From a virus: 64,000 nt of DNA. A program made the translations under genes and the position numbers. Shown here piece after piece: positions 1 to 64,000 of this stretch (positions are counted from its first letter, which is position 1; each line of letters begins with the position of its first letter). The DNA is taken from IMG/VR virus record IMGVR_UViG_3300010354_000047, positions 1-64,000 of that record; one strand, written 5' to 3'. Under the pieces are notes generated by a model. That model was not told the origin of the DNA. It did no database searches and saw only the letters and a program-made list of their open reading frames with translations.

Positions 1-2
1 AA

Positions 3-380
3 TCTTTCAATATTAAAACAGCACCCATTGGAAAAACACTTCCAATGGGTACAGTAATTGAACGATATAATAATTGTGTTATTGTTGCGGCACCAGAAAG
101 CACCGTAGTCCGCTGCACTTGGTCTCAAGGATTTAAGCCTGTTTTCGATTCCCTTAAGAATTATGGGTTTATTCCGTCCCAATGGTATATCCCTACCGAA
201 GAAGAACTTCAACTTGCTTTAAAAAACTGCAGGCAAAGATTCTCCTCCCCCTGCTATTGGAGTAGTACGAAGATGAGTTCGGTGAAAGCATACCGCATTA
301 CCACCTATGATGGTAATGCATTTGGAGATGATATGAATTCGTATTGGTGGGCTCGCGCTTTCAGGCGTATTGTTTTTTGA
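3..380 (+). CDS. DUF1566-like (Lcl C-terminal) protein, 5' partial
   Basis: The reading frame is open from the left edge, so the true start is probably outside the window; the first ATG is at 45. The C-terminal half carries the hallmarks of DUF1566/C-type-lectin-like domains: W-x-I-P-T-E-E-E-L, then YWSST, then a variable stretch of about 33 residues and the terminal RAFRRIVF. The next gene is a paralogue with the same blocks. Function is unknown; such domains occur in phage surface or fibre-associated proteins. The last bases and the region just after the stop are identical to those of the paralogue. Confidence 0.75.
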   Translation, partial: SFNIKTAPIGKTLPMGTVIERYNNCVIVAAPESTVVRCTWSQGFKPVFDSLKNYGFIPSQWYIPTEEELQLALKNCRQRFSSPCYWSSTKMSSVKAYRITTYDGNAFGDDMNSYWWARAFRRIVF

Positions 381-413
381 CCTTTGAGTTTTAATTTTTG
401 TACTTTACTAAAA

Positions 414-875
414 ATGAACCTCCAACAACTCAAGACTGAAATCGAGAAAACACAAGAACAACTTAAGAAACTTCAAGAGAAACTTGAATCATCCAAAGTC
501 ACGATTGAAAATGCTCAACCTGGAGACATTTTCTCAGACGGTTGTGTAGTTGTTGAACGCTATAAGGATTCCATCCTTATTGCTGCACCTAAAGAAACCG
601 AGGTTCGCTGTGAATGGACTCCTGAATTTGAGCCTGTCTTTACCTCGTTAAAAGAACATGGATTTATTCCATGTCAGTGGCACGTTCCTTCCCAAGAAGA
701 ACTGGAACTTGCCTATAAAAACTGTAGGCAAAGGTTTTCCTCCGCTTTCTACTGGAGTAGTACAGAGCGCAATAGTAGCCACGCATGGCCCGTGTTCTTT
801 AACCTTGGCATTTGCTGCTACAGCGGTAAGACGAGTACGTACTGTGTGCGTGCCTTCAGGCGTATTGTTTTTTGA
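414..875 (+). CDS. DUF1566-like protein with N-terminal coiled coil
   Basis: 153 aa from the ATG at 414; an upstream TTG in frame is less likely. Residues 1-27 form a heptad-rich coiled coil (LKTEIEKTQEQLKKLQEKL). The rest aligns with the preceding gene without gaps: VVERY, IAAP, a W-containing strand, QRFSS, YWSST and the terminal RAFRRIVF. Between YWSST and RAFRR the two copies keep the same length but differ at most positions. This suggests a duplicated, fast-diverging binding surface. No enzyme motif is seen. Confidence 0.75.
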   Translation: MNLQQLKTEIEKTQEQLKKLQEKLESSKVTIENAQPGDIFSDGCVVVERYKDSILIAAPKETEVRCEWTPEFEPVFTSLKEHGFIPCQWHVPSQEELELAYKNCRQRFSSAFYWSSTERNSSHAWPVFFNLGICCYSGKTSTYCVRAFRRIVF

Positions 876-905
876 CCTTTGATTTTGTAAGTTTTAATCT
901 AAATC

Positions 906-1520
906 GTGGACACTTCTTACTACCGCGCCCTGTGCGCTGAGCTGCTGGAAAAACACTACCTGGAGTGGCGGGCACGAGAGCGGATCAAGGCCGCCCTGGC
1001 CCAGCCGGAGCCGCCCGCCGATGGGGAGGTGGCGGAGTACGTGAGATGGCTGCGGTTCATAGCAACGAGCAAGCCACGCCTGTCAAATAATGGATATTCC
1101 CGGCTCGCCCGCGCCGCCGACCTCCTAGAACGCCTGGCCCAGCCGGAGGCGGAGGGGCCGACGGATGAGGAGCTGTTGGCCACCCAGGATCAAGCAGTGG
1201 CGTTATTCCCGCCTGTTCACCCTGAAGCGGAACCCCTGAGCGCCGTTGAGTACGCCAGGGAGCTGGAGATCCGCAAGGCCCGCGCCGCCCTCGCCCGCTG
1301 GGGCAATTCCGCGCCGCAACCCATTCCCCTCTCCGAGCGGCTGCCGGAGCCCAAGGATTGTAACGAAGGAATGTTTTGGGCTTGGAGTGGTGATGTATGG
1401 GAGCTAATACACATAGACAGCATGAATTGGGAGTTTTATAAGCATCACGGATTCACCCACTGGCTTCCTCATTGGGCGCTGCCCCTACCTGACGTAAACA
1501 CAAACATCGAACGACAATGA
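906..1520 (+). CDS. DUF551-like protein, GC-rich
   Basis: 204 aa with a GTG start. The C-terminal part has the DUF551 pattern: PLSERLPEP, an aromatic WAW segment and a closing THWLPHWALPLP. The N-terminal two thirds is Ala/Glu/Arg-rich and helical. Codons up to about 1360 are strikingly GC-rich compared with all neighbours, then return to phage-like composition, which suggests recent acquisition or recombination with a higher-GC source such as the host. Function unknown. It ends in an ATGA overlap with the next gene. Confidence 0.75.
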   Translation: MDTSYYRALCAELLEKHYLEWRARERIKAALAQPEPPADGEVAEYVRWLRFIATSKPRLSNNGYSRLARAADLLERLAQPEAEGPTDEELLATQDQAVALFPPVHPEAEPLSAVEYARELEIRKARAALARWGNSAPQPIPLSERLPEPKDCNEGMFWAWSGDVWELIHIDSMNWEFYKHHGFTHWLPHWALPLPDVNTNIERQ

Positions 1521-2161
1521 TCGAAATATATCGTAATCTGTGTGAAGGCTTGGTGAAAGCCTGGGATACAACAATTGGTAAAGAGTACGATGATTTCGGT
1601 CGAGCAGCCGAGCACCTTGTTTCTCAAGCTCGCGAAGCTCTTGAATCTTCGGGTGAGGAAGCCTTTACTGCAAGGCGCATGAAAGCAGAAGACGGTTCAA
1701 CCCTGGGCTGGTACATTAATCACCCCGAATTCTACTGTGACATTGAACCGGAGGACGGAGTCTTAGCGGTTTATTTCCGAGACAAGATTACTGATCAGGA
1801 CGTATACGCGGAATTTTCGAAGGAAGACAAGTCTCAGCTTAGCGATGGCTATCACACATTTGAAGAACTGTACGAGCACAGGCACACACTTTGCTTGGCC
1901 CTGATGAAAGCGATGCCGCAGAATTGGTGGTTCAGTAGGAAACATGCGGATGGTGAACTTTGCTTCGGAAACGAAGACTGGTTTATTGTCGGAGCGGAAC
2001 TTCCGGGATTTGCCCCGAGTTCAATAGCGTACCATCTCCCGGCGAGATTGTGGGACTCCGTGAAAGCGACCGGAGCAAAGGAGCTTTCGGTTGGAAAACC
2101 GTGGGACGGACATACCCCGTCCGATGTAATTGACAGGTTGACAAAATGGATCAAACTTTGA
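1517..2161 (+). CDS. Hypothetical protein
   Basis: 214 aa, starting within the stop codon of the previous gene (ATGA), so probably translationally coupled. Acidic and soluble, rich in Trp and Phe, without membrane segments or recognisable catalytic motifs. The C-terminus overlaps the start of the next gene by 16 bases. I do not recognise the family. Confidence 0.7.
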   Translation: MIEIYRNLCEGLVKAWDTTIGKEYDDFGRAAEHLVSQAREALESSGEEAFTARRMKAEDGSTLGWYINHPEFYCDIEPEDGVLAVYFRDKITDQDVYAEFSKEDKSQLSDGYHTFEELYEHRHTLCLALMKAMPQNWWFSRKHADGELCFGNEDWFIVGAELPGFAPSSIAYHLPARLWDSVKATGAKELSVGKPWDGHTPSDVIDRLTKWIKL

Positions 2162-2583
2162 CTCACTTAGAAGTTTCTGCATCTCCTAGATACTGGGAGG
2201 ATGCGTGCGTAAACGGGGAAGAAGACCTTCTCGGAAATCTAATACCTTGTAGAGTCGGGGATTTATGGAAGCCCCTGATTCGTATCAAAGATGGGCAAAT
2301 CGAAAACTGGGTGCAAGGTGTATCCGCCTACATTCACTACAAAGTGTGCGACGACGGAGAATACTGGCTCTCTGCTTTCTCTAACAGTCGATTCACCAAG
2401 TTGTTGAAGTGGCGAGGCTACTACGTTCCCGATGAATACTTGTGCCCTGGCGAAGAGGGTTTCGGAGACTACATTGTTCTGAATGTCGGTCCTGACGGTA
2501 AGATTGAAAACTGGGTGGAGCCCCGTTTCAATGCCTACGAATGGGTCTCAGTGGAAAATACAGAGGTTGAAAATGAAAATTGA
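2146..2583 (+). CDS. Conserved phage hypothetical protein (IHYKVCD type)
   Basis: 145 aa. The sequence has the pattern of a small family seen in phages and prophages: an N-terminal EDACVNGEED segment, CRxGDLWKP, GQIENW, then IHYKVCDDGEYWL. The second half repeats the GKIENW theme, suggesting two related beta units. Function unknown. It overlaps both neighbours. Confidence 0.75.
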   Translation: MDQTLTHLEVSASPRYWEDACVNGEEDLLGNLIPCRVGDLWKPLIRIKDGQIENWVQGVSAYIHYKVCDDGEYWLSAFSNSRFTKLLKWRGYYVPDEYLCPGEEGFGDYIVLNVGPDGKIENWVEPRFNAYEWVSVENTEVENEN

Positions 2584-2887
2584 AATCCCAAACCGAATCA
2601 CTGCAAAAGAGGCTGCCATCAAGTGCTCCCAATCCAGCGATCTGCTAGCTCAGGGTGTTGATACAATAGAGCTAGCCAATTTCCTGACAATGTGCTATGG
2701 TGAGATAGCAGAAAGGGTGAAAAACCGTGACTTACAAGCTATCCTATACTTGGAAAGTTATGACGGCCTTCTGATGGGGGAAGCTATCAGGATTCTAAAG
2801 GAGGATGGATATGGAGTTGTGTTAACGAGTACACACTTTTGCAGGCTAATGATCTCCTGGCAGCATGAACTCTTGTCCTCAAACTGA
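2573..2887 (+). CDS. Hypothetical protein
   Basis: 104 aa from ATG 2573, just inside the end of the previous gene; the frame is open further upstream but only as an overlap. Predicted helical, with ITAKEAAIKC and EIAERVKN segments. No motif recognised. Confidence 0.6.
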   Translation: MKIEIPNRITAKEAAIKCSQSSDLLAQGVDTIELANFLTMCYGEIAERVKNRDLQAILYLESYDGLLMGEAIRILKEDGYGVVLTSTHFCRLMISWQHELLSSN

Positions 2888-2973
2888 ACAAACGTGGCCG
2901 CATCCTGACTATGAAGGGTCAAGCTGATAAGAAGGCTTCCACTCTGGCAAACTAACCTAACAACCACATTCTG

Positions 2974-3510
2974 ATGGCAATCACATACAAACCGCCTGCC
3001 CTGCCTGCCGACTTCGGCCAATCTCGCAGGTTTTCAGTTTTTCTGGCTGGCTCAATCGAAATGGGAGCTGCTCCAAACTGGCAAGCTGAACTAGAGAGCA
3101 ACCTTGCCGATCTTGACATTGACATTTTCAATCCTCGACGTGATGACTGGGATTCATCCTGGGTCCAAAGTGCGGACAACCCTCAATTCCGTGAACAAGT
3201 GGAGTGGGAACTTGACAGCCTGGCCGTAGCCAGTCTAATTGCGATGTATCTGGCTCCAGGGACCATGAGCCCGATTTCATTGTTAGAACTTGGGCTTCAT
3301 GCCGCCTCCAACCTATTCCTTACCCATAAGGGCGAACTTGGCCCATCTAAATTGATTGTTTGTTGCCCAGAAGGATTCCAACGTAAGGGAAATGTTGACA
3401 TCGTGTGTGAACGCTACGGTGTATATCAGGTTGATAACCTTGCTGCCCTTGAGAAAGTCGTACGCGCTCGGTACGATGGCTGGGGAGCCCTCCCTAGGGG
3501 GCTGTCTTAG
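2974..3510 (+). CDS. Nucleoside 2-deoxyribosyltransferase-like protein
   Basis: 178 aa. The N-terminal FSVFLAGSIEMG followed by W-Q matches the nucleotide-binding start of the Nuc_deoxyri_tr2 family (PF15891-like). DIFNPRRDDWD follows at about residue 50, then the QVEWELDSL region and a Ser-Pro-Ile-Ser-x-x-E-L-G segment near residue 110 that fits the catalytic Glu loop. Such proteins exchange or hydrolyse bases on deoxynucleosides and are common in phages as salvage or anti-host enzymes. The assignment is by motif only. Confidence 0.75.
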   Translation: MAITYKPPALPADFGQSRRFSVFLAGSIEMGAAPNWQAELESNLADLDIDIFNPRRDDWDSSWVQSADNPQFREQVEWELDSLAVASLIAMYLAPGTMSPISLLELGLHAASNLFLTHKGELGPSKLIVCCPEGFQRKGNVDIVCERYGVYQVDNLAALEKVVRARYDGWGALPRGLS

Positions 3511-3516
3511 AGAACT

Positions 3517-3981
3517 ATGAACCGTAATTCGGGAAACCAGAGCCCAAGAGGAAACCCTATGGCCTATGACAAAAAGACCAAACTCACTCACCTTAAGCCC
3601 GTCAAAGAATACAAGGAGATCCACTTTGACTTTTGGGTATGGCAAACTATCGATGAACTGATAGAGAGATTCAAAGACTTTGAGGGGGAACTGAAAAAAT
3701 TCAAAGAGGTTGGGTGGGAAGGAGTTGAACTGGGCTACGATCATTCGAGAGGGACTGTAAAGAATCTTTACAGAACTCACTTTGTAGAAGACCAGGAGTA
3801 TAATGACAGGGTTTCTGCAGCCCTGCAAAACAAGCCAAACTGGGAGGACGCACCACAGGGTGCAAAGTCCCTGGGCATTGCCATTTGGGATTGTGACTAC
3901 AAGTACGAATGGGTGTGGTTTTACCACGAGGAACCCCACGACGCCATTTTTGTTGAGCACCGGCCCCAACCCTCAACTTAG
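3517..3981 (+). CDS. Hypothetical protein
   Basis: 154 aa; a second in-frame ATG at 3559 (MAYDKKTK) could be the real start. Rich in Trp, Tyr and charged residues, with WVWQTIDELIERFKDFEGEL helical and a C-terminal YKYEWVWFYHEEP stretch. No family recognised. Its end lies beside the hairpin and promoter-like signal that precede the next gene. Confidence 0.65.
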   Translation: MNRNSGNQSPRGNPMAYDKKTKLTHLKPVKEYKEIHFDFWVWQTIDELIERFKDFEGELKKFKEVGWEGVELGYDHSRGTVKNLYRTHFVEDQEYNDRVSAALQNKPNWEDAPQGAKSLGIAIWDCDYKYEWVWFYHEEPHDAIFVEHRPQPST

Positions 3982-3986
3982 CACGA

Positions 3987-4024
3987 GGGGGGCAATTGAC
4001 CCCCCAGTCAATCTCTTATATACT
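3987..4024 (+). promoter_or_regulatory. Terminator hairpin fused to sigma70-like promoter
   Basis: GGGGGG (3987-3992) pairs with CCCCCC (4000-4005) across a 7-base loop. The loop supplies TTGACC (3996-4001), 17 bases before TATACT (4019-4024). The start codon at 4039 lies 14 bases further on. This is one of a series of terminator-promoter units in the window. Confidence 0.6.
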
Positions 4025-4038
4025 TACCGAAACCCCCA

Positions 4039-4863
4039 ATGACCACTAGTCCTGACTGGCTTGACCCAATTCGAGCACAGACAAAGAAATTGTCTGAACA
4101 AAATGCTGAGCGGAGACGGAGAACGGAAGAGCTTAGGGAGGAGGCAGAGGAGATTAGACAGGGAAATGCTGCTATAAAAAGAGAAACAGAAGCCATAGTA
4201 CAAGGAATAGTGGATAGGGCTAGATCGTGCAGATTGGCTCCCCGGGCAGACCCCCTAGATACGAAAGAAGCTGCCGAGTACCTGAAAATCACCTCATCGA
4301 ACACAATCCAGAACTGGCTTGAAGGGGGCGGTTTCCCGCCCTTTACGTCTGGGGCAAAGTGCCCTATACTAAAGTTACTGAGTCCTGGCTTCGAGATGCA
4401 AAAAGGTGAACTACTTAACAAAATGTTGGTTCTGGCGACCAACGCCCACGCTGGTCAATATGACAAAGGTGGAAAGCCTTACATTTTGCATCCGTTGAAG
4501 GTGATGCACTACTTGAAGACGGAAGATGAAGAGCTTCAGTGCATTGCCCTGGGACACGACGTCATTGAAGATACCAAAGTAACTTACTCCGAATTGCGTG
4601 ATCTTGGGTTACCGAGCAGGGTAATAGAAGGCATCCGTGCTCTGACCAAGGTGCCAGGGGAAACCTACGACGAATACAAGCACCGTGTCTTCGCCAATGA
4701 AGATGCGATGCGAGTGAAGCTGTGCGATCTTCGGCACAACACCGACATTCGCCGCCTCAAAGGTGTGACTGAGAAGGACATTGCCCGGATTGCGAAGTAC
4801 CAAGTGTTTTACTTGGAGATTCAGTCCCGTTTGCAAGATACTAAATCGGAGTCAGGACTTTGA
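4039..4863 (+). CDS. Helix-turn-helix region joined to Mesh1/SpoT-like HD alarmone hydrolase
   Basis: 274 aa as one frame. Residues 10-55 are a coiled coil. Residues 74-100 form a MerR/excisionase-like helix-turn-helix (DTKEAAEYLKI, then NTIQNWLEGG). From residue 120 the sequence is an HD-type (p)ppGpp hydrolase: HAGQYDKGGKPYILHP, the HD pair and ED in GHDVIEDT, and KLCDLRHN. The size and motifs match small Mesh1-like hydrolases, which would degrade the stringent-response alarmone. A good internal start, ATG 4396, has its own promoter-like signal just upstream. The -1 frame after about 4354 gives a natural-looking end for the helix-turn-helix protein (VPYTKVTESWLRDAKR). The unit may therefore be two genes joined by an indel. 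Confidence 0.8.
   Translation: MTTSPDWLDPIRAQTKKLSEQNAERRRRTEELREEAEEIRQGNAAIKRETEAIVQGIVDRARSCRLAPRADPLDTKEAAEYLKITSSNTIQNWLEGGGFPPFTSGAKCPILKLLSPGFEMQKGELLNKMLVLATNAHAGQYDKGGKPYILHPLKVMHYLKTEDEELQCIALGHDVIEDTKVTYSELRDLGLPSRVIEGIRALTKVPGETYDEYKHRVFANEDAMRVKLCDLRHNTDIRRLKGVTEKDIARIAKYQVFYLEIQSRLQDTKSESGL
4326..4370 (+). promoter_or_regulatory. Terminator hairpin plus promoter inside the HTH/HD frame
   Basis: GGGCGG (4326-4331), loop TTTC, CCGCCC (4336-4341), followed by TTTACG (4342-4347), a 17-base spacer and TATACT (4365-4370). The internal start ATG 4396 for the HD hydrolase lies 25 bases downstream. It has the same build as the units at 22784 and 26776. Confidence 0.6.
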
Positions 4864-4873
4864 ATTAGCCAAC

Positions 4874-5212
4874 ATGTACCTCTCAATGACAGAACAGGAC
4901 TACGAAGAAGTTATCAAGGAAGCACGCATTGTTGTAGCCAAACGTCTTGGAATCTCAGTTGATCGAGAGCCGGTATGGTTTCTTCGCTCTGCAATTCGAT
5001 GCAGGGACTCTCTTGCAGCGGACTTGCTTGACAAGTTCATCGAGGTCTATACTGATTGGTGGAAAGCTTCCTGCTCGACTACTCAAGGAGAATCGGACTC
5101 GAAAGAAACTATAAAGAGGATTAAGTTGTTGATTGACAGGAGGGGCCTGATGCGTACCGCCTTAATGAGCTACTTGAATTCACTGTATCCCTCTCCTAGA
5201 CATGAACTCTGA
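4874..5212 (+). CDS. Hypothetical protein
   Basis: 112 aa from ATG 4874 (an alternative ATG lies four codons later). Mostly helical, with EVIKEARIVVAKRLGI and LLDKFIEVYTDWW segments. It overlaps the next gene by 11 bases. No family recognised. Confidence 0.6.
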   Translation: MYLSMTEQDYEEVIKEARIVVAKRLGISVDREPVWFLRSAIRCRDSLAADLLDKFIEVYTDWWKASCSTTQGESDSKETIKRIKLLIDRRGLMRTALMSYLNSLYPSPRHEL

Positions 5213-5615
5213 CACCCGCAACAACCTGAAGCACCCTCTGGAAATGCTCGTCAGGGTTTTGCTCTCAGGACGTACAGTCACCGAGCCCGAAGGATACGAA
5301 TACGGGATGGATGAGGACGGGCACATTCTCATCAAGGGACAACGGTTCTACCACGGCTCTGTACCGGCCATAGACCCGGAGGTAGTGTGGATGAGAGTCC
5401 CGTGCGATGTCTCAGAGCTGAAGCGCATAGCTGATCGGATTGGGCGGGATGCCCTCTGGATTAAAGGGTGCGAAGTTGTCCTTCAGCAAGAAAAGTCGAG
5501 GGTACTACGCGATAAGAACCAATGTCTAAGAAACCAGAGTGCTACAGCCCAGGTCGAACAAAGTCCTATGCCGAGATTGCGGAGAACGACTGCTTTACGT
5601 GCCCTGAACGAGTGA
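5202..5615 (+). CDS. Hypothetical protein
   Basis: 137 aa. Residues 1-100 look coding (HPLEMLVRVLLSGRTV, YEYGMDEDGHILIKGQRFYHG). The last 30 residues overlap the next gene by 94 bases and are Arg/Gln-rich, so the C-terminus may be spurious or the true end may lie earlier. Function unknown. Confidence 0.6.
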   Translation: MNSDTRNNLKHPLEMLVRVLLSGRTVTEPEGYEYGMDEDGHILIKGQRFYHGSVPAIDPEVVWMRVPCDVSELKRIADRIGRDALWIKGCEVVLQQEKSRVLRDKNQCLRNQSATAQVEQSPMPRLRRTTALRALNE

Positions 5616-6286
5616 CTTGCCTCGACTTTGTCAAGGACATGCAAGATGTGGCTGAGCGGCTAATTCCTGCTGAAGACACCTTACCATACTGGCTCCTGCC
5701 ATTCCGAAGAAAAATAGAGGCCCTTCGCCAGAAAAATGCTGCTACTCGAAGAGAGACTGAGAGGCTCCGACAGGAGAACGCTGCCCTTCGGAAGCTCCGA
5801 AAGGGGACTGATTCCCTTCGGCAGCTGCTAGAATGCCCCGACAAACTCCAACAAATCGTTGAAACCTCAATTATCGCGCCTACGGAAGAAAGTCCTGGAG
5901 AACATGTGCAAGATACTGATCGTATTAAGTATAAGTTTAAGGACGTAGGTATAGGGCTAAGGCCATGCCCCCACTGCGACAGCGCCAACCTTCGAGGCCC
6001 ACACTGCACCGAATACCACGGGGATACTTACGCTCCAACATGGTGGGTAGAGTGCGAAGAATGCCCCGCCAGCATGACTGTGTCCGGAGAGACCCCGGAA
6101 CCACTGATTGCCGCATGGAACCGCCGATCTCCCAGACAAAGTCCCGACCCAAAACTCCTGGAATCACTGGCAATAAGGTACCGCCATGACTTCGGACTGC
6201 TTGACACGCAAGTCCAGAAAGCTATACTGGGGAAAATGCGGCAGCTTTGGGAAGAGGTTGTTGGCCTCGGGTTTTACAAACCCTGA
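5522..6286 (+). CDS. Lar-like zinc-binding protein with coiled coil
   Basis: 254 aa. The N-terminus has CFTCPERVTC, a possible small zinc knuckle. Residues 60-105 are a coiled coil (EALRQKNAATRRETERLRQE) related to the one at the start of the gene at 4039. Residues 146-205 match the Lar restriction-alleviation family: LRPCPHC, an aromatic core, VECEECPASM and the closing AAWNRR. In Rac prophage, Lar weakens type I restriction. Whether this protein does so is unknown; such domains are widespread in phages. Confidence 0.75.
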   Translation: MSKKPECYSPGRTKSYAEIAENDCFTCPERVTCLDFVKDMQDVAERLIPAEDTLPYWLLPFRRKIEALRQKNAATRRETERLRQENAALRKLRKGTDSLRQLLECPDKLQQIVETSIIAPTEESPGEHVQDTDRIKYKFKDVGIGLRPCPHCDSANLRGPHCTEYHGDTYAPTWWVECEECPASMTVSGETPEPLIAAWNRRSPRQSPDPKLLESLAIRYRHDFGLLDTQVQKAILGKMRQLWEEVVGLGFYKP

Positions 6287-6317
6287 CCCTCTGACACAAA
6301 TCAAACACACAGAAACT

Positions 6318-6720
6318 ATGCTAAGATCACAAACAGTACAAATGGTGGGCGTTTCAGATTGGGACCATTTCGTGAGCGAAACCTACGGAAAACCTTACAT
6401 GTTTCAGCAACAGGATGGCTGTAAAGGGAGGGGAGTAGAGTATATCACTGTTCCAAGTGAGTGGGACTATGATTTTGAAAATACGGTAATCCCGTTCAAG
6501 GTTAACGGAGATGAGATGGGTGTCTCTTTCGAAACCTGGCTAAACACTTCGCCGCAAGAAACTCTTCAACACTTTGAATCGGATTATGACCCCGAGTACT
6601 GCAACGATTTTTTTTTTTTGGGAAAGAAACTTCTATCCGAACGTCCAAATGATTGCTAACGACCTGCACGCTAAGGGGCTGCTTGAAGCTGGCGAGTATC
6701 TGATTGTGATTGACTGGTGA
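6318..6720 (+). CDS. Hypothetical protein, frame broken at a T12 run
   Basis: From ATG 6318 the frame reads to a stop at 6659. After a run of twelve T (6608-6619) the +1 frame continues with convincing coding sequence (FYPNVQMIANDLHAKG, then EAGEYLIVIDW) to a stop at 6718-6720. Removing one T would give one protein of about 133 aa ending in IDW. So this is polymerase or ribosome slippage, a real mutation, or a homopolymer sequencing error. Family not recognised. Confidence 0.6.
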
Positions 6721-6732
6721 TTGCATAGAAAC

Positions 6733-7023
6733 ATGAAAAACGATTCGGCTCACCTACCACTCTGGGAAGTTACGGATAACGCTGAAACTGATCTTCTGAA
6801 GGAAGAATTGGTAACTGGAGAACCGCACAGTGACGCTTCATTTGAGGCTGCTCGTATTCGCGCCATTCGCGACTGGTTACTTCCTGAAGAGACTAAACCT
6901 GATCAAATTGAGTACGGAAATTACGACCACTGGTTCTCAGACTATAGGGACTATAAGCAGAGGCAGCAACTGCGTTCTCTTTTAACTTCCGAGGCCGACC
7001 ATGCAGACCAGCACAATGATTGA
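6733..7023 (+). CDS. Hypothetical protein
   Basis: 96 aa from ATG 6733 (an in-frame TTG lies 12 bases upstream). Acidic, with repeated Asp/Glu, Trp and Tyr, e.g. NYDHWFSDYRDYKQRQQL. It overlaps the next gene by 23 bases. No family recognised. Confidence 0.6.
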   Translation: MKNDSAHLPLWEVTDNAETDLLKEELVTGEPHSDASFEAARIRAIRDWLLPEETKPDQIEYGNYDHWFSDYRDYKQRQQLRSLLTSEADHADQHND

Positions 7024-7228
7024 TAGTATACTTGAGAGAGTCAAAGTTGAGGACTTTGTAAAGTGCCGACCCCAGAGGGATTGGATCTGTGACTCTTGCG
7101 GAAAGTGCGGAGATAGGGATTGTTGCCCCGGTACACACACCCTGTACCGCATTCCCAGGTCCGACGACAGCCTTTGTTCCGATTGCCTGAAGAATTTGCA
7201 ATCTGTGACTGCCCAACTTAATTCATGA
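7001..7228 (+). CDS. Small Cys-rich putative zinc-binding protein
   Basis: 75 aa. Residues 29-63 contain CDSCGKCGDRDCC and a later CSDC pair, the spacing of a zinc ribbon or treble-clef knuckle. ATG 7016 is an alternative start. Possibly a nucleic-acid or protein-interaction module; function unknown. Confidence 0.65.
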   Translation: MQTSTMIDSILERVKVEDFVKCRPQRDWICDSCGKCGDRDCCPGTHTLYRIPRSDDSLCSDCLKNLQSVTAQLNS

Positions 7229-7240
7229 CACTACCTCAAA

Positions 7241-7576
7241 GTGACTGACCAACACCCACTAGTTCCACCAGCAGAATTGCGGTGCCAATGGCAATCGCAA
7301 TCACCCCATAGAGTGATCAGCGTTGAACGTGAAGACTACATGATAGATCGTGCAGCACAGTGGGGTGCAGATCAGGAGCTCGAAGCTTGTTGCGAATGGC
7401 TTCACGACCCGGATCTCAATGTTGATACCTACAAACTCCGAGCCGCCCGCCGACCCAAGCCGCTGAGCTTAAAGAAGCAAGCACTGTCGGAAGTTGCCTC
7501 TGCCGTAGCAAGCGGTAGCATCACCCCCGAGCTTGGAGCAGTTATTCGCCTCGCCCTGGAGGACTTGCCGGAATGA
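7241..7576 (+). CDS. Conserved cyanophage-type hypothetical protein
   Basis: 111 aa with a GTG start. The centre has the pattern AAQWGADQELEACCEWL, typical of a family of short cyanophage and cyanobacterial proteins, followed by a basic linker and a helical C-terminus (VASAVASGSITPELGAVIRLAL). ATGA overlap with the next gene. Function unknown. Confidence 0.7.
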   Translation: MTDQHPLVPPAELRCQWQSQSPHRVISVEREDYMIDRAAQWGADQELEACCEWLHDPDLNVDTYKLRAARRPKPLSLKKQALSEVASAVASGSITPELGAVIRLALEDLPE

Positions 7577-7785
7577 CTATCTTCTTCGTACTGTTTCTTT
7601 ACTTCGGTATTGTCGGTGGTATTAGCTTCCTTCTAGGGAGATGGAGTGCTGATACTGCGGTGAGGAAAACACAAATTAAACGACCAACCCTCAAGTCGTC
7701 CAATAACAGTCCCCAAAAAGACGCAGAAAACATTCGCCGAGACTGGGATAAAATCCTCGGAATTCAACGAAGCTCAAGAAAATGA
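7573..7785 (+). CDS. Small single-pass membrane protein
   Basis: 70 aa. Residues 3-24 are strongly hydrophobic (FFVLFLYFGIVGGISFLLG), giving one N-terminal membrane segment. A basic, soluble tail follows. Coupled by ATGA overlaps on both sides. Could be an inner-membrane or lysis-related peptide; nothing more specific is visible. Confidence 0.65.
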   Translation: MTIFFVLFLYFGIVGGISFLLGRWSADTAVRKTQIKRPTLKSSNNSPQKDAENIRRDWDKILGIQRSSRK

Positions 7786-7958
7786 CAAGTAACCGCTTAA
7801 CTCGCGCTCAAGTTGAAGACTTTCTTTCGAAGCACAAGACTAAGGAAGCAGCTCTCGAAGTCCTTCAAGACGCTGGTATAGTAGACGAACAAGGCAATCT
7901 GACTCCACCCTACCGACCCTGCACTCCGGATAGAGAGAATGAAAGTGCCCCAGTCTAG
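7782..7958 (+). CDS. Short hypothetical protein
   Basis: 58 aa, starting in the ATGA at the previous stop and overlapping the next gene by 20 bases. It reads as a compact helical peptide (RAQVEDFLSKHKTKEAALEVL) with a Pro-rich tail. The position in an overlapping chain is the main reason to accept it. Confidence 0.5.
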   Translation: MTSNRLTRAQVEDFLSKHKTKEAALEVLQDAGIVDEQGNLTPPYRPCTPDRENESAPV

Positions 7959-8279
7959 ACTCGGAGGGGATGTGAGAAGTAAAATCGTTCTCAACACTCC
8001 TTACACTTTTCGAAAAGTCTTTTACAACGGCGCTACGGGAAGGCAAGTAGCTATTGCCTCCTTCTACTCATACGAACCCGAAGAAGAAATGCCCCATTTC
8101 GTTGAGTGGAGCGACGTCAAAGTGTCTGTTCCCATCGAAGGAAGGGGGGCTGGTGTGTCGAGGTCAAGAGATTTAAGGATGCGGAAAAGATTGCATCCCG
8201 AGAGTGCACTTTCTTAGGGAAAGCTTACAACCGGCTTTTCACTATCCCCTCTGCCCTAATTAACGGGAAATTGTTCTGA
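7939..8279 (+). CDS. Hypothetical protein, frame broken at a G6 run
   Basis: The frame from ATG 7939 stops at 8217 with an Arg-rich, unnatural tail. In the -1 frame after GGGGGG (about 8142-8147) the sequence becomes VEVKRFKDAEKIASRE, then LFTIPSALINGKLF, ending at 8279. One extra G would join them into about 113 aa. Either a -1 slip, a mutation or a sequencing error. The GGGTAAAAC motif follows 7 bases after the stop. Confidence 0.55.
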
Positions 8280-8285
8280 TTCTAA

Positions 8286-8294
8286 GGGTAAAAC
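8286..8294 (+). promoter_or_regulatory. GGGTAAAAC motif (putative late promoter element)
   Basis: GGGTAAAAC 27 bases before the start at 8321. It is followed by a TATATAGA stretch. The same nonamer occurs in intergenic gaps before virion genes elsewhere in the window. Confidence 0.5.
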
Positions 8295-8320
8295 CTTCTA
8301 TATAGACTTAGTACCCTCCG

Positions 8321-8719
8321 ATGCAACACGGAAGTTTTGACCCCTTAGCCGTTCAGAAGTTTATGAAACTTATGGCAGAATCTGGGGAGACCGTAAACGA
8401 AATGTCTTTCTCAGAAGGCGCAGTGAACTTCTCTCGGACTGCGAAGAACGAGTCCCGAAACTTTGTTGCTGACATGAACGAGGTTCGAGGGGAGTATATC
8501 GAGAATTACGACTACACTCGGTGCGTTCGCCCCGACGGCACAGTGTATGGCAGTCGCGGAAAGTGTAAGAAGGGGGTGGAGCAGGCTAAATCGACCGATG
8601 AAGCCGCTGAGGAGAAAAAGAGAGACATGGAAGAGAACGACGCCCTTACAAAACTACAAGGAATGCTCCCGAAAGGTGAGAAGATTGTAATGCGGTCAGG
8701 AAAAGTTTTTGGAGAATAA
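8321..8719 (+). CDS. DFTRC-module protein 1
   Basis: 132 aa. Residues 64-87 contain YDYTRCVRPDGTVYG followed by GKCKKG, the module shared with the next gene and the gene at 9723. The rest is charged and helical, with a lysine/glutamate-rich C-terminal half. It lies right behind a GGGTAAAAC motif, so it is probably expressed with virion genes. Function unknown. Confidence 0.65.
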   Translation: MQHGSFDPLAVQKFMKLMAESGETVNEMSFSEGAVNFSRTAKNESRNFVADMNEVRGEYIENYDYTRCVRPDGTVYGSRGKCKKGVEQAKSTDEAAEEKKRDMEENDALTKLQGMLPKGEKIVMRSGKVFGE

Positions 8720-8730
8720 GGAAAAGTCAC

Positions 8731-9366
8731 ATGACGAACAAAAGACTTTTTGACTTCACTCGTTGTGAGAGACCGGACGGATCTTCCTATGGTACTCGCG
8801 GAAAGTGTCGAAAAGGTGTGGAAGCTAAAAAGAGGGAGGATTTCCCTTATAAGGTTGCCGTCACTCAGGGCAGATTCAACATTCCTCACTCGGGGCACGC
8901 AAAACTAATCGCTCACATGCTTGAGAAAGCCCCAGTTGCCTACGTAGTCTTCGGGAAAGGTGAGAAAAATGTGAACAAGGACTTTCGAGCTCAGATGCTT
9001 CGAGCAGTTTTGAGAAAGGAGGGTGTGGATACATCTCGCGTCAAGTTCATACAGGGTTCACACGTCGCTTCGACTCTGAAAGGTCTCGCTGAGGGAGAGG
9101 GAAAGGAAAACGTCCTTTTCATGCTCGGGAAAGATCAGCAAAAGTTCATGGACTCTCTAGGAAAATCCACAGGAGTTAAGACAGGAGCTGTGCCAAGAAC
9201 GACTGAAGGAGCAAGCTCCTCCAGAATTCGAAAGTTGATCGACGAAGGTGATCTCGAATCCCTCTCAAAAGAGATGAACGGGGACCCTTACCTGATTCGA
9301 CTTGCTCAGATAGCTCGAAAACTCGAGAAAAACGAATTTTCAGAAAAGTTCAACAACCACGATTGA
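8731..9366 (+). CDS. DFTRC-module nucleotidyltransferase (cytidylyltransferase fold)
   Basis: 211 aa. Residues 7-29 are the shared module (FDFTRCERPDGSSYG, GKCRKG). From residue 40 comes a Rossmann-like nucleotidyltransferase: VAVTQGRFNIPHSGHAKLI holds the HxGH-type motif, and SSSRIRKLI near residue 162 corresponds to the ISSTxIR motif. These two motifs mark the NMN/pantetheine-phosphate/glycerol-3-phosphate nucleotidyltransferase superfamily. The substrate cannot be read from the sequence. The added N-terminal module is the odd part and may direct the enzyme to the particle. Confidence 0.8.
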   Translation: MTNKRLFDFTRCERPDGSSYGTRGKCRKGVEAKKREDFPYKVAVTQGRFNIPHSGHAKLIAHMLEKAPVAYVVFGKGEKNVNKDFRAQMLRAVLRKEGVDTSRVKFIQGSHVASTLKGLAEGEGKENVLFMLGKDQQKFMDSLGKSTGVKTGAVPRTTEGASSSRIRKLIDEGDLESLSKEMNGDPYLIRLAQIARKLEKNEFSEKFNNHD

Positions 9367-9368
9367 CC

Positions 9369-9683
9369 ATGCTTTCACCTAACTATCGCCTCAAACTTGA
9401 AGGGATTTGCGAAAGGATTGCTCGACATCAGGAAGTGTCACTTGAAGAGATCATTTGGTGTGAGAAACTTGCAGCGGTAAATCGAAGCGCTGCGACTATC
9501 TTGAGACAAGCCCGCCGCCGCTCTGAAAACCCGGAGATGCGGGATGGCAGCCTTGACGATTTCCTGAACCAAATGGACATCGGAAACTTGGGATTTGAAG
9601 GAAGGGGTATCAAGGGGTTTCAAGATCCCGACGATGTGGCAGACTATTTCCGTAACGACCGCAGAAAAGATTGGAGAGACTGA
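9369..9683 (+). CDS. Hypothetical protein
   Basis: 104 aa from ATG 9369, directly after the stop of the nucleotidyltransferase gene. Helical N-terminus (YRLKLEGICERIARHQ) and a C-terminal acidic/basic tail ending DRRKDWRD. Resembles short cyanophage conserved proteins, but no named family. Confidence 0.6.
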   Translation: MLSPNYRLKLEGICERIARHQEVSLEEIIWCEKLAAVNRSAATILRQARRRSENPEMRDGSLDDFLNQMDIGNLGFEGRGIKGFQDPDDVADYFRNDRRKDWRD

Positions 9684-9690
9684 AGGTGAG

Positions 9691-9699
9691 GGGTAAGTT
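9691..9699 (+). promoter_or_regulatory. GGGTAAGTT, variant of the late motif
   Basis: GGGTAAGTT, 23 bases upstream of the start at 9723, close to the GGGTAAAAC consensus. A small hairpin TTAGC-ACAA-GCTAA follows it. Confidence 0.35.
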
Positions 9700-9722
9700 T
9701 GTTTAGCACAAGCTAACCCCTT

Positions 9723-11456
9723 ATGATCGGTAATTTCTCAAGCGAGTCCCTTGAAAGGTACAGAGACCTCTTAAGAGACCTAGTTGAACACGACTTCGGT
9801 GAGGCCTACGACTTCACTCGCTGCGTGAAACCGAGTGGAAAGGTATACGGGACTTCCGGCCGCTGCCGACTTGGAACAGAACAGGCGAAGCAGGAGGAGC
9901 CGAAAGTCGAGAGGCCAAGAGGAAGGTTGACAGCTACGAAGATCGCAAGCCTCACAGACAAACAACTGAAAGTGTTGTCTGAGCACCCTGAGATGCACAA
10001 GTATCAAAGGGAGAGGTTGAAGGCGGAAATCGAAAGAAGAAAGAAGGAAAACGAAGGGACAGAACCCAAAGCCACCAGGGCTCCGAGAAAGAAAAAAGAG
10101 GAGGCTCCTGCTGAGGTCAAGGCTCCCGAAGCCACCAGGACTCCGAGGAAGAAAAAAGAGGAGGGGAGCGACTCCCTTGAAGCTAAGGCCCAACCTAAGA
10201 AGAGAATAACGGATGAGAGGCTGAAGAAGACTTTCGATCAAGCTATAAGAAACCTTGAGAGAATTGATGCGAAGGAAAAAGAGCTAAGGGAAAGCGGTCT
10301 AGACTGGAAGGATCAAAAGGTCAAGGACGTTAACGCTCGAAAAATGAAAGCGATAGAAGTTGTTATCTTACTTCGACAAGCTTACTACGCCGTTAATCGA
10401 GAGGAATTCCTAAAGGCAGCAGGGGAGAGAAAGCGAATTATTGACCAGTCGGATCGAGTCTATCGTGAAGCGAAAGCCGAACTGGAAAAGAGTGGGTTAA
10501 ATCAATTCACTTTACCGAAAGACCATCCAATTAAGAAAAAGTTTGACGAAGCTGAACAAATTCGAGATAGGGCGAATGGAGAGCCGAAACAGAAGCTCTT
10601 TGCTGCGTATTTTGGAGAACCTCTGGAAGTTTCGAAACTTGTGTCAGACGGGGGTGGAAAGGTAGATCCATCGGTTCCTTCCGCCGTTCCTCGGGGAGGG
10701 GCAAGTCCCAAACTGAAAGAGTTTTTGGAAGGGTCTGAGGTTGTTATGGCCTTTAATCCGAGAGGATTTTCAAAATTTGTGAAAGAGGGAGAAGCTAAAA
10801 ATGGCTTCGAATCCGGAACTGGGGGGATCAAGGTCGGGAGAGCGAAGCCCTATCTGGAAGCAAGACGAAGAGGGGAGCAAAACGTTCTAGGCCTCCCCGA
10901 AGACACGGAGCCCAAAGGTCGCCCTGTGTACGCAGCGCTTGAGCACCCTGATAGATCGAAATCCCTTCAAGGGGGCTCCGGAATGCAAATGAGCAATTAT
11001 GGTGGGATCCAAGTTATTTTTGACAACTCGGTGAAAGATCGTTCTACTTTCACTCTTGGGGACTCTCTAGACTACGCCTCTGGACGAAAGATTATGGCGA
11101 GTCCGGTTCGAGATCCAGCAAACTCGAAAAGGTCGGAAGGAGAAGACAGAAAGGTCCAAGTGACTTTCTCGAAAGAGCCTACTCATTCTCAAAACATATT
11201 TGTGAACACCCCCTCCATCGACTTTGCTACCATGTCTCCCGCGTATGTTGAAGCGCAAATTCACGGGGGGTTGCGGTCAGCGGACATTAAAGAGGTGAGA
11301 TATTTTCGAGGGCACGAAATCCCCGCAGCGACCGTGCGCTTACTCCAGAAGCAAGGAGTTAAGATAACAGAACTACCACCCCAAATGAGGGACCTGAAAG
11401 TCTACCCTGACAACCCCAACTTTAAAGACATCACCGCAATTGAACCTGACCGATGA
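9723..11456 (+). CDS. DFTRC-module protein with ADP-ribosyltransferase-like (DUF3626-like) C-terminus
   Basis: 577 aa. Residues 28-52 carry YDFTRCVKPSGKVYG and GRCRLG. Residues 60-165 are a charged linker with two imperfect repeats of KATRAPRKKKEE type. A helical middle follows (165-300). Residues 340-560 resemble DUF3626, a proposed ADP-ribosyltransferase-like fold: RPVYAALEHPDR near 400, YGGIQVIF, STFTLGDS, and YVEAQIHGGLR near 507, whose Glu would be the catalytic acid. By analogy with T4 Alt it could be packaged and injected to modify host proteins. The family call is moderate and the role is inference. Confidence 0.6.
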   Translation: MIGNFSSESLERYRDLLRDLVEHDFGEAYDFTRCVKPSGKVYGTSGRCRLGTEQAKQEEPKVERPRGRLTATKIASLTDKQLKVLSEHPEMHKYQRERLKAEIERRKKENEGTEPKATRAPRKKKEEAPAEVKAPEATRTPRKKKEEGSDSLEAKAQPKKRITDERLKKTFDQAIRNLERIDAKEKELRESGLDWKDQKVKDVNARKMKAIEVVILLRQAYYAVNREEFLKAAGERKRIIDQSDRVYREAKAELEKSGLNQFTLPKDHPIKKKFDEAEQIRDRANGEPKQKLFAAYFGEPLEVSKLVSDGGGKVDPSVPSAVPRGGASPKLKEFLEGSEVVMAFNPRGFSKFVKEGEAKNGFESGTGGIKVGRAKPYLEARRRGEQNVLGLPEDTEPKGRPVYAALEHPDRSKSLQGGSGMQMSNYGGIQVIFDNSVKDRSTFTLGDSLDYASGRKIMASPVRDPANSKRSEGEDRKVQVTFSKEPTHSQNIFVNTPSIDFATMSPAYVEAQIHGGLRSADIKEVRYFRGHEIPAATVRLLQKQGVKITELPPQMRDLKVYPDNPNFKDITAIEPDR

Positions 11457-11725
11457 AAGACTTTTACTATCTTGACGAGCCCGAGTCGATTTCCGGCTCA
11501 GATTTGCTAATCGTTGCAATCAAACGGGATGGCTCGCCTTATGCTCTCAGGAAAAGGGACCACTCTCGAGTGGAACTGTATGACCTGGAAAACTCCTTTT
11601 CCTTGATGCCCTATCTTACTAGACTGGCGGAGGCGGGCGAAGATGTACCCGACTACGGAAAAGTTCAAGAGGCGATTAAAGTTTTCAAGGAACGAGTGGC
11701 GAAAGCCTTGAAAGGGGCAATGTGA
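11453..11725 (+). CDS. Hypothetical protein coupled to the ART-like gene
   Basis: 90 aa, in ATGA overlap with the preceding gene. Acidic N-terminal half (YYLDEPESISGSDLL) and helical basic C-terminus. The tight coupling suggests a partner, chaperone or inhibitor of the ADP-ribosyltransferase-like protein, but no family evidence supports that. Confidence 0.6.
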   Translation: MKDFYYLDEPESISGSDLLIVAIKRDGSPYALRKRDHSRVELYDLENSFSLMPYLTRLAEAGEDVPDYGKVQEAIKVFKERVAKALKGAM

Positions 11726-11764
11726 ACGAGATTGTCGATTTCAACAGCCGGATTAGTAACCGAG

Positions 11765-11791
11765 TTTACCAACCTGGGCTGGCGCTATGCT
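11765..11791 (+). promoter_or_regulatory. psbA promoter
   Basis: TTTACC (11765-11770), 15-base spacer, TATGCT (11786-11791). It fits the sigma70-like consensus found elsewhere in the window and leaves a leader of about 140 bases before psbA. Confidence 0.55.
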
Positions 11792-11822
11792 TATGTCATG
11801 GTTGCGGGGTCCTCCCGCTTCC

Positions 11823-11889
11823 CTTGCCCAACCGAGGCTAGGCAAGTGAAATCCGCCTCTCATTCTGCCTTCACTTCAGGGTGTGAAGG
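11823..11889 (+). promoter_or_regulatory. Structured psbA leader
   Basis: Two hairpins in the psbA 5' leader: CTTGCC (11823-11828) with GGCAAG (11841-11846), and CCTTCAC (11868-11874) with GTGAAGG (11883-11889). They may stabilise the transcript or control translation. Neither is followed by a T tract. Confidence 0.4.
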
Positions 11890-11935
11890 GTTTCGTAACA
11901 CGACCTGTCCCTAGGGTCATTACTAACTCTTTTTA

Positions 11936-13015
11936 ATGGCAACATCTGTTTTACAACGACCAAAGGCAAATACCTGGGAGTCGTTCTGTCAGTGGGTAAC
12001 TTCCACTAACAACCGGTTGTACGTCGGTTGGTTCGGTACGCTCATGATTCCGTGCCTTCTTGCGGCAACAATCTGCTTCATTGTGGCTTTTATTGCAGCG
12101 CCGCCCGTCGATATTGACGGAATACGTGAACCAGTTGCTGGTTCTCTCATGTACGGCAACAACATCATCTCTGGTGCCGTAGTACCAAGTTCAAATGCGA
12201 TTGGATTGCATTTTTATCCAATCTGGGAAGCTGCTTCCCTTGATGAGTGGCTCTACAATGGAGGCCCTTATCAATTAGTTGTTTTTCACTTCCTTATTGG
12301 CGTCTTCTGCTACATGGGTCGTGAATGGGAACTTTCATACCGTCTAGGTATGCGCCCTTGGATCATGGTTGCTTACTCGGCTCCTGTAGCCGCTGCAACT
12401 GCTGTGTTCCTGATCTATCCTTTCGGTCAAGGGTCATTTTCTGACGGAATGCCCCTCGGGATCAGTGGGACCTTCAACTATATGATTGTTTTCACTGCTG
12501 AGCACAACATTCTGATGCACCCCTTCCACATGCTGGGTGTGGCCGGTGTCTTCGGTGGTTCTTTGTTCTCTGCCATGCATGGAAGCCTCGTAACCAGTTC
12601 ACTGGTGCGTGAAACCACTGAGAATGAAAGCCAGAACTACGGTTACAAGTTCGGTCAAGAGGAAGAAACGTACAATATTGTTGCTGCTCATGGGTATTTC
12701 GGAAGACTAATCTTCCAGTACGCCAGCTTCAACAACTCCCGTTCGCTTCACTTCTTCCTTGCAGCTTGGCCTGTGGTTGGAATCTGGTTTGCTGCTCTTG
12801 GAGTTAGCTCCATGGCATTCAACCTGAATGGGTTTAATTTCAACTCCAGCATCATGGATTCGCAAGGTAGGGTGATACCTACCTGGGCAGACATCCTAAA
12901 TCGCGCTAATTTGGGAATCGAAGTTGTCCACGAAAGAAATGCCCATAATTTCCCACTGGACCTCGCTGCTACCACGTCAACCCAAGTTGCTTTAACTGCT
13001 CCTGTGGTTGGCTGA
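11936..13015 (+). CDS. psbA: Photosystem II D1 protein
   Basis: 359 aa, full length for cyanobacterial D1. It replaces the host D1 in thylakoid photosystem II so that photosynthesis continues during infection. Landmarks are present: Tyr161 in the [12 protein letters not shown] loop, the [14 protein letters not shown] segment with His190, the later [14 protein letters not shown] segment, and the carboxy-terminal processing site after NFPLDLA. Residue 130 is Glu (MGREWELS), the form associated with high-light D1 variants. No intron interrupts the gene. A leader with two hairpins precedes it and a terminator follows directly. Confidence 0.98.
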
Positions 13016-13032
13016 TCCTGGTTTAAATCCTG

Positions 13033-13066
13033 ACCTCTGCGGTGAAATACTACCGTGGAGGTTTTT
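13033..13066 (+). terminator. psbA terminator that also masks the next ribosome binding site
   Basis: An 11-bp stem (13033-13043 with 13052-13062, two wobble pairs), loop GAAATACT, then TTTTT. The 3' arm contains GGAGG, the only good ribosome binding site for the ATG at 13067. Read-through transcripts would therefore have that site paired. Confidence 0.75.
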
Positions 13067-13715
13067 ATGTCTAAGCGGCTGACGGTAGAACACTTTGAAA
13101 AGTTGTGCCAAGATCGGAACCACGTTCTGGTTTCTTTCGATGGGTACACAGGTATAAAGTCCGTGTTATCCTTCAAGTTCAACATTTGTGGGCATGAATG
13201 GTCGTCCAGTGCGGCATCTTACAAAAGTAGAAAAACTGGATGCTGGGGGTGCAAAAGAAAGCGATCTCGAACTTCACAAAACTCGTGTGTTCACAAAAGA
13301 GGGCAGGAGAAGGCTATCCATATTAAGATTAGGCAAACCTTCATGGAACAAAGGAATTAAAAGGTCAGTGCCAGGGGGAGGAAGCAAAGAATCCACCTGG
13401 CGTCCAACTCCAGAACAATGAATTCTCCCTGGCACTCTCTACCTCATTCGCTACCTTGATAAATCTGGAATACATTTCAAAATCGGAATCACAAGACGTC
13501 CCCTTTCTGAACGCTTCAAAGCTGGACAATTGATACCTATCCTTCACCTTCACTACGCCACCCTTGGCGAATGTTTCGATCTGGAACAAGCTATACTTAA
13601 GTGGGCAAGAGATAATAACTATCGCTATTCGTCTCCCACGACAACCGAGCTGATTCGCCCTGAAGCCTACAGCGAGGTCTCAAACCGGTTAAAATCCAAC
13701 ACTTTTATTCCCTGA
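13067..13715 (+). pseudogene. GIY-YIG homing endonuclease, frameshifted and with an in-frame stop
   Basis: Read across frames this is one protein. An N-terminal zinc-finger-like part (ICGHEW ... GCWGCK) is followed, after a one-base shift at AAAA (13253-13256), by HKTRVFTKEGRRRLS and GKPSWNKG (NUMOD3-like). A TGA at 13419-13421 comes next, and then in the same frame a GIY-YIG nuclease domain (GTLYLIRYLDKSG, FKIGITRRPLSERF, LEQAILKWARDNNYRYSSP) to 13715. Free-standing homing endonucleases beside psbA are known in cyanophages (F-CphI of S-PM2). The copy looks inactivated, unless both lesions are sequencing errors. Confidence 0.7.
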
Positions 13716-13730
13716 GAAGGGAATAGTTTG
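13706..13730 (+). terminator. Hairpin terminator at the endonuclease stop
   Basis: TATTCCC (13706-13712) pairs with GGGAATA (13719-13725) across TGAGAA, followed by GTTTG. The stop codon TGA lies in the loop. Confidence 0.5.
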
Positions 13731-13784
13731 ATATCTTGGTAGATTAGTCAAAGCATAGCCAAATTGTGTTCATTACTTTCCGGT

Positions 13785-13822
13785 CCCCTCTTTCCTTGCG
13801 CCTACCCCCGAAAGGAAAGGGG
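13785..13822 (+). repeat. Inverted repeat in the 13.73-13.86 kb non-coding gap
   Basis: CCCCT and TTTCCTT on the left pair with AAAGGAAAGGGG (13811-13822) with a two-base bulge. No gene is seen in this gap. The repeat ends at the GGGTAAATA element before the next virion gene, and may act as terminator for upstream transcription. Confidence 0.45.
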
Positions 13823-13828
13823 TAAATA
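13820..13828 (+). promoter_or_regulatory. GGGTAAATA, variant of the late motif
   Basis: 30 bases upstream of the start at 13858 and followed by ACTTATAGGCT, similar in layout to the element at 8286. Confidence 0.4.
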
Positions 13829-13857
13829 GACTTATAGGCTACATCTCGACACAATTT

Positions 13858-14472
13858 ATGGCCATTGATCTTAATGATAACGTTTCCATATTGGCCCCAA
13901 AGCCTACGGACACTCGTTATGGGCCGTATCCAAATACTGAAAGCGCACTTTTAGGTATCCCTTATATTTTCAGATATCTGGGACTGACGGTAGGGGTGGA
14001 AAACTTCGAAGGAGTGACGGACTTTTGGTTTAAAGAGGGGATTGAAGATGAAGATCTCGTCGTGAAAACGACGGGAGGGGGGTCCTTTGCCAATAGCAGA
14101 ATTATTCTCACAAAGTCCACAATCCCCGTGCAACATCTGGACACTGTGAACTTAGAGTTTAACGCTTTTAGGACATATTTGGTCGCGTCATTGGTCCTTA
14201 GCCACCCGTGTAGATTCAGGTCTTATGTAGATAACGAGTCAAGGGCCGACGATGCGGGACGAGGTTTAGGTACAGATCCGGTTGCTGGAATCGGATTGAT
14301 TCTTGAGGTGGTATCCGTAAGCGAGAATTATCGCCAGAAGGTAACCCCATTCGTTCCTGGAGGAAATTTAGACATTCCTGCAGGAAACACCATGTACTGC
14401 TCAGTCACAAATCGTTCCGGAGTAACCCGGCCAATCACAGTGGGAATCGAACTTCTCCAGCTCGAGGGGTAA
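13858..14472 (+). CDS. Putative virion (fibre or baseplate-associated) protein
   Basis: 204 aa. The N-terminus (RYGPYPNTESALLGIPYIFRYLGLTVGV) is of a type found in cyanophage fibre and baseplate proteins. The rest is beta-rich with a C-terminal jelly-roll-like stretch. It follows a late-type motif and precedes a large fibre-like gene. The exact role is not recognisable. Confidence 0.6.
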   Translation: MAIDLNDNVSILAPKPTDTRYGPYPNTESALLGIPYIFRYLGLTVGVENFEGVTDFWFKEGIEDEDLVVKTTGGGSFANSRIILTKSTIPVQHLDTVNLEFNAFRTYLVASLVLSHPCRFRSYVDNESRADDAGRGLGTDPVAGIGLILEVVSVSENYRQKVTPFVPGGNLDIPAGNTMYCSVTNRSGVTRPITVGIELLQLEG

Positions 14473-14505
14473 ACTTAGAAAGAAGAAACCTTTCGATAAG
14501 GAAAA

Positions 14506-16458
14506 ATGGCAATCACTCGAGAAACTATTACCAAAGATGCGGGATGGACATCCGCAGATGTGATCAACCAACTGGAAGAGGCTTTCGCTTTTGCCGGACT
14601 TCATGGAGGTCCTGTGACAGGTCTCGCTGGGGGCTATGGATACATTTCGGATCCGACGACATTCGGGGGAACGATAGGGTCCATGACGCAAGCGACGGCT
14701 TACCGCGATATTGAGCCAATTTCAACGAGTGGTTCGGGAGTTGGGGCAACCTTTAATGTCGAACGAAATTCGATAGGAAAAATTAACTTTATTCGTGTAA
14801 ATAGACCCGGAAAAGGGTATTCGGATCTTGATACAGTAACTCTGCACGCTGACTCAATTGGAGGGTTGGTAAATGGGGCCACAAATATAACTTTCCCGAT
14901 ATTCGTGGACTCAGTCGTCACCGGAGCAAATATATATGATTTCTCTTACACAGGGGTGTATATTTTAAGCGGAACTGACAGGCTGGGTTCATACAGCAAC
15001 GTCCCTGAGACAACTCCTCTAACGATCACAATAATGGAAGGAGATACTCTAAGAATATCCAATTCCATGTCTTCTGGTAGAACGATATATATTCTTCTAG
15101 AGAACGGAAAGTTCGGGGATAGTTCTTCAGCACCTTTATTTGCGATGGGCTATTCCGGGGGGTCTACCAGCACCACTCTAATTTGGGACACAAAGCCGGG
15201 ACAAGCAGGAACTTACTATCTTGCGGGAGCTAGTAGTGTTTCCAGCCTCAGTATGGCTCACAATATAGTGGTTCTTCCTGCGGATGGTACTCGAACATTT
15301 TCGCCAAAGAGCTACGGAAGTTCTTCCACATTTTTCGACAAACAGGCAAGCGGTCCTGGATCTCTTTTTCCTTGGGGTTGCCTTCGTACGGAAGTTCAAG
15401 AGAACAAAAAATACGGGTCTACTTATCGAACTTTTCAAGTAAGTAATCCCGGTAAGATTGAATTCTGCGTAGGTTCTAGTTTCATGCCCCGAAACGCTAT
15501 CAGGAATTCTTTTAGTTCGAGATTTAAAGGCTCAAGATACCTTGACTTGTCGCTGTATATCGACACCAATAATACGATCATGTTTGACGAGAATTTTCTA
15601 TATTCTTACAACACTGCCACCCCTCCGAGTTCGGGACAGATTTCTACATTTTCTCTAGCAACCCCAGGAGGCGGGAGTGGTGCTGGCGAGATAAACCGAA
15701 TTTCCAACTCTAATGCCGGAAACTCCTTCGCTCTTGATCTGAATGTATATCGCTCATCCGAAGATCCCAATTTCTCCGTTTTCTCATATAGGCAATCCAC
15801 CCTCTCTTCCACACATCTAACAGGAAATTCTTTCCTGACTTTCTTTCTTCATAACTTCACTAGCAGTATTTGGGACCTTGATTCTGTGTTTCTCGGAGGA
15901 GTTACTGTGATAGAAGCAGCAAGTGGAAACACCACTCAACCCCGTTTAATTTTTAGGACCTTTTGCGCAGGAGCCAAGGAGGATAATAGATACCCTTCTT
16001 GGAGATGTGCAGAAGCAGGTTACCTGAGTTCAGGGGATTCTACATCAACTGATAAATATTTACTTACATTAGGGGGGAGGAAAGAGACAATTTACTACGC
16101 AAACACCTATACGTCTAGAGATAATACGGGAACAACGGGGCAAAATGTAGGAATCTACTACAGGACAAACAGCTCAGCTAACCCTTTCAGAGACAGGGGT
16201 GTTGGGCTTTCGGACGATTCTAATTTTAATGCCATAATTCGGGGGATTCCTTTGAGTCTTCAACTCGTACCAGTTCCCTATTACCTTCCTGATGACTTTG
16301 TTATTCTTCAGTTTGAGAATTCAACACCTGCCCTAAACATCCAGCAAGGAGACCTTGTTATCGTAGAAGACGGAGTAGAAGAGTATGTGATTATCACAGG
16401 TTCCTACAACCAGACAGTCTCCACAATAGGAATTCTGTTTTGCGCTAGAGTCGTCTAA
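14506..16458 (+). CDS. Putative tail fibre or virion surface protein
   Basis: 650 aa, Ser/Thr/Gly-rich and beta-strand dominated, with few charged helices, as in phage fibres. Residues 160-260 (TPLTITIMEGDTLRIS to AHNIVVLP) look like a cupredoxin- or Ig-like beta sandwich. The C-terminus is a compact beta domain. It begins MAITRETITKDAGW, an N-terminal attachment-like segment. Overlaps the next gene by one base. Receptor binding is plausible, not shown. Confidence 0.65.
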   Translation: MAITRETITKDAGWTSADVINQLEEAFAFAGLHGGPVTGLAGGYGYISDPTTFGGTIGSMTQATAYRDIEPISTSGSGVGATFNVERNSIGKINFIRVNRPGKGYSDLDTVTLHADSIGGLVNGATNITFPIFVDSVVTGANIYDFSYTGVYILSGTDRLGSYSNVPETTPLTITIMEGDTLRISNSMSSGRTIYILLENGKFGDSSSAPLFAMGYSGGSTSTTLIWDTKPGQAGTYYLAGASSVSSLSMAHNIVVLPADGTRTFSPKSYGSSSTFFDKQASGPGSLFPWGCLRTEVQENKKYGSTYRTFQVSNPGKIEFCVGSSFMPRNAIRNSFSSRFKGSRYLDLSLYIDTNNTIMFDENFLYSYNTATPPSSGQISTFSLATPGGGSGAGEINRISNSNAGNSFALDLNVYRSSEDPNFSVFSYRQSTLSSTHLTGNSFLTFFLHNFTSSIWDLDSVFLGGVTVIEAASGNTTQPRLIFRTFCAGAKEDNRYPSWRCAEAGYLSSGDSTSTDKYLLTLGGRKETIYYANTYTSRDNTGTTGQNVGIYYRTNSSANPFRDRGVGLSDDSNFNAIIRGIPLSLQLVPVPYYLPDDFVILQFENSTPALNIQQGDLVIVEDGVEEYVIITGSYNQTVSTIGILFCARVV

Positions 16459-17030
16459 TGGAACTCAGAGACTTGTTCTTAACGGGAAGTTTTCAACACT
16501 CAAATCCCTCTGAGACTTCCTACTCTGAAGAGAACTTCCTTTTCACCTCCACAAACGGAACGATATCGCCCCTGGAAATATATCAGGAGTTCGAAAATAC
16601 AATAGATTCCTTAAACTCTAACTTAGCATTTTTAGTGAGGTTGATAGAGGGCTTCACGCTTAAACAAGTTCCTCGAGACCCGTTAAAAATATTCCCGAAT
16701 TTCACAGACAGGATTAGTCTGAACGATGAAGGTTTCACCTCTTTCAGCCAGTTGCCGTTCTTTTACGGCGTGACTGACTCAGATGGAACAAAACCCGCAG
16801 AAGAAATATATTTTCAATACGGGACACTTCAGTTCTCCCGCCCAATCGGTTTCGAAGACGCAGGAAAAAGAGGAAGGGGTCTCATTTACCCTCGAAAGAA
16901 AACTGGTTTTCGAGCGATTCCAAAGAGTTTAATTCCTACTCAGTTTGGACTCTTCTCTCCGGGTGGAATTCGACTCTCAACGAGGAAAAAGTTCTTTCAA
17001 GGCCTCATACACCCCATTAACCTTTTCTGA
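16458..17030 (+). CDS. Putative virion protein, C-terminal third probably frameshifted
   Basis: 190 aa as annotated. The first 135 residues read naturally; the last third (RKKTGF..., STRKKFFQG) is unusually basic. Other frames over the same bases read better in succession: EGVSFTLERKLVFERFQRV, then NSYSVWTLLSGWNSTLNEEK, then ASYTPLTFSEPYTGYKHFSF, which would carry the protein to about 17118. Three single-base changes in short runs near 16866, 16925 and 16999 would unite them. Function unknown, beta-rich. Confidence 0.55.
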   Translation: MELRDLFLTGSFQHSNPSETSYSEENFLFTSTNGTISPLEIYQEFENTIDSLNSNLAFLVRLIEGFTLKQVPRDPLKIFPNFTDRISLNDEGFTSFSQLPFFYGVTDSDGTKPAEEIYFQYGTLQFSRPIGFEDAGKRGRGLIYPRKKTGFRAIPKSLIPTQFGLFSPGGIRLSTRKKFFQGLIHPINLF

Positions 17031-17118
17031 GCCTTACACGGGCTATAAGCACTTTAGTTTTCCTCTCTGTTTCAAAGGGTCAAAAGTTTTTCGTAATCTC
17101 AACTTAAGAAGTAATCCA

Positions 17119-17472
17119 ATGATCGGCAGTTTCAACGAAAAAGCAACGAGCTTAATAGACTTGCTCAAGAAAGCCGACAAAGACTACTTGAGAGCCTTAA
17201 ACGAAAGGGCATTTGAACCCGACTCAGAAATAGCCCACGAGATAGAAGACATAAAGGGAGTTCATGCAGCAATGGGAAGAGACAAGTCCACAGAGGAAGA
17301 ATTTCAAAAGGTGAGGTTTGGTAGAGAGTGGCCTCAGGAGAAGTGGTATAAGCACAAAGGAATTCCGAAATGGCACCCAGTAGAGAAGAACACTCCCGGA
17401 ATTCAAAAACCTCAACTTTCTGATGTGAAGAAGTTCTTTCCAAAAGCTGATCTCCCACCAAACAAAAAATAG
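17119..17472 (+). CDS. Hypothetical protein, possibly virion-related
   Basis: 117 aa from ATG 17119. Helical N-terminal half (KATSLIDLLKKADKDYL) and a C-terminal Pro/Trp/Lys-rich tail (WYKHKGIPKWHP). The frame is open upstream to 16945, which may belong to the preceding frameshifted gene. No family recognised. Confidence 0.55.
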   Translation: MIGSFNEKATSLIDLLKKADKDYLRALNERAFEPDSEIAHEIEDIKGVHAAMGRDKSTEEEFQKVRFGREWPQEKWYKHKGIPKWHPVEKNTPGIQKPQLSDVKKFFPKADLPPNKK

Positions 17473-17525
17473 CCCCTTAAATAGAGGGAAGGTGTCTGCT
17501 CGAAAAAAGCCCAGAGTGCGCTGGC

Positions 17526-17553
17526 TTTACCACTCTGTCACGTGCGCTATGGT
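17526..17553 (+). promoter_or_regulatory. Sigma70-like promoter
   Basis: TTTACC (17526-17531), 16 bases, TATGGT (17548-17553), 22 bases before ATG 17575. An imperfect hairpin (AGCCCAG / CTGGCT) overlaps the upstream side. Confidence 0.5.
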
Positions 17554-17574
17554 CAGCCAGTTGTCTTAACCCTT

Positions 17575-18054
17575 ATGACAGATTGGGCCACCTTCTTCTC
17601 TTCGTGCACCGAAGAGGAACTCGGAGGGATTGCTCTCCTCCGTATGATCGAGTGCACAAATGGTTGTATTCAACATGCCTTTCGAGAGAATGATGCCCGA
17701 GCCCTTCCCGCAGAAGAAACTCGCACTGCGATGAAGTATTCGATGGGTCTTATGAAAGAGGTGAGTTTTCAACTCGGAACCGAAAAGTACATTTTTTCTG
17801 AGAAAACAGAGGAAGGCCTCCGAGAAATTCGAGAGCTATATGTAAAAGCTTTCAAGCAAGGGAATGAAGAAGCAATGGAAAACTTCTTCTCTTCCTCCTA
17901 CGCCTGCGTCGAAGCCCTTGGAGAGACTCGCATTCGGGATGCAGCAAAAACAGTCCGCCAACTCTTGACCGAGACTTTCCCCGAACACACAATCTCTTGG
18001 GGTGAGAACTACCTCCTAAACCTCCTCTCCCTGGCCGCCTCGAAGGGGCGGTAA
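17575..18054 (+). CDS. Hypothetical protein
   Basis: 159 aa from ATG 17575; the GTG at 17542 lies before the -10 element and is rejected. All-helical (EEELGGIALLRMIECTNGCIQHAF; EEGLREIRELYVKAFKQGNEEAM). The last codons AAG GGG CGG TAA form the left arm of the next terminator hairpin. Function unknown. Confidence 0.65.
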   Translation: MTDWATFFSSCTEEELGGIALLRMIECTNGCIQHAFRENDARALPAEETRTAMKYSMGLMKEVSFQLGTEKYIFSEKTEEGLREIRELYVKAFKQGNEEAMENFFSSSYACVEALGETRIRDAAKTVRQLLTETFPEHTISWGENYLLNLLSLAASKGR

Positions 18055-18090
18055 CCCGCCCTTTCCCTATCGCCACGGGCAGGCTATAAT
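18043..18090 (+). promoter_or_regulatory. Terminator hairpin fused to sigma70-like promoter
   Basis: AAGGGGCGG pairs with CCGCCCTTT around loop TAAC; the loop holds the stop codon of the preceding gene. TTTCCC (18062-18067), 17 bases and TATAAT (18085-18090) follow. Same architecture as at 4326, 22784 and 26776. Confidence 0.6.
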
Positions 18091-18111
18091 AAGGTTACTG
18101 TCAGACCCGCC

Positions 18112-18219
18112 TTGCTTTTCGTCCTGGTCCTCTCCGCTTTTGCGACCCTACTCTTCCTCTTCCTTTATTTGTTGAGAGACTTCGAGAAGTCTCCCTATTT
18201 ACGTACGGAGTCGCTCTAG
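18112..18219 (+). CDS. Possible small hydrophobic membrane peptide
   Basis: A TTG-started frame just behind a promoter gives a 35-residue peptide with a strong membrane segment (LLFVLVLSAFATLLFLFLYLL). The +1/-1 frame next to it (18193-18240) reads VALVAIFLLTY, a second hydrophobic segment, so a two-helix protein split by an indel is possible. The palindrome GAGACTTCGAGAAGTCTC (18176-18193) lies at the junction. No other gene is seen between 18055 and 18305. Confidence 0.3.
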   Translation: MLFVLVLSAFATLLFLFLYLLRDFEKSPYLRTESL

Positions 18220-18305
18220 TCGCAATTTTCCTTCTGACCTACTAACTGGAACACTCAAAATTGAGTTCTTTTGGGAAACTTTTCAAACTGATTAAAACCT
18301 GAAAA

Positions 18306-18491
18306 ATGCCCAGACTCATTCCGCTCTCCTCAAAAGCAAAAAACCGTCTCTTAAACACAATGGACGGAAACCCTGTAGTTCGAATCGAACAGCGAGTTGG
18401 ATCAAAAGTTTTCGCGGTGTCCGAAAACGGAAAATACTGCACTTGGGTGAACTTAACAGCTGACCCAAACTGGGACATCACACTTGACTGA
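18306..18491 (+). CDS. Small conserved cyanophage protein
   Basis: 61 aa: MPRLIPLSSKAKNRLLNTMD followed by a short beta domain (VVRIEQ, KVFAVSENGKYCTWVNL). This resembles a small protein found in many cyanophages. Function unknown. Confidence 0.7.
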   Translation: MPRLIPLSSKAKNRLLNTMDGNPVVRIEQRVGSKVFAVSENGKYCTWVNLTADPNWDITLD

Positions 18492-18510
18492 ACCCTTATT
18501 ATCAGTGAAA

Positions 18511-18729
18511 ATGACACAAAAAGCTATTCCGATCAAAGAGTTCATTCAACAAGCGGCAGAGTCTGCTTTCCATGAATACATGAGCGGAAGCGACTCGTTT
18601 CTCCGAGGCTACGAGTGGCCGGCGATCATCTACGGGGTTTCCTTGGATGAGCTGGTAAAACGAGTCAGAAACGAGATGGAAGCGCTTCTCGAGGACCATC
18701 GGAAGAAGGTCATAGAAGGGGGCGGTTAA
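18511..18729 (+). CDS. Hypothetical protein
   Basis: 72 aa from ATG 18511. Helical, ending in Gly-rich EGGG codons that form part of the following hairpin. No family recognised. Confidence 0.55.
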   Translation: MTQKAIPIKEFIQQAAESAFHEYMSGSDSFLRGYEWPAIIYGVSLDELVKRVRNEMEALLEDHRKKVIEGGG

Positions 18730-18756
18730 CCCTACCTGCGAGGCCGGTTTACCCCC

Positions 18757-18785
18757 TTTGCCTCGACTCCGAAACCAGCTATAGT
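18757..18785 (+). promoter_or_regulatory. Sigma70-like promoter after a GC hairpin
   Basis: TTTGCC (18757-18762), 17 bases, TATAGT (18780-18785). The stretch before it starts with GGGGGCGGTTAACC and ends with CCCCC, a looser version of the recurrent terminator stem that overlaps the upstream stop codon. Confidence 0.5.
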
Positions 18786-18818
18786 GATAATATGGAAAGT
18801 TTCACCTGGTTCTGAGTT

Positions 18819-19112
18819 TTGAACCCCTTTTTCCCAATCGCCCAAGCCTTGGGCCTTCAAATTTTCGCGGGCGAAGAGCTGGTGCACGATGGAAACATCT
18901 ACACTGAAGTTCGCGGCACGGGTCTTTGGCTCGTCCAGTCCCCCTACCCGATGGGCGACTACCCGAACGCGGAGCGATACTACGTCAGCGATTCCGAAGG
19001 AACCCAAGTGAGCGCCACCCATTGGAATGCTGGTGACGCGGTTCATGACCTTCTTCGCCTCGACCCGGAACTTCTGTCTGCCCAAGCCTCTTCCCCTTTC
19101 ACTTCCTTATGA
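18819..19112 (+). CDS. Hypothetical protein
   Basis: 97 aa; the frame begins right after a TGA and needs a TTG start. Content looks real (FPIAQALGLQIFAGEELVHD, WLVQSPYPMGDYPNAERYYV). Overlaps the next gene in TTATGAG. Function unknown. Confidence 0.55.
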   Translation: MNPFFPIAQALGLQIFAGEELVHDGNIYTEVRGTGLWLVQSPYPMGDYPNAERYYVSDSEGTQVSATHWNAGDAVHDLLRLDPELLSAQASSPFTSL

Positions 19113-19297
19113 GCGCGATTACCGTTTTCAACGTCTTCTACAACTGCGGAGTTCTCGGAGCCACCGACGTTTTCGTTGGCGCCTACCCCTCTGAAACCGA
19201 GGCTGAAAAAGCCTGCGACGAGTGGGGCTGCGAAAATGACTGGGATCCGTACTTTTCCATCGTTTCCGCAACTTCACCCGGAGAATTCCTGGGCTGA
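19109..19297 (+). CDS. Hypothetical protein
   Basis: 62 aa. Short alpha/beta sequence: ITVFNVFYNCGVLGATDVFVGAY, ETEAEKACDEWG, then an acidic aromatic tail. Looks like a single small domain; no family recognised. Confidence 0.6.
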   Translation: MSAITVFNVFYNCGVLGATDVFVGAYPSETEAEKACDEWGCENDWDPYFSIVSATSPGEFLG

Positions 19298-19324
19298 TTT
19301 TTACCTCTTTCTTTGGTGGCTGAC

Positions 19325-19864
19325 ATGAAAACCAGAACCGTCACGGAATACCTTCGAAATCGCCACCTTAATCTCAACCTTCACAAACCCATGGTGGATG
19401 AAGTTGAGAGGACAGCAACTTTCTATATGTGGACTTTCTCAGGGCAGCTGGGAGGTTACCATCAACATCGCCCAGATGCCCCTAAGAGACCTCAAAAGCT
19501 TGGTCCAAAGCTTGCTCGGTATTTTACTTACCGGAAGCTTCCCGTCCTGACTGTATGGGGACTGGAAACTTTTCATCTCTTCGACGGCCCTTTATTTGTT
19601 TGCGAAGGAGTCTTTGACGCCGCTCGACTGACAAATCGAGGTAGAGCAGCCGTTGCTGTCTGCTGCAACGATCCACCAAAAGACTTTCGAAACTGGCTCA
19701 CAATGCTGAGCCGACCAACAGTCGCTGTCTGCGACGACGACGCTGCAGGGAGAAAATTGGCGAAGTTCACAGACTTTTCTGAAACAGCTCCAGACGGTAA
19801 AGACCTCGGAGACGCTTCAGAAGAGTACGTAAACTTCCTTCTCGAACGCTATCCCTCTAACTAA
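19325..19864 (+). CDS. Stand-alone TOPRIM domain protein (primase-like)
   Basis: 179 aa from ATG 19325. A TOPRIM core is visible: LFVCEGVFDAARL near residue 95 has the catalytic Glu, and VAVCDDDAAGRKLAKF near residue 138 has the acidic DxD. TOPRIM folds occur in DnaG-type primases, topoisomerases and OLD nucleases. The spacing and the D-x-D-x-A-G signature favour a primase-type domain. No zinc-finger or helicase part is present, so it may act with another protein. Preceded by TTTACC (19300) without a good -10. Confidence 0.7.
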   Translation: MKTRTVTEYLRNRHLNLNLHKPMVDEVERTATFYMWTFSGQLGGYHQHRPDAPKRPQKLGPKLARYFTYRKLPVLTVWGLETFHLFDGPLFVCEGVFDAARLTNRGRAAVAVCCNDPPKDFRNWLTMLSRPTVAVCDDDAAGRKLAKFTDFSETAPDGKDLGDASEEYVNFLLERYPSN

Positions 19865-19879
19865 CTAACCAACCAACGA

Positions 19880-20395
19880 ATGGCAACTCAAACAACGCAA
19901 CCTCAGGCAAAGTGGAAGTCCGGTCAGATGCTCCTCTCCGCAATTCGCCGAGAAAAAGGCGGTGCTTCAGGGGAGAATTTCAGGGACATTGCCTTTGACC
20001 TCCGAACCTTGGGGAAAGATCTGGTTCGCGAAGTGACCAACGGCCGAGCGGCAGACAAGTCCTCAGACGGAAGGTACGTGGACATTGTATCTGAAACGGG
20101 GGAAAAGTACCGAGTCATTACTCGAGTCCTCAGGGAGAGGGGGGACTATCTTTTTGCTCTAGTGAGTACTGAGGAAACCAACCCCATTAACTATGTGAAA
20201 GAGTCGGAAAAGCCTGACGCGTTCGTATTTGTCGTCGTTCATCCTCAGGCTGGAGAGATCGACATTTTCAACTTCCCTCTGGAAAAGCGGGATGAAAAGA
20301 AGATTCCCAATAAAACGTACAATGTTTACTGGTCTTCTCGAAAGCGAGACTACGGTAAAGTGAAGAAAAATCTCTGGTTCACCGTTAAAGAGTGA
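19880..20395 (+). CDS. Hypothetical protein
   Basis: 171 aa, basic. Core looks alpha/beta (FRDIAFDLRTLGKDL, VDIVSETGEKYRVITRVL, DAFVFVVVHPQAGEIDIFNFPLEKR), ending in a Lys-rich strand. Might be a nucleic-acid binding or nuclease-like fold, but no catalytic pattern is certain. A terminator follows. Confidence 0.65.
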   Translation: MATQTTQPQAKWKSGQMLLSAIRREKGGASGENFRDIAFDLRTLGKDLVREVTNGRAADKSSDGRYVDIVSETGEKYRVITRVLRERGDYLFALVSTEETNPINYVKESEKPDAFVFVVVHPQAGEIDIFNFPLEKRDEKKIPNKTYNVYWSSRKRDYGKVKKNLWFTVKE

Positions 20396-20401
20396 GCTTA
20401 A

Positions 20402-20425
20402 AGGGCACCCCCTTTTGGGGTGCTC
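20402..20425 (+). terminator. Hairpin terminator
   Basis: AGGGCACCCC pairs with GGGGTGCTCT around a CTTTT loop, followed by ACATTTT. It closes the preceding gene just upstream of the modification cluster promoter. Confidence 0.7.
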
Positions 20426-20442
20426 TACATTTTGGTTCAAAG

Positions 20443-20469
20443 TTTACCAGGGACTCTCGGTGCTATGCT
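20443..20469 (+). promoter_or_regulatory. Promoter of the TET/JBP cluster
   Basis: TTTACC (20443-20448), 15 bases, TATGCT (20464-20469), 36 bases before ATG 20505; an AGGAGG-like site (20493-20498) sits before the start. Confidence 0.6.
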
Positions 20470-20504
20470 CCCCCACGGTAGACTACCACCCTAGGAGGCA
20501 AAAC

Positions 20505-21914
20505 ATGAGAGAAATCCACCTAAAAGACTTAATACCCTTTGATCAAAAGAGGATGGGAAGCGTCCCGTCCGAAAGCGACTATCACGAGCTTATCAATGAA
20601 GATTGCAACGTTTATCTTCCCGATGGCTCCCTAGCAGTTGCTTTTCGAAAGAACGCTTTGAAAACTGCTCAATCCATCCATCCGGGCTCAAAGGAATACG
20701 ATTACTGGCGCTGGGCCTGCCGTTCCCTTCTCTCCGACCAACGAGGGAACGCGGCTGGCTCAGAGATAACAACCAATGTAGAAATTCGCCTAACTGAAGG
20801 ACAAAAAGAGTTTTTCTCAAAAGCTGTCAAGGGGCAGGTTTCAACCTTGACCGACGCTCTCGAAATTGTAGCGAACGACACAAGAGTTTCAAGGTCAACA
20901 TACTACGTAGGAAAAGCTGAAGCAGATGGATTGGTAGATCTAGAAGAGGTTGAAAAGTGGGACTCTTTAGTCCGCCGCAAATCAACGCCATTTGATCTCC
21001 GCCAAGAAGCCATCTCAAAGAGGAATCAGGCAAAATTAGCCTGGTTTGAAAAGTGGCTGCGAGAAGTTTGGGACAAGGCAGAAAATCGAAAAGAAGCCGC
21101 AATCACGGCTAAAAAGCGCTACGTCACCAACCAACCGCGAGGGCAAAAGGTGTACTCCGCAGTTCTCGGAGTCATCACGAGATCCGGGAGAACTCCGTTC
21201 GCTCGCCTCACATCACCAACGATGGAAAAGTACGAGGAGTTTGAATCCTTCGCCCCTTTGTACAAAGAAGTTGACTCCTTAGTTAAAAGCCTGTTTCCAC
21301 GAGAGTGGGGTATTCTCAAAGATCGATACCATGGAGTGAAGGACGAGCGTTACTCACTATTTGGAACCGTTTTCTCGTCGATCACTTGCAACTGGAACTT
21401 TCCAACCTGCTGGCACCGAGACGGACAAAACGCGAAAGATGCCGTTGCCGCTCTCGTTTGCTTTGACCGAGGGGGATATGACGGTGTTGACTTTGTGATG
21501 GCCGAGCTCGGGCTCGCGTTTCACATGCGCCACGGTGATGTCTTGATCGGAGACAACCAAGGAATCACGCACGGGCAAACCCCCTTTGTCCCGAAAACCG
21601 ACGACGCAGAGAACCTGGTTCTCGTCTTCTACTCTCGCGACGCAATCACCACACTTGACTCGCTGGAGTGTGAAACTTGCAGGCGAGAATTCATGGACTA
21701 CCTTGTTCACAATCACCCCGAACTCGGAAACGGTGAAGCGAAGTGGAACGGAAGTGTCCCAGGAGTCTGGAACTCGAAATACTGGAACGACTACAAAGCC
21801 CTTCGATCAAAGGAAGGAATTTACGACTACACCGTTTGTTCTAACACCAATCTGTCCGGAAAACTGGACACCGGCGAAGTCGAGATTCGTCAGCCCCATC
21901 TACTTAAGAAGTGA
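20505..21914 (+). CDS. TET/JBP-family Fe(II)/2-oxoglutarate DNA-base dioxygenase
   Basis: 469 aa from ATG 20505, with an AGGAGG-like site upstream. The C-terminal half matches the Tet_JBP oxygenase domain. VYSAVLGVI and FARLT strands and a helix (YKEVDSLVKSLFP) come first. Then NFPTCWHRD supplies the HxD iron ligands, GGYDGVDFVMAELGLAF and HMRHGDVLIGDN form the core, ITHGQTPF gives the distal His, and FYSRDAI a likely 2-oxoglutarate Arg. The N-terminal 200 residues are helical and unassigned. Family members hydroxylate 5-methylcytosine or thymine in DNA. A glycosyltransferase follows directly. No cytosine methyltransferase is in the window, so the base is unknown. Confidence 0.82.
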   Translation: MREIHLKDLIPFDQKRMGSVPSESDYHELINEDCNVYLPDGSLAVAFRKNALKTAQSIHPGSKEYDYWRWACRSLLSDQRGNAAGSEITTNVEIRLTEGQKEFFSKAVKGQVSTLTDALEIVANDTRVSRSTYYVGKAEADGLVDLEEVEKWDSLVRRKSTPFDLRQEAISKRNQAKLAWFEKWLREVWDKAENRKEAAITAKKRYVTNQPRGQKVYSAVLGVITRSGRTPFARLTSPTMEKYEEFESFAPLYKEVDSLVKSLFPREWGILKDRYHGVKDERYSLFGTVFSSITCNWNFPTCWHRDGQNAKDAVAALVCFDRGGYDGVDFVMAELGLAFHMRHGDVLIGDNQGITHGQTPFVPKTDDAENLVLVFYSRDAITTLDSLECETCRREFMDYLVHNHPELGNGEAKWNGSVPGVWNSKYWNDYKALRSKEGIYDYTVCSNTNLSGKLDTGEVEIRQPHLLKK

Positions 21915-21931
21915 ATAGCTGTTTACCGCAA

Positions 21932-22777
21932 ATGACAAAACAATCGTTCAAGGTCGTAGTCCCAACCTATGGCAGATCGGATGCAATCGGAAAGTACACA
22001 ATGAGTTATCTCCGAAAGACCGACGTGGATCTTTCCGAAGTCTACCTCTTTGTAGCAAGTGAAGAAGAGAAGGAAAAATACAAGGCTTCCAACCCGGATG
22101 TGAAAATTGTAGTCGGAGTGAAAGGTCTTCCTCAGCAAAGGAAGTTCATTTCTGAATACTTTGAGCCGGGAACTCGCATACTTTCCCTTGACGACGACGT
22201 TTCAGGTCTCCAAAGGCTGGTCCTTCTCGATAAACTGGAAGGCCCTCAGAAGCCCCTTGACCACCCTTGCAAACTCGAAACGGTGACCAACCTCGTAGAG
22301 TTTGTCGAGAAAGGCTGGAAGCTGGCTGAAGGTAGAGGAATTGAACTCTGGGGGGCTTACCAAGTCGCTAACAAAGGTTTTCTGCATCCAAAGGTGAAGA
22401 CAGGAGCCCTGTTTATCATGGGGCACTTCTTCTCCTTTCTCGCGGGAGACCCCGTCTTTAACGAGATCACGCAATACCCTTGCAAGGATGACGTTTTCTG
22501 GTCTGTGTGGCACCATGTGAACCGAAAAGGAACTCTTCGCTTTGACAATTACTGCGTAAAGTCAAAAGCCCACTCTGGCTCGGGCGGGACAAACGAAGAC
22601 ATGGAGCGAAAGTTGCAGATCAACAACGAAACTTGTGAGGCGATTTGCTCGAAATATCCTGAGATTGCGTCGATCAAAATGCGAAAGACGAAAGATCCCT
22701 GGCTAAGCAGGTACAAGGAAATTCGGCTCAAACCGATCACTTACGAGACTCTCGTTGTAACCGACGACTGTTACTGA
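21932..22777 (+). CDS. GT-A glycosyltransferase, TET/JBP-associated type
   Basis: 281 aa from ATG 21932; a GTG at 21911 overlapping the previous stop is an alternative. N-terminal FKVVVPTYGRSDAIG is the nucleotide-sugar-binding start, and ILSLDDDVSGL near residue 88 is the metal-binding DxD. Glycosyltransferases next to TET/JBP genes in phages transfer sugars to hydroxymethylated bases. The position here suggests the same role, in the cytoplasm on phage DNA. Confidence 0.78.
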   Translation: MTKQSFKVVVPTYGRSDAIGKYTMSYLRKTDVDLSEVYLFVASEEEKEKYKASNPDVKIVVGVKGLPQQRKFISEYFEPGTRILSLDDDVSGLQRLVLLDKLEGPQKPLDHPCKLETVTNLVEFVEKGWKLAEGRGIELWGAYQVANKGFLHPKVKTGALFIMGHFFSFLAGDPVFNEITQYPCKDDVFWSVWHHVNRKGTLRFDNYCVKSKAHSGSGGTNEDMERKLQINNETCEAICSKYPEIASIKMRKTKDPWLSRYKEIRLKPITYETLVVTDDCY

Positions 22778-22782
22778 TCGAA

Positions 22783-22826
22783 GGGGCGGATTTCCGCCCT
22801 TTACTTATCTTTGGGCGCGCTATGTC
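22783..22826 (+). promoter_or_regulatory. Terminator hairpin fused to sigma70-like promoter
   Basis: GGGCGG (22784-22789), loop ATTT, CCGCCC (22794-22799), then TTTACT (22800-22805), 15 bases, TATGTC (22821-22826). It splits the modification cluster into two transcription units. Confidence 0.6.
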
Positions 22827-22847
22827 TTGTTCACACCACTTTCAACC

Positions 22848-23198
22848 ATGATTCCAGACCCAAAGAAAACAATTGTATTCGACGTTGATGATACCATTCT
22901 CACAACGGTCAATCGGGATTACGAAAACTCCCAACCACGGGGGGAGGTTATCCAAGGTATGAAGACCCTGAAAGAAAGAGGGTGGACGATCATCCTCCAT
23001 ACGGCTCGTGGAATGGGTCGATCAAATGGGGACATCGAGAGTGTGAGGGAAGAAGTTATCGATGAAATCGAAAAGTTTTGCGATAAATACGATGTGCCAT
23101 TCGACGAGATCCAGATCGGAAAGCCGTGGGCAGCCCTTTACGTCGACGATAAAGCACTCACTCCCGAACAGTTTTCAAAAGTAGTAGAGGCACTGTGA
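22848..23198 (+). CDS. HAD-superfamily sugar-phosphatase-like protein
   Basis: 116 aa. IVFDVDDTI has the catalytic DxDxT, ILHTARGMG the second motif (Thr), and KPWAALYVDDKAL the Lys and acidic motifs III/IV. The compact size matches capsule-biosynthesis-type HAD phosphatases. With the following nucleotidyltransferase and kinase it may prepare a sugar for activation. GTGA overlap with the next gene. Confidence 0.78.
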   Translation: MIPDPKKTIVFDVDDTILTTVNRDYENSQPRGEVIQGMKTLKERGWTIILHTARGMGRSNGDIESVREEVIDEIEKFCDKYDVPFDEIQIGKPWAALYVDDKALTPEQFSKVVEAL

Positions 23199-23911
23199 AA
23201 AACGCTCTCATTTTGGCTGCTGGCCGCAGCTCAAGGTTCGGCCGAAACAAACTTGAGGAAAAGTTTGATGGGGAGACTCTCCCCTTTATCGCTGCAAAGT
23301 TTGCTCTTGAGAACGGCGCGAAAAACATCTACTTGACCCTGTCTCGCTCAGCGATCAAAACGGATGGAAAACGTGTATACCATCCCGTTCTCGAAGAGGT
23401 TTCCAGAATTTGTGACCCTGTTGTTCGCTTTCAGAGCGAGGAAACATACGGCCCTGGTGCCGCAATCACAACCTGGGCCGGAATTCTCGAAGAACCCTTC
23501 ACTGTTTTGTTCGGGGACAATCTTTACCTTGGGGAAATGCCAGATTGGATGACCCGAAATCTCTCTAGCTCTGACCAGCAAGACGTAATTTTTACAACTC
23601 GTCGAAGCCTTGTTAACCCTCGAAACTTGCAGTTGGCTGCCGTGGTTAACAACTACGTGATTGAAAAACCTCACGGGAGGCTTGAGGGGAATTTCTTCTG
23701 TGGTTTCGCTCGATTCCCACAGGGTTATCTGTCAAGGGTGGGAGACCTACGAAAGAGCGATCGAGGGGAAGTTGAGATCACTGACATGATCAACATGTCG
23801 GAGAACTGTCAATCTTGGGATATACAAAGGGACCTGGGTGTCATCTGGGCAGATCTCACTTACGAAGCCGATTGCGCAAGAATTCGGGAGCTTCTGTATG
23901 AAGGGAAGTAG
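23195..23911 (+). CDS. Sugar nucleotidyltransferase
   Basis: 238 aa, GTG start inside the previous stop. The N-terminal LILAAGRSSRFG is the nucleotide-binding loop of NTP_transferase enzymes. FTVLFGDNLYL has the metal-binding GD, VIEKPHGRLEGNFFCGF the substrate strand, and GEVEITDMI the closing metal ligand. It would make an NDP-sugar from a sugar-1-phosphate. Which sugar and nucleotide are not readable. Likely donor supply for the glycosyltransferase upstream. Confidence 0.8.
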   Translation: MKNALILAAGRSSRFGRNKLEEKFDGETLPFIAAKFALENGAKNIYLTLSRSAIKTDGKRVYHPVLEEVSRICDPVVRFQSEETYGPGAAITTWAGILEEPFTVLFGDNLYLGEMPDWMTRNLSSSDQQDVIFTTRRSLVNPRNLQLAAVVNNYVIEKPHGRLEGNFFCGFARFPQGYLSRVGDLRKSDRGEVEITDMINMSENCQSWDIQRDLGVIWADLTYEADCARIRELLYEGK

Positions 23912-24644
23912 TGGCGCAACGCTCGATTTCTCTGGGGATTACATTCGGAAAAGCTGCAAGGACGCCATCGAACAGTGCGAGTGGTTTGATATTGCTGCGA
24001 AACTCCCCCTTGTGAACGGCATTCGTATCCCGCAAACCATTCTTGAAACGGGCTCAGACTATCAAATCGAGTTTGTAGAAGGAGTATCGGGAACGAAAGT
24101 GGATTCCACTCGTATTCTGGATAGTCTTGTAGATCAAGTTTTCTTGTGGTCAAAAGTCCCTTCGGTTCGGAAAGCGACTTGGAAGTCTTATATCCAGCGA
24201 CTGTACGACGAACATGTCTCCCTATGCGACAGTCAAATAGTTCGACGAGTTTTCGAAAAACTCGATGAAATTGATGGCTGTCCTTCGAGTTTCTCTCACG
24301 GAGATCTGACTCTCGAAAACGTCCTGGTCGAAAACAATGGTGGAATCGTGCTGATAGACCCCAATTTCAAAATGAATCTCTTTCAGTCCTATATCCTGGA
24401 CTTAGGAAAACTTCTTCAGTCCGTTCACAGTGACTACCACCGCCTCTTTGACTCCCATCCTGGGGGCGACCCTTCGGCTCTGTGCGCCCACCTGCGGCAG
24501 AGGCTGGGGCAAGGGCTATGGCGCCAGGCTCTGGTCGCTGAGATGTCGCACGTGGTCCGCTTGCGCAAGTATCGCCCCGCCTCCCAACACCCCATTGTGG
24601 ACGGGCTCTTGGAGAGGCTCCTGCAGGAATACCTTTACAGTTGA
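23898..24644 (+). CDS. APH/choline-kinase-fold small-molecule kinase
   Basis: 248 aa from ATG 23898, overlapping the nucleotidyltransferase gene by 14 bases. GSSGATLDFSGDYIRKSC is a nucleotide-binding loop. SHGDLTLENVLV near residue 135 is the HGDxxxxN catalytic loop, and IVLIDPNF holds the metal-binding Asp. Kinases of this fold phosphorylate sugars, choline or aminoglycosides. Here a sugar kinase giving sugar-1-phosphate fits best. The last 55 codons (from about 24460) are abruptly GC-rich, suggesting a recombined 3' end. Confidence 0.75.
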   Translation: MKGSSGATLDFSGDYIRKSCKDAIEQCEWFDIAAKLPLVNGIRIPQTILETGSDYQIEFVEGVSGTKVDSTRILDSLVDQVFLWSKVPSVRKATWKSYIQRLYDEHVSLCDSQIVRRVFEKLDEIDGCPSSFSHGDLTLENVLVENNGGIVLIDPNFKMNLFQSYILDLGKLLQSVHSDYHRLFDSHPGGDPSALCAHLRQRLGQGLWRQALVAEMSHVVRLRKYRPASQHPIVDGLLERLLQEYLYS

Positions 24645-24660
24645 CCCAGGAGGCTATACT
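24634..24660 (+). promoter_or_regulatory. Sigma70-like promoter
   Basis: TTTACA (24634-24639), 15 bases, TATACT (24655-24660), 23 bases before ATG 24684. The -35 lies in the 3' end of the kinase gene. Confidence 0.55.
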
Positions 24661-24683
24661 GATTATGAAAACTTTTGTACCCC

Positions 24684-25205
24684 ATGAGCCCTTCACCCTC
24701 AAGAGTTGAGAAATTAGAAAAAGAGATAGCGCGACTACAGGAACAACTTAGAGCCGAAAAGCGAAAAAGCGAGTCCTTGTGGAATGACCTCTATGAGCAC
24801 TTCCTAAAAGAAGGAAATTCTGAGGAAAACTCAGGCTGGTGGGCTGACCAAATATCTCAGATTTTCTCTCGATGGGTGGTTAATCAAAGGACAAAACTGA
24901 GTGAAAGAATTTCCGAGTCGGGGGAACTGACGATGCCCCCTTATACGGATTGTTTGAACGATTTAGCCATGAGCCTTTCGCCCCCGGGATCCGAGCCACC
25001 GGAGTGGATCCCTTCTCTATCAGACTTTGAGGTAACTCGACAACACTCTTCAAAGCTGCCGATGGTTGTTCCAATGGATGAAGCTGAAGCCTTGAAACCT
25101 CGAAAGAGGACCATCAATGTTCCGAAACCAATTCCGGGGGCAGTTCCGCTCCCCCTTCCCCCTTTAACGGAGGAGGAGAAGGCAAGAGACAGAGCTGGAC
25201 GGTAA
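24684..25205 (+). CDS. Hypothetical coiled-coil protein
   Basis: 173 aa from ATG 24684. Residues 7-35 form a coiled coil (VEKLEKEIARLQEQLRAEKRK). The middle is Trp-containing and mixed; the C-terminus is Pro-rich (PKPIPGAVPLPLPPL). No family recognised. The final codons feed into the next weak hairpin. Confidence 0.6.
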   Translation: MSPSPSRVEKLEKEIARLQEQLRAEKRKSESLWNDLYEHFLKEGNSEENSGWWADQISQIFSRWVVNQRTKLSERISESGELTMPPYTDCLNDLAMSLSPPGSEPPEWIPSLSDFEVTRQHSSKLPMVVPMDEAEALKPRKRTINVPKPIPGAVPLPLPPLTEEEKARDRAGR

Positions 25206-25212
25206 TCCGCCC

Positions 25213-25241
25213 TTTACGGGCTCTCCGCGCCCAGTTATACT
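25213..25241 (+). promoter_or_regulatory. Sigma70-like promoter after degenerate hairpin
   Basis: TTTACG (25213-25218), 17 bases, TATACT (25236-25241). GGACGG-TAAT-CCGCCC upstream is the recurrent stem with one mismatch; its loop holds the stop codon of the preceding gene. Confidence 0.6.
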
Positions 25242-25261
25242 TGGGTTAATTGGGAAAAGAC

Positions 25262-25897
25262 ATGAACATCAGGTTTATAGGAGACGTCCACAGAAAGTGG
25301 GATAAATACAAGAAGCTAATCAAAGGCTATGAACGCTCTCTACAAGTCGGGGACTTTGGTATTGGGTTCATCAACCCTCACACTGAGAAACCGTACAGCA
25401 ACCCTCCCTATGACCACATGTCTAAGGGGGAACACTTCTTCATTCGAGGAAACCATGACAATCCTGGCCAATGCTCTCGTCACCCGTATTGGGTGAAAGA
25501 TGGCGGCTCTGTGTTTGGCCGCGACGACATTTTCTGCGTTGGCGGTGCCGTCTCGATCGACAAACACCGTCGAACCGAAGGCTACGACTGGTGGCACAAT
25601 GAAGAGCTTTCTTACACAGAGCTCTGCAAAGTCATGGACATCTACGAGCTCGTCAAGCCGAAGATCGTCGTGAGCCACGAATGTCCCGATAGTGTTATTT
25701 CTCGTGTGTTACACGAACAGGGGATGTTTAAATACGACATCCCCTCAACCACTCGCAAGTGCTTTGACAATATGCTCGAGATTCACAAACCTGACTTGTG
25801 GATTCATGGCCACTGGCACTTCGACCACCACACTGTTCATAATGGCGTGGAGTTTATTGGCCTCGGCGAGCTTTCTCACCTCGACCTTGAAGTGTAG
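25262..25897 (+). CDS. Calcineurin-like metallophosphoesterase
   Basis: 211 aa from ATG 25262. All five metal motifs are visible: GDVH at the N-terminus, LQVGDFG near residue 32, RGNHDNP near 63, VVSHECP near 138, and WIHGHWHFDHH near 182. This family cleaves phosphomono- or diesters with two metal ions. Phage members vary from phosphatases to nucleases. Substrate unknown. Confidence 0.85.
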   Translation: MNIRFIGDVHRKWDKYKKLIKGYERSLQVGDFGIGFINPHTEKPYSNPPYDHMSKGEHFFIRGNHDNPGQCSRHPYWVKDGGSVFGRDDIFCVGGAVSIDKHRRTEGYDWWHNEELSYTELCKVMDIYELVKPKIVVSHECPDSVISRVLHEQGMFKYDIPSTTRKCFDNMLEIHKPDLWIHGHWHFDHHTVHNGVEFIGLGELSHLDLEV

Positions 25898-25926
25898 AGG
25901 GGTATACCCTGAGGTCTCAAATACAA

Positions 25927-26184
25927 ATGAGCACATCTTTTCTCATCTGGCTGACTATCGTCGGCTTTCTCTCTTACGTCCTTTACCGTGACCCGAATGT
26001 AACCGCTTACATCCTTCTTCAAAATCAAAACTTTTCAGCGAAACTTGGCCGTCTCAAGTACTTCATTACGAATAACCCCAATTTCTTCTGGGTTCGATGG
26101 AGAATTAGTAGAAACACAGACCGAGCCGCCCGCAATCTCGGTCGAGATCTCGGTGTCGACAAAAACAAAGACTGGCACGATTGA
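25927..26184 (+). CDS. Small membrane-anchored protein
   Basis: 85 aa. One N-terminal membrane segment (FLIWLTIVGFLSYVLY), then a basic cytoplasmic domain ending GVDKNKDWHD. Of a type common among short cyanophage proteins. Function unknown. Confidence 0.65.
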   Translation: MSTSFLIWLTIVGFLSYVLYRDPNVTAYILLQNQNFSAKLGRLKYFITNNPNFFWVRWRISRNTDRAARNLGRDLGVDKNKDWHD

Positions 26185-26205
26185 CTAACAAAAACAATTC
26201 TAACA

Positions 26206-26775
26206 ATGACAACAGTTATCAATCTATTCGGTGGCCCAGGTTGCGGGAAAAGCACAACCGCCGCGCTTCTCTTCGCCCAGATGAAACTCCAGGGATACCA
26301 TGTTGAGCTGGTTCGCGAGTATGTCAAGTATTGGGCTTGGAACGACCGTAAAGTTCGAGAGTGGGATCAACTTTACCTCCTTGGAAAGCAAAGTTCCTAC
26401 GAAAGTATGCTTTATGGAAAAGTCGACTACATCGTGACCGACAGCCCCATTCTTCTAGCCGGTATATTTCAGGAATATCGTTCAAACGGGGCGGATAAGT
26501 ATGTGAGTAAAGCGGCACAGAGTTTCATGGCCCATGCTGAGGCAACAGGGGTAACGTATAAGAACTTTTTGCTTCGGCGAAACAAACCTTACGACCCGCG
26601 AGGTCGCTGGGAAGATGAAAAGGAAGCCAGAAACCTCGACGATTACATCGAAGAGTATCTGACTCTGTACAGTGGTTTCCCTCCTCTTGAAATCTCGGGG
26701 CCAAATAACAAAAGAGATCTGGAGATAATGCAATCTTTAGGGGAAATGAAGGTTCGAGATGTTCCGTCGTACTGA
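26206..26775 (+). CDS. P-loop nucleoside/nucleotide kinase-like protein
   Basis: 189 aa. Walker A is INLFGGPGCGKSTTAA at residues 5-20. The second strand VELVREYVKYW and the Walker B-like YIVTDSPILLAGIF near residue 70 fit a widespread phage P-loop kinase family. NFLLRRNKPYDPRGRWE resembles the lid or LID-Arg region. It may phosphorylate nucleotides or a hydroxymethyl base; 5-hydroxymethyluracil DNA kinases share this general build. Specificity cannot be read. Confidence 0.75.
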   Translation: MTTVINLFGGPGCGKSTTAALLFAQMKLQGYHVELVREYVKYWAWNDRKVREWDQLYLLGKQSSYESMLYGKVDYIVTDSPILLAGIFQEYRSNGADKYVSKAAQSFMAHAEATGVTYKNFLLRRNKPYDPRGRWEDEKEARNLDDYIEEYLTLYSGFPPLEISGPNNKRDLEIMQSLGEMKVRDVPSY

Positions 26776-26820
26776 GGGCGGTTTCCCGCCCTTTACCTAT
26801 CGTCTTCGGTGAGTTATGCT
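26776..26820 (+). promoter_or_regulatory. Terminator hairpin fused to sigma70-like promoter
   Basis: GGGCGG (26776-26781), loop TTTC, CCGCCC (26786-26791), TTTACC (26792-26797), 17 bases, TATGCT (26815-26820); ATG 26841 follows. Confidence 0.65.
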
Positions 26821-26840
26821 TAACTCGTTGCTCCCTCTGA

Positions 26841-27110
26841 ATGACCGTCAACCCCGACTGGACCGCCCCCCCTGGTTACCTTGTTGAAGAGTGTCGCCGA
26901 GAGCGAAACATTTCACTTCACGACTTCGCCGGAGAGACCGGCCTTACAGTACCCGAAGTTCTTGAACTTGAAAGAGGAGAGAGGGGGATTGACCTCCTTC
27001 TGGCCGAAAGATTGGAATATGTCTTTGGAGTGCCTGAAAGCTTCTGGCTGACCCTTCAAAAGAACTTCGAAGTTGACATCAAAAAAGGACGTGCTTTTAC
27101 AAATGATTGA
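26841..27110 (+). CDS. HigA/VapI-like XRE-family DNA-binding protein
   Basis: 89 aa. PPGYLVEECRRERNISLHDFAGETGL is the helix-turn-helix start, GERGIDLLLAERLEYVFG and ESFWLTLQKNFE the C-terminal signature of the HigA antitoxin type. In bacteria HigA represses its operon and neutralises HigB. No HigB-like gene lies next to it. The following gene overlaps by 8 bases and could be an unusual partner. Confidence 0.78.
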   Translation: MTVNPDWTAPPGYLVEECRRERNISLHDFAGETGLTVPEVLELERGERGIDLLLAERLEYVFGVPESFWLTLQKNFEVDIKKGRAFTND

Positions 27111-27366
27111 GCTTTATGTTTCCGAAAATAAAAGTTTTGACCCTGTGCGGTTTTACCGTAATCGGGTTAGGGTCTTTCTGAATCGAGACTACACATATGG
27201 CCTCTGGATTGACGAAGACCGGCTCTTTGACCTTCTAACCGAGGGTCAGATGAGGCAATATATTTTAGATCGGTCCCCTAAGGGAGCATATTTCTCCGTT
27301 ACTCGAGAAGTTGCGCAAGAAATTCTAAAAAGAGGGCACACCCCTTACGCAAAACAAAACCTGTGA
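27103..27366 (+). CDS. Hypothetical protein coupled to the HigA-like gene
   Basis: 87 aa from ATG 27103, inside the end of the HigA-like gene. Contains FYRNRVRVFLNRDYTYGLWIDEDRLFDLLTEGQMRQYI. It does not look like a RelE/HigB nuclease. Function unknown. Confidence 0.6.
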   Translation: MIELYVSENKSFDPVRFYRNRVRVFLNRDYTYGLWIDEDRLFDLLTEGQMRQYILDRSPKGAYFSVTREVAQEILKRGHTPYAKQNL

Positions 27367-27369
27367 CAA

Positions 27370-29394
27370 ATGGAAACACCTACCAACCTCGTCACGCAGC
27401 TGAAGGAAGACTACCTCAGCTACTCCATGGCTGTTCTAGTCGGAAGGAGCATTCCCGATCTGTACGACGGGTTGAAACCTGCTCAGAGAAGAATTCTTCA
27501 AACGATGTTTGAGGAGGGATTTCTTCCAAACAAGCCCTACGTGAAGTGTGCCCGTACAACCGGTCTCACAAGCGCATTCTACCATCCCCATGGGACCTGT
27601 TACGGTTCCTTGATTAACATGGCTACGCCATGGAACAACAATGTTCCCTGGATAGATTGCCATGGAAACATCGGAAGTTCTGTAGATAATCCGGCAGCTG
27701 AGAGGTACGTTGAAAACAGACTCCGGATTTCGGCCATCGACCTTCTTATGAAGGATCGAGAAGTCTGGGAAACTCGGTCCAACTACGACGGAAGCCGCCA
27801 GGAAGCAGTTCGCTTTAATAGTGCTATTCCAACTGTTCTGTTGAACGGGGACTCCGGAATCGCTGTAGGTTTTGCTACTCGTTTGGCCCCACACGGACTT
27901 CGCTCGATTGTGGAGTCTGTGAAACTTTTGTGTAAAGACTCTCCCGATAGTAAAAAGTATTCGGATAATCTAACAAAAGCTCGGGAAATCCTCCTGCCAG
28001 ATTTTCCAACAGGAACCCAGATCATTCGCGATGAGCAACTTAATCTTTACTCTCAGACTGGTAGCGGGAACATTCGCTGTCGGGCAATTGTTGCTGAGGG
28101 TGTACAAAAACGGAGCGGTAAAGCAAAAGATAGATCCACTCTGGCCTTTACTCATCTCCCTCCCGGAGCTAACCCTGAAAAGCTGGGTGAGCAAATTCGA
28201 AACGAAGTAGAGAAGGAAAGGATCACAGGAGTAGCAGAAGTTAACGATCTCTCAGACCAAACAGGGGATTGCCTCGAGATTGTCGCAAAACCCGGAACAA
28301 ACATTGAGGATCTAAAGAAACAGCTCTACGCATACACAGACCTTGAGTTGAGATACTCGGCTAAGACACTTGTAATCGATGGCGTCCGACCGGTTGAACT
28401 CTCCCCGGTTCAAATCATTGAGAGGTGGATTCGTTGGCGCCTCTCTCGTCTTCAGAGCAAGTTTCTCCACGAGCTTTCCCTTCGAAATTCTCGCCTTCAT
28501 ATTGTAGAAGGTTTGCTAAAGGCCATCAACAAGATGGACGAGATTATCAAGAAAATTCGCTCATCCGAGAGCAAGAAGGAAGCGAAGGAAAACCTGATGG
28601 GCAAACCGTTCTTGTTTTCCAGCGAACAAGCGGAAGCCATTCTCGAAATGCGCCTCCGTCAACTCACAAACCTTGACCAAAGCGAACTCTCTGAAGAAGC
28701 TGAAAAACTCCGAAGTAGGGTCGAAGAGCTGGAAAAACTTTCCCAGGATAACAAGGAGGGGGAACAAGCCCGAAAGTCCTACCTTGTGACTGAGGTGACA
28801 GAGCTAGGCAAACGCCACGGAGAGGCCCGCAGGAGCCCCCTGGTGGAGCCCCCCGCAAGCGAGGCCAACCTGGCCCCAGGTGAGCGAAAGAGAGCCCCTG
28901 CAGCTCCGACAAAGCCCCGGTTTCTGAAGGTGGACCTTAAGAAAGGTGTGGTGGAACAAGCGAAAGGCCCTCGTGGAGCGTTGGTAGTTGAAGCAAAGGA
29001 GAAAATTATCCTTATGACTTCAGATGGAACTCTAAAGAAAGTTGCTGCCAACTTTAAGGGGACAATTTCCACGAGCTACTCCCCTGTCACTCTTGCTAAA
29101 AAAGAGTCAGATGTTTCCTCTCGAAAGTATCTCGCAGTCTTCTCCCTCGACGGGCAAATGAAAGCAGTCACCATTTCAGGTGAAGACCTTTGCCGAGCAA
29201 CGAGTAAAGGTAAAAGGTGGATACCCGAGGGAGCGACTCTGATCCATTTCGGTGAAAACAGTTACACAGTAGAATGGGTGTCCAAGCGAAAGAAACCTTT
29301 GAAACTGGACCTCTCCGTAAAACCTGGAAAACCCGGAGCGAAAGGAATCAAGATTGCAAATCTATCTGACGTCACTCTGACATTGGCCGGGTAA
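27370..29394 (+). CDS. Type IIA DNA topoisomerase subunit A (GyrA/ParC-like)
   Basis: 674 aa, shorter than bacterial GyrA (about 850). The breakage-reunion domain is clear: VGRSIPDLYDGLKPAQRRIL, YHPHGTCYGSLINM, and AAERYVENRL, whose Tyr113 is the DNA-cleaving residue. The tower and long coiled coil follow (EKLRSRVEELEKL). The C-terminal wrapping domain is reduced to a few blades (KIILMTSDGTLKKV). A GC-rich insert-like patch (about 28797-28915) joins coiled coil and tail. The ATPase subunit is not in the window. Likely manages supercoiling or decatenation in phage replication. Confidence 0.9.
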   Translation: METPTNLVTQLKEDYLSYSMAVLVGRSIPDLYDGLKPAQRRILQTMFEEGFLPNKPYVKCARTTGLTSAFYHPHGTCYGSLINMATPWNNNVPWIDCHGNIGSSVDNPAAERYVENRLRISAIDLLMKDREVWETRSNYDGSRQEAVRFNSAIPTVLLNGDSGIAVGFATRLAPHGLRSIVESVKLLCKDSPDSKKYSDNLTKAREILLPDFPTGTQIIRDEQLNLYSQTGSGNIRCRAIVAEGVQKRSGKAKDRSTLAFTHLPPGANPEKLGEQIRNEVEKERITGVAEVNDLSDQTGDCLEIVAKPGTNIEDLKKQLYAYTDLELRYSAKTLVIDGVRPVELSPVQIIERWIRWRLSRLQSKFLHELSLRNSRLHIVEGLLKAINKMDEIIKKIRSSESKKEAKENLMGKPFLFSSEQAEAILEMRLRQLTNLDQSELSEEAEKLRSRVEELEKLSQDNKEGEQARKSYLVTEVTELGKRHGEARRSPLVEPPASEANLAPGERKRAPAAPTKPRFLKVDLKKGVVEQAKGPRGALVVEAKEKIILMTSDGTLKKVAANFKGTISTSYSPVTLAKKESDVSSRKYLAVFSLDGQMKAVTISGEDLCRATSKGKRWIPEGATLIHFGENSYTVEWVSKRKKPLKLDLSVKPGKPGAKGIKIANLSDVTLTLAG

Positions 29395-29410
29395 AATACT
29401 CTCGGGTGCC

Positions 29411-29438
29411 TTTACTCCCTGGGTCCCCGAGCTAACGT
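29411..29438 (+). promoter_or_regulatory. Weak sigma70-like promoter
   Basis: TTTACT (29411-29416), 16 bases, TAACGT (29433-29438). A GGGTAAAAT element overlaps the stop codon of the topoisomerase gene just upstream. Confidence 0.35.
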
Positions 29439-29458
29439 AACAACAGTTGAAGAGAACT

Positions 29459-30004
29459 ATGGTCCTAGTTTACCCAGTCTCCCGGTTACTTGCGAATCCG
29501 AGGCTCTTTTATATCATTTCAAACTACCTGGGGGGACTACCCGACGCTGAAACCTTACGGGATGCCTTCTACGACCTTCTAGAAGCTGAAGTGTGCGATT
29601 ACCCGGACGATGATATCACTTTTCAGGCTCAAGAAGTTTGTTTCGAGGTGGAAAACGAAGGGTTATCCTGCACAATACAGTTTGATACAGGGTCTACCCT
29701 TAAGTTAGAAGCCGTAGGAGGAGACTTTTCCAGTCAGATATCTTCTGATCAAGAGTTCGCCACCGCTTCTGCAATCCACCGTCAACTTATATCCGCTATT
29801 GAAGAGTCTCATCCAGAACTCAAAGATGACATCTCTCTTGAGCACCCTCCAACTCCAGGAAATAGTTTCCTCAGTTCCAAGGATGGTGAGCGATTTGAGG
29901 GATGTTTTCATTTGCGTTCCGATCCGAATAGGAAGTACTCCTTCACAGTCCTCATACTGGATCCCGTACACGATAAGTTCGAAGCCAAAATCCGACCAAT
30001 CTAA
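29459..30004 (+). CDS. Hypothetical protein
   Basis: 181 aa from ATG 29459 (an in-frame TTG lies 12 bases earlier). Acidic; mixed alpha/beta with FQAQEVCFEVENEGLSCTIQF and RKYSFTVLILDP strands. No family recognised. Confidence 0.65.
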   Translation: MVLVYPVSRLLANPRLFYIISNYLGGLPDAETLRDAFYDLLEAEVCDYPDDDITFQAQEVCFEVENEGLSCTIQFDTGSTLKLEAVGGDFSSQISSDQEFATASAIHRQLISAIEESHPELKDDISLEHPPTPGNSFLSSKDGERFEGCFHLRSDPNRKYSFTVLILDPVHDKFEAKIRPI

Positions 30005-30019
30005 CCAACTTTAATCACC

Positions 30020-30847
30020 ATGATGGACAACGTAGTGTATGCAACGGACAGTCTTCGCTCGTCCGTTTCATCACTAAAGAAAAAACTTTCAAACCTTCGA
30101 GTGATCATTGAACAATTTGATTCAGAAATATCCAAGATAGACACTAAGTTTGAAAAACTTCTGACTCAGGTAGAGATTTACAAGAACAAGAGCAACCGGG
30201 AGGCGCAGAGGGAAGTTCGTAGGCTGCAGTTAGAACTTAGCAACCTCAAGAAAACTCTGAAACAGATCTCCCCTCCCGAAGGTGACAAGGATTCAACCGA
30301 GATGGAAATTGCTTCAACGATGGCCATCTTTGAGTGCATTCTGAGGCACATGTGTGAAGGGGCAGATGACGTTCGCCTAATGAGTTATGCTTATCTTTTT
30401 CCAGCTGTTTTTGAAAGGGTTGTAAAAGGTGATGACCCTGCCTATCTTCTAGAGAAGATTCCTACTTCCGCTGGTGTTGTGATCAATCGGGGAAAACAGT
30501 ATGTGAAGTTCATTCGGGAAAGTTGCTCTACCCACGTCACGGACTCCGAAGCTTGGGAAGAGTATATTGAACCCCTGGTTGATTGGTGGAGGAATGATGC
30601 CCTCCCCCTCATCTATGGGTCCAGGGATGACCAGTGGGATTGCGACGTTCCATTGTCCCTTGTGGAAATGCTAATCTGGAGAGACGAACCAGCGGAGCGA
30701 CCAATCCACTTTTCTCCGGTCTTCGATGCCTATGAGATATACCGCTCCAATAAGGACTTCATCTATGAGACGAGCGGAGTTCGCGCTCTTGACCTGAAAA
30801 TGTTCACCTACTCCAGCTCAGACCAAGACGAGGAAGCCCAGGGGTAA
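30020..30847 (+). CDS. Hypothetical coiled-coil protein
   Basis: 275 aa. Residues 10-95 form a long coiled coil (SSVSSLKKKLSNLRVIIEQF; REVRRLQLELSNLKKTL). The remainder is helical and Trp/acid-rich (EAWEEYIEPLVDWWRND). It lies between topoisomerase and polymerase and may be a replication accessory; no family evidence. Confidence 0.65.
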   Translation: MMDNVVYATDSLRSSVSSLKKKLSNLRVIIEQFDSEISKIDTKFEKLLTQVEIYKNKSNREAQREVRRLQLELSNLKKTLKQISPPEGDKDSTEMEIASTMAIFECILRHMCEGADDVRLMSYAYLFPAVFERVVKGDDPAYLLEKIPTSAGVVINRGKQYVKFIRESCSTHVTDSEAWEEYIEPLVDWWRNDALPLIYGSRDDQWDCDVPLSLVEMLIWRDEPAERPIHFSPVFDAYEIYRSNKDFIYETSGVRALDLKMFTYSSSDQDEEAQG

Positions 30848-30873
30848 GTTACAATACCGAAAGATACAAGTCT

Positions 30874-31197
30874 ATGGTCCCTCGAACTGTTCAGATGGCA
30901 AAAGAAATTGCCACCCAAATCGGACCGGTGGAAGTTGCCGAATACGGTAACATCATTGCTGAGCCGTACGGCGGCTGGAGCAACATCTACTCAAACTACT
31001 TCTTAGGGTCTGCGGGTTACGCTCCACCGGACACCCTTGGCCGCCCAGTGATGTTCAGTTACTACGTGCACAGTTGGTACGAGGGACAACCACGTTGGGC
31101 CCAACCCCCCAAAAGGCGTTTCCTAGAGGGACGGAGCGCTATACTGTTTCCAGTCGGTGACAGCTTTACCCCTCCACCCCTCAACAGCCTTAACTAA
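30874..31197 (+). CDS. Hypothetical protein
   Basis: 107 aa, rich in Gly, Pro, Tyr and Trp (AEPYGGWSNIYSNYFLG; PRWAQPPKRRFLEG). Little helical content. No family recognised; sits directly upstream of the DNA polymerase gene. Confidence 0.6.
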   Translation: MVPRTVQMAKEIATQIGPVEVAEYGNIIAEPYGGWSNIYSNYFLGSAGYAPPDTLGRPVMFSYYVHSWYEGQPRWAQPPKRRFLEGRSAILFPVGDSFTPPPLNSLN

Positions 31198-31223
31198 CAA
31201 ACCGAAATTAAAAATTCAACGAC

Positions 31224-34154
31224 ATGCGAACCAACGAACTCGGATATCCTGTCCTTTCTGAAGACCTCCATAAAAGGGTGTTCGGCCGAGAGAAAATGTC
31301 CTCTATGAGTGCTCCTCAGCTTAACAAGGCTAAGAAGCTTCTCGGAAAGTTTGGTATTCCAGTACCTGTAGATCACCCTGAGAACCTGTATGATGGCCCC
31401 CTGCCACTGCCGGATCTTAAGGGTGATTCTTTGCAAGAACACTTTGAAAAGATCGCCGAGGAGCAAATCGGCAGGTATAAGGACCTTGCAGATTCCTTTG
31501 CTCGGTGTGATCTCCCGAAGATCCCTGGAAACGGCGACTTTATCTATCAACCGGGCTGGACCAGGTACGAGTGGGTAGACGACCACTTTGAAACTGGAAA
31601 AGTTCCTTATCCTCTCGAAGAAGCATTCACATACGACACAGAAACTTTCGTGGAAGGCGGAGCTTTCCCGATTATCGGAACTGCCCTGAGTGAGAAAGCT
31701 GCATACGTGTGGCTTGCTTCTGAGCTTATTGACCCGACGATTCCTCAGGAGGATTGGGACCAAGGTGAGCTGATTCCGATCGGGGAGGGGAGGTTCGTTG
31801 CTGGTCATAACATCAGCTACGACCGAGTGAGAGCTCAAGAAGGGTATTCCCTGGAAAGAAACAAACCCGAAAACTTTTACTTCGACACCCTTTCAGCGCA
31901 CATCGGAGTTTCAGGTCTGGCCGCCGGTCAGCGATGGCTTTACGTTCTGGCAGCGAAAGACCCTGAGGAACTGTCCGAAGAGGAGAAGAGAAAACTTCGA
32001 TACGCCCCGAAGTGGCTTGATGAAGGCGCTACAAACAGCCTTCTCCAGTGTTACAATTTTCACGTGTACGAAGTCAGGAAGTACTTCGGGGACGACAAGG
32101 TTCGACCCCTTGACCAAGGAGACAAGAAAGTTCGAGATATCTTTGTAGACGCTACTCACATCTCACAAATTACGGCGGTTCTGGAAAGCGCAGTAGATTA
32201 CGCCATGAAGGACGCATTCTACACTGCGGAACTCTTTCAAGCCCTCTGGTTTAAGTATCTGGATAGCACACCTTCGATGGTCGGCCTCTGCGGTCACTAC
32301 CACTTGAACGGAAGCGTAGTTCCTCTTGTGGATAACTGGGAGGAGTGGATCAAAGAGGCAGAAAGGGTTTATCACGGTATGAACGACGAGATGACAGAAC
32401 TCTGCCGGAAACTCGTCTGGCAGACTTATGAATCCTGGAAAGAAGTCTTGGAGAGTTGTGAAGACAAAGAGGAGGGGCTGGAGAAGGCTAACCTTTGGTC
32501 TCTAAAGGACCCCTGGACTAGTCAACTTAACTGGAACGTTAAGTCTCGAAAAGGTGTCTATGCCTGGATTCCTGAATGGATGCGTCCATTTATTCGCGAT
32601 CCGAATCGTCACATCGGAGTTCGCTCCGAATTGGCGCATTTGCTCCTGAAGTTGAAGTACGAAGGGTCTCCGATTATTCTCACTTCCGATAAAGGTTGGT
32701 GCTATCATGATGAGACTGGTGAGCTGGTGAAAATCCCTCACCCGAAGGGGAATGGCGCAAATGTTGGAGGAGTTTTGTCGAAAGACTTTGTTCAAGACAT
32801 GGAAGTCGGTCGCCTCAGCAGCGACCTCCCTGAAGCCAAAAGAGCTCTTGACATCGCCAATGCAACAAGTTACTGGACCTCAGTGCGAAGCAGGGTAATG
32901 AGTCGCATTTTCTTGAAGGTCAACAACCCGCAAGGAAGCGACGCTTTCGTAACTCTCCCCGAGATTCTTTGCCACGGGACCGTCACTCGTCGAACTGTAG
33001 AAAGTCTGATGGCAACTATGTGCTCTACAAAGTCTTGGCGAGTCGGCACCGAGCTCAAGACGAGAATCCAGGCCCCGGAAGGCTGGAAGATCGTTAGCGC
33101 GGACTACGACGGTCAAGAACTTCAGATTGCTTCGATCTACAGTGACCGGTGGGAAGGCGGTTTTGTTGGCTGTTCCCCGATGGGTTACAACGTTCTCTCC
33201 GGAGCAAAGGAGAACGGTACGGACCCGCACACAAGCCTCGCTCGGGCTATTCTCCCGGAGCTGTACAAGGGTCTTGTATGGGATAAAAAGCTCGGTGTTT
33301 GCTACTCCTCTACGGAGCGACCCCTCTCTGAAGAAGGCTGGGTCTTGTCAGCTGGAACATGGCTCAACCCTGTAGATAAGGACAGGGATAATCTCTTAAA
33401 GAAGGCTCGTGACCTTAGTAAGATTGTGGGTTTCGCAACCCTTTATGGGGGAAGCGTCCGAGCATTAAGCACACCGATTCGTCGAACTTTTCCTGAAAAG
33501 AACGCAAAAGAAGTCAAAGACTTCGCCTTAAGAGTTCTTTCTACAAAGAAAGGGGTTTTGAGCAACGGAATCTATGTCGATGGTTCTGACTCCGGGGCGT
33601 TCAACCTGATGGAAGAGATCTCGATGCGAACTAAAGTTCCCCAACTCCCTTGTCTTGGAACGAAGATCTCAACGGCGATGCGTCCGGCGGCAGTCGGTAC
33701 AGACTTCAAAACCGGGAGGACGAACTGGACGATTCAGGCCTCTGGGGCTGAAATCCTTTCAATCACCCTCACAGCTGTGGCCTGGTTGGCCCAGGAGTAC
33801 AAGATCCCTTACAGATTCATCATTAGCATCCATGACGAACTACACTTTATGACCCCTGAGAAGTATGCAGAGCAGTTCTCCGTCCTTTTTCAGATTGCCC
33901 ATCTTTACACTTGGGCTCGTTTTCAGAGTGCTGTAAGGATTCCGGAGTTGCCCCTGAGCCGAGCCTTCTTCTCCTCCGTTGCGATTGATGACCGCCTTCG
34001 CAAGTCCCCCAAGGAATGCACGGTAACTCCTTCAAACCCACAAGGTAAAACCGAACCAAACGGGGTAGAACACTCCATGCAAGATCTCAGCGAGATCGGT
34101 GCAATTGACCGTCTAAAAATTCGTTACAACGCTATTCAAAACAATCTGATTTAA
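31224..34154 (+). CDS. Family A DNA polymerase, mitochondrial Pol gamma-like
   Basis: 976 aa. A proofreading exonuclease is intact: TYDTETF near residue 137 (Exo I), AGHNISYDR near 195 (Exo II) and YAMKDAFYTAE near 328 (Exo III). Polymerase motif A is VSADYDGQELQIAS near 628, motif B the RDLSKIVGFATLYGG helix near 730, and motif C ISIHDELHF near 867. The wording RTVESLM, RVGTELKTRIQAPEGW and GCSPMGYNVLSG resembles Pol gamma more than E. coli Pol I. Pol gamma-like polymerases are known from some cyanophages. It is the replicative polymerase candidate. Confidence 0.92.
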   Translation: MRTNELGYPVLSEDLHKRVFGREKMSSMSAPQLNKAKKLLGKFGIPVPVDHPENLYDGPLPLPDLKGDSLQEHFEKIAEEQIGRYKDLADSFARCDLPKIPGNGDFIYQPGWTRYEWVDDHFETGKVPYPLEEAFTYDTETFVEGGAFPIIGTALSEKAAYVWLASELIDPTIPQEDWDQGELIPIGEGRFVAGHNISYDRVRAQEGYSLERNKPENFYFDTLSAHIGVSGLAAGQRWLYVLAAKDPEELSEEEKRKLRYAPKWLDEGATNSLLQCYNFHVYEVRKYFGDDKVRPLDQGDKKVRDIFVDATHISQITAVLESAVDYAMKDAFYTAELFQALWFKYLDSTPSMVGLCGHYHLNGSVVPLVDNWEEWIKEAERVYHGMNDEMTELCRKLVWQTYESWKEVLESCEDKEEGLEKANLWSLKDPWTSQLNWNVKSRKGVYAWIPEWMRPFIRDPNRHIGVRSELAHLLLKLKYEGSPIILTSDKGWCYHDETGELVKIPHPKGNGANVGGVLSKDFVQDMEVGRLSSDLPEAKRALDIANATSYWTSVRSRVMSRIFLKVNNPQGSDAFVTLPEILCHGTVTRRTVESLMATMCSTKSWRVGTELKTRIQAPEGWKIVSADYDGQELQIASIYSDRWEGGFVGCSPMGYNVLSGAKENGTDPHTSLARAILPELYKGLVWDKKLGVCYSSTERPLSEEGWVLSAGTWLNPVDKDRDNLLKKARDLSKIVGFATLYGGSVRALSTPIRRTFPEKNAKEVKDFALRVLSTKKGVLSNGIYVDGSDSGAFNLMEEISMRTKVPQLPCLGTKISTAMRPAAVGTDFKTGRTNWTIQASGAEILSITLTAVAWLAQEYKIPYRFIISIHDELHFMTPEKYAEQFSVLFQIAHLYTWARFQSAVRIPELPLSRAFFSSVAIDDRLRKSPKECTVTPSNPQGKTEPNGVEHSMQDLSEIGAIDRLKIRYNAIQNNLI

Positions 34155-34158
34155 GAAC

Positions 34159-34356
34159 ATGAGAGTCACAAGAAAAGTTAAAAAGCCTCGGGTTCAAAGT
34201 GTAATCATCGAGGTTTGTAAGACGAAAGTTGGGGCGTATTGGTGGCCCATTCCTTTTGACAAAAAGGATCGCTTCATCCCCTCCTCTGTAGATTGTCTCT
34301 ACAGCCAAGAGTACTTCGAGAAAAAGGAGGCTGTTCAAATGATGCTATCTTTGTGA
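34159..34356 (+). CDS. Small hypothetical protein
   Basis: 65 aa, four bases after the polymerase stop. Basic N-terminus (RVTRKVKKPRVQSVIIEV) and an aromatic middle (YWWPIPFDKKDRF). No family recognised. Confidence 0.6.
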   Translation: MRVTRKVKKPRVQSVIIEVCKTKVGAYWWPIPFDKKDRFIPSSVDCLYSQEYFEKKEAVQMMLSL

Positions 34357-34360
34357 GCCC

Positions 34361-34810
34361 ATGGATGAAACATTGCAGTTCTTGCAAGAGAGGGACTACT
34401 TCCATTCTTGGATCGAGAGTGAGAATACGACGGCAGAAGATCTCGAACGGTATGCGCAAACTGGAAAAGTCCCAGTAAAAAAGAGCACAAAACCACGAGA
34501 TTTCAACCTTCCTCCTCCTGGAACTTTCTTTGAGGGGAGCATATGGTTTCACCCTGTTTCCTATCAGAAGTTTGTGTACAAAGGAGGAGCTTGGGAGGCT
34601 GAACCAATCTCATTTTCCTCTGAAGACGTCCGCTTGGCGGCCAAAGAGAAAGGGATCCATTCCTATTACAACTCTGTGACTCACCAATTTGTCTTCTCTA
34701 ACTTTCTAAGGGGGGAGTCTTTAACTGTTCCTCTTGAAGTTATAAAGGATTTGAAACACCGAAGTGATCTTGACGATTTCCTTTCTAGCCTGTTTTCGAG
34801 TGAAATATGA
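34361..34810 (+). CDS. Hypothetical protein
   Basis: 149 aa. Helical N-terminus, then a Pro-rich linker (NLPPPGTFFEG) and a beta-rich middle (GSIWFHPVSYQKFVYKGG) that could be a small structural domain. ATGA overlap with the next gene. Function unknown. Confidence 0.6.
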   Translation: MDETLQFLQERDYFHSWIESENTTAEDLERYAQTGKVPVKKSTKPRDFNLPPPGTFFEGSIWFHPVSYQKFVYKGGAWEAEPISFSSEDVRLAAKEKGIHSYYNSVTHQFVFSNFLRGESLTVPLEVIKDLKHRSDLDDFLSSLFSSEI

Positions 34811-35064
34811 ACTGTTCAAAGTCCAACCCTCTTTCTTGGAGGTTTTGCCCGAGCTGCAAAGTTAGCCTGGTGTCGGCCGAGATGTCTGAAGCGCTTAAGC
34901 ACACTTGTGAACCCGGTGCATTTCACTCCCGTTTACTTGGGGGAAGGGACCCTGACACTGGAACCATCGAGTACTGGAAGTGCCCAGACTGCTCTGAAGT
35001 TTTTTCTACGCTCGACAAACCAGTTGTCCACACCCTTTCCGACGTCTTTCTCCCGAACTCTTAA
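34807..35064 (+). CDS. Zinc-ribbon-like protein
   Basis: 85 aa. Two CxxC pairs (FCPSCK near residue 15, KCPDCSE near residue 59) suggest a zinc ribbon with a 45-residue insert. Coupled to the previous gene by ATGA. Function unknown. Confidence 0.6.
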   Translation: MNCSKSNPLSWRFCPSCKVSLVSAEMSEALKHTCEPGAFHSRLLGGRDPDTGTIEYWKCPDCSEVFSTLDKPVVHTLSDVFLPNS

Positions 35065-35101
35065 AAGTTCTTCAGACGCAATTAGACTTAAGTGAGTGAA
35101 A

Positions 35102-35314
35102 ATGCCATTCCCACTCCCTCTTGATCCCACTTTTCGCAAGGAAGTTATCGAGTCCTGGTTGCAGGATGTCGAGGACCGAATTGAAATGGGGGACCTTGAG
35201 GGAGCAAAAGTAAGCTGGCATTTCGCCCAGGGTATCTACATATCCCTTCCCCCAGGTTTCGGTGACGGGGAAATCGAGTCAAAGCTTATGGAGCTAAGGG
35301 TAAAGTTTGAGTAG
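35102..35314 (+). CDS. Small hypothetical protein
   Basis: 70 aa from ATG 35102 (GTG two codons earlier is possible). Two helices (RKEVIESWLQDVEDRIEMGDLEGA; EIESKLMELRVKFE). It precedes the tail chaperone gene. Function unknown. Confidence 0.55.
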   Translation: MPFPLPLDPTFRKEVIESWLQDVEDRIEMGDLEGAKVSWHFAQGIYISLPPGFGDGEIESKLMELRVKFE

Positions 35315-35333
35315 CATTGCTACTACGAAAACT

Positions 35334-35660
35334 ATGCGTTCAGTGACAACTACCGAAAGCTCCGCTGACAACTCAGGAGCAAAACCAAGCAACTTGAAAA
35401 CTTTTACTGCGACTCTCTCTGATGGTCGAGAGATTACCATTCGTGAGATGACTGGCCGAGACTTAATCTACATGGAAGAAGAGCTCGGAAAGTACGGTGA
35501 TACGCGTCAGAGTTTTTACCTCGTTGAACGGCTAAATGTTGGCCCGGACAAGATTACATTTGATGAAATCGCAGACATGACCGCTAAGGACTTGAAGATC
35601 ATTTCCGATTTGGTCAAGAAAGCCAATGATGGAGAAGAGGACGAGAATAACCCAAAATAA
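35334..35660 (+). CDS. Tail assembly chaperone, zero-frame product
   Basis: 108 aa from ATG 35334 (TTG 35307 is an alternative). After a Ser/Thr-rich lead, FTATLSDGREITIREMTGRDLIYMEEEL and ITFDEIADMTAKDLKII match small tail assembly chaperones (Mu gp41/P2 gpE type). In many tailed phages this protein is made alone and, by frameshift, as a longer fusion; both help load the tape measure during tail tube assembly. The heptamer C CCA AAA sits in the last codons before the stop. Confidence 0.75.
   Translation: MRSVTTTESSADNSGAKPSNLKTFTATLSDGREITIREMTGRDLIYMEEELGKYGDTRQSFYLVERLNVGPDKITFDEIADMTAKDLKIISDLVKKANDGEEDENNPK
35651..35657 (+). promoter_or_regulatory. -1 ribosomal frameshift site CCCAAAA
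   Basis: The bases fit X XXY YYZ in the zero frame (C CCA AAA, then TAA). A -1 slip continues as ITAQDLEDFSYLV into the next frame, which is open from 35651 to 36076. Confidence 0.75.
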
Positions 35661-36076
35661 CGGCTCAGGACCTTGAAGACTTTTCTTACCTAGTTACGGT
35701 GGGTGGGTCAATTTCGGTCCACCTTAGGGAGGTGAAGCCAAAGGACTTCTTCTTCTACAGAGTTCTAGAAGATCGCAAGGAATCCACTCTGAAACTGATG
35801 ATTCGGTTGATTCAAAACCAAGAGGTGTTGGACCAGCTAACCTCTAGTCAGTTTCGAGATCTTGCGAATTGGATAGCCGATAATCTTCTCAACGAGAGCG
35901 TAATGTCTCCTGAAAACTGGATGGAAGTCGCTTTCCATCTTAATAAACAGAGATGGGACTCCGCAATCGACTGGTTAGAGAATCAACCCATGAGCAAGAT
36001 TAAGTTGATGATGGAAATCAACAAAAAGACCGCTGAAGACACCCAAAAGGAAATGAAGTCTCGAAGGAGGAAGTGA
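35651..36076 (+). CDS. Tail assembly chaperone, -1 frame extension (gpG-T type)
   Basis: About 140 residues joined to the preceding product by the -1 slip. The first plausible independent start in this frame is a GTG at 35699, with no good ribosome binding site, supporting expression by frameshift. The sequence is helical (LMIRLIQNQEVLDQL; MSPENWMEVAFHL) and ends in a basic tail. The next gene starts in the TGATG at its stop. Confidence 0.72.
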   Translation, partial: PKITAQDLEDFSYLVTVGGSISVHLREVKPKDFFFYRVLEDRKESTLKLMIRLIQNQEVLDQLTSSQFRDLANWIADNLLNESVMSPENWMEVAFHLNKQRWDSAIDWLENQPMSKIKLMMEINKKTAEDTQKEMKSRRRK

Positions 36077-36486
36077 TGTTTAAATTCAAAGTCAAAACCA
36101 ACTTCGGGGTAAAACCGTTCAACCTAAACTGGTGGGAGCCTACCAAAACAGAATGGGCACCTGTTCTACTCGATAGTAATCGCCCATACTGGAAAAACCA
36201 AACGGAAGCTGATGGCCGGGCATGGAAACCTTTAAGTGCAAAATACCGAGCCTGGAAGAATGGTAGATATGGCCCTCTCCCAATCCTTCGCATATCTGGA
36301 AGGATGCAAGATACTGCGAAAGTTCGAGCGGACTTACGCAACGATCGCTTCTACGTAGAAACTACAAAGGTAGGCCCTTACCACCAATTCGGAACGAGTA
36401 AAATGGCCGCCAGACCCTGGATGGGAGTTCCAGACTCCTCCCTTTCAAAACTCGCATCTATAGCTTGGAAAAACATTCTAAAGTAA
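36076..36486 (+). CDS. Tail completion / virion morphogenesis protein (P2 gpS / Mu gpG-like)
   Basis: 136 aa. WKPLSAKYRAWKN, LPILRISGRMQDT, and VGPYHQFG followed by ARPWMGVP reproduce the conserved order of the Phage_tail_S family (ILxxTGxL, YHQFG, ARPFLG). These proteins finish the tail end that joins the head. TGATG coupling to the chaperone extension. Confidence 0.78.
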   Translation: MFKFKVKTNFGVKPFNLNWWEPTKTEWAPVLLDSNRPYWKNQTEADGRAWKPLSAKYRAWKNGRYGPLPILRISGRMQDTAKVRADLRNDRFYVETTKVGPYHQFGTSKMAARPWMGVPDSSLSKLASIAWKNILK

Positions 36487-36487
36487 C

Positions 36488-36967
36488 ATGGCAAAACGCA
36501 AATCACAAGAAAACGACCCTCAGTTTGAAGAGGGAGTAGAAGGTATGACTCCTTCCTTCGAGTCCCCTGACGAGGACCCAGCCGCCGAGGCCACCCTTGA
36601 GGCTCCTGCAGAACTCCCTGAGGAGGGTTTCTCCACCGTGGCCACCCCTGAGGTCGCCGCCACCGGAACCGAACCAGAGGCTCCAGAGGTCCCTGCAGAG
36701 GATCCTCATGCCCCGGTCACAGGGGAGCTTCATGTTCCCACAACGGCAGGAGTGAAGGATCCTCAGTCAAAAGAAGAAATTGGGGCGGCTATTCAAGAAA
36801 AACTTTTGAACCGTGATACAAGTGGGGAACCTGGATCTGAAGTCAATCTTCAGCAACTGCGAAATGAAGTTAAGCAAGTTGCTGAAAAGCTAGGATTCCC
36901 CTTGTCTCGCGGAACCGAGGCTGGTGCAGCCCTTATGGCTCGTGCCCGTAAAAGAAACGCCCGGTAA
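36488..36967 (+). CDS. Acidic Pro/Glu-rich hypothetical protein
   Basis: 159 aa. Residues 8-95 are low-complexity Glu/Pro/Ala (EAPAELPEEGFSTVATPEV); residues 105-159 form a helical domain with a basic end (ARARKRNAR). It sits among tail genes and may be a flexible assembly factor. No family recognised. Confidence 0.6.
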   Translation: MAKRKSQENDPQFEEGVEGMTPSFESPDEDPAAEATLEAPAELPEEGFSTVATPEVAATGTEPEAPEVPAEDPHAPVTGELHVPTTAGVKDPQSKEEIGAAIQEKLLNRDTSGEPGSEVNLQQLRNEVKQVAEKLGFPLSRGTEAGAALMARARKRNAR

Positions 36968-37329
36968 TGAACACTTTAGTCTTTCAACCCGGAATGACTT
37001 GGAGGAAGCTCGGTTATGGGCTTTACTCCGACTCCATGGCTTATCGGGAAGTTTTGGACCAGAACCCTAAATGGAGCGTCACAGAACTTCCCCCAGTTGG
37101 TACTGTTCTCTCTTCTCAAACGACTCCTTCTCTTTCAGGAATCTCTCAACAATCTTCGGTGTTTGGAAGGCCTACCGGACTTTCCTCTCTTGAGTACTAT
37201 CCGTTTGAAAGTGAGGGAAGCTACTACTCGGCACTTTCAAGGTATAGTCGAAATTCTTTGGCAGAAGTTGAAAGATTAAACGGCTGGACAATGGATAGTT
37301 CAGCTGCTTCCGGAGTGAATGAGGGGTAA
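36967..37329 (+). CDS. LysM-like tail protein (P2 gpX-like)
   Basis: 120 aa. FQPGMTWRKLGYGLYSDSMAYREVLDQNPKW followed by LPPVGTVL is the pattern of the small LysM-like tail proteins that bind near the baseplate hub. The rest is Ser/Tyr-rich. The overlap of one base with the previous gene suggests coupling. Confidence 0.68.
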   Translation: MNTLVFQPGMTWRKLGYGLYSDSMAYREVLDQNPKWSVTELPPVGTVLSSQTTPSLSGISQQSSVFGRPTGLSSLEYYPFESEGSYYSALSRYSRNSLAEVERLNGWTMDSSAASGVNEG

Positions 37330-37332
37330 AAC
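37324..37332 (+). promoter_or_regulatory. GGGTAAAAC motif (putative late promoter element)
   Basis: Overlaps the stop of the LysM-like gene, 96 bases before the tail sheath start. Confidence 0.5.
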
Positions 37333-37428
37333 TTCCTTGCAAACACCTAAACCTTTGGCCCACGGGCACCACCGTCGGAGTTATCCTCGCCGGCACAAAG
37401 GTAAGGAAAAGGAGGAATTTTACCCCAA

Positions 37429-40400
37429 ATGGCAACTTTTTCATTCGGTACCGGAGTAGTCCCTGGAGCTCCTGGAACCTACATCAACGAAGTATCAGGC
37501 AATGTCTCCCTGGCAGGCATCGCCTCTTTTAACACAACCTACCTTCTTGTTGAAACTGAGGAAGACGTTCCAACTACGCGTTTTCCCTTCAATCGTCCTG
37601 TCCCCGTATCTTCCCTCGCAGACTATAAGGTTCTCGTTGGAGGAGTTCCTGAGTCTAGAATTCCCCTTCTGAGTTACAACTGCGTTAGCTCTTTCTTCTC
37701 GAATGCACAAGTCGGAGACCTTCGTGTTGTTCGCGTTGGCACTCCAAACCAGATTGTTGAAATCGAAATTATCCCTTCTGGTACCAAGTTCAACAACACG
37801 GGACTCCCCTCTTCTCTACAAGCTGGGGACATAGTTCATGTACAGTTGCTCCTCAACAACCTGAAACTCGTTTCAGGCGACGGAACCACTGGTTACACCG
37901 ATGATGGAGAATGGCTCGGAGTTCCTGTCACAATTCCCGTAGACTATATCTCGGGTGATGAAGTCAACAATCGTAAGATCTCCGCAGCGATTATTCAAGC
38001 GATCGCCACTGCAATCGAGACCAACCCGAGCGTCGCGAGTTCCGTTTATGTTCGAAGCTTTGGTCTTGTAAACGATCTGGACCCGACTTCAAACTCTCAG
38101 AACGGATACATCACTCTAGCCGCTACGACTTACGACGGAAACATTTCTGTCCTCCCTCAGCAACAAGAAGTCGGTGGCGCATACATCCTGATGCAAAATG
38201 CTTACGATATTGAGAATATCGTGGGTCTTTCAAACAATTTGGAAAGAGTCCCTCAGGACTACATCCAGTGCATCGATACTGCTTTTGATGGGCAAGTAAA
38301 CCAAGGGTACTTGATCGCACCAACCGCTTACGCCCAGTTTGACGCGGAAGGCAGAGAAAAGGTGGGTGCCGCTGCTGCTGCTCATTGTCAAAGCCCTGAC
38401 TTCAAATGGCTAGCTCTTGCAGATCCTGGCCCTTTCCTCGTCACAGACTTGAACAAGTACAAGGAATACACTCCTCACGAGCCTGCTGAAGATCTTGTAA
38501 CTGGTACCAAGTATTTGGTAGACAATGCCATCTACGAATGGACAGGAACTAGCGTTAATTACGACCGTCTAAAGCATCAGGGTCTTGTTCCTGGTTACGA
38601 TTCACAAGTTGCTGTTGAAACCTCTGTGGAAGCTGTAGCAGCAGACGAAAAAGTCGGACTTATTGACCTTGCCTCCTACGTTGTAAACTCGAACTCGCCA
38701 TTCGCAGAATTGGGTGTTTTCAATCTCGATTCTAATGTGACTTGGCCTGTTGACTACCAGATTCAGGAAGTTACCTTGAGTGCTAAGGGGGCTGATTTTT
38801 CTTCCTTCCCCGACACTGTATACTTTGTCGCTCCTCCGTACGACTCGGCTGTTTACGGCCCTTATCCTTCGGATGGAACCGACCAGTACGTATATATCGC
38901 TGAAACTGCTTCAGAAGCCGTTGCGATTCTGACCGAAGTTACAGCTCTTGGAGGAACTGCGAAAGCAATCGGAACCTCTACTCTTCCGACTGGGGCTCTC
39001 GATGTTGCCGCTCCTACAGGAAGTACGGCATCCGCGACTTACGTCACTCCACAATGGAATCTCCCTGTTGAGATCGAAGGTCAGTCCTCGAACCTGATTC
39101 GTAATCTCACTGGCGCTTCTGCCTACGTGAATACTCTTCACCTTCCTGGAACCCTTCAGGATCCAACGAACGAATATCGCTTGTCTTTTGTCAGCCGAAC
39201 TCTGTTTGATCCCTCCGTTGTTCTTTCCTCGAGCACAGAACCAGGATTCACAGGTGCGGCAGAATTTGCTGTAGTATCCCACAACTTGGTCGACGGGCAA
39301 AGAATCTTTTTCACTCAACCAATCAGTGGCAATGGGACAGCAATCTTTAAGGCAACTTCAAAGACCAACATTCAACCTTACTTTGTGAAGGTTATCAACA
39401 ACGATGCTTTCGTTCTCGCCACCTCAAGTTCGAATTATCTCTCCGGATCTTTCATTCCTTATCCGACTGGGATGGTTAGTATCTCCACTACACCAACTAT
39501 CCTATACAGCGCCATCAGCGGCGGAAACCTCACCTCGATCAATCTTTCTGAGTTGGGCACTGTTCCGTTCATTCGAGGAAGAAAATACGGAATGGCTACT
39601 GGAACTATTGCGAATGAAGCTGCTTCCTCAACTTCCTTCTCACCGAGTTCCGGAAACCCTGACATCTCGATCTACCTGAATTCAAGTTCTCTTGTTCTCG
39701 GTAAGGAAAGAATCTTCCCCTACGGAGAGACCACCCAGGCTAACTGGTTGCCCAAACTGGACTTGGTGAACCCAGGTTCAACAACTACGTCCGTTGAGAA
39801 CTTCCTTTGCACTCCAACCGTTAATCAGAGCTTTAGCACTGAGGCATACTTGGTTCCTGCAATCGAAGCCATCGATGGGGGTGAATACGATCCAACAGCG
39901 GGAACAGCAGGTGAGGTTATGAATCTGACCTCTTACACAACTGCGGTTGGACTTTCCGACCCAGAGGATAGCGCAAACGTTCAAGGTTATGTCACTGCAG
40001 GTCTCCTTACTGGAGTCTATTTTACCGTTGTTAACGGTTCGGGTTTTGCTCCGGATGGCACAACGGCTGTAGCAGAGGACGACAGAATTGCAGTTGTTAA
40101 CACGGGTTCAACGTTTGAATGGGTTGTTATTCCTCCCGCTGCTTCTGGTGGTGACATGAGCTCCGTTGCTCAAGTCTGCTATGGTTCCCAAGTCGAACTG
40201 ACTCTCACACAAGAGCAGACTCCCCCTGACAACCTCTGGAGATTCGAGACGATCACTTCTACCGAAATCATCGATGACGCACTTCGCGGAGTCGGATTCG
40301 GCGGAGAACCCCAAGCTAAGTTCATCGAAGCTGGTGTTGACAATGTGAACCGCCTCTACGAGGATAGCCAGCGCTACTTCAACGGATTCGGCTTCATTGC

Positions 40401-41064
40401 TTTCTACGGTCCTTACGTAGAGAATGCGTCAGGGCAGTTCATTCCTCCTTCCCCTTACGTGACTGGTGTTGCCACTCGCAGATATCGCGCAGAAGGCTTC
40501 CAGTTCCCACCGGCTGGAACGAAGTACCAACTCTCAGACGCTGTTGGAGTTCAAATCGGAATCAATTCCGCTCAGCAAAACCTGCTAAACCCGGACGGCT
40601 GCAACGCAGTGCGTTCCCTGCCCGGTTACCCAACCACGGCAGTGTTCATCTGGGGTGGTCGTACTCGGATCAACAAGGCAGTTGCAGAGCAAAGGAAGTT
40701 CCAATTTGTCAACACTCGCGTCATTCAGAACGTCGTATACGGTTCTCTGAGAAACGCTTTTGACAATCAGATCTTCTCTGTTGTCGACGGATTCGGAGTT
40801 GTCTTCAACCAGATCACTTCAATCGGTAACAGCGTTCTTAGCCAGCTTTATCTCGCGGGCGCTTTGTTCGGTCGTAGACCTTCAGATGCCTTCCAGATTA
40901 TCTGCGATGACCGAATCAACCAACCTGAGAACCTTGAGAACGGAATTGTTTACGTCAAAGTCTTTGACACTCCAGTTCCGACGCTTGAGCGTATCGAAGT
41001 TGACCTGATTCGTGTTTCGATTGGTCAAATGAACAAGGAGCTTGAGTCGCAAGGACTTAGCTGA
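37429..41064 (+). CDS. Tail sheath protein
   Basis: 1211 aa, roughly twice the size of T4 gp18. The N-terminus (GVVPGAPGTYINEVS) and the C-terminal domain are typical: TTAVFIWGGRTRINK, VNTRVIQNVVYGSLRNAFDNQIFSVVDG, GALFGRRPSDAFQIICDD and VKVFDTPVPTLERIEVDL. The extra length is in central beta-rich insertions (roughly residues 400-900), likely protruding domains. It forms the contractile outer tube. Preceded by a GGGTAAAAC motif and a good ribosome binding site. Confidence 0.92.
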   Translation: MATFSFGTGVVPGAPGTYINEVSGNVSLAGIASFNTTYLLVETEEDVPTTRFPFNRPVPVSSLADYKVLVGGVPESRIPLLSYNCVSSFFSNAQVGDLRVVRVGTPNQIVEIEIIPSGTKFNNTGLPSSLQAGDIVHVQLLLNNLKLVSGDGTTGYTDDGEWLGVPVTIPVDYISGDEVNNRKISAAIIQAIATAIETNPSVASSVYVRSFGLVNDLDPTSNSQNGYITLAATTYDGNISVLPQQQEVGGAYILMQNAYDIENIVGLSNNLERVPQDYIQCIDTAFDGQVNQGYLIAPTAYAQFDAEGREKVGAAAAAHCQSPDFKWLALADPGPFLVTDLNKYKEYTPHEPAEDLVTGTKYLVDNAIYEWTGTSVNYDRLKHQGLVPGYDSQVAVETSVEAVAADEKVGLIDLASYVVNSNSPFAELGVFNLDSNVTWPVDYQIQEVTLSAKGADFSSFPDTVYFVAPPYDSAVYGPYPSDGTDQYVYIAETASEAVAILTEVTALGGTAKAIGTSTLPTGALDVAAPTGSTASATYVTPQWNLPVEIEGQSSNLIRNLTGASAYVNTLHLPGTLQDPTNEYRLSFVSRTLFDPSVVLSSSTEPGFTGAAEFAVVSHNLVDGQRIFFTQPISGNGTAIFKATSKTNIQPYFVKVINNDAFVLATSSSNYLSGSFIPYPTGMVSISTTPTILYSAISGGNLTSINLSELGTVPFIRGRKYGMATGTIANEAASSTSFSPSSGNPDISIYLNSSSLVLGKERIFPYGETTQANWLPKLDLVNPGSTTTSVENFLCTPTVNQSFSTEAYLVPAIEAIDGGEYDPTAGTAGEVMNLTSYTTAVGLSDPEDSANVQGYVTAGLLTGVYFTVVNGSGFAPDGTTAVAEDDRIAVVNTGSTFEWVVIPPAASGGDMSSVAQVCYGSQVELTLTQEQTPPDNLWRFETITSTEIIDDALRGVGFGGEPQAKFIEAGVDNVNRLYEDSQRYFNGFGFIAFYGPYVENASGQFIPPSPYVTGVATRRYRAEGFQFPPAGTKYQLSDAVGVQIGINSAQQNLLNPDGCNAVRSLPGYPTTAVFIWGGRTRINKAVAEQRKFQFVNTRVIQNVVYGSLRNAFDNQIFSVVDGFGVVFNQITSIGNSVLSQLYLAGALFGRRPSDAFQIICDDRINQPENLENGIVYVKVFDTPVPTLERIEVDLIRVSIGQMNKELESQGLS

Positions 41065-41076
41065 ATAAGGTGAATC

Positions 41077-41346
41077 ATGACAACCGAGATCAAACTACTT
41101 CTCCCTAACTCCCTCGTCGAGTCTTTGGCTCAAAAGGCGAAAAACCAGGGCGTCTCTCTCGAGGCGCTCTGCGCTTCCCTTCTTGAAGAAAAGAATGCTT
41201 TAACGGACCCGACAATTTATTCATCTTTAAGCAATCAAGATATAAAGCTCGAGATGAAAAAGATAATGAGCAGCGACTTAGGTAAAGAAGAGAAGAATCG
41301 ACGCATCAAAATTCTCGAACACCAAGTTTTACGGTTTATTCGATGA
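41077..41346 (+). CDS. Hypothetical protein
   Basis: 89 aa. Begins like a ribbon-helix-helix or ParD-type segment (EIKLLLPNSLVESLAQKAKNQGVSLEALCASLL), then a charged helix. Could be DNA-binding or structural; ATGA overlap with the baseplate gene. Confidence 0.55.
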   Translation: MTTEIKLLLPNSLVESLAQKAKNQGVSLEALCASLLEEKNALTDPTIYSSLSNQDIKLEMKKIMSSDLGKEEKNRRIKILEHQVLRFIR

Positions 41347-41720
41347 CAGCTCCTTATACACCTTCTCCATCTATTCGCGGATTGTCATACCCTCTTCGAA
41401 TTGAAAACGGCAATCTTGCGACCAGCAGCGATTACCAATCAAAGCAAGAAGAGATTCGAAGTGTGGTCGAAACGAGATTCTATGAGAGGGTTATGCGGGC
41501 TGACTATGGGGTAGGAGACCACACCCTTGAAGTGATAAACCCTGGGCAAATAAACTCAGAGTTTCAAAAGTCTATTCAGACTCATGTCGAAGGTTTAAGT
41601 TCTCTTGTTGTAAAAGGGGATTGGTTGACTGGAGGGGAAGAGGGAATATACCGTGTTTCGATCATCTACTCGGTTAACGGAATTCCTCAGCCTCCTCTCA
41701 ATTTCAGTCTCGCTAACTGA
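41343..41720 (+). CDS. Baseplate wedge protein, gp25/gpW-like
   Basis: 125 aa. SKQEEIRSVVETRFYERVMRADYGVGDHTLEV matches the core of the GPW/gp25 family (lysozyme-like fold without activity), which starts the sheath at the baseplate. The N-terminal Pro-rich part is also typical. Confidence 0.8.
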   Translation: MTAPYTPSPSIRGLSYPLRIENGNLATSSDYQSKQEEIRSVVETRFYERVMRADYGVGDHTLEVINPGQINSEFQKSIQTHVEGLSSLVVKGDWLTGGEEGIYRVSIIYSVNGIPQPPLNFSLAN

Positions 41721-41726
41721 GTACCA

Positions 41727-41735
41727 GGGTAAAAC
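41727..41735 (+). promoter_or_regulatory. GGGTAAAAC motif (putative late promoter element)
   Basis: 90 bases upstream of the portal start, in a non-coding gap of about 100 bases. Confidence 0.5.
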
Positions 41736-41825
41736 TTTCCATGACTGTGCTCCACTCTTTCAGTTTCGGAAACGATTTACTTTGGTAACATGAAACTATG
41801 TTTAAAAATGGCTGGGGAAAACTAA

Positions 41826-43394
41826 GTGGCACAAAGATTTAAGGTAGCACCTGTCCCCCAGGGAGAAGTTAGCCGTTATACTTCTAATCCATATGCCCTG
41901 AGCAGCATTTACATGTTTGGCTCCAGTTCCCCGTTTACGGGTTCTGGAAACAGCATTGTAAGACCGAGTGACGACCTTCTCATTCAGAAAGGCGGAAATA
42001 GAGCCCTCTCTGTATACCAAAGGTTGCTAAATGATGAGCAGGTTCAGAGCTGCTTCTCTAAATTAACCCAGGAGATCACTGCGAGACCCTGGTATGTTCA
42101 GGAATTTAGCGGAAAACCAGGAGACCTTGCGATTCGTGACTTTGTAGCTGAGACTCTTGAAGACTTGGGAATTGACGATCTATACAAAGGTTTGGCAGAG
42201 GCTTTAATCGTCGGCTACAGCGTTAGCGAGGTTATGTGGAAAAAGTCCAAGCGCGGAGTTATCCCCTACGACATTCGCATGAGGGACCAAAGAAGATTCA
42301 TCTTTCAGGAGTCTGAAGATTCTCAAACAGGTTTCACAATGCGCTGCCTAACCTTCAATCGCATGTTTGAGGGTATTGAGTTACCGGCGAGAAAGTTCAT
42401 TGTGAATCGCTACTGGACCCAACACAACGGGGACCCCTACGGAACGGCAATGGGAAGAATTCTGTACCCGTTGGTTAAGTTTCGCAGAAGAGCGCTTGAG
42501 TCTTACGTTTTGTACGGAGACCGTTACGCTACCCCGACAGTTGTTGCAACGGCGCCATTGAGTGCTTCAACAGCAGAAGTGGACTCCATTTACGAAAGAA
42601 TTACCAACTTATCCCAAGAGACGGGATTCATTTTGCCAGACGGATTCAAGCTCGACTTTATCAATCCTTCAGGAACCCCGGACGTTTTCAAGGGTTTAAT
42701 TGACTACCTAGATAAGGAAATCAGTTTACTTTTGTGCGGTGAAAATGAAGCCGGACAAGCTGAGTCCGGTTCTCGAGCTTCTTCCCAAGTCGCTAACGTA
42801 GTCCGAATTGTTAAAGCTTCAGAAATCTCCGAAGCTATTTCCCACCTACTTACGAGGACTCTGGTCCGTTGGATTGTCGATCTAAACTTTGGAATCGACG
42901 TGGCTGCTCCGACCTTGACTCGAGAATTCCGAATCGAAGAGTCTAACCTCACAGCTTCGGACCTGTCAATGCTCGATCAGTTGGGCTTCAAGCCGAGAAG
43001 AGAGTGGGTGGAGAGGCACTTCAGAATCGAACTCGAGAATGAAGTGGGATTTAACACCACAGAGGAAAGCCCTGAGGAAAACGAAAGCTACAATCCTGAG
43101 GAAGACCTTTACGCTTCCATTTTCGGAGATGAGGCCCCTTCAGAGGAGTTCCCGGAGGAAGAAGGTACTTCTTTGGAAGAAACTCCGGAGGAGTTTCCGG
43201 AAGAGCAAACCGCCGAGGAAGAAACTCCAGAGGGAGACGATGAAGATCTATTCGACTCCGTATTCGGTGATGTTGAAGATTCAGAGGAGGATGTTCCCGA
43301 GGTGGATGCTCCCGAGGAAGAGACCCCCGAAGTGGAGAACCCTGCAGAAAAAAGTGACGATAAGAAAGCCAGTAAGGGTAAAAATAAGTTATGA
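41826..43394 (+). CDS. Portal protein, Mu gp29-like (DUF935)
   Basis: 522 aa, GTG start. The body up to residue 410 has the DUF935 order: VYQRLLNDEQVQSCFSKLTQEITARPWYV, GLAEALIVGYSVSEVMWKK, RKFIVNRYWTQHNGDPYGTAMGRILYPLVKFRR, and a C-terminal LGFKPRREWVERHF. The last 110 residues are an acidic Glu/Pro tail unusual for portals. It forms the DNA entry ring of the head. GGGTAAAAA occurs in its last codons, ahead of the protease gene. Confidence 0.88.
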   Translation: MAQRFKVAPVPQGEVSRYTSNPYALSSIYMFGSSSPFTGSGNSIVRPSDDLLIQKGGNRALSVYQRLLNDEQVQSCFSKLTQEITARPWYVQEFSGKPGDLAIRDFVAETLEDLGIDDLYKGLAEALIVGYSVSEVMWKKSKRGVIPYDIRMRDQRRFIFQESEDSQTGFTMRCLTFNRMFEGIELPARKFIVNRYWTQHNGDPYGTAMGRILYPLVKFRRRALESYVLYGDRYATPTVVATAPLSASTAEVDSIYERITNLSQETGFILPDGFKLDFINPSGTPDVFKGLIDYLDKEISLLLCGENEAGQAESGSRASSQVANVVRIVKASEISEAISHLLTRTLVRWIVDLNFGIDVAAPTLTREFRIEESNLTASDLSMLDQLGFKPRREWVERHFRIELENEVGFNTTEESPEENESYNPEEDLYASIFGDEAPSEEFPEEEGTSLEETPEEFPEEQTAEEETPEGDDEDLFDSVFGDVEDSEEDVPEVDAPEEETPEVENPAEKSDDKKASKGKNKL

Positions 43395-45979
43395 GTACTC
43401 CCAGTAACAAAGTGTTTACAAAACGTGTTCATATTTTTAAGGCAGGTCCTCAAATCTCTGCTCAAGGGGTAGAAAGAGAGTTCACTCCAGAAGACCTCCA
43501 ACAGGTTGTAGATTCTTACGACCCTAAAACCCACGAAGCTCCTTTAGTGATTGGGCATTCGGGGGATAATGATAGCGCACCATCTTTTGGATGGGTGAAG
43601 AAGTTTGTTCGGAAAGGTGAGGACCTTTACGCGGACGTCGATTTCACCGATGCAGCTAAAGATTTGGTGAAAGACGGCCACTACAGAAAAGTGTCTGTTT
43701 CATTTTATTCCCCTGAATCCCCTGTTAATCCTCATCAAGGCCACTGGAGTGCTCGTCACCTGGCCCTGTTAGGTGCTGCTCCACCCTCTGTAAAAGGTCT
43801 TGAAGCCTTCTCTTTCTCTGAGAAAGGAGTCTATGATTTTGCTACTACTTCTTCGATTGGTGAGATCTTTGACGAAGAACTCGGACCGACTCTTCTAATT
43901 GAGAGAAGCCCCTTAGAAATCTTGAAGGAAAAACTGCAAGAGGTCCGAGGGGACATGGACAACTCTCTCAAGGAACTAGAGGAAAACCAAGAAAATCAAT
44001 CCCAAGCAACTGCGGATGAAACAAGTCAACAATCAGCGGACGAAAAAACCGCACCCGAAAACCCTGCTCAACAATTTTCCGAAATGAAAAAGAAATTAGG
44101 GCGCGAAGGGGCCGAAGCCTCTGACTCCGCTCAGTCAATCGCAGACCTGGAAACTGAATTCCCAGAAGAAAAGTTTGAAGAAGGCGTCTCTCGCCGTGTG
44201 CGAAAGGGGGCCAACGGTCAAAAAGTTCAAGTCGTCGAACAAGTCTTCGAAGAAGACGATGAGATGTCTGAAGACCACAAAGAAATCCCCGAAGCCTTCA
44301 AAAAGAACATCGAAAAGATGAAGGCTAAAGCGAAAGGTGGACACAAAGCCGAAGCCGAAATGGAAGACGCAGACCACGGTGAACTTCCGCCAGCTCTTCG
44401 AAAGAACATGGAGAAGATGAAGGCAAAGAAGAAGATGCATGCGGAAGAGGAAGATGAGTCGGACGGAGAGTTCGCGGAAGTTTCCCACAAGACCGTGAGT
44501 AATCACAAACCTTCTTTCGGAAAGCATGCTCAAAAAGACGAAGAAGACCCAGCCGGACGTGGTAAAACTGGGCGTTCGACAAGCGACAGCTACGCTAATC
44601 GTCAGGCGGTTGGTGAGAGCGGAGAAGAAGATCGTGATACGATTGCCAAAAATGGCGAAGAAGACCTAGATCGTGTTCGAACTGCTAAAAGTGCTGAGGA
44701 AGACGCAGACCGCCTTAACACCGGTAAAGACTCCGAAGGTGACGACGACAGCGATGGCCGTTGGGCTGACCAGCCTGAAGGCAAGAGCCGCGCTCACAAC
44801 ATGGATCAATACGACGACGGAGAAGAAGGTCTTCCTCAAAGGAACAAACCCGGAGTCTCCGACGGAGATGAGCCAAGAGGTAGGGACGGAGGTCCAACTT
44901 CTTTCACGAGAAAGGTTGAAGAAGACCCTGATTCTGAGGACATTACGGTTCAACTCGAAAGCACAAAAGGAAACAAGGTTTCCCGAGTTCTTCACACGGC
45001 GTCTGGAGAAAAGAGGGCTCCTTTAAAGGGTGGCTCGATCTCCGACCATAGCGAAGAGTCTGACGGAGTCACAAGGAAGGCCAAAGAGGCAGCAATCTCT
45101 TCTGGTTCTGAGCCTCGCGGTCGGGATGATGGTCCAACCGAGTTCCCGGTTCGTTCCGAAGAAGACCCTGACGATATGGAACTGGCTGTCGATGTGGAAA
45201 GCATCGTTGACAATCCAAAAGTTCGAGTACTTCGCCAGAAGTCTGGAGATAAGGCGTCCGTTGACCACTCTGAAGAAGATATCTTAACCGATGACGACAT
45301 CGATGGGCTGATTGAGTCCATTCTTCAAGAGGTTTCCGAAGAAGACTTCGGTGAGAAAATGCCTTACACTAAGACGGGACTCGGTTCCACATATGGTTCC
45401 CGTAAGGCTAAACTCAAGTCCGAGGAAATGGATGAGGATGAGTACGAGGATGAAGAAGATGAGGAGGAGGATGAGGACGAAGAGTTCGCTGAAACTGAGT
45501 CCTTCTGCGGAACTGGTTCGATGGGCCAGTCTCGTTCCAAGGTCTATCCAGTGATGTTCGATGAGTTTCGCAAGCAACTCCACTCCCTTAAGAAGGAGAA
45601 TGAGAAACTCAGGAAGGAATACAAAGAGCACAAGGTTCGCAGCCGCAAAGAAAAAATTGCTGAGCAGGTGAACCAGTTGTATACCGAAGGTAAGATCACT
45701 GATGGTATTATTCCGCAAAGAGAGTTGCAGAACTACTGCGAAGGTCTCGAGTTCGGTACTCTCGAATTCTCCGAAGGGGAAACTCCTGCGTCCAAGCTGC
45801 TTCAACTCTTGGATCGCCTTCCGAACATGGTTTATTTCGGTGAAGTTGTTCAAGATGGCGTCTTTCAGGAAGATGACTTCGATCTAGATCCCCACACAAA
45901 AGCTCTCCGAATGGTTGAGAGCGGAGAGTGCTCAGACTACGTAGAAGCCATCAAACGCTGCATCGACTGGGGTTATTGA
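43391..45979 (+). CDS. Capsid maturation protease-scaffold fusion (Mu gpI-like)
   Basis: 862 aa. Residues 1-140 are the protease: VHIFKAGPQIS, FTPEDLQQVVDSYD, APLVIGHSGD, GWVKKFVRKGEDLYADVDF, and HLALLGAAPPSVKGLEAF. Residues 170-690 are a long acidic low-complexity scaffold with repeated EEDPD and GDEPRGRDGGPT-type segments (two near-identical blocks around residues 495 and 575). Residues 720-862 are a coiled coil and helical end typical of scaffolds. It should assemble inside the prohead and then digest itself and its partners. Confidence 0.82.
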   Translation: MSTPSNKVFTKRVHIFKAGPQISAQGVEREFTPEDLQQVVDSYDPKTHEAPLVIGHSGDNDSAPSFGWVKKFVRKGEDLYADVDFTDAAKDLVKDGHYRKVSVSFYSPESPVNPHQGHWSARHLALLGAAPPSVKGLEAFSFSEKGVYDFATTSSIGEIFDEELGPTLLIERSPLEILKEKLQEVRGDMDNSLKELEENQENQSQATADETSQQSADEKTAPENPAQQFSEMKKKLGREGAEASDSAQSIADLETEFPEEKFEEGVSRRVRKGANGQKVQVVEQVFEEDDEMSEDHKEIPEAFKKNIEKMKAKAKGGHKAEAEMEDADHGELPPALRKNMEKMKAKKKMHAEEEDESDGEFAEVSHKTVSNHKPSFGKHAQKDEEDPAGRGKTGRSTSDSYANRQAVGESGEEDRDTIAKNGEEDLDRVRTAKSAEEDADRLNTGKDSEGDDDSDGRWADQPEGKSRAHNMDQYDDGEEGLPQRNKPGVSDGDEPRGRDGGPTSFTRKVEEDPDSEDITVQLESTKGNKVSRVLHTASGEKRAPLKGGSISDHSEESDGVTRKAKEAAISSGSEPRGRDDGPTEFPVRSEEDPDDMELAVDVESIVDNPKVRVLRQKSGDKASVDHSEEDILTDDDIDGLIESILQEVSEEDFGEKMPYTKTGLGSTYGSRKAKLKSEEMDEDEYEDEEDEEEDEDEEFAETESFCGTGSMGQSRSKVYPVMFDEFRKQLHSLKKENEKLRKEYKEHKVRSRKEKIAEQVNQLYTEGKITDGIIPQRELQNYCEGLEFGTLEFSEGETPASKLLQLLDRLPNMVYFGEVVQDGVFQEDDFDLDPHTKALRMVESGECSDYVEAIKRCIDWGY

Positions 45980-46002
45980 GCGAGAACCCCTAGGGGAAGA
46001 TT

Positions 46003-46695
46003 ATGGACCTGCTAACTTTGGTAGGCCAAGTGACTAAAAAGAGAGGGGAATACTTCACTCAAGCGAAAAACTTGGCTCTGAAAGTAAAGACACTTGAAAA
46101 ACTCGAAGAGGTTATGAACTCTCGAGCGAAAACAATTGTGAAAGCCTTTCATGGTAAGGAAATTCGTTGGGAGGAGTATTTCCGATCTATAGTCGATGAG
46201 ACGATCACTTCTGCTCTCGCCTCAGTGTACCTTGGCGCAGGATCCTCTTCCCCTGAAAAAAAGCTCGAGCGAGCTTGGCCCGTGGTGACGGGAAAAATGC
46301 TTCCCCCACTTGTGGACTTTCTGAACCAGACAGAACAAGCCCTACAAAACGGGTCACTATTGGTCGGAGATACCACTGTGGAATTTCAAGAGCTTTTCGA
46401 GGAATCCCCTCAGGACTTTCTCGAGGGTTCTTTAATCTCTTGGCCAAGGGTTCTATCTCGTGTAGTTCGCTACCTTGCAAATCCCAGCTACTCTTTCTTT
46501 AGTCTCGGCGACTATTACGTTCGCCGAGAACAAGGCTACAAACAAATGAGGCGAGTTCCTGTTCAAGACAGGAGAACTTGCCCTGACTGCACTCGTTTTG
46601 GCAGATTGGGTTGGCAAACGATAGGAACTCTTCCGATGCCGGGCCAAGATTGCCGTTGCTACGATCAATGTCGCTGCCGAATCGAATATCGCTAG
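46003..46695 (+). CDS. Minor head / head morphogenesis protein, Mu gpF-like
   Basis: 230 aa. Helical N-terminus; the C-terminal 50 residues carry DRRTCPDCTRFGRLGW, LPMPGQDCRCYDQCRCRIEYR, the Cys-rich signature of gpF-like proteins. These sit at the portal vertex and join head assembly. Confidence 0.8.
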   Translation: MDLLTLVGQVTKKRGEYFTQAKNLALKVKTLEKLEEVMNSRAKTIVKAFHGKEIRWEEYFRSIVDETITSALASVYLGAGSSSPEKKLERAWPVVTGKMLPPLVDFLNQTEQALQNGSLLVGDTTVEFQELFEESPQDFLEGSLISWPRVLSRVVRYLANPSYSFFSLGDYYVRREQGYKQMRRVPVQDRRTCPDCTRFGRLGWQTIGTLPMPGQDCRCYDQCRCRIEYR

Positions 46696-46701
46696 TCCAC
46701 A

Positions 46702-46710
46702 GGGTAAAAC
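46702..46710 (+). promoter_or_regulatory. GGGTAAAAC motif (putative late promoter element)
   Basis: Seven bases after the minor head gene and 70 bases before the decoration-protein start. Confidence 0.5.
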
Positions 46711-46780
46711 CTTTCAACTTAACTCGGTAAAAAACAAGTCCGAGAGCAAACAACTTTTGAAGTCCTTCACACATACTAAC

Positions 46781-47254
46781 ATGTCCCTTAATATCGCACC
46801 CGTTTACGGTAAGCAGTTTATCCGCTACGCGGAAACCTGGGAAGCCGCAACCGACAACGAAGACGGTGATGTAGGAGTCGTTGAGATTCCTGAATTCGCC
46901 GTTGTTGCTTACGCAACCTACGCTGGCTCCAACAAAGTTTGCGCCCCTGGCGACCTCGATACTTTTGAAGGCGCTGTTGTTGGTGTAAACCAGGCTTACA
47001 TTCCGACCTCCTTGGCTCAGCCTTACACCGCTCGCCAAGCTTCCATTGCTACCAGCGGTTCCTTGATCGTTGAAGTCAGCGCCGATACCGTCGCTTCTTT
47101 CGCTCTCAACACACAACTCGCTGTTGGCCCGAACGGAAAGGCCCTCCCCGCCGCTGATGGTGGAATCGAGGTTACCGTTGACGGAACTACTCCTCTCATT
47201 CGTGAGATTGTTGAGATCGGTGGTCGCACCATCCTGATCGTTTCCTTCAACTGA
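46781..47254 (+). CDS. Putative capsid decoration protein
   Basis: 157 aa from ATG 46781. Beta-rich and Val/Ala-rich (VGVVEIPEFAVVAYATYAG; SGSLIVEVSADTVASF). Placed between minor head and major capsid genes, as head decoration or stabilisation proteins usually are. A strong terminator follows. The role is by position. Confidence 0.65.
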   Translation: MSLNIAPVYGKQFIRYAETWEAATDNEDGDVGVVEIPEFAVVAYATYAGSNKVCAPGDLDTFEGAVVGVNQAYIPTSLAQPYTARQASIATSGSLIVEVSADTVASFALNTQLAVGPNGKALPAADGGIEVTVDGTTPLIREIVEIGGRTILIVSFN

Positions 47255-47304
47255 GCCTCTTCAGTTTTTCTCTCCCGAGAGCTTCGAAAGGGGCTCTTTT
47301 TTTT
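47253..47304 (+). terminator. Hairpin terminator before the major capsid gene
   Basis: GAGCCTCTTC pairs imperfectly with GAAAGGGGCTC, followed by nine T. The 115 bases after it, up to the capsid start, hold no gene. They include a GGGTATAAC element and a stable AATTGC-GAAA-GCAATT hairpin at about 47370. Confidence 0.7.
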
Positions 47305-47420
47305 GTGCGGCGGGGAAAAGTGGGGTATAACTTGGTAGCTTGCGAGTCGAATCTTTTCGAACGCAGGCCGAATTGCGAAAGCAATTCTTGAAGTCAACCT
47401 AGAAAAGGAAATCATTAATT

Positions 47421-47456
47421 ATGATGAATCTTCAACAAACCTACGCTGGCGTGGAT
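47421..47456 (+). CDS. Major capsid protein, exon 1
   Basis: Twelve codons (MMNLQQTYAGVD) behind an AGAAAAGGAAA ribosome binding site, stopped at once by TAA at 47457. The real protein resumes at about 48409 after a group I intron. The exon ends in T, as group I 5' exons do. GGAU at the exon end can pair with GUCC in the intron (47464-47467), giving the G-U pair expected at the splice site. The exact border is inferred. Confidence 0.65.
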
Positions 47457-48408
47457 TAAAAAGGTCCCTTTCTTCAGTAATGAAGATCGAAAACTGGGTG
47501 AATTGCTGAAACGCTGAGATGCCAATCAGCAGCCAAGTTTACTTCGGGTCCCTACCGTTAAGATAGGGTGAAGTAAAAAGGTTCAACGACTAGGAGATGA
47601 CTGACCCAAGAATAAATCTCCCACGAGTGCCCAGCTCCATGGATTATTTTCCTTCATTGAAGACCTTCTCCCGAACAGAAGATCGAAACCCGACTTTTAC
47701 TCGGAAAGACACCACATTATACCGAAATGTGTTGGGGGCTCCGATGAAGAAGAAAACCTCATTTACCTCACACCTTCAGAGCACCTGATCGCTCACCAGC
47801 TTCTGGTTAAAACCTTCCCGGAACATTCAAAGCTCAAATCCGCACTGTGGATTATGAGTCACAAGAACGGAAAAAGTTTAACCCCAAAGGAATACGAAGA
47901 ACTTAGGCTTTTATGCTCAGAAACCCTTTCCACTCGGAGAAAGGGGGGTACTTCTCAAGAGACGAAAGATAAGATTAGTAAGATTCACAAAGGTAAGACG
48001 ATTTCAAAAGAGCACAAATTGGCAAACAGCTCGGCTGTCAGAAATTATCTTTTGAATACACCGGAAGGGAGAAGCCAAGCCCAAAGAGGAGGAAAGACTA
48101 CTGGAAAACTCCCTTGGTGGAATAAAGACGGAATTACTAGACGATCTTACGAGTCACCAGGGGAAGGTCGGGTGAGGGGCAGAGGCAAGGGAATTAGCCC
48201 TGCAATGGCCGAAGCGGGATCAAAGAACAAAGGAAAAGTTTACTGGTCCCGAGTTAATTCTTCAGGTGAAATAGAGAGGAGGCGAAGTTTCTCCCCTCCT
48301 TCCGAAGAGTGGACTAGAGGTTATAATCCGGGATGATGATATAGTCTGAACTTTTCAGAATCCAATGAAAAGAGTTAAGGGATAAAAAGCCCTTAAGATA
48401 ACAATTTG
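47457..48408 (+). other. Group I intron 1 in the major capsid gene
   Basis: Core elements in order: P-like AATTGCTGAAACG (about 47501), Q AATCAGCAGCCAAG (47524), R GTTCAACGACTAGG (47581) and S GATATAGTC (48338). The 3' end is ...AACAATTTG, ending in the required G. An HNH endonuclease reading frame lies between R and S. It closely resembles intron 2 in core and 3' end. Confidence 0.82.
47597..48336 (+). pseudogene. HNH homing endonuclease of intron 1, frameshifted
   Basis: The ATG at 47597 aligns with that of the intron 2 endonuclease but is one base out of frame after 26 bases, and its own frame stops at 47788. The correct frame, open from 47605, reads ERHHIIPKCVGGSDEEENL, then LTPSEHLIAHQLLVKTFPEH, a complete HNH core, and continues through NUMOD3-like DKISKIHKGKTISKEHK to the stop at 48336. 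Without a repaired start only an internal ATG (47854) is available, after the catalytic core. Confidence 0.72.
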
Positions 48409-49312
48409 CCTATCCTCACAACGCTAGCACAAGGTTTCATGCTCCCGTCTACAAACATCGCAAACTTTATTGCGCCTGTTGTAGACACTCCTACCCGTGC
48501 AGGACGTATTCTGCGCTTTGGTAAGGAACAATTCGCAATCAACGACTTCCGTCGTGCCTATGGAACCAACATTCCCTACGTTCAGAGCCGTTACGACTCT
48601 GAGCCCTACGCCCTCGAACAAGAGGTCGTGGCTTGGGAACTTCCAGAAGAAGTGATCGAGAACGCTGGGGAAGGTCCTGCACAAGTCGACCTCCGGGCGA
48701 TTGAAACAAGGAACGCAATGTCGAGAATCATGAACTCTTATGAGTATACTGTTTCTCAGGCCGTTAGCGTTACTGGTTCCTACAACCCCTATGAGCCCTG
48801 GAACACCGTTCCCGGTTCTCAAACTGGCCTCGGCTTCGAAACCTGGACAGATTTCAACACCGCCTATGCAGCCGCTTCCGGTCCTGCTGCGTGGTCCGCT
48901 CTTTCTTCGAACCCCATCGAAGACGTGAAGACCCTTAAGCGTTCCGTTGCTAACCAGATCGGTATTCGTCCGAACTCTGCCGTTCTTGGAACTGCAGTTT
49001 TTGACCTGTTGCTGACCAACCAGGCGATCCTTGAGCGTATCAAGTACACCAGCGCTGACAGCATCGACACTGACGTCATTGCTCGCTACTTCGGTCTCGA
49101 GCGTGGTGTTCGCGTTGCAGAAGGTCGTTACTTGGCACAAGACGGAACCCTCCAACCGGTATTCCCGGCTAACGGAATCCTCCTGTTCTACAGCCCGAGT
49201 GGTCCTTCTGATTCCATCATGCCTGCTGGTGGTGCTAACGCCGCAACTCCGGCTTTTGCCTACACGTATGTTAATAACATCGTTCCATTCAAGCGAGTTA
49301 GATGCGTGGTTT
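48409..49312 (+). CDS. Major capsid protein, exon 2 (main part)
   Basis: About 300 residues: PILTTLAQGFMLPSTNIANFIAPVVDTP..., then FRRAYGTNIPYVQSRY, ELPEEVIENAGEGP and IGIRPNSAVLGTAVFDLLL. This is the HK97-fold capsid type with the extended N-terminal arm seen in Mu-like and related phages. The frame would stop at 49312-49314 in intron 2. The 3' border is uncertain (49303 or 49312 keep the frame with exon 3). Spliced length is about 363-366 aa. Confidence 0.82.
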
Positions 49313-50177
49313 GACGGTAACGTCAAATTACCTGCCTGATCAGCAGGTCAATGGGGTGAATTGCTGGGACACCTGACGGTTTCAGAAATGAAATACAAGG
49401 TAATCAGCAGCCAAGTTTACTTCGTCGAATCAGGACTAAACTGATTGAAGTAAAAAGGTTCAACGACTAGACGATGAGTTTCGACAACAATAACTCGTCC
49501 ACGAGTGCCCCACTCCTTAAATGCTTTTACCGAAACAAGTACGAAAGATGCTACTGGGAACTAATCTCAGTAACACCTTCCGAGAAACCAAGAACCTTTA
49601 AAACTGAAGAGCACCACATAATCCCTAAGTGCTTAGGGGGACATCCTCGGGAAAAGAGCAACCTTAGCTACCCAACTCCGAGACAACATTTCGTTTTACA
49701 TCGATTGTTGAATAAGATGTTTCCAGATCACGAAGGACTTTTCTACGCTATATTCCGAATGAGCTGTTCGGGAAATAGCAGAGTTTACTCCCACTTAAAG
49801 TTGAACTATGTTCGATCAAGTGAGCATAACCAAAGAATCTCTGAATCTCTACGAGGACAGAGGTTGACGGAAACTCGGAAGAAAAAAAAATCCCGTGCTA
49901 GACTCGCCTCCCCAAATACCTTAAGCGGTGAAGATCACCCCAACTCTAACAAAGACTTAGAAAGTCGAAAAGAAGAGATAAGAAGTGTCTGGTTGGAAAA
50001 TGGCAAACCGGGAGACGTAAAACTAGGCCAATTTCTTGGCTTAGGAACAGGAAAGAAAGGTTACAGGTGTAAAACTCTTCAAAGGTTCATAAAAGAATTT
50101 AAGGATGAAGATATAGTCTGAACTCCGTAAAAATACGGAGAAGTGAAGGATAAAGAGCCTTCGCGTTAACAAATTTG
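49313..50177 (+). other. Group I intron 2 in the major capsid gene
   Basis: Core elements: P AATTGCTGGGAC (about 49359), Q AATCAGCAGCCAAG (49402), R GTTCAACGACTAG (49458), S AGATATAGTC (50109). The 5' part folds as TGACG-GTAA-CGTCA. The 3' end ...AACAAATTTG is nearly the same as in intron 1. An intact HNH endonuclease gene fills the R-S loop. Confidence 0.82.
49474..50121 (+). CDS. HNH homing endonuclease of intron 2
   Basis: 215 aa, starting four bases after the R element and ending within S. The HNH core is EEHHIIPKCLGGHPREKSNL followed by TPRQHFVLHRLLNKMFPDH. A NUMOD-like middle (SEHNQRISESLRGQRLT) and a DNA-binding C-terminus with a helix-turn-helix-like end (GDVKLGQFLGLGTGKKG) follow. 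It would cut intron-less capsid alleles and spread the intron. Clearly related to the broken copy in intron 1. Confidence 0.85.
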   Translation: MSFDNNNSSTSAPLLKCFYRNKYERCYWELISVTPSEKPRTFKTEEHHIIPKCLGGHPREKSNLSYPTPRQHFVLHRLLNKMFPDHEGLFYAIFRMSCSGNSRVYSHLKLNYVRSSEHNQRISESLRGQRLTETRKKKKSRARLASPNTLSGEDHPNSNKDLESRKEEIRSVWLENGKPGDVKLGQFLGLGTGKKGYRCKTLQRFIKEFKDEDIV

Positions 50178-50338
50178 ATCAACTCACCGGAACACCCGCT
50201 GTCCGCCCTGAGTACTACATCCGTGAGCGTCGCGTTGTCCGCGCAGAAATCACTATCGAGCGTGTGATCAACCTGGTCGGCCTTGGTGCAACTGGTCTTA
50301 TCGGTTCTGGCGCTATGATCACCGACATCCTGTCCTGA
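50178..50338 (+). CDS. Major capsid protein, exon 3 (C-terminus)
   Basis: 53 codons plus a split codon: QLTGTPAVRPEYYIRERRVV, then AEITIERVINLVGLGATG to the stop at 50336. The content completes the C-terminal strand of the capsid protein that exon 2 lacks. The frame has no good start of its own. Confidence 0.72.
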
Positions 50339-50365
50339 TCGGATAGGAACTAAGGAGGTGCTCAA

Positions 50366-50809
50366 ATGGCTATTCTCAGACCCATTACTAAGGCCCAGTA
50401 CGAAGTTTCTTTCGTCGCGCCAGATGGACCAACCCTGATTGCTACCTTCACGAAGTTCTCAGGAATCAAAGATTCCTCAGACAGCAGTGAATACGCCAAC
50501 GGAACTGGAAACCGTATTTACCATGTTGTCGGCCCAAGAAAAGCTGATAACATCACTCTTACTGCCCCCTACGATCCAACGATCTTCAAGCAGCTTGAGG
50601 TTTACTGGCTCCAGTACAATTGTCGTGAAATCACAGTTACCGTCACTCCAAAAGACTGCGTTGGAAACGGCTCCGCCCCTGCTGGTGGACAATACACATG
50701 CTACGGCTGTCAATTTGTCTCACTCAACACGGCTGAAGCCGACCGCGAAAGCGGCGACGTTCAAGAGATCGAAATCGAACTAACGGTTAACTCTTGGGAT
50801 CGTACCTGA
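50366..50809 (+). CDS. Tail tube protein (gp19-like)
   Basis: 147 aa with an AAGGAGG ribosome binding site. Beta-rich: AQYEVSFVAPDGPTLIATFTKFSGI, RIYHVVGPRKADNITLTAPYD, then VQEIEIELTVNSW. Size and strand pattern fit phage tail tube proteins. The placement right after the capsid gene is unusual but fits a late structural operon; a strong terminator follows. Confidence 0.7.
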   Translation: MAILRPITKAQYEVSFVAPDGPTLIATFTKFSGIKDSSDSSEYANGTGNRIYHVVGPRKADNITLTAPYDPTIFKQLEVYWLQYNCREITVTVTPKDCVGNGSAPAGGQYTCYGCQFVSLNTAEADRESGDVQEIEIELTVNSWDRT

Positions 50810-50831
50810 TTCAGTTTTTCATAGTTTTTTC

Positions 50832-50855
50832 GCCCCGACCCGTTCGGGGCTTTTT
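50832..50855 (+). terminator. Strong hairpin terminator
   Basis: GCCCCGA (50832-50838) pairs with TCGGGGC (50844-50850), loop CCCGT, then TTTTT. Confidence 0.88.
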
Positions 50856-50868
50856 ATTACCAATCCAA

Positions 50869-50877
50869 GGGTAAAAC
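50869..50877 (+). promoter_or_regulatory. GGGTAAAAC motif (putative late promoter element)
   Basis: Lies between the terminator and the start at 50907, exactly where a promoter for the baseplate genes is needed. Confidence 0.6.
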
Positions 50878-50906
50878 TAGATGAATCACGGTTAGTACTC
50901 TTATAG

Positions 50907-51389
50907 ATGGCCAAGACTTTTTTCTCCCCGGGAGTGATAGTAACAAGCAAGTGGTTGAATGGTTCCCGGCAGATTTACTTTGACGGCCAAGACTTAGACT
51001 GGCACTATGATCCCTTGGGGCTCAAGTCCCTTGTGACAACAGGCCCGGACGGGCTTGATAATCGCTATATCACCCTCTCCACAAGTCAGCCAACGCTTTC
51101 TGGGTCAGGATCATTTATCACTGGCCAGCCGATTTCCGGGGGAAAAGTAGTTTCAGGGTATTGGAATTTCGGATTCGACCCGATTGAAAATCCTTTAGAG
51201 CCTCAAAACTTTGAGAATTCTCCGCGAAGTTATCTCACAAACTTAAAGTACGATGATGCCAACGGAGTCACGATTCCACCTCCGACCATCGCTGACAAGT
51301 TTGCCGCTCTGCAGGACTCTGACCTAATCACAAAGAAAGTTTTGTCAGACCAATTCCAGAATCTTGTAGTCGATAACGGGACCTACTGA
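50907..51389 (+). CDS. Hypothetical structural protein
   Basis: 160 aa, first gene of the baseplate block. Beta-rich N-terminus (SPGVIVTSKWLNGSRQIYFDG), Gly/Ser-rich middle, helical end (DLITKKVLSDQFQNLV). Function unknown; virion location inferred from neighbours. Confidence 0.6.
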   Translation: MAKTFFSPGVIVTSKWLNGSRQIYFDGQDLDWHYDPLGLKSLVTTGPDGLDNRYITLSTSQPTLSGSGSFITGQPISGGKVVSGYWNFGFDPIENPLEPQNFENSPRSYLTNLKYDDANGVTIPPPTIADKFAALQDSDLITKKVLSDQFQNLVVDNGTY

Positions 51390-51400
51390 TAGAGTGAACC

Positions 51401-54229
51401 ATGGCCAGATACTCCCCGCTTCCCTCCGTACCCATTGACCCAAGAAATGAGGCTCAATTAGTTCAGGCAGCGGCACAAAAGGTTTACGAAGCTTCAAACC
51501 GGACGCTAAATGACTTCAGCGCTGGAAACCCTTTAGCCGTTCTTCTCGAGGGGCAGGCTTTCGCCCAGGGCGAATTCCTGTACTGGGCTAACCAGCTCCC
51601 TGAGAAAATTCTGATTGAGTGGATCGGGCCTTTCCTAGGCGCGATGCGAAGGCTCGGAACACCAGCTGCCACGCTCCTACAGGTTACAATCCCGCCATCA
51701 AAGACGGAAACAACTCTTCCAGCCGGGTCCATCTTCTCTACAAATTCGCAGTTAACCTCTGGAGAGAGTTACGAATTTGTCTCATCGGACGATCTGGTCA
51801 TTCCTGCGGGCGATAGCGTAGGGGAGGTTCCCGTTTACTCAAAGTATGTAGGAACCATCTACAACGTCCCCTCTAACACGATCACGGGATCGACAAACAT
51901 TGGGCTCACAAACTTTTCAGTCACAAACCCGCAGCCTGCTGTGGGAGGAAGTGACGTTGAAACGTTTCAGGAAGTTCAGGAAAGATTTTTCACCCTTCTC
52001 CGCCGAAGAAACCCCGTAAGCGAGAGTGACTGGCAAGACTTTTTCACGGACCTTTTTGGAGTCGGAACTCTAACCTCAGTTCAGCCAAATAGAACCAGCT
52101 TCTACGGTTACAACTACGACCTTGACTACCAGATTCCCAACGGTCAAGTCTCCTTTTTCGTCCTCGGCCCAAACGGGACCGAATTGACTGAGCAACAGTT
52201 AACAGCCGGTCAGAATGCCATCAACTACTCCCTCCCGATCGAAAACAGAGCGTACCTCTATCCGATCACTCTGAGCCAAGTTCAGTACAATCTGACCCTG
52301 GAAGTAGATGCCAATGGCAGCTTCGGAAGCAACTATCGTGAATCCTCCCTCAACTTTCGGGACAGGTTGTTCTCAGTCCTAACTCCCGGAAACGTCTTCC
52401 CAGCCGACGTCAATCCTACGGTAAGCGACATTGACGCGGCATTTTACTCCACTTTTGACTCAGCCACTCGATTTCGTGACCCGACGATTGAGGCCTCTGT
52501 TGCCTACAATACTCCGAGTCAACTCAGCCCGAACGCAGCAACTTACACAAACGTATACGACTTTGAGCCAACCGAATACCTTCTAACAGAGAGGGATTTG
52601 GTCGTAGACTACAACCCAAACCCAACCTTCTACCCTGTTGACTCAAGTTTCACTCCTTACTCCACAGACAAGTTTGATCAAACCGTTTACGGAAACCTCT
52701 CCCTGAAGCAAATCAAATTCCTAACGGCTGGTTCCTTTAATTTAGGGGACATCGTTTACTACGATGGGGCTGCGGATCTCGCTCAGCAAGGACTCCATGT
52801 GATACTGGAGAACCTAAACATCAGCTCTTCTTCGCAGATTCTTCCACTGATCGCAAGCGGTAGGATAAGTGGGGTGAAAACTTTCCAACCATGGGTAGTC
52901 GGTAATTCTTATGTGTATGAAACCGACGGGACTATCGACCCCGATATCATAGAGTACGATTACACTTCTGGAGAGTTCATACCAAACTCCCCACCCTCCG
53001 CTATTCCCTTGAACAGCAGACCAGGTGGATTCGCCTGGCTCGTGTCTCAGAATTTCACTCTGCAACCCGAAACAAACGACATTTCCGGAGCTCAGTTGAC
53101 TTCTGCCATCGGTTCTTCCGTAGTTCCCACAAGCCTCGAGACCGGGTCTTCCTACTCCGCAGGAACCTGGGTGTGTACACCGCAAGTCGGAAGTGGTCCG
53201 AGTCCTATAGTTGACCCTTTCTACAACTACGTGGACGTGGAACAAGGTGCTATCGTTAAGTACGCTTATGTAATCTCTTCTTTCACTTTTGCCCCGAACG
53301 AGCTAACGGTTAGCCAATACTTTGACGATCTTGTGACGTCAGGAACACTGCAAGAAGTTCAGCTGTTTGATGGGTCAAATGGGCTCCCTGTCTATAAGTA
53401 TAGAGCACGGTTTAAGGGGGGACAGTACCTCCTGTACAAGGAATCCTCTGGTTCCGCTCCAAAGTACTACATCGCCTCTTCGTTCTTCACCCCAAGCAGC
53501 ACAAACATCCGAGATCTTCTAGCTGATGGTTCGGTGTATGATCTGGCGCCAACCCCTGCCTTGTTTACACAACTTTTGACAGATCTCCAGAGCGAGGTGG
53601 TAACAAAGGATATACATAGAATGTTCACATTCTTCCTAGGGGATCGAACATTCTTCCGGGAAGGCTCTGACGTTCTCTCCTTCACAGCTACTTCTGCAGT
53701 CACACCTTTGTTCAACTTTGACGTTTACCTCAACAACGGTGTCTTCATCAAATCGGATCCCTCAGTAGACGGATTTGAAGAGAGTTCTGACTACATTCCT
53801 TACTACAGTCCGGAGTACGTTGAGACTGCTGAGGACACCATTCTGAGTGAAGACGGTCGCAACCTTTACAGAGTGATGAAAGCCTTCACTCCACAAAGTC
53901 TTGTAACGTCTTGGACAGGAATTGAAGAGGATAATACAGCTAGGTATGAGGAGTATCGAAGAAACCTGCTTCGGTTTGTTGTCAGCTATCGTTGCGAAGA
54001 ATCCGTTCTATCCCAGTATGGGACCGAGACTTCTTCAATTAAACTCGGATCGTGCCAGATTTCAGTGATTCCTAAGAACTATGGCAGGAGCCTTAATTCC
54101 TCTCCTACCATTGTGTATGTTTGGGAGAACACAGCGAACCTAGAGGAAGTCCCTCAACTTTCGTGGTACTCTGAGTCTACTTTCCCGTACACTCCTCCGG
54201 ACTATAAGAACGGAACACTCGCCCTATGA
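51401..54229 (+). CDS. Baseplate protein J/gp6-like
   Basis: 942 aa. The first 270 residues match Baseplate_J: a helical lead, LEGQAFAQGEFLYWANQLPEKILIEW, LRRLGTPAATLL-type segment, LPAGSIFSTNS, VPVYSKYVGTIYNVPSNTI, and VETFQEVQERFFTLLRRRNPVSESDW. The rest is long beta-rich additions. It forms the ring linking baseplate wedges. ATGA overlap with the next gene. Confidence 0.85.
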   Translation: MARYSPLPSVPIDPRNEAQLVQAAAQKVYEASNRTLNDFSAGNPLAVLLEGQAFAQGEFLYWANQLPEKILIEWIGPFLGAMRRLGTPAATLLQVTIPPSKTETTLPAGSIFSTNSQLTSGESYEFVSSDDLVIPAGDSVGEVPVYSKYVGTIYNVPSNTITGSTNIGLTNFSVTNPQPAVGGSDVETFQEVQERFFTLLRRRNPVSESDWQDFFTDLFGVGTLTSVQPNRTSFYGYNYDLDYQIPNGQVSFFVLGPNGTELTEQQLTAGQNAINYSLPIENRAYLYPITLSQVQYNLTLEVDANGSFGSNYRESSLNFRDRLFSVLTPGNVFPADVNPTVSDIDAAFYSTFDSATRFRDPTIEASVAYNTPSQLSPNAATYTNVYDFEPTEYLLTERDLVVDYNPNPTFYPVDSSFTPYSTDKFDQTVYGNLSLKQIKFLTAGSFNLGDIVYYDGAADLAQQGLHVILENLNISSSSQILPLIASGRISGVKTFQPWVVGNSYVYETDGTIDPDIIEYDYTSGEFIPNSPPSAIPLNSRPGGFAWLVSQNFTLQPETNDISGAQLTSAIGSSVVPTSLETGSSYSAGTWVCTPQVGSGPSPIVDPFYNYVDVEQGAIVKYAYVISSFTFAPNELTVSQYFDDLVTSGTLQEVQLFDGSNGLPVYKYRARFKGGQYLLYKESSGSAPKYYIASSFFTPSSTNIRDLLADGSVYDLAPTPALFTQLLTDLQSEVVTKDIHRMFTFFLGDRTFFREGSDVLSFTATSAVTPLFNFDVYLNNGVFIKSDPSVDGFEESSDYIPYYSPEYVETAEDTILSEDGRNLYRVMKAFTPQSLVTSWTGIEEDNTARYEEYRRNLLRFVVSYRCEESVLSQYGTETSSIKLGSCQISVIPKNYGRSLNSSPTIVYVWENTANLEEVPQLSWYSESTFPYTPPDYKNGTLAL

Positions 54230-55500
54230 GCCAAATTCTGACCCCGCTTTCTAACGGAAGCGCCCAAATACAGACTTCTTCAACCTTTCAGCAAGGGGTC
54301 AATCTGTCTCCGCAGTATGTAGCTGTAAATAGGCTTTCACCACAACCGACCGAGTGGGATTCTTCAGGAAGGCCAATATACGACCGCCTTCCCTCCGCTT
54401 CAGAACGTTACAAGTTATTCTTCGGTTACGAAGATGATAGTTCATTCATATACTCCCCTCCGGGTTCTGCAAGCACTGGAGTAGGAACTTGTCAAGTCAC
54501 TGAATCCGGGGATAAAAAGTTTCTAGTTATTCAATCGGGGAAGCTTGTTTGGAAGTATGGCTCCCTTGACGTAAACTCTGTAATCATCGACTTACAGGCG
54601 ATGAACATGGTAAATACCAAATACCTTTTGGCTTACCAGCTGGTTTATGAAGACTCCCCTATCATCTCCCCGTATTCTGTCGAAGAATTTTCCTTGTCCG
54701 GTCAAGACCTTCTGGTCTCGAGTGGAACTGATTCAGTCACAGGCTGGCGTTACACTCCGAAGTTCGCTTTCACAGGAGATTCTAGAAGATCCTGGAGAAA
54801 CTACGACGGGTTCTTCTCCTCCTACTCAGGGGACGCTCACCTATCTTGGCAAAGCCCTTATTCCTCAAGTTACTCCCGAATCCTTCTGAGGTGCCCTCCC
54901 GGAACATCCATATCAGGGGCGGCAACTCTATACTACATGCTGTGTGACGAAGAGCTTGAAGAAAATCAGTACTGCACCTCCCCTCAATGGACTGAAGTCA
55001 CTTCCACAAGTGTGAAGAAAGACTCAATCGGTCAATATTTTGAGTTCTCACTGGCGACTCCGATAGCGCAGAGAGGTTGGAAGATTTCATGGGAGGATTC
55101 CAAAGTCTCTGTCTACGACATCCGAGTCTCCGGAACAATCACGCTAAAAAGAAAGCCTGCGACTGCCTTCACAACATATCAGTTAGTAGCATACCCTGAG
55201 AACTCGTTTCCAAAGCGAATCACAAACCTCGGCGGCGACGTGGTGGAAAGTTCCTTTTGCAAACTCGCTTCTGTGGACATAGACCAGTCCTTTCGAGTGC
55301 AAAGAATTCGTGATCTTCGGGAGACGGCCAATAATGAATATCAGCCGATCGCAGACTGGTTAACTTTACCATGGGACGACAACCTGAAAGAAATGTATGA
55401 GCAAGTCAAAGATTACTCGAGATTGTGGATGTCTCCTTCAGAGTGCCTATACCAAGAATACTTGGGACTACAAGAACAATCTATAACGGTGGAGGTCTAA
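54226..55500 (+). CDS. Baseplate or tail-associated structural protein
   Basis: 424 aa, coupled to the gpJ-like gene. Beta-rich with aromatic residues; residues 215-310 look like a carbohydrate-binding-type sandwich (RILLRCPPGTSISGAATLYYML; WKISWEDSKVSVYDIRVSGTI). The helical C-terminus (YEQVKDYSRLWMSPSECLYQEYL) could anchor it to the baseplate. No family recognised. Confidence 0.65.
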   Translation: MSQILTPLSNGSAQIQTSSTFQQGVNLSPQYVAVNRLSPQPTEWDSSGRPIYDRLPSASERYKLFFGYEDDSSFIYSPPGSASTGVGTCQVTESGDKKFLVIQSGKLVWKYGSLDVNSVIIDLQAMNMVNTKYLLAYQLVYEDSPIISPYSVEEFSLSGQDLLVSSGTDSVTGWRYTPKFAFTGDSRRSWRNYDGFFSSYSGDAHLSWQSPYSSSYSRILLRCPPGTSISGAATLYYMLCDEELEENQYCTSPQWTEVTSTSVKKDSIGQYFEFSLATPIAQRGWKISWEDSKVSVYDIRVSGTITLKRKPATAFTTYQLVAYPENSFPKRITNLGGDVVESSFCKLASVDIDQSFRVQRIRDLRETANNEYQPIADWLTLPWDDNLKEMYEQVKDYSRLWMSPSECLYQEYLGLQEQSITVEV

Positions 55501-58353
55501 GTGCCGGAACTAAATTCTACTTTCAACGTAAAAGACTTTGAAAACTACGGAAGCACAGACCTTTACTTAACACCAGATCAGCTGGACACAGTTGCTCTAA
55601 CTGAGAGCCGTGTAAATTCCCAATTAGATTGGTTGGCTCAACTTTTGGGATGGAACGGTCCCAATTACTGGAATAATCTCGCATCATCCGTAACAGAAAA
55701 AAGAAGCCTTCAAACAGGCTCTTACGGTATTTACAACGGTTTCATCTTTCCCGAAATCGTAGAAGTACGAAACTGGGATAATAAAGTCGTTGTAAAAGCA
55801 GACCCACGTATCCAGGCTGGACAGACCTTTTTCCTAGGGGACGAGACTTACACCCTTCTGAGTCTGTCCTCAGAAAATGATCTATACTTCTTAGACTTCG
55901 GAACTTTTACGGAGCAGTTTGTAGAAGATATCAACTCCAATAATCAACTAAAAGTCCTAAGCCCCAATGCTCTACCTACCCCTTTCTCGAGAAAGTCCGC
56001 AGGGGTCTCAGGAGACTTTTCGTTCTTGTGTCAAGTTAGCGGAACCTCCTTAAGTCTTTATCCGTCATTCGACACGAACTTCCAGTTTCCTGTTCTGTTC
56101 AATACGCTTTTCAAAGGTTCTCGTTACTTCTTTGATAAACCGGTTTCTCTCCAGATAGGGCTCGATACCGTGAACCCGGAGTATGATTTCACTCGGGAAA
56201 GGTGGTATATTGATGTTCCACCCGTAACAAAGAATGATACAAACATTGAAGAAACTCTGACCTACGGTTTGTCGTCTTTACGAGTTCGATTGAAAGATTG
56301 GACAGACCCTTCTGACTGGGTTAATTCCAGCACTATTCAGAACTTCAAAGGAGTCTGGTCCAACAAAGGAGGGAAATTCCCGTTTCACTTTGTGTTTGAC
56401 GCCCTGAACCTTCATGGATTTGATGATGAAACATCTGTCTACCTTGGAGAGTTTGAAAGATCCATTTCCTTTGACTCCCTTCTGAATCACATTTACTATC
56501 AGATTGCGTCTACAGAGCCCGACTCGCCAAGCCCAGAGTTCGGAAGAGTTTGGTGGAACAGTCAGACAGGTAACTTCTCAGTGTTTGTAGGGGATTCCTT
56601 AAACTGCGGACCATGGGTGGAAATTGCCTATCCGTACAACCCTGAAGTCGGCCCCGCTCCGGACTACGTTTTTTCCGATGTTTCGAGCTTTCTAGCTTTC
56701 CCCGACGAGATTCCCTCAGGTTGTCTTGTAGACATTCTAGACGCTTCCGGTCTGAACCCCTCCCTTGGGATTGAGGGTCTTGTAGAACCTCTTTCAGGTC
56801 CATGCCGAGTTCAAATCTACAAGAGGGAGGACTCCCCTTACTGGACATTCTTCCTAATCATTTTCGATGATGAGCCTAGTTTTGACGCAAATGCGACTGT
56901 TCTCCCTGAGAAAGTAGTAATCAAGATTCTGGATTCGTTGGGTCTAACATCAAGTTCAGGAAATTATAGAGTCCAGAACCTTGGGGCTACCATAACAGGT
57001 CAGTACCCGTTGCTCCTGATGAAGGATGTTTATGCAGGAGCGTGGTACATTTCCCCTCCTTCTTATCTCCGTTACATCGGTGACACTCGTTTGTTCGAAA
57101 GTTCCCTTAATTTCGCAAACCCTGTGGGCGGAGAGCTGAATTGGGATTTTTCAGTTCCCGTACCAGAAAACCGCCTTGCGAGAATTTTTTACTACAGCAA
57201 TTGGCAACAAGACCCTTTGACTTCGGAGTGGGAACTTACGGGGGACTGGGTTGCTATAAATGATGAAAATTCCGTTCTTCCTGCACCGGTAACAATCGAC
57301 TTTGGTTCCATTCTTGTCTACTGCAACGACACCTTGCTTTCCCCCAATGATTCTTACCAGAATGAAGACTTTCAAATAAGTTACACGATCGATTCTGGAG
57401 ACGGACTTTTCACCTTTAAATACATTCCGATCTCTTACACAGGGGTCATAACTCTTCCAGTCATTACAATCTCTGACTCTCTAACAACCGTCTTCAGACA
57501 CGACATATCTGAGGTAGTTTTTAGTGGTCTGCAGTACTACATGTCCTCAAATGTTGAGAATTCGCAAAAGTTGTTAAGAGTGTGGAAGACAGAAGCCCTT
57601 CAAGTTACGGATTCCCTTTCGGAGTTGTCTTCCCTGAGATATCTTAACCCACTAGTTGCAGATCAAAATCAAGGCCCAGCAGATGACAACTGGGAAAGAT
57701 ACTTCCTACGTCTCCCCCCATCCTATCAAAGGAATGGGGCGGAGTGGCAAAAGGTGAACCTGGTTTGTCAGAATTTCGGCTACTGGGGATCCTCAACAAA
57801 CCCGGAGAAAATGTCCTGTTCTCAGTCCGATCTCGTTCCTGAAATATACGAAGAGGTACTGATTTACGGAAAACCTAAGGAACAACACACGTATCTTTAC
57901 AGTGAGCCATATCTCTACTCTGAGATTGCTTACTCCTACGATGCTTCCTCTCTTGACTTTGATAACTCTGATGTTCTTTCCGGTTTTGATCGGCCATATG
58001 ATGACTTTGACGAGGCAGAAATTCAGAACTATGAACCTTTGCACAATCGCAGAGCGGAATTGAGTCAACCTCTTTCCTCTCCGGACTATGGTAACTGGGT
58101 CGGTATGTACTTTAGGTCGGCAGCTTGTTTCGACCTCTCAGGTTTCCTTGTTAATGACATTGAAGCTGGTGTTCTTGAAGCAATGTCACCACCCGTTTGG
58201 GATGCGAGTATCTATAAGTTTCCTCCGATCTGTGGACCGAGTTCCTCAGATAATTTGGAGGATGTAAACCACTTCAAGGTGGGGTATGCCTTTTTCGCTG
58301 CAGACTTGTCCTCCGCTGGTGAAGCAGTTTTCGATCTAGTCTCGGCAGGGTAA
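55501..58353 (+). CDS. Large tail/baseplate structural protein
   Basis: 950 aa, GTG start directly after the previous stop. Almost entirely beta-rich, with many Tyr, Trp, Ser and Asp. The N-terminal 70 residues (TPDQLDTVALTESRVNSQLDWLAQLLGW) are helical and may attach to the baseplate. Its size and position suit a baseplate periphery or fibre-base protein. No family recognised. A GGGTAAAAC motif overlaps its end. Confidence 0.65.
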   Translation: MPELNSTFNVKDFENYGSTDLYLTPDQLDTVALTESRVNSQLDWLAQLLGWNGPNYWNNLASSVTEKRSLQTGSYGIYNGFIFPEIVEVRNWDNKVVVKADPRIQAGQTFFLGDETYTLLSLSSENDLYFLDFGTFTEQFVEDINSNNQLKVLSPNALPTPFSRKSAGVSGDFSFLCQVSGTSLSLYPSFDTNFQFPVLFNTLFKGSRYFFDKPVSLQIGLDTVNPEYDFTRERWYIDVPPVTKNDTNIEETLTYGLSSLRVRLKDWTDPSDWVNSSTIQNFKGVWSNKGGKFPFHFVFDALNLHGFDDETSVYLGEFERSISFDSLLNHIYYQIASTEPDSPSPEFGRVWWNSQTGNFSVFVGDSLNCGPWVEIAYPYNPEVGPAPDYVFSDVSSFLAFPDEIPSGCLVDILDASGLNPSLGIEGLVEPLSGPCRVQIYKREDSPYWTFFLIIFDDEPSFDANATVLPEKVVIKILDSLGLTSSSGNYRVQNLGATITGQYPLLLMKDVYAGAWYISPPSYLRYIGDTRLFESSLNFANPVGGELNWDFSVPVPENRLARIFYYSNWQQDPLTSEWELTGDWVAINDENSVLPAPVTIDFGSILVYCNDTLLSPNDSYQNEDFQISYTIDSGDGLFTFKYIPISYTGVITLPVITISDSLTTVFRHDISEVVFSGLQYYMSSNVENSQKLLRVWKTEALQVTDSLSELSSLRYLNPLVADQNQGPADDNWERYFLRLPPSYQRNGAEWQKVNLVCQNFGYWGSSTNPEKMSCSQSDLVPEIYEEVLIYGKPKEQHTYLYSEPYLYSEIAYSYDASSLDFDNSDVLSGFDRPYDDFDEAEIQNYEPLHNRRAELSQPLSSPDYGNWVGMYFRSAACFDLSGFLVNDIEAGVLEAMSPPVWDASIYKFPPICGPSSSDNLEDVNHFKVGYAFFAADLSSAGEAVFDLVSAG

Positions 58354-58356
58354 AAC
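58348..58356 (+). promoter_or_regulatory. GGGTAAAAC motif (putative late promoter element)
   Basis: Overlaps the stop codon of the large baseplate gene, 20 bases before ATG 58377; followed by CACTTTATACG. Confidence 0.5.
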
Positions 58357-58376
58357 ACTTTATACGAAAGTCAAGC

Positions 58377-58676
58377 ATGGCAACAAGAAAGAAAAAGCTG
58401 GACGCAGAGAGCCTCGCGCCGGAAGGGGATTGGACTTTTATCGAAACTTTCGAGGATATCGATGGAATCGAGCAAAGCCCGGAAGCAATGGAAGAGATAC
58501 CACTCGCGGATGTTTCGGTAGACGACACTGAGTCTGTAGAGGTTTCTTCGGAAATCGCTGAAGAAATCCTCCCGTTAGAGGATGAGTCAGAAGGTGAAGA
58601 AAAAGTTCAAAGAAGACCCAGAGTTGTCCCCCGAAGAAGCCCTAGAAGAACACTAAGATTCACTACCAAGTCCTGA
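58377..58676 (+). CDS. Small acidic protein
   Basis: 99 aa, very acidic in the middle (ETFEDIDGIEQSPEAMEEIP; EEILPLEDESEGEEK) with basic ends (TRKKK; RRPRVVPRRSPRRT). Possibly an assembly or chaperone factor for the spike. No family recognised. Confidence 0.6.
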   Translation: MATRKKKLDAESLAPEGDWTFIETFEDIDGIEQSPEAMEEIPLADVSVDDTESVEVSSEIAEEILPLEDESEGEEKVQRRPRVVPRRSPRRTLRFTTKS

Positions 58677-58682
58677 TTCGAG

Positions 58683-59876
58683 ATGCCTCATAACCTTCGA
58701 AACGTTCCCTGGATAAAACAAACGGCTCAGATGATAAAAGCCCTTGAGAGCCAGGGTTTCAAGGGTCCTTCTGGTGGAACAGTTAGAGGGAAGATTGTGA
58801 GCGTGGAAGACCCGGAGGAGCGAGGGCGAGTCAAAGTTCTTTTTGATGCGCTGAATCCCCAAGACATTCCCGCTGTGGAGGGTGCGGGGGAATATTCCCT
58901 TTCCCGAAAAGGTGAAGCGAGCAACTACTCTCACTGGATAGACGTCTCTCCCCCATTCAAGGGAAGAATGCCAGAGTCTTTGGTAGGCAAAAGGGTGAAT
59001 ATCTCTCTAAGTAACGGGCAGTATCACTATGCTGTATTACAGGATGTTCTGTTTGACCCCCAAAATCTGACCGACGAGGCCCAAAAAGACTTTGATCTTC
59101 CTAACAACACTACGATGACACGCTTACCGGTCTATCCGGCCGGTAGTTTGCCACCTGCCTGCAAAGAAAATCACGGTTGCTCTGTGGTAGAGGAAGGAGG
59201 ACCGATGAACTCAGATTGGGTTTGCGTTTGCCTCAAAAGAGATGGAAAATACATATGGGTGCGCCACTCAGACTTGGCCCATGGCCACGCAGGAGGGAAC
59301 GACGTCACTTCCCAAGTAGACTCTTCAGGAAATCGCCCGAGTCCAGGACAAATGGCTGCCACTTATGACCACGTTTTTGTAACCAGTCACAGGGAGATGA
59401 AAAAAGAAGGGAGGACTGGATACAGCACCCGCCCCGCTGGAAACCCTTGGGGAGCTGATGCTGCCTGGGCTCCACCCCCTATGAGTGACATTAAGCCTCT
59501 CGAATTTAAAGATGGCCCCTTGTTTGACCAAAACGTAGCCCTATCTTTCGCTCGAAATTCAGGTTTCGTGAACGATATTCCCGGCGCATTCACTACAGCT
59601 TATGCCCCAGAAATCCTTGCCGCTGTTGAAACAGTTCCTGGGTCCAAATTTGCACTCAATGCGTTGAAGAAAGCTCAAGAAGCTCTTTCCCTATATGAAA
59701 AGCTTAAGAAGATCGTAGCGGATCCGACCACTTTTGTGAAAGAGACTGCCTTGAAATCTTTGCAGAACTATGCGCCGGGGGCTACCAAATTTGTCCTTTC
59801 CGCTCTGTCAAATCCCGCAGGGGCGATAAAAACCGTATTTGATCAACTTCCCAAGTTACCGAACCCCTTCAAATGA
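58683..59876 (+). CDS. Baseplate hub/spike protein, gp5/VgrG-like OB domain
   Basis: 397 aa. Residues 30-125 are the OB-fold: GGTVRGKIVSVEDPEERGRVKVLF, then SHWIDVSPPFKGRMPESLVGKRVNISLSNGQYHYAVLQDVLFD. No lysozyme domain is seen between this part and the C-terminus, so it lacks the T4 gp5 enzyme. The last 100 residues are helical. It should form the central spike that meets the cell envelope. ATGA overlap with the next gene. Confidence 0.75.
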   Translation: MPHNLRNVPWIKQTAQMIKALESQGFKGPSGGTVRGKIVSVEDPEERGRVKVLFDALNPQDIPAVEGAGEYSLSRKGEASNYSHWIDVSPPFKGRMPESLVGKRVNISLSNGQYHYAVLQDVLFDPQNLTDEAQKDFDLPNNTTMTRLPVYPAGSLPPACKENHGCSVVEEGGPMNSDWVCVCLKRDGKYIWVRHSDLAHGHAGGNDVTSQVDSSGNRPSPGQMAATYDHVFVTSHREMKKEGRTGYSTRPAGNPWGADAAWAPPPMSDIKPLEFKDGPLFDQNVALSFARNSGFVNDIPGAFTTAYAPEILAAVETVPGSKFALNALKKAQEALSLYEKLKKIVADPTTFVKETALKSLQNYAPGATKFVLSALSNPAGAIKTVFDQLPKLPNPFK

Positions 59877-60262
59877 CTTTTACAGAAGACTATGATCCAG
59901 GGTTTGTCAACGCTCCGGGTTTTGGCCAAAGCGCGACAAATCCTCTTGCCCCAGTGTTCTACACTTCCCTCGGCGTCGTCGAAGATGTGTCTGTCTATGG
60001 TTCAATATATTCAGCAAACAACATTCAGGCAAATCTTTCTTTCACAATTGGAGGCTCGTCCCTCACGCAAGAATTGCTCAATGTGGCCGTTCCAAGCCTC
60101 TTTCGCGAACCCATTCAATCGGAGGAAACCGTAACGTGTCAAAAAGACATCAAAGTTCTTGACGTCACCGACACAAACAGGTTGATTGTGAATGGTGTTG
60201 AGTACCGTGAAGGCGTGATAGCCGGAAAAAACGGTAGTTTTCGTGTCTTAATGAAAATCTGA
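59873..60262 (+). CDS. Hypothetical structural protein
   Basis: 129 aa. Beta-rich (VEDVSVYGSIYSANNIQANLSFTIG; TNRLIVNGVEYREGVIAG). Coupled on both sides by overlaps within the spike-connector block. Possibly a tip or hub component. Confidence 0.6.
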   Translation: MTFTEDYDPGFVNAPGFGQSATNPLAPVFYTSLGVVEDVSVYGSIYSANNIQANLSFTIGGSSLTQELLNVAVPSLFREPIQSEETVTCQKDIKVLDVTDTNRLIVNGVEYREGVIAGKNGSFRVLMKI

Positions 60263-60675
60263 TGGCAATCCGAAGACCTTCTGTTTATCGTGAACGAGAG
60301 TTCATATTCCAGGATTTCCTGTACCTGCAGGAGGACGACAGTCAATTGCGATACATCCTCGTAAAATGGGATGGAGCACCCTATGATTCCGTTTCCCAAA
60401 CATTCGATTACCCTACCCCTGAATTCAAGGGGGGAGACGTCGTAGCAAGACTAGAGTACATGGTTTCGGGTAAGTTAGTGATAATCGAAGATTGGTGGAT
60501 TAATTTTCGAGATGAGTGGCCCCTTCGGCTCGCAATTCAGTTTTTGGCAAACTGTTTGTATAGCCCTGGGCAAGGCTTTTCAATTCAAGTTCGAAGAGAA
60601 GCGTACCCCTTCTGGGTCTCTGAGAACTTTTTTCCTCTAACAAATGATCCAGAAGATTTCTTAATAGGTAAATAA
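60262..60675 (+). CDS. Hypothetical structural protein
   Basis: 137 aa, starting in the last base of the previous stop. Mixed alpha/beta, aromatic-rich (FIFQDFLYLQEDDSQLRYILVKWDG; LVIIEDWWINFRDEWPLRLAIQFL). No family recognised. Confidence 0.6.
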   Translation: MAIRRPSVYREREFIFQDFLYLQEDDSQLRYILVKWDGAPYDSVSQTFDYPTPEFKGGDVVARLEYMVSGKLVIIEDWWINFRDEWPLRLAIQFLANCLYSPGQGFSIQVRREAYPFWVSENFFPLTNDPEDFLIGK

Positions 60676-60677
60676 CG

Positions 60678-61757
60678 ATGGCCACTCCGAAGATTAAGGA
60701 AGCTACTCTAACAACACCCACTAACATTATCCTTTACTTTGACAGCCCTCTTGAATCAAAAATTAGCGTTCCTGTAAACAGTTTCACTGTCAACTACGGG
60801 CAGTTCGGAGTTCTGACCCTCATATACTCTTCAGATACAATGGTTAGTTTAGGGATCGATAGCTCCCTATCTCCTTGGGATGAAGTTTTTGTCTCATATG
60901 AACCCCCTTTAGATCTCAATGTCTGCATGCGAGGTCCAATCCCTCCCTCAGCCAACGACGTTGTTAAGAAGAGGAATGCTGTTCGAGCTTTTTACCGGTT
61001 TCCAGTTAGGAACACTCTAGCCCCCGATGAAACTTCTGACGGTTCACACAAGAATTCTAACCTGGGTCAAACAATCGGAGGGTATGGTTTTCCGTACCAA
61101 GATCGCTCCGGAACCCTTTCCCAATACAAATCGGACCCTAAAAGTGCTTCACCGGACGACTTTATTGTCGCGTATGGTTTAAAGGAGGCTATCCAGCTCA
61201 CAAACATTGATGATGCCAGCGCGACTACGGTCAATGTAGCAAAAATGCGAATGGCGATTGAAGACGCAAATGCGTTAATCGATTCATATATCGAACAGTC
61301 AGGGAAAGCGGGAAGGGTCTTAATAACAAGCAACCGCAGAAGAACTGCGCTCATAATCGCAAGGTACTACCTAGACAACGTCCGAAGAAGAGAAGACGTC
61401 TATAAAGATTACGTAGAAGCCCTGAAGCAACTAGATGCCGAGAGGGAAATGACTGCCATTCGCGCAGGTCATGGAGACTCAGCAATTGACACAAAGAGGG
61501 GAATTCTGAGAACATGGGGAATTCCTCAGAAATATAACAGCGTATCTGGAAAAGGGCTTAGCGGGTGGAACTCTGATACGGCTGGGGATCAAGCTCCAGA
61601 TTTCCGCCTGGGATTTGGAGCCACGGGCCAGAATGTATCGTATCCGAACTGGATATCCCCTAGAAACTTTGAGGATCTCGGTGGTGCCATACAGCATAAT
61701 GAGCCGAACGATGCAGGTGGTTACACTCGCGGCAGCTCCGACACAAACTTTCCTTAA
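60678..61757 (+). CDS. Head-tail connector, Mu gp36-like (DUF1320) with N-terminal beta domain
   Basis: 359 aa. Residues 1-95 are an Ig-like beta domain. Residues 190-260 match DUF1320: AIEDANALIDSYIEQ, a helix with RRTALIIARYYLDNVR, then YKDYVEALKQLDAER. The C-terminal 100 residues are Gly/Asn-rich. Mu gp36-type proteins form the connector between portal and tail. The beta extension is unusual for the family. Confidence 0.68.
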   Translation: MATPKIKEATLTTPTNIILYFDSPLESKISVPVNSFTVNYGQFGVLTLIYSSDTMVSLGIDSSLSPWDEVFVSYEPPLDLNVCMRGPIPPSANDVVKKRNAVRAFYRFPVRNTLAPDETSDGSHKNSNLGQTIGGYGFPYQDRSGTLSQYKSDPKSASPDDFIVAYGLKEAIQLTNIDDASATTVNVAKMRMAIEDANALIDSYIEQSGKAGRVLITSNRRRTALIIARYYLDNVRRREDVYKDYVEALKQLDAEREMTAIRAGHGDSAIDTKRGILRTWGIPQKYNSVSGKGLSGWNSDTAGDQAPDFRLGFGATGQNVSYPNWISPRNFEDLGGAIQHNEPNDAGGYTRGSSDTNFP

Positions 61758-61815
61758 GTGCGCCAAGGGGTAGTTCAATGATCGAGTCTACTCTATTTAG
61801 TAACAGGAGAACAAA

Positions 61816-63039
61816 TTGAAACTAGACACCATAACTAGAATAGAGCAGTTTTTGTGTGATTCACTGATTGCTTCCCCACTAATTCCCTTGGGGGTCAACA
61901 TTCTTCGTCTTGCGGATGCTGTGGAGAAAGAAGGTGTTGTATCCCAAACGAATAACATTGTGGTCAGATTCGTCAACTCTACTTCTAACGTCAAGAATAG
62001 AGTACCATTTATTTACGAAGAAACCCTTAACTTTGAGTTAAACTTCTCTTGCCAAAATTACTTAACAAGCTCAGCTCACGATTTCGCCACTCAGCTCTTA
62101 ATGGGAGCTAAGATTACGATATCTGGAAGTGCCCCGTCAGGTGCGTATGTTCAGGTCTTGGAACCCTTTCGCTGTAGCTCCTCTAACTTCACAGGAATCA
62201 CAGAAGAGTCACAATACACCTACACCCAGAATTATGCCGTAACGATTGAGGAAGTTTTACCTTATATAGCCCTTGACCCTTGTGTTCAAAGGGGGGATTG
62301 TCGACAGATCTTCCCCGGTCAGAACGTTGCGACTACACTCCCTCTTGCCGGAGTTGTCGATGAAGCGACAGGGAGTATTTACATTCCTTGGTATCCTGGA
62401 ACGAATGAACTCGAAGCGGCTTTCACGGAGGCCCTTGGTGTTAGGTGGAGCAATGAAGTAACACAGTCTGGGGATTGGGTCTATGTCTGCGCTCCTGACG
62501 AAGTCTTCATTCAGGACCCGCTTAACCAACCCATTTACCTCTTGAGTAACAATAGCTACACAGAAGAAGGTTACCTAGTTGTTACAGTTTGGGATGCGAC
62601 AACAAAGGAGCCCATCAAGGAGGTTTTCTACGTTGACTCTGGAAAGAAGCTTGTTCGCTACGCGGTAGAGCTCTGGAGAAACACGGTGCTTGGGTCCTCC
62701 ACCGGGACGATTGATCCAGATAGTGTTCTTGATGCGACTTGGACGTCCGGTTTTACCGTCGGAGAATTTGCCGTTGTGAAGGGAGCAACCCAAACTTTAT
62801 ACTCTGATCCACTTGAGCCGAGCGGTAGGCAACAGACTCTAATGGGCGGGACTCTGATTGGGGTCAAGATGGACATTTTCATTCAAACCGCCAAGGGTCG
62901 TTTCTACTTTGTCGCTCAATCGCCCCAGGGTAAAGGTTGGTTGATACAGGACTCCTTTGAGTTGGCTTCAATCAACTCCCTCTGGAAACTCGGATGCTTA
63001 CCTTGCGAAGGCGGACCAAATCCCCCGAGACTGTGCTAA
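61816..63039 (+). CDS. Putative tail terminator-like structural protein (Mu gp37-like N-terminus)
   Basis: 407 aa, TTG start after an AGGAG site. The first 150 residues (IEQFLCDSLIASPLIPLGVNILRL, NNIVVRFVNSTSNV, LNFELNFSCQNYL) resemble gp37-type tail terminators, which cap the tube below the head. The rest is a long beta-rich extension. Moderate evidence; the neighbouring gp36-like gene supports it. Confidence 0.55.
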   Translation: MKLDTITRIEQFLCDSLIASPLIPLGVNILRLADAVEKEGVVSQTNNIVVRFVNSTSNVKNRVPFIYEETLNFELNFSCQNYLTSSAHDFATQLLMGAKITISGSAPSGAYVQVLEPFRCSSSNFTGITEESQYTYTQNYAVTIEEVLPYIALDPCVQRGDCRQIFPGQNVATTLPLAGVVDEATGSIYIPWYPGTNELEAAFTEALGVRWSNEVTQSGDWVYVCAPDEVFIQDPLNQPIYLLSNNSYTEEGYLVVTVWDATTKEPIKEVFYVDSGKKLVRYAVELWRNTVLGSSTGTIDPDSVLDATWTSGFTVGEFAVVKGATQTLYSDPLEPSGRQQTLMGGTLIGVKMDIFIQTAKGRFYFVAQSPQGKGWLIQDSFELASINSLWKLGCLPCEGGPNPPRLC

Positions 63040-63191
63040 TGAACACCCCACAAGAACTCTGGAAAAGATACTCACTCGCAGTTCAAGCCAATAATCTCGA
63101 ACTCGCGCAGTCAATCTTGAAAGAGATTCAAAAGTTTAAGTCCTACCCCGTTCGAACAACCGGGTGCGCCAAATGCAGAAAAACGCTATGA
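63039..63191 (+). CDS. Small protein upstream of terminase
   Basis: 50 aa, TAATG overlap with the previous gene. Helical (QELWKRYSLAVQANNLELAQSILKEIQKF) with a C-terminal CAKCRK knuckle. Short proteins of this kind often precede terminase genes in phages; function unknown. Confidence 0.55.
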   Translation: MNTPQELWKRYSLAVQANNLELAQSILKEIQKFKSYPVRTTGCAKCRKTL

Positions 63192-63481
63192 ACAACGCCA
63201 CAGAAAAGATCATTAAGCAAAAGGAGGCGCTGGCAACTCAGGCACTTCAGGTTGCGGAAGACGCTCTCGAACTCCTGAAAGATCAACTGGAAGAGTGTAG
63301 CACTCGAGATCTTGTCACTGTCTTCAATTCTGCCGTCAAGGCTCATCGGGAAATCACCTCGGATGTCTTGTCTTTGGCGGAGAGCGAGGCCAAAAGTGAG
63401 CAGGAACTTGCGAAAGAATATGACGGGAAGGTGGGGGAACTTCTCCTCAGGCTCCAGAACGGTGGCCCTAACGGCTTATGA
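63188..63481 (+). CDS. Putative small terminase subunit
   Basis: 97 aa from ATG 63188 in an ATGA overlap; an upstream ATG at 63173 is possible. All-helical (ATQALQVAEDALELLKDQLEE; DLVTVFNSAVKAHREITSDV). Size, helicity and position just before the large terminase gene suggest the DNA-recognition subunit; no direct motif. Confidence 0.6.
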   Translation: MNNATEKIIKQKEALATQALQVAEDALELLKDQLEECSTRDLVTVFNSAVKAHREITSDVLSLAESEAKSEQELAKEYDGKVGELLLRLQNGGPNGL

Positions 63482-64000
63482 ACTACAGAGAACCCTCAGT
63501 CACTCACGCTTCCCAGCTCGAAGAAAGGTCGAGATGGCGGCAGTACCAACGCGGACTGAGGGAACTTGAGCTACTCGAGGCTCCAAAATCAGTAATTCAA
63601 AACTATCGTTATCAGGCGGCTCGGGACTGCTTTCTCGCCTTTTGCGACATTATGAAGAACGGGGACTTGAAGGTTGCCCCTTTTCACGAAATTATTGCGA
63701 GTGCATTCGAGGACCTTTTTGATCGACGATACCGTCGTCTAATCGTTTCCTGCCCCCCGCGATCCGGAAAGTCAATGCTATCCAGTATGTTTCTGGCGTG
63801 GCTTATCGGAAAAGATGAGAAGACACAACATATTCTGGCCTCTTACGGTGCGTCCCTATCTCAGAAGTTTCACAGAGACGCCGTCATTATGATGAAGAGT
63901 CCGAACTATCGCCGGATATTTCCCGAGTTTTCGGGGTTCAACAAGGACTCTAAATACGACTTAACTGGTGGTGGTTATATTCTTTCCACCTCTGTTGGTG
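63478..64000 (+). CDS. Terminase large subunit, 3' partial
   Basis: 174 codons are visible; the frame runs out of the window. RRLIVSCPPRSGKSMLSSMFLAWLIG near residue 85 is the Walker A region. HILASYGASLSQKFHRDAV and YRRIFPEF are typical of packaging ATPases of the gp17/P22 gp2 kind. It powers DNA packaging through the portal. ATGA overlap with the small subunit gene. Confidence 0.88.
   Translation, partial: MNYREPSVTHASQLEERSRWRQYQRGLRELELLEAPKSVIQNYRYQAARDCFLAFCDIMKNGDLKVAPFHEIIASAFEDLFDRRYRRLIVSCPPRSGKSMLSSMFLAWLIGKDEKTQHILASYGASLSQKFHRDAVIMMKSPNYRRIFPEFSGFNKDSKYDLTGGGYILSTSVG

Follow-up and report, generated by a model that had tools for sequence, protein, structure and literature searches.

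We describe a locus of a psbA-carrying cyanophage that probably constitutes a self-contained DNA hypermodification cassette, in which a TET/JBP dioxygenase acts on a 5-methylpyrimidine (likely thymine) and a TET-associated glycosyltransferase (TAGT) attaches a sugar from a donor made by the phage itself. The window analyzed, 64,000 nucleotides in length (positions 1 to 64,000 of the IMG/VR record IMGVR_UViG_3300010354_000047), contains at 20505-24644 five adjacent plus-strand genes for the TET/JBP dioxygenase, the TAGT, a HAD phosphatase, a nucleotidyltransferase, and an APH-fold kinase (Table 1). Every gene of the set postulated in the original prediction was found at its position and on its strand, with agreeing Pfam families and motifs. 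The psbA gene, also postulated there, was recovered as well and marks the window phage as a cyanophage.

Table 1. Features of the cassette and its surroundings (positions in the window)
Feature	Position	Strand	Basis
psbA	11936..13015	+	87% identity over 216 aa to S-CBWM1 PsbA; outside cassette
Terminator-like hairpin, strong, closing upstream unit	20402..20426	+	hairpin prediction
Promoter-like motif (TTTAC ... GCTATGCT) before TET gene	20443..20469	+	weak, pattern only
TET/JBP 2-oxoglutarate/Fe(II) dioxygenase	20505..21914	+	PF12851, phrog_24024, ligand residues, AF2 model
TET-associated glycosyltransferase (TAGT)	about 21932..22777	+	PF20691, phrog_842, DDD motif
Terminator-like hairpin, strong, between TAGT and HAD	22781..22802	+	hairpin prediction
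Promoter-like motif (TTTAC ... GCTATG) before donor genes	22800..22826	+	weak, pattern only
HAD phosphatase, EcbF/BcbF capsule-phosphatase-like	22848..23198	+	TIGR01689, PDB matches, motif alignment
RmlA/GlmU-like sugar-1-phosphate nucleotidyltransferase	23195..23911	+	GTG start; PF12804, RmlA profile match
APH-fold small-molecule (sugar) kinase	23898..24644	+	ATG overlaps nucleotidyltransferase gene; PF01636, AF2 model

The first enzyme of the cassette matches the TET_JBP family PF12851 with 59.1 bits (Pfam cut-off, 34.9) and phrog_24024 with 154 bits. Alignment with eight divergent homologs, too diverse for the alignment to serve for scanning a sequence collection, revealed that the HxD...H ligands claimed earlier (H304, D306, and H356) are invariant, as is R378, by inference the 2OG-binding arginine. 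Furthermore, a Foldseek search with the AF2 model, which is of moderate confidence (mean pLDDT, 74.6), gave CcTet, CMD1, TET2, and NgTET1 as the best PDB matches (E 2.6e-9 to 1e-7), with FTO and ALKBH ranking after them; hence, the closest fold is that of TET enzymes and not that of a protein or small-molecule hydroxylase. The predicted reaction is hydroxylation, within DNA, of a pyrimidine at its 5-methyl group, with thymine being favored. The second enzyme scores above the cut-off of PF20691 (50.5 versus 27.5 bits), matches phrog_842 (beta-glucosyl-HMC-alpha-glucosyltransferase; E 3.8e-10), and has a DDD motif whose first two aspartates are invariant in six homologs; a PDB sequence search with its profile gave no match. 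The beta-glucosyl-HMC-alpha-glucosyltransferase of T-even phages belongs to the TAGT family (PMC13216743), and the window enzyme is predicted to glycosylate a hydroxymethyl base.

The remaining three genes resemble a sugar-activation module. The HAD product reaches 27.0 bits against the Pfam HAD Hydrolase profile (cut-off, 26.4) and 89.4 bits against TIGR01689 (E 1.7e-25), which is under the curated cut-off of 162; judged by sequence, it is a homolog of the EcbF/BcbF phosphatases rather than a member of their family. Its motifs (DxDxT, T, K, and DD) are intact in the alignment, and its PDB matches are 1xpj (E 3.2e-20) and 9iqw, a "capsule biosynthesis protein" (E 4.5e-15). The nucleotidyltransferase has the motifs LAAG..SRFG, GDN, EKP, and RGEVEITD, matches PF12804 (NTP_transf_3) with 30.1 bits (cut-off, 27), and its profile spans the full length of the RmlA structure 3hl3 (E 2.7e-11), the EKP and RGE-EITD motifs being part of the alignment. 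Since its scores are far under the equivalog cut-offs, the sugar cannot be named from this enzyme. The kinase lies just below the cut-off of PF01636 (APH; 21.9 versus 23.2 bits, with 23.3 bits for the ortholog of phage S-CBWM1), and its HGDLTLEN (HxDxxxxN type) and IDPN motifs are invariant in 11 homologs. A PDB sequence search with the kinase profile gave no match; Foldseek with the AF2 model (mean pLDDT, 80.4; moderate confidence) retrieved FN3K, APH, maltokinase, and LicA (E about 1e-6 to 1e-5). LicA is a choline kinase with APH fold, and NTP_transf_3 is a broad family; it is imaginable that kinase and nucleotidyltransferase produce a choline-like CDP-alcohol (cf. LicA/LicC), the phospho-alcohol being put on the base or its sugar. 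However, the nucleotidyltransferase is a full-length RmlA-type match, the best fold matches of the kinase (FN3K and APH) use sugars, and the cassette showed no LicD-like transferase, which makes a CDP-alcohol quite improbable.

In our model, TET would hydroxylate the methyl group of a 5-methylpyrimidine within the phage DNA, converting thymine to 5-hydroxymethyluracil, and TAGT would then transfer a sugar onto the hydroxymethyl group to give a base-J-like nucleotide. For the donor, the HAD enzyme would remove the phosphate from the sugar (or from an intermediate), the APH-fold kinase would form the sugar-1-phosphate, and the RmlA-like enzyme would turn it into the NDP-sugar; we infer both this order of reactions and the identity of the sugar. 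That the phage makes acceptor as well as donor, as originally proposed, is the best reading because of the TET/JBP identity, the DNA-type glycosyltransferase family, and the co-conserved sugar-activation module.

The full set, or a portion of it on incomplete contigs, occurs in the same order in a series of IMG/VR loci (L006, L007, L009, L030-L042, and L044) and in the cultured Synechococcus phage S-CBWM1 (MG450654; host Synechococcus sp. CBW1002). The order TAGT-HAD-NTP-APH is kept in 15 IMG/VR loci (S-CBWM1 included; the L030 contig is incomplete), and beyond the window phage and S-CBWM1, the four genes lie together and in order in 13 IMG/VR loci; wherever contigs span them they are never separated, and TET adjoins them or sits about 2 kb upstream. 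Motif residues are conserved, and dN/dS values of about 0.02-0.3 indicate purifying selection on the cassette genes. The recurrence of the set in the same order elsewhere, together with this selection, rules out a fortuitous grouping. The genome of the window phage is collinear with that of S-CBWM1, which also has psbA and in which gp8-gp12 correspond one by one to the five cassette genes (identities of 35% for TET, 57% for TAGT, 41% for HAD, 48% for the nucleotidyltransferase, and 46% for the kinase) and keep their order. The original prediction knew of no well-described cyanophage with the complete set; at the level of sequence S-CBWM1 is one, although gp8-gp12 are misannotated in the public record (as SNF2 DNA repair, capsule biosynthesis phosphatase, glucose-1-phosphate thymidylyltransferase, and, in two cases, hypothetical), which carries no mention of DNA modification. 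Public phage annotations such as "SNF2 DNA repair protein" are thereby corrected. As S-CBWM1 has been isolated in culture, the cassette can be tested directly.

Outside the cyanophages, Stenotrophomonas phage DLP6 also has TAGT, TET (27% identity to the window TET), and nucleotidyltransferase and APH domains side by side, but here the latter two are fused and located between TAGT and TET, and no HAD is annotated in the cluster. DLP6 joins these functions independently and is a further precedent at the sequence level. A scan of genome contigs with the nucleotidyltransferase gave two matches, of which only that of Paenibacillus sp. A3 (L028) was informative: a HAD-APH fusion and a 33%-identical nucleotidyltransferase are encoded downstream of an ABC-transporter ATPase gene, which we read as a polysaccharide exporter. 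Capsule-type modules consist of the same clustered enzyme classes as the window module (EcbF/BcbF HAD, RmlA-like nucleotidyltransferase, and APH kinase), which itself adjoins TET/TAGT instead of an ABC-transporter ATPase gene, and cyanophages with comparable clusters of NDP-sugar and glycosyltransferase genes have been reported (PMC7824862). HAD, kinase, and nucleotidyltransferase could then make an NDP-sugar for remodeling the capsule or LPS of the host surface, with the proximity to TET and TAGT being coincidental or both uses coexisting. This seems improbable: TAGT is inseparable from the donor genes in all contigs spanning them and is the sole glycosyltransferase of the cassette, and in DLP6 the nucleotidyltransferase-kinase fusion is placed between TAGT and TET.

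Phage hypermodification by a C5-methyltransferase, a TET, and a glycosyltransferase was reportedly predicted by Iyer et al. in 2013 and is said to have been treated by Burke et al. in 2021. The window lineage has the TET_JBP dioxygenase and the TET-associated glycosyltransferase in common with such systems but is without the C5-methyltransferase and has an extra, dedicated donor-synthesis module. The original prediction had left room for a cytosine C5-methyltransferase or a thymidylate hydroxymethylase elsewhere in the genome. PF00145, the C5-methyltransferase family, gave no match in 20 records with TET or cassette genes (the window phage, the complete S-CBWM1, and 18 others, including DLP6 and Cr30), and the same search was positive in 10 to 11 of 14 control genomes, that of Synechococcus elongatus included. 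PF00303 (ThyA-type synthase/hydroxymethylase) was absent from 17 of the 18 records tested, the window phage and S-CBWM1 among them; only Cr30 has it, and P12024L carries a sub-threshold fragment. The two phages thus lack the PF00303-family dCMP hydroxymethylase of the T4-type hmC pathway. ThyX, on the other hand, is encoded by the window phage record and by S-CBWM1, and because neither a cytosine C5-methyltransferase nor a dCMP/dUMP hydroxymethylase was detectable, thymine is the most likely acceptor. Kinetoplastid base J (JBP1/2 and JGT) is likewise made in DNA by TET/JBP oxidation and transfer of a sugar, with no methyltransferase involved, and the window phage has precisely a TET/JBP and a DNA glycosyltransferase without a C5-methyltransferase. 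The predicted product, glycosyl-5hmU, would be base-J-like.

Characterized phage TETs act on 5-methylcytosine and are paired with a phage methyltransferase (as cited in PMC12730594), a route that does not fit here, since no C5-methyltransferase was found. TET might nevertheless oxidize 5-methylcytosine provided by a host (or an undetected phage) methyltransferase, and TAGT might glycosylate the resulting 5hmC. Such a pathway would match the one described in PMC12730594; T-even TAGT uses glucosyl-hmC (PMC13216743), S. elongatus among the control genomes carries PF00145, and the restriction panel used on DLP6 included enzymes with G/C-only sites, so that cytosine modification is possible in that phage. 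We regard modification of cytosine in the window phage as rather unlikely, given the lack of PF00145 in the 20 records and of PF00303 in the window phage and S-CBWM1; moreover, 5-methylcytosine from the host would be confined to host methylation sites, and the sugar module is exchanged for one containing ADDT, known from thymine-hypermodifying phages.

This exchange is seen in sister phages. When two loci (L052 and L053) are compared, the two TET genes, R2K, and the downstream gene align and the segment between them differs: in place of TAGT-HAD-NTP-APH, L053 encodes a GATase (glutamine amidotransferase), amidoligase-like proteins, ADDT, and a P-loop kinase, with both TET genes upstream of the swapped module. 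ADDT was detected in the sister records G009/G010. It also occurs in phages ViI, M6, and phiW-14, in which thymine is modified by way of 5hmdU (PMC6449724), and Cr30 has a TET near ADDT as well. Since ADDT is shared with thymine-hypermodifying phages, the swap favors thymine as the acceptor. 5hmdU would be the intermediate in both ViI/M6/phiW-14 and our model, but the window phage has neither ADDT (also absent from S-CBWM1) nor a PF00303-type hydroxymethylase; hydroxylation would occur in DNA by TET and be followed by addition of a sugar, whereas in ViI, M6, and phiW-14 it occurs at the nucleotide level and an amine is added. It could well be that the lineage uses a TET-made 5-hydroxymethyluracil handle and swaps sugar modules (window phage and S-CBWM1) against amino-acid/amide modules (L053 and L051) at the same locus. 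If true, phages would contain base-J-like glycosylated thymine and a modular hypermodification around a common TET-made handle, and the sister phages would offer a clean natural swap of sugar versus amino-acid decoration. The lineage is also a possible source of TET enzymes that may prefer thymine and of new DNA glycosyltransferases. None of the phages ViI, M6, and phiW-14 has a match to PF18751, the family to which the P-loop kinase in the sister module belongs, and PF18751 was dropped as a candidate for the 5hmdU kinase of ViI and M6. This absence and the lack of ADDT in the window phage itself count against our model. The idea that the 277-kb contig (L038/L052) is a concatemer with a genome unit of roughly 139 kb finds no support in its single APH and single ThyX matches.

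The benefit of the modification is likely a shielding of virion DNA against restriction or other host nucleases; DLP6 DNA is listed as restriction-enzyme resistant (PMC8228603). The TET fold also resembles the RNA demethylase FTO, and the enzyme could oxidize host methyl marks or RNA instead of protecting phage DNA. In view of the constant linkage of TET to TAGT and the donor module, the resistance of DLP6 DNA, and the exchange of the sugar module for the ADDT module, this is highly improbable.

The cassette had also been proposed to consist of two units with their own promoters. A generic sigma-70 scan gave no excess of sites over shuffled sequence and no plus-strand site near the hairpins listed in Table 1, and to this extent the proposal was not borne out. 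The hairpins and a recurring motif speak for it: TTTAC-N12-18-GCTAT directly follows both hairpins (at 20443 and 22800) and occurs eight times on the plus strand and never on the minus strand of the whole record, a pattern that suggests separate promoters for the two units.

The five consecutive genes at positions 20505-24644 (plus strand), part of a virus record of 136,373 bases, bear out in families, motifs and position the cassette that the original prediction had described. HxD...H plus a distal Arg are conserved in the dioxygenase (TET), DDD in the TET-associated glycosyltransferase (TAGT), DxDxT/T/K/DD in the HAD phosphatase, GDN/EKP/RGEVEITD in the nucleotidyltransferase (NTP) and HGDLTLEN and IDPN in the APH-like kinase, residues which we take to be catalytic from general knowledge of these families. 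dN/dS is 0.02-0.3 across the five genes.

Genes of the cassette, of its cultured counterpart and of the replacement module
Feature	Position	Strand	Profile match, annotation or content
TET/JBP dioxygenase	first cassette gene	+	PF12851, 59.1 bits (cut-off 34.9)
TAGT	second cassette gene	+	PF20691, 50.5 bits (cut-off 27.5)
HAD phosphatase, small	third cassette gene	+	
Nucleotidyltransferase	fourth cassette gene	+	PF12804, 30.1 bits (cut-off 27)
APH-like kinase	fifth cassette gene	+	21.9 bits, slightly below cut-off 23.2
S-CBWM1 gp8			putative SNF2 DNA repair protein
S-CBWM1 gp9			hypothetical protein
S-CBWM1 gp10			capsule biosynthesis phosphatase
S-CBWM1 gp11			glucose-1-phosphate thymidylyltransferase
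S-CBWM1 gp12			hypothetical protein
Replacement module	L053:11211-16320; L051:11213-15596		glutamine amidotransferase, amidoligase-like pair, ADDT (PF18724), P-loop kinase (PF18751)

The AlphaFold2 model of TET (mean pLDDT 74.6) best matched fungal CcTet, algal CMD1, human TET2 and Naegleria TET among solved structures (E 2.6e-9 to 1e-7), with FTO and ALKBH ranking next. Since the top matches are TET enzymes and not hydroxylases of proteins or small molecules, which would have counted against the original prediction, the TET/JBP identity is upheld. Clavaminate synthase was matched weakly at the sequence level and ranks far lower.

The nucleotidyltransferase profile aligned over its full length to RmlA (3hl3, E 2.7e-11), and the alignment takes in EKP and RGE-EITD. 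For the kinase, the predicted structure (mean pLDDT 80.4) is closest to fructosamine-3-kinase and aminoglycoside kinases, with maltokinase and LicA ranking lower, and the HAD protein is related to the EcbF/BcbF capsule phosphatases, with a score under that family's cut-off. Paenibacillus sp. A3 has a HAD-APH fusion and a nucleotidyltransferase (33% identical) downstream of an ABC-transporter ATPase gene, read as that of a polysaccharide exporter. Judging from sequence and models, the three enzymes would make an NDP-sugar, and they probably supply the donor.

Searches of IMG/VR gave 15 loci via the kinase and additional loci via TET. Every locus of sufficient length keeps TAGT-HAD-NTP-APH as an unbroken block with its gene order unchanged; TET lies immediately upstream in L006, L007, L009, L031-L036 and L043, about 2 kb upstream in L037, L039, L041, L042 and L044, and is duplicated in some loci (two copies in L052). 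Because the flanking genes mostly differ from those in L006, L007 and L009, a gyrA-like gene being the exception, the cassette is a unit. TET is more divergent than the sugar genes in some locus pairs (L006 versus L036: TET 65%, HAD 91%, NTP 96% identity), which suggests its separate exchange. The gyrase subunit A-like gene (window 27370-29394) is kept in S-CBWM1 and many cassette-bearing contigs. The two TET genes of L052 and the sugar cassette lie on an IMG/VR contig of 277,244 bases (L038/L052; jumbo-sized, if intact), although a survey of jumbo phages reported no TET/JBP in them (PMC7824862).

Synechococcus phage S-CBWM1, which infects Synechococcus sp. CBW1002 and has a genome of 139,069 bp, encodes the five cassette genes as gp8-gp12, and the combination is therefore already present in public data; among open-licence papers, we found no reading of the set as a DNA-modification pathway. 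The genomes are broadly collinear, including psbA (87% over 216 aa), which is an uninterrupted ORF in the window (11936-13015), whereas two group I introns are annotated in S-CBWM1. A calcineurin-like phosphoesterase (window 25262-25897; S-CBWM1 gp16, 55% identity) lies downstream of the cassette in both phages and is a possible accessory gene.

In the sister contigs L053 (201 kb) and L051, the cassette flanks are conserved (upstream two TETs, an exonuclease-like and an R2K ATP-grasp gene; downstream a homologue of window gene 24675), and TAGT-HAD-NTP-APH is replaced. One member of the amidoligase-like pair has a sub-threshold Amidoligase_2 match. ADDT scored above cut-off in ViI, phiW-14 and M6, whose hypermodified thymines arise through 5hmdU (PMC6449724). 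In the simplest reading, TET would give thymine a hydroxymethyl handle that either module decorates. The sister-module kinase step is likened to these phages by analogy only, because PF18751 is unlike anything detected in them. An R2K-clade ATP-grasp gene adjoins both module types (L037:3211-3975, L053:10447-11211).

The original prediction had proposed searching for a cytosine C5-methyltransferase or a thymidylate hydroxymethylase. A search for PF00145 across 20 TET/cassette records, among them complete S-CBWM1, DLP6 and Cr30, yielded no candidate, while it did detect the family in 10-11 of 14 control genomes. PF00303, the family of thymidylate synthase and dCMP/dUMP hydroxymethylase, matched only in Cr30 among the 18 of these records tested, P12024L giving a sub-threshold fragment; ThyX is encoded by the window phage, by S-CBWM1 and by the majority of the relatives examined. 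We favour thymine as the acceptor with moderate confidence. The predicted pathway is right in outline, with the acceptor base corrected, and its interpretation is sharpened by the natural module swap and the cultured carrier.

DLP6 is listed with restriction-enzyme-resistant DNA (PMC8228603), which supports a protective modification. Its original paper tested 18 enzymes, some of them with G/C-only sites, and so resistance alone does not favour thymine. That the cassette glycosylates phage DNA is very likely; our confidences in glycosylation, acceptor and donor are judgements, not computed values.

Sugar or cyclitol genes adjoin or neighbour TET in other phages too: an NTP-APH fusion and TAGT in DLP6, UDP-galactopyranose mutase in C48C1, inositol-phosphate synthase in Cr30 and a PIG-L deacetylase in Lilmac1015. 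In C48C1 (OQ984149, 49.6-53.0 kb), TET is followed by a 344-aa unknown protein and then the mutase, which suggests a furanosyl donor. In Cr30 (KF301602, 53.4-66.5 kb), TET lies near ADDT, a weak TAGT and inositol-3-phosphate synthase, and a different group may be attached to DNA.

Terminator-like hairpins lie just 5' of TET and between TAGT and HAD, each followed by TTTAC-N12-18-GCTAT (8 on the plus, 0 on the minus strand), a motif suggestive of a phage promoter; as almost all genes are on the plus strand, this bias is as expected for a real one. The predicted two units with their own promoters fit these signals, but are not proven by them. GGGTAAA is over-represented ahead of predicted genes (16/75 upstream regions, 29 in the genome) and may act in ribosome binding or as a promoter element.

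Follow-up and report, generated by a model that had tools for sequence, protein, structure and literature searches.

A phage major capsid gene split by two group I introns, from a lineage with at least 16 intron insertion sites

Introduction

The major capsid gene in the 64,000-nt stretch of viral DNA analysed here (the window), part of a 136,373-base virus record, is interrupted twice by introns with related HNH endonucleases. How did one capsid gene come to hold two such introns? The sequence-only reading of the locus had offered two answers, namely spread within the genome or successive invasion of a highly conserved target.

Phage and capsid gene

The window encodes an intact psbA (11936-13015, phrog_182 match), a Mu-like portal, a tail sheath gene and a head protease, and its capsid gene matches phrog_1005 / PF03864. 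This gene content makes a tailed cyanophage most likely. By capsid sequence, the closest isolate is Synechococcus phage S-CBWM1 (MG450654), with 67% identity over the whole length, but its major capsid gene has no introns whereas the window gene has two. For 24.9 kb of the window there was no megablast match among 50,697 phage records. The features of the locus are as follows:

47421..47456, plus strand: major capsid gene exon 1, 12 codons, MMNLQQTYAGVD (spliced alignment and intronless relatives)
47457..48408, plus strand: group I intron 1 (952 nt), inserted after codon 12 at capsid site 12.0 (RF00028, T..G border)
47464..47467, plus strand: predicted guide sequence of intron 1, forming P1 with the end of exon 1 (4 bp, GGAU/GUCC, ending in U.G; a 4-bp helix is in itself weak evidence)
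47492..47594, plus strand: intron 1 core, P to R elements
47597..48336, plus strand: HNH1, predicted homing endonuclease of intron 1, frame broken (phrog_655, E 3e-41)
48338..48349, plus strand: intron 1 S element, GATATAGTCTGA (read from the sequence; S elements were located by pattern)
48409..49267, plus strand: major capsid gene exon 2 (spliced alignment to the intronless L006)
49268..50177, plus strand: group I intron 2 (910 nt), inserted at capsid site 297.1 (RF00028, L006 alignment and T..G rule)
49304..49308, plus strand: predicted guide sequence of intron 2, P1 (CACGU/GCGUG, ending in U.G)
49350..49471, plus strand: intron 2 core, P to R elements
49474..50121, plus strand: HNH2, predicted homing endonuclease of intron 2, intact, 215 aa (phrog_655, E 1e-30)
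50110..50121, plus strand: S element of intron 2, which overlaps the stop codon of HNH2 (read from the sequence)
50178..50338, plus strand: major capsid gene exon 3 with stop codon (spliced alignment and intronless relatives)

Joined together, the three exons give a 351-codon capsid gene. The gene is uninterrupted in all of the best 80 of 232 confirmed relatives, a list that puts intronless genes first and is no measure of intron frequency. The exon 1 region reads unbroken, as MMNL[QS]QTYAGVDPILTTLAQ, in 79 of these 80 intronless relatives, and the remaining row begins at residue 4. The claim that exon 1 has only 12 codons was borne out by the spliced alignment (47421-47456). Intronless alleles had been suggested as a means to fix the borders, and alignment to one of them, L006, placed the introns at 47457-48408 and 49268-50177.

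Borders and structure of the two introns

The border of intron 1 is unique by protein alone, without a splice rule, and obeys T..G (U..G in RNA). For intron 2 the protein alone leaves three tied solutions, only one of which obeys T..G. In both cases the 5' exon ends in U and the intron in G. A T..G border was among the best protein-only junctions for 167 of 172 introns, with 27.4 expected by chance. The five exceptions are all one intron, at site 31.0 (codon.phase) of L185, L186, L187, L125 and L095; its protein-consistent end is A, and a rule-bound alignment shifts it to 28.2. A border of intron 2 at 49289, fitted to P1 by eye, would give a 358-aa capsid with seven extra residues, which the intronless relatives contradict, and 49268 was adopted.

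The covariance-model search that had been proposed as a check matched both introns to Rfam RF00028. Intron 2 scored 61.4 bits (cut-off 50), in a match that extends to 50140, and intron 1 scored 45.3 bits (E 2e-9), under the curated cut-off of 50. The initial assignment of two group I introns in the capsid gene agrees with these matches; the 136,373-base record showed no group I intron besides these two. We infer that both introns are spliced out. The similarity noticed between their 3' ends is evident, as the introns end in AACAATTTG and AACAAATTTG.

P6 covaries in 30 cores, with both-side changes at all eight pairs of the stem, while P4 is nearly invariant and so uninformative on covariation. 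P1 has 4 bp in intron 1 and 5 bp in intron 2; as good a helix forms at a median of 24% of control T sites. P1 pairing was discarded as a splice-site test, being too weak: most of the helices have 4 bp, and a single one has no discriminating power.

The HNH endonucleases

Both open reading frames carry the HHIIPKCxGG motif and match phrog_655, as expected from the single HNH family recognised at the outset. An endonuclease had been assigned to each intron. HNH2 is indeed intact, but a frame shift close to the start interrupts HNH1: the N-terminus (ATG at 47597) and the remainder (from 47605) lie in different frames, and the frame open over 47605-48336 has no ATG, GTG or TTG ahead of the HNH motif. 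The intact endonuclease of L105, from the same capsid site, matches in two pieces, residues 20-245 to one HNH1 frame (44% identity) and residues 1-24 to the other. This points to a fresh frame break or a sequencing slip, or less likely to a programmed frame shift. With HNH1 broken, intron 1 may no longer be mobile.

HNH1 has a Pfam HNH match of 22.0 bits (cut-off 21.4). HNH2 gave no Pfam match at E 0.1 and no close solved structure was found for it, so the phrog_655 match is the one ground for predicting that it cuts DNA. It is 61-76% identical to the endonucleases at the same site (297.1) of four other phages. The 136,373-base record contained no further copy of either HNH1 or HNH2.

Introns in the capsid genes of relatives

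A core pattern scan and spliced alignments showed that, across the relatives and the window, 16 sites of the capsid gene are occupied by related introns, at codon.phase 3.0, 12.0, 13.2, 25.0, 31.0, 50.0, 53.1, 64.0, 91.0, 93.2, 101.0, 106.0, 118.2, 295.1, 297.1 and 308.0. The capsid gene of this lineage thus has at least 16 insertion sites. The window introns occupy 12.0 and 297.1, and those of L085/L195 occupy 3.0 and 297.1. The gene has 13 introns in L185, L186 and L191, 11 in L190 and nine in L187. Micro-exons measure 5 nt (12.0-13.2), 6 nt (295.1-297.1), 8 nt (91.0-93.2), 9 nt (exon 1) and 10 nt (50.0-53.1). The counts do not include L145/L259, whose path at sites 3.0 and 14.1 was implausible, or the truncated 297.1 introns of L178 and L180. 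Group I status is least sure for the 215-nt introns at site 25.0.

Independently of the spliced alignment, Rfam gave 13, 13 and 11 introns in L185, L191 and L190 (38 matches, with one intron split over two pieces). Rfam matches were present in the records of 18 of 18 relatives, all of them picked for the core pattern. In the 279,339-base record that contains the L185 gene, 14 of the 17 Rfam matches fall in the capsid region and the other three in or beside a gene matching the DNA primase family phrog_25243. Among bacterial genomes the core pattern was seen in three Bacillales records only.

Core pattern scans favour introns with matching cores, and intron frequencies were therefore taken only from searches that are neutral to intron state, made with the part of the capsid gene that is free of introns (codons 121-296, from the window and from L185). 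With the window, these gave 71 distinct places; of the 51 complete genes among them once L259 was omitted, 24 have introns and 27 have none. By identity to the window stretch, introns were found in 15/19 genes at ≥83%, in 8/17 at 80-83% and in 0/14 below that, the window itself being the remaining one. Capsid genes that are 95-99.9% identical (coding nt) have 3, 4, 5 or 6 introns, in different sets.

At several sites introns exist both with and without an ORF, with lengths of 899 and 264 nt at 3.0, 938 and 263 nt at 31.0, 967 and 280 nt at 106.0, and 914 and 329 nt at 297.1. Homing endonucleases pass through a cycle of gain, decay and loss, and these paired forms, along with the broken HNH1, look like what such a cycle predicts.

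The 16 sites lie in the best-conserved protein stretches (0.997 vs 0.970), and none of 20,000 random draws was as high. The idea of a highly conserved target is upheld by this site residue conservation. The largest distance between adjacent sites, 530 nt from 118.2 to 295.1, was reached in 5 of 20,000 random draws. Both observations fit endonucleases that need a conserved target.

Possible spliced transcripts

The intronless L199 is nested inside the clade of the 13-intron gene L251, to which its coding DNA is 97.1% identical. Flanking it are long matches to these same phages, at 94.8-99.4% identity. Its contig parts from the genome sequence immediately past the T-run in the terminator that follows the next gene; from there on it is a stray capsid fragment. 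A break of this kind is as in assembled RNA, and we put L199 forward as a lead to a spliced capsid transcript. L018, from another dataset of the same number range, reads through its terminator and lends no support to the transcript reading.

L224 has introns 3.0, 12.0 and 25.0 and lacks 31.0, 106.0 and 297.1; L261, 99.6% identical to the L224 gene, has all six. The spliced 106.0 junction of L224 is absent from every other contig of the collection. A search by dataset number found no paper on an RNA origin of L199 or L224.

Descent of endonucleases and ribozyme cores

The endonuclease tree had 38 rows, with the window HNH1 entered as an open fragment. Its 12 site groups need 12 changes, close to the minimum of 11 and compared with a shuffled mean of 27. 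The window enzymes lie in different halves of it, HNH1 together with the site-12.0 endonuclease of L105 (99/95) and HNH2 in a group with four further endonucleases from site 297.1 (100/99). Enzymes of neighbouring sites tend to be related, as in one clade of 12.0, 25.0 and 3.0 and another of 91.0, 101.0 and 106.0; the Mantel rank r between site nearness and enzyme relatedness is 0.28, with 315 of 9,999 permutations as high.

A mixture of ORF and non-ORF sequence had split the first core tree, and the ribozyme-core tree was built without the ORF stretch. The second tree also left out the short site-25.0 introns (215 nt) and the 295.1 intron of L191. Grouping of the cores by site was incomplete (42 changes, minimum 14, shuffled mean 67), which we attribute to modules probably recombined among sites in the 13-intron genes. 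In these genes P5, P6, P8 and P9 modules recur at different sites in different combinations, with all four combinations of module type pairs present. Site-bound endonuclease clades together with module mixing suggest that endonuclease lineages are faithful to their sites, with an apparent exchange of ribozyme modules between sites.

Origin of the window introns

Was one window intron recently copied from the other site within the same phage? Common descent of the two, as first proposed, is supported. Both have the P, Q, R and S blocks and an HNH of one family in common, which speaks for a copy. Relatives show module sharing between sites, and an AU test on the short mosaic cores left the window introns as sisters unrejected (p 0.81), although it assumes a tree that mosaic cores lack. 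The Q and R elements had been described as nearly identical, which holds for the conserved blocks only: overall, the window P-to-R cores are 60% identical to each other, compared with 82.5% and 82.8% to same-site introns in other phages. The two enzymes lie in separate clades, and the cores show no clustering by genome label in their tree (67 changes, shuffled mean 68.4). Judged by cores and enzymes, the window introns are not recent copies of each other, and such spread is quite unlikely to account for them. Since each is nearest to introns of its own site and has an HNH of a separate clade, successive invasion, or inheritance at separate sites, fits the pair better. The two-way proposal of the sequence-only reading is thus strengthened in its second half (same-site kin at ~83%) and weakened in its first. 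Its facts stood and its account of the cause was half right; the 16 sites in relatives and the broken HNH1 were not visible to it. Within-gene exchange of ribozyme parts is seen in the 13-intron relatives and not in the window pair.

The introns might instead be retained for control of capsid output by splicing, e.g., with temperature or infection stage, and not be selfish at all. The gene that they interrupt encodes a structural protein required in many copies, they are common in the lineage (24/51 complete genes, window included), and ORF-minus introns persist at many sites. It is unlike a needed switch, however, that near-identical genes differ in their intron sets and that 27/51 have none, and we regard this explanation as unlikely. 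Hardly credible is a decayed or mis-assembled capsid locus in which the insertions are unspliced or chimeric. The HNH1 frame break and the origin of the record, an uncultured virus without close isolate, would suit it, but the exons are open and conserved and rejoin to a 351-codon capsid, and same-site insertions recur in independent records.

Proposed mechanism

We are confident of a reading in which mobile HNH introns occupy two of at least 16 sites and undergo guanosine splicing, per-site homing, endonuclease decay and later core recombination. Their host lineage would be cyanophages related to S-CBWM1. The capsid pre-mRNA would free its introns by the two-step guanosine reaction, with the internal guide paired to the upstream exon end, a U.G at that splice site and the 3' site marked by the last G of the intron. 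A site-specific HNH lineage would cut or nick the empty conserved site in co-infecting phages, and repair of that site would copy the intron in. After decay of the endonuclease (window HNH1) or its deletion, the intron might persist as a ribozyme and then recombine with neighbouring introns via the common P, Q, R and S blocks, which would result in mosaic cores and, in some lineages, 13 introns per gene.

An intron load far above expectation for a phage gene would make this locus a test bed for mobile intron spread, with up to 13 related introns and intronless and intermediate alleles as a natural series for study. The questions it could serve are how introns reach new sites, whether ribozyme and endonuclease travel together, how small an exon between two ribozymes can be and what the load costs the phage. 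A 5-nt exon is little more than one P1 helix. Ordinary gene finding fragments such capsid genes, and surveys based on the capsid gene may therefore be biased against intron-rich phages.

Comparison with known systems

HNH endonucleases of the I-HmuI type are encoded in group I introns of SPO1-like phages. The likeness to the window is an HNH enzyme in a phage group I intron; it is by family name only, as there is no sequence match here to solved structures. Homing by a nicking enzyme appears in a reference title in PMC3706429. That paper describes a capsid-gene intron in mycobacteriophage LittleE, probably group I and with U..G ends, whose splicing was established by RT-PCR and protein sequencing. 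As in the window, an endonuclease-holding intron lies in the major capsid gene, but LittleE has one intron with a LAGLIDADG-like endonuclease on the opposite strand, compared with 2-13 introns and sense-strand HNH endonucleases here. Cited in the same text is the capsid-gene intron of lactococcal phage Tuc2009, likewise a group I intron in a capsid subunit gene but from another host group.

PMC11878797 counts more than 100 introns in phages, the majority in genes of nucleotide and DNA metabolism, and mentions a small exon between two introns. It also covers orf142 of Twort, with three group I introns and later shown to be the tail tube gene. This resembles the present case in having several group I introns in one phage structural gene, and differs in having three introns where we find up to 13, with exons of 5-10 nt. 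The accessible portions of PMC12350094, PMC7431792 and PMC11835236 hold nothing on capsid-gene introns, and in the literature searched, with few subscription journals, no publication turned up that describes over three group I introns in a single phage gene.

A phage gene with group I introns usually has one or a few of them. In capsid genes such introns are known, at one per gene, while a density of 13 was not found in the literature searched. We lean, by a little, towards regarding this as an intron hot gene without a described phage parallel, with at least 16 sites mostly having their own HNH, traded ribozyme parts, up to 13 spliced introns and, in L199, a fully spliced transcript. The kind of element is known, and it is a marked variant by virtue of intron load, site number, micro-exons and the separate histories of endonuclease and ribozyme.

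Intron Borders and the End of the Intronless Contig

Among the 172 introns compared, the rule that the 5′ exon ends in U and the intron in G is broken by a single intron, that at capsid site 31.0 (insertion position as codon.phase). In L185, the sequence from the 279-kb relative with 13 introns in its capsid gene, this intron lies at 5681–5957, and the 3′ end that fits the protein is an A rather than a G. The same intron with a final A is also found in four further relatives (L186, L187, L125, and L095).

The intronless capsid contig L199, which is nested among 13-intron genes, does not stop at its terminator: another piece of capsid gene, an internal one, follows (L199:5742–5837). The end of the contig is thus chimeric, and it may derive from RNA.

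Other Genes in the Window

Four further genes were annotated in the window:

11936–13015, psbA (photosystem II D1), uninterrupted
20415–21914, ORF with a TTG start, encoding a PF12851 domain (TET/JBP 2-oxoglutarate oxygenase; E 4.5e-16)
31224–34154, DNA polymerase combining a family-A polymerase domain with a mitochondrial-type exonuclease domain (PF18136, E 6e-58)
37429–41064, 1211-aa protein, matched by tail sheath families over its final ∼220 residues only

The TET/JBP oxygenase ORF may be a sign that the phage DNA carries a modified base.

Group I Intron Matches Outside the Capsid Gene and Related Cores

In the 279-kb relative, a gene matching the DNA primase family phrog_25243 is present in two matching pieces (L192, G001:18500–23500), with three matches to the Rfam group I intron model RF00028 between or near them.

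The two window introns each carry one match to RF02421 (Bp1_684), annotated in Rfam as a Burkholderia sRNA. These matches, at 47531–47635 and 49409–49511, score 21.0 and 25.2 bits, both below the cut-off of 44, and cover the Q-to-P3′ part of the introns. The RF02421 family may itself represent part of such an intron. The intron core pattern is also present in three Bacillales genomes, from Paenibacillus, Cytobacillus, and Lysinibacillus (L307, L308, and L309).
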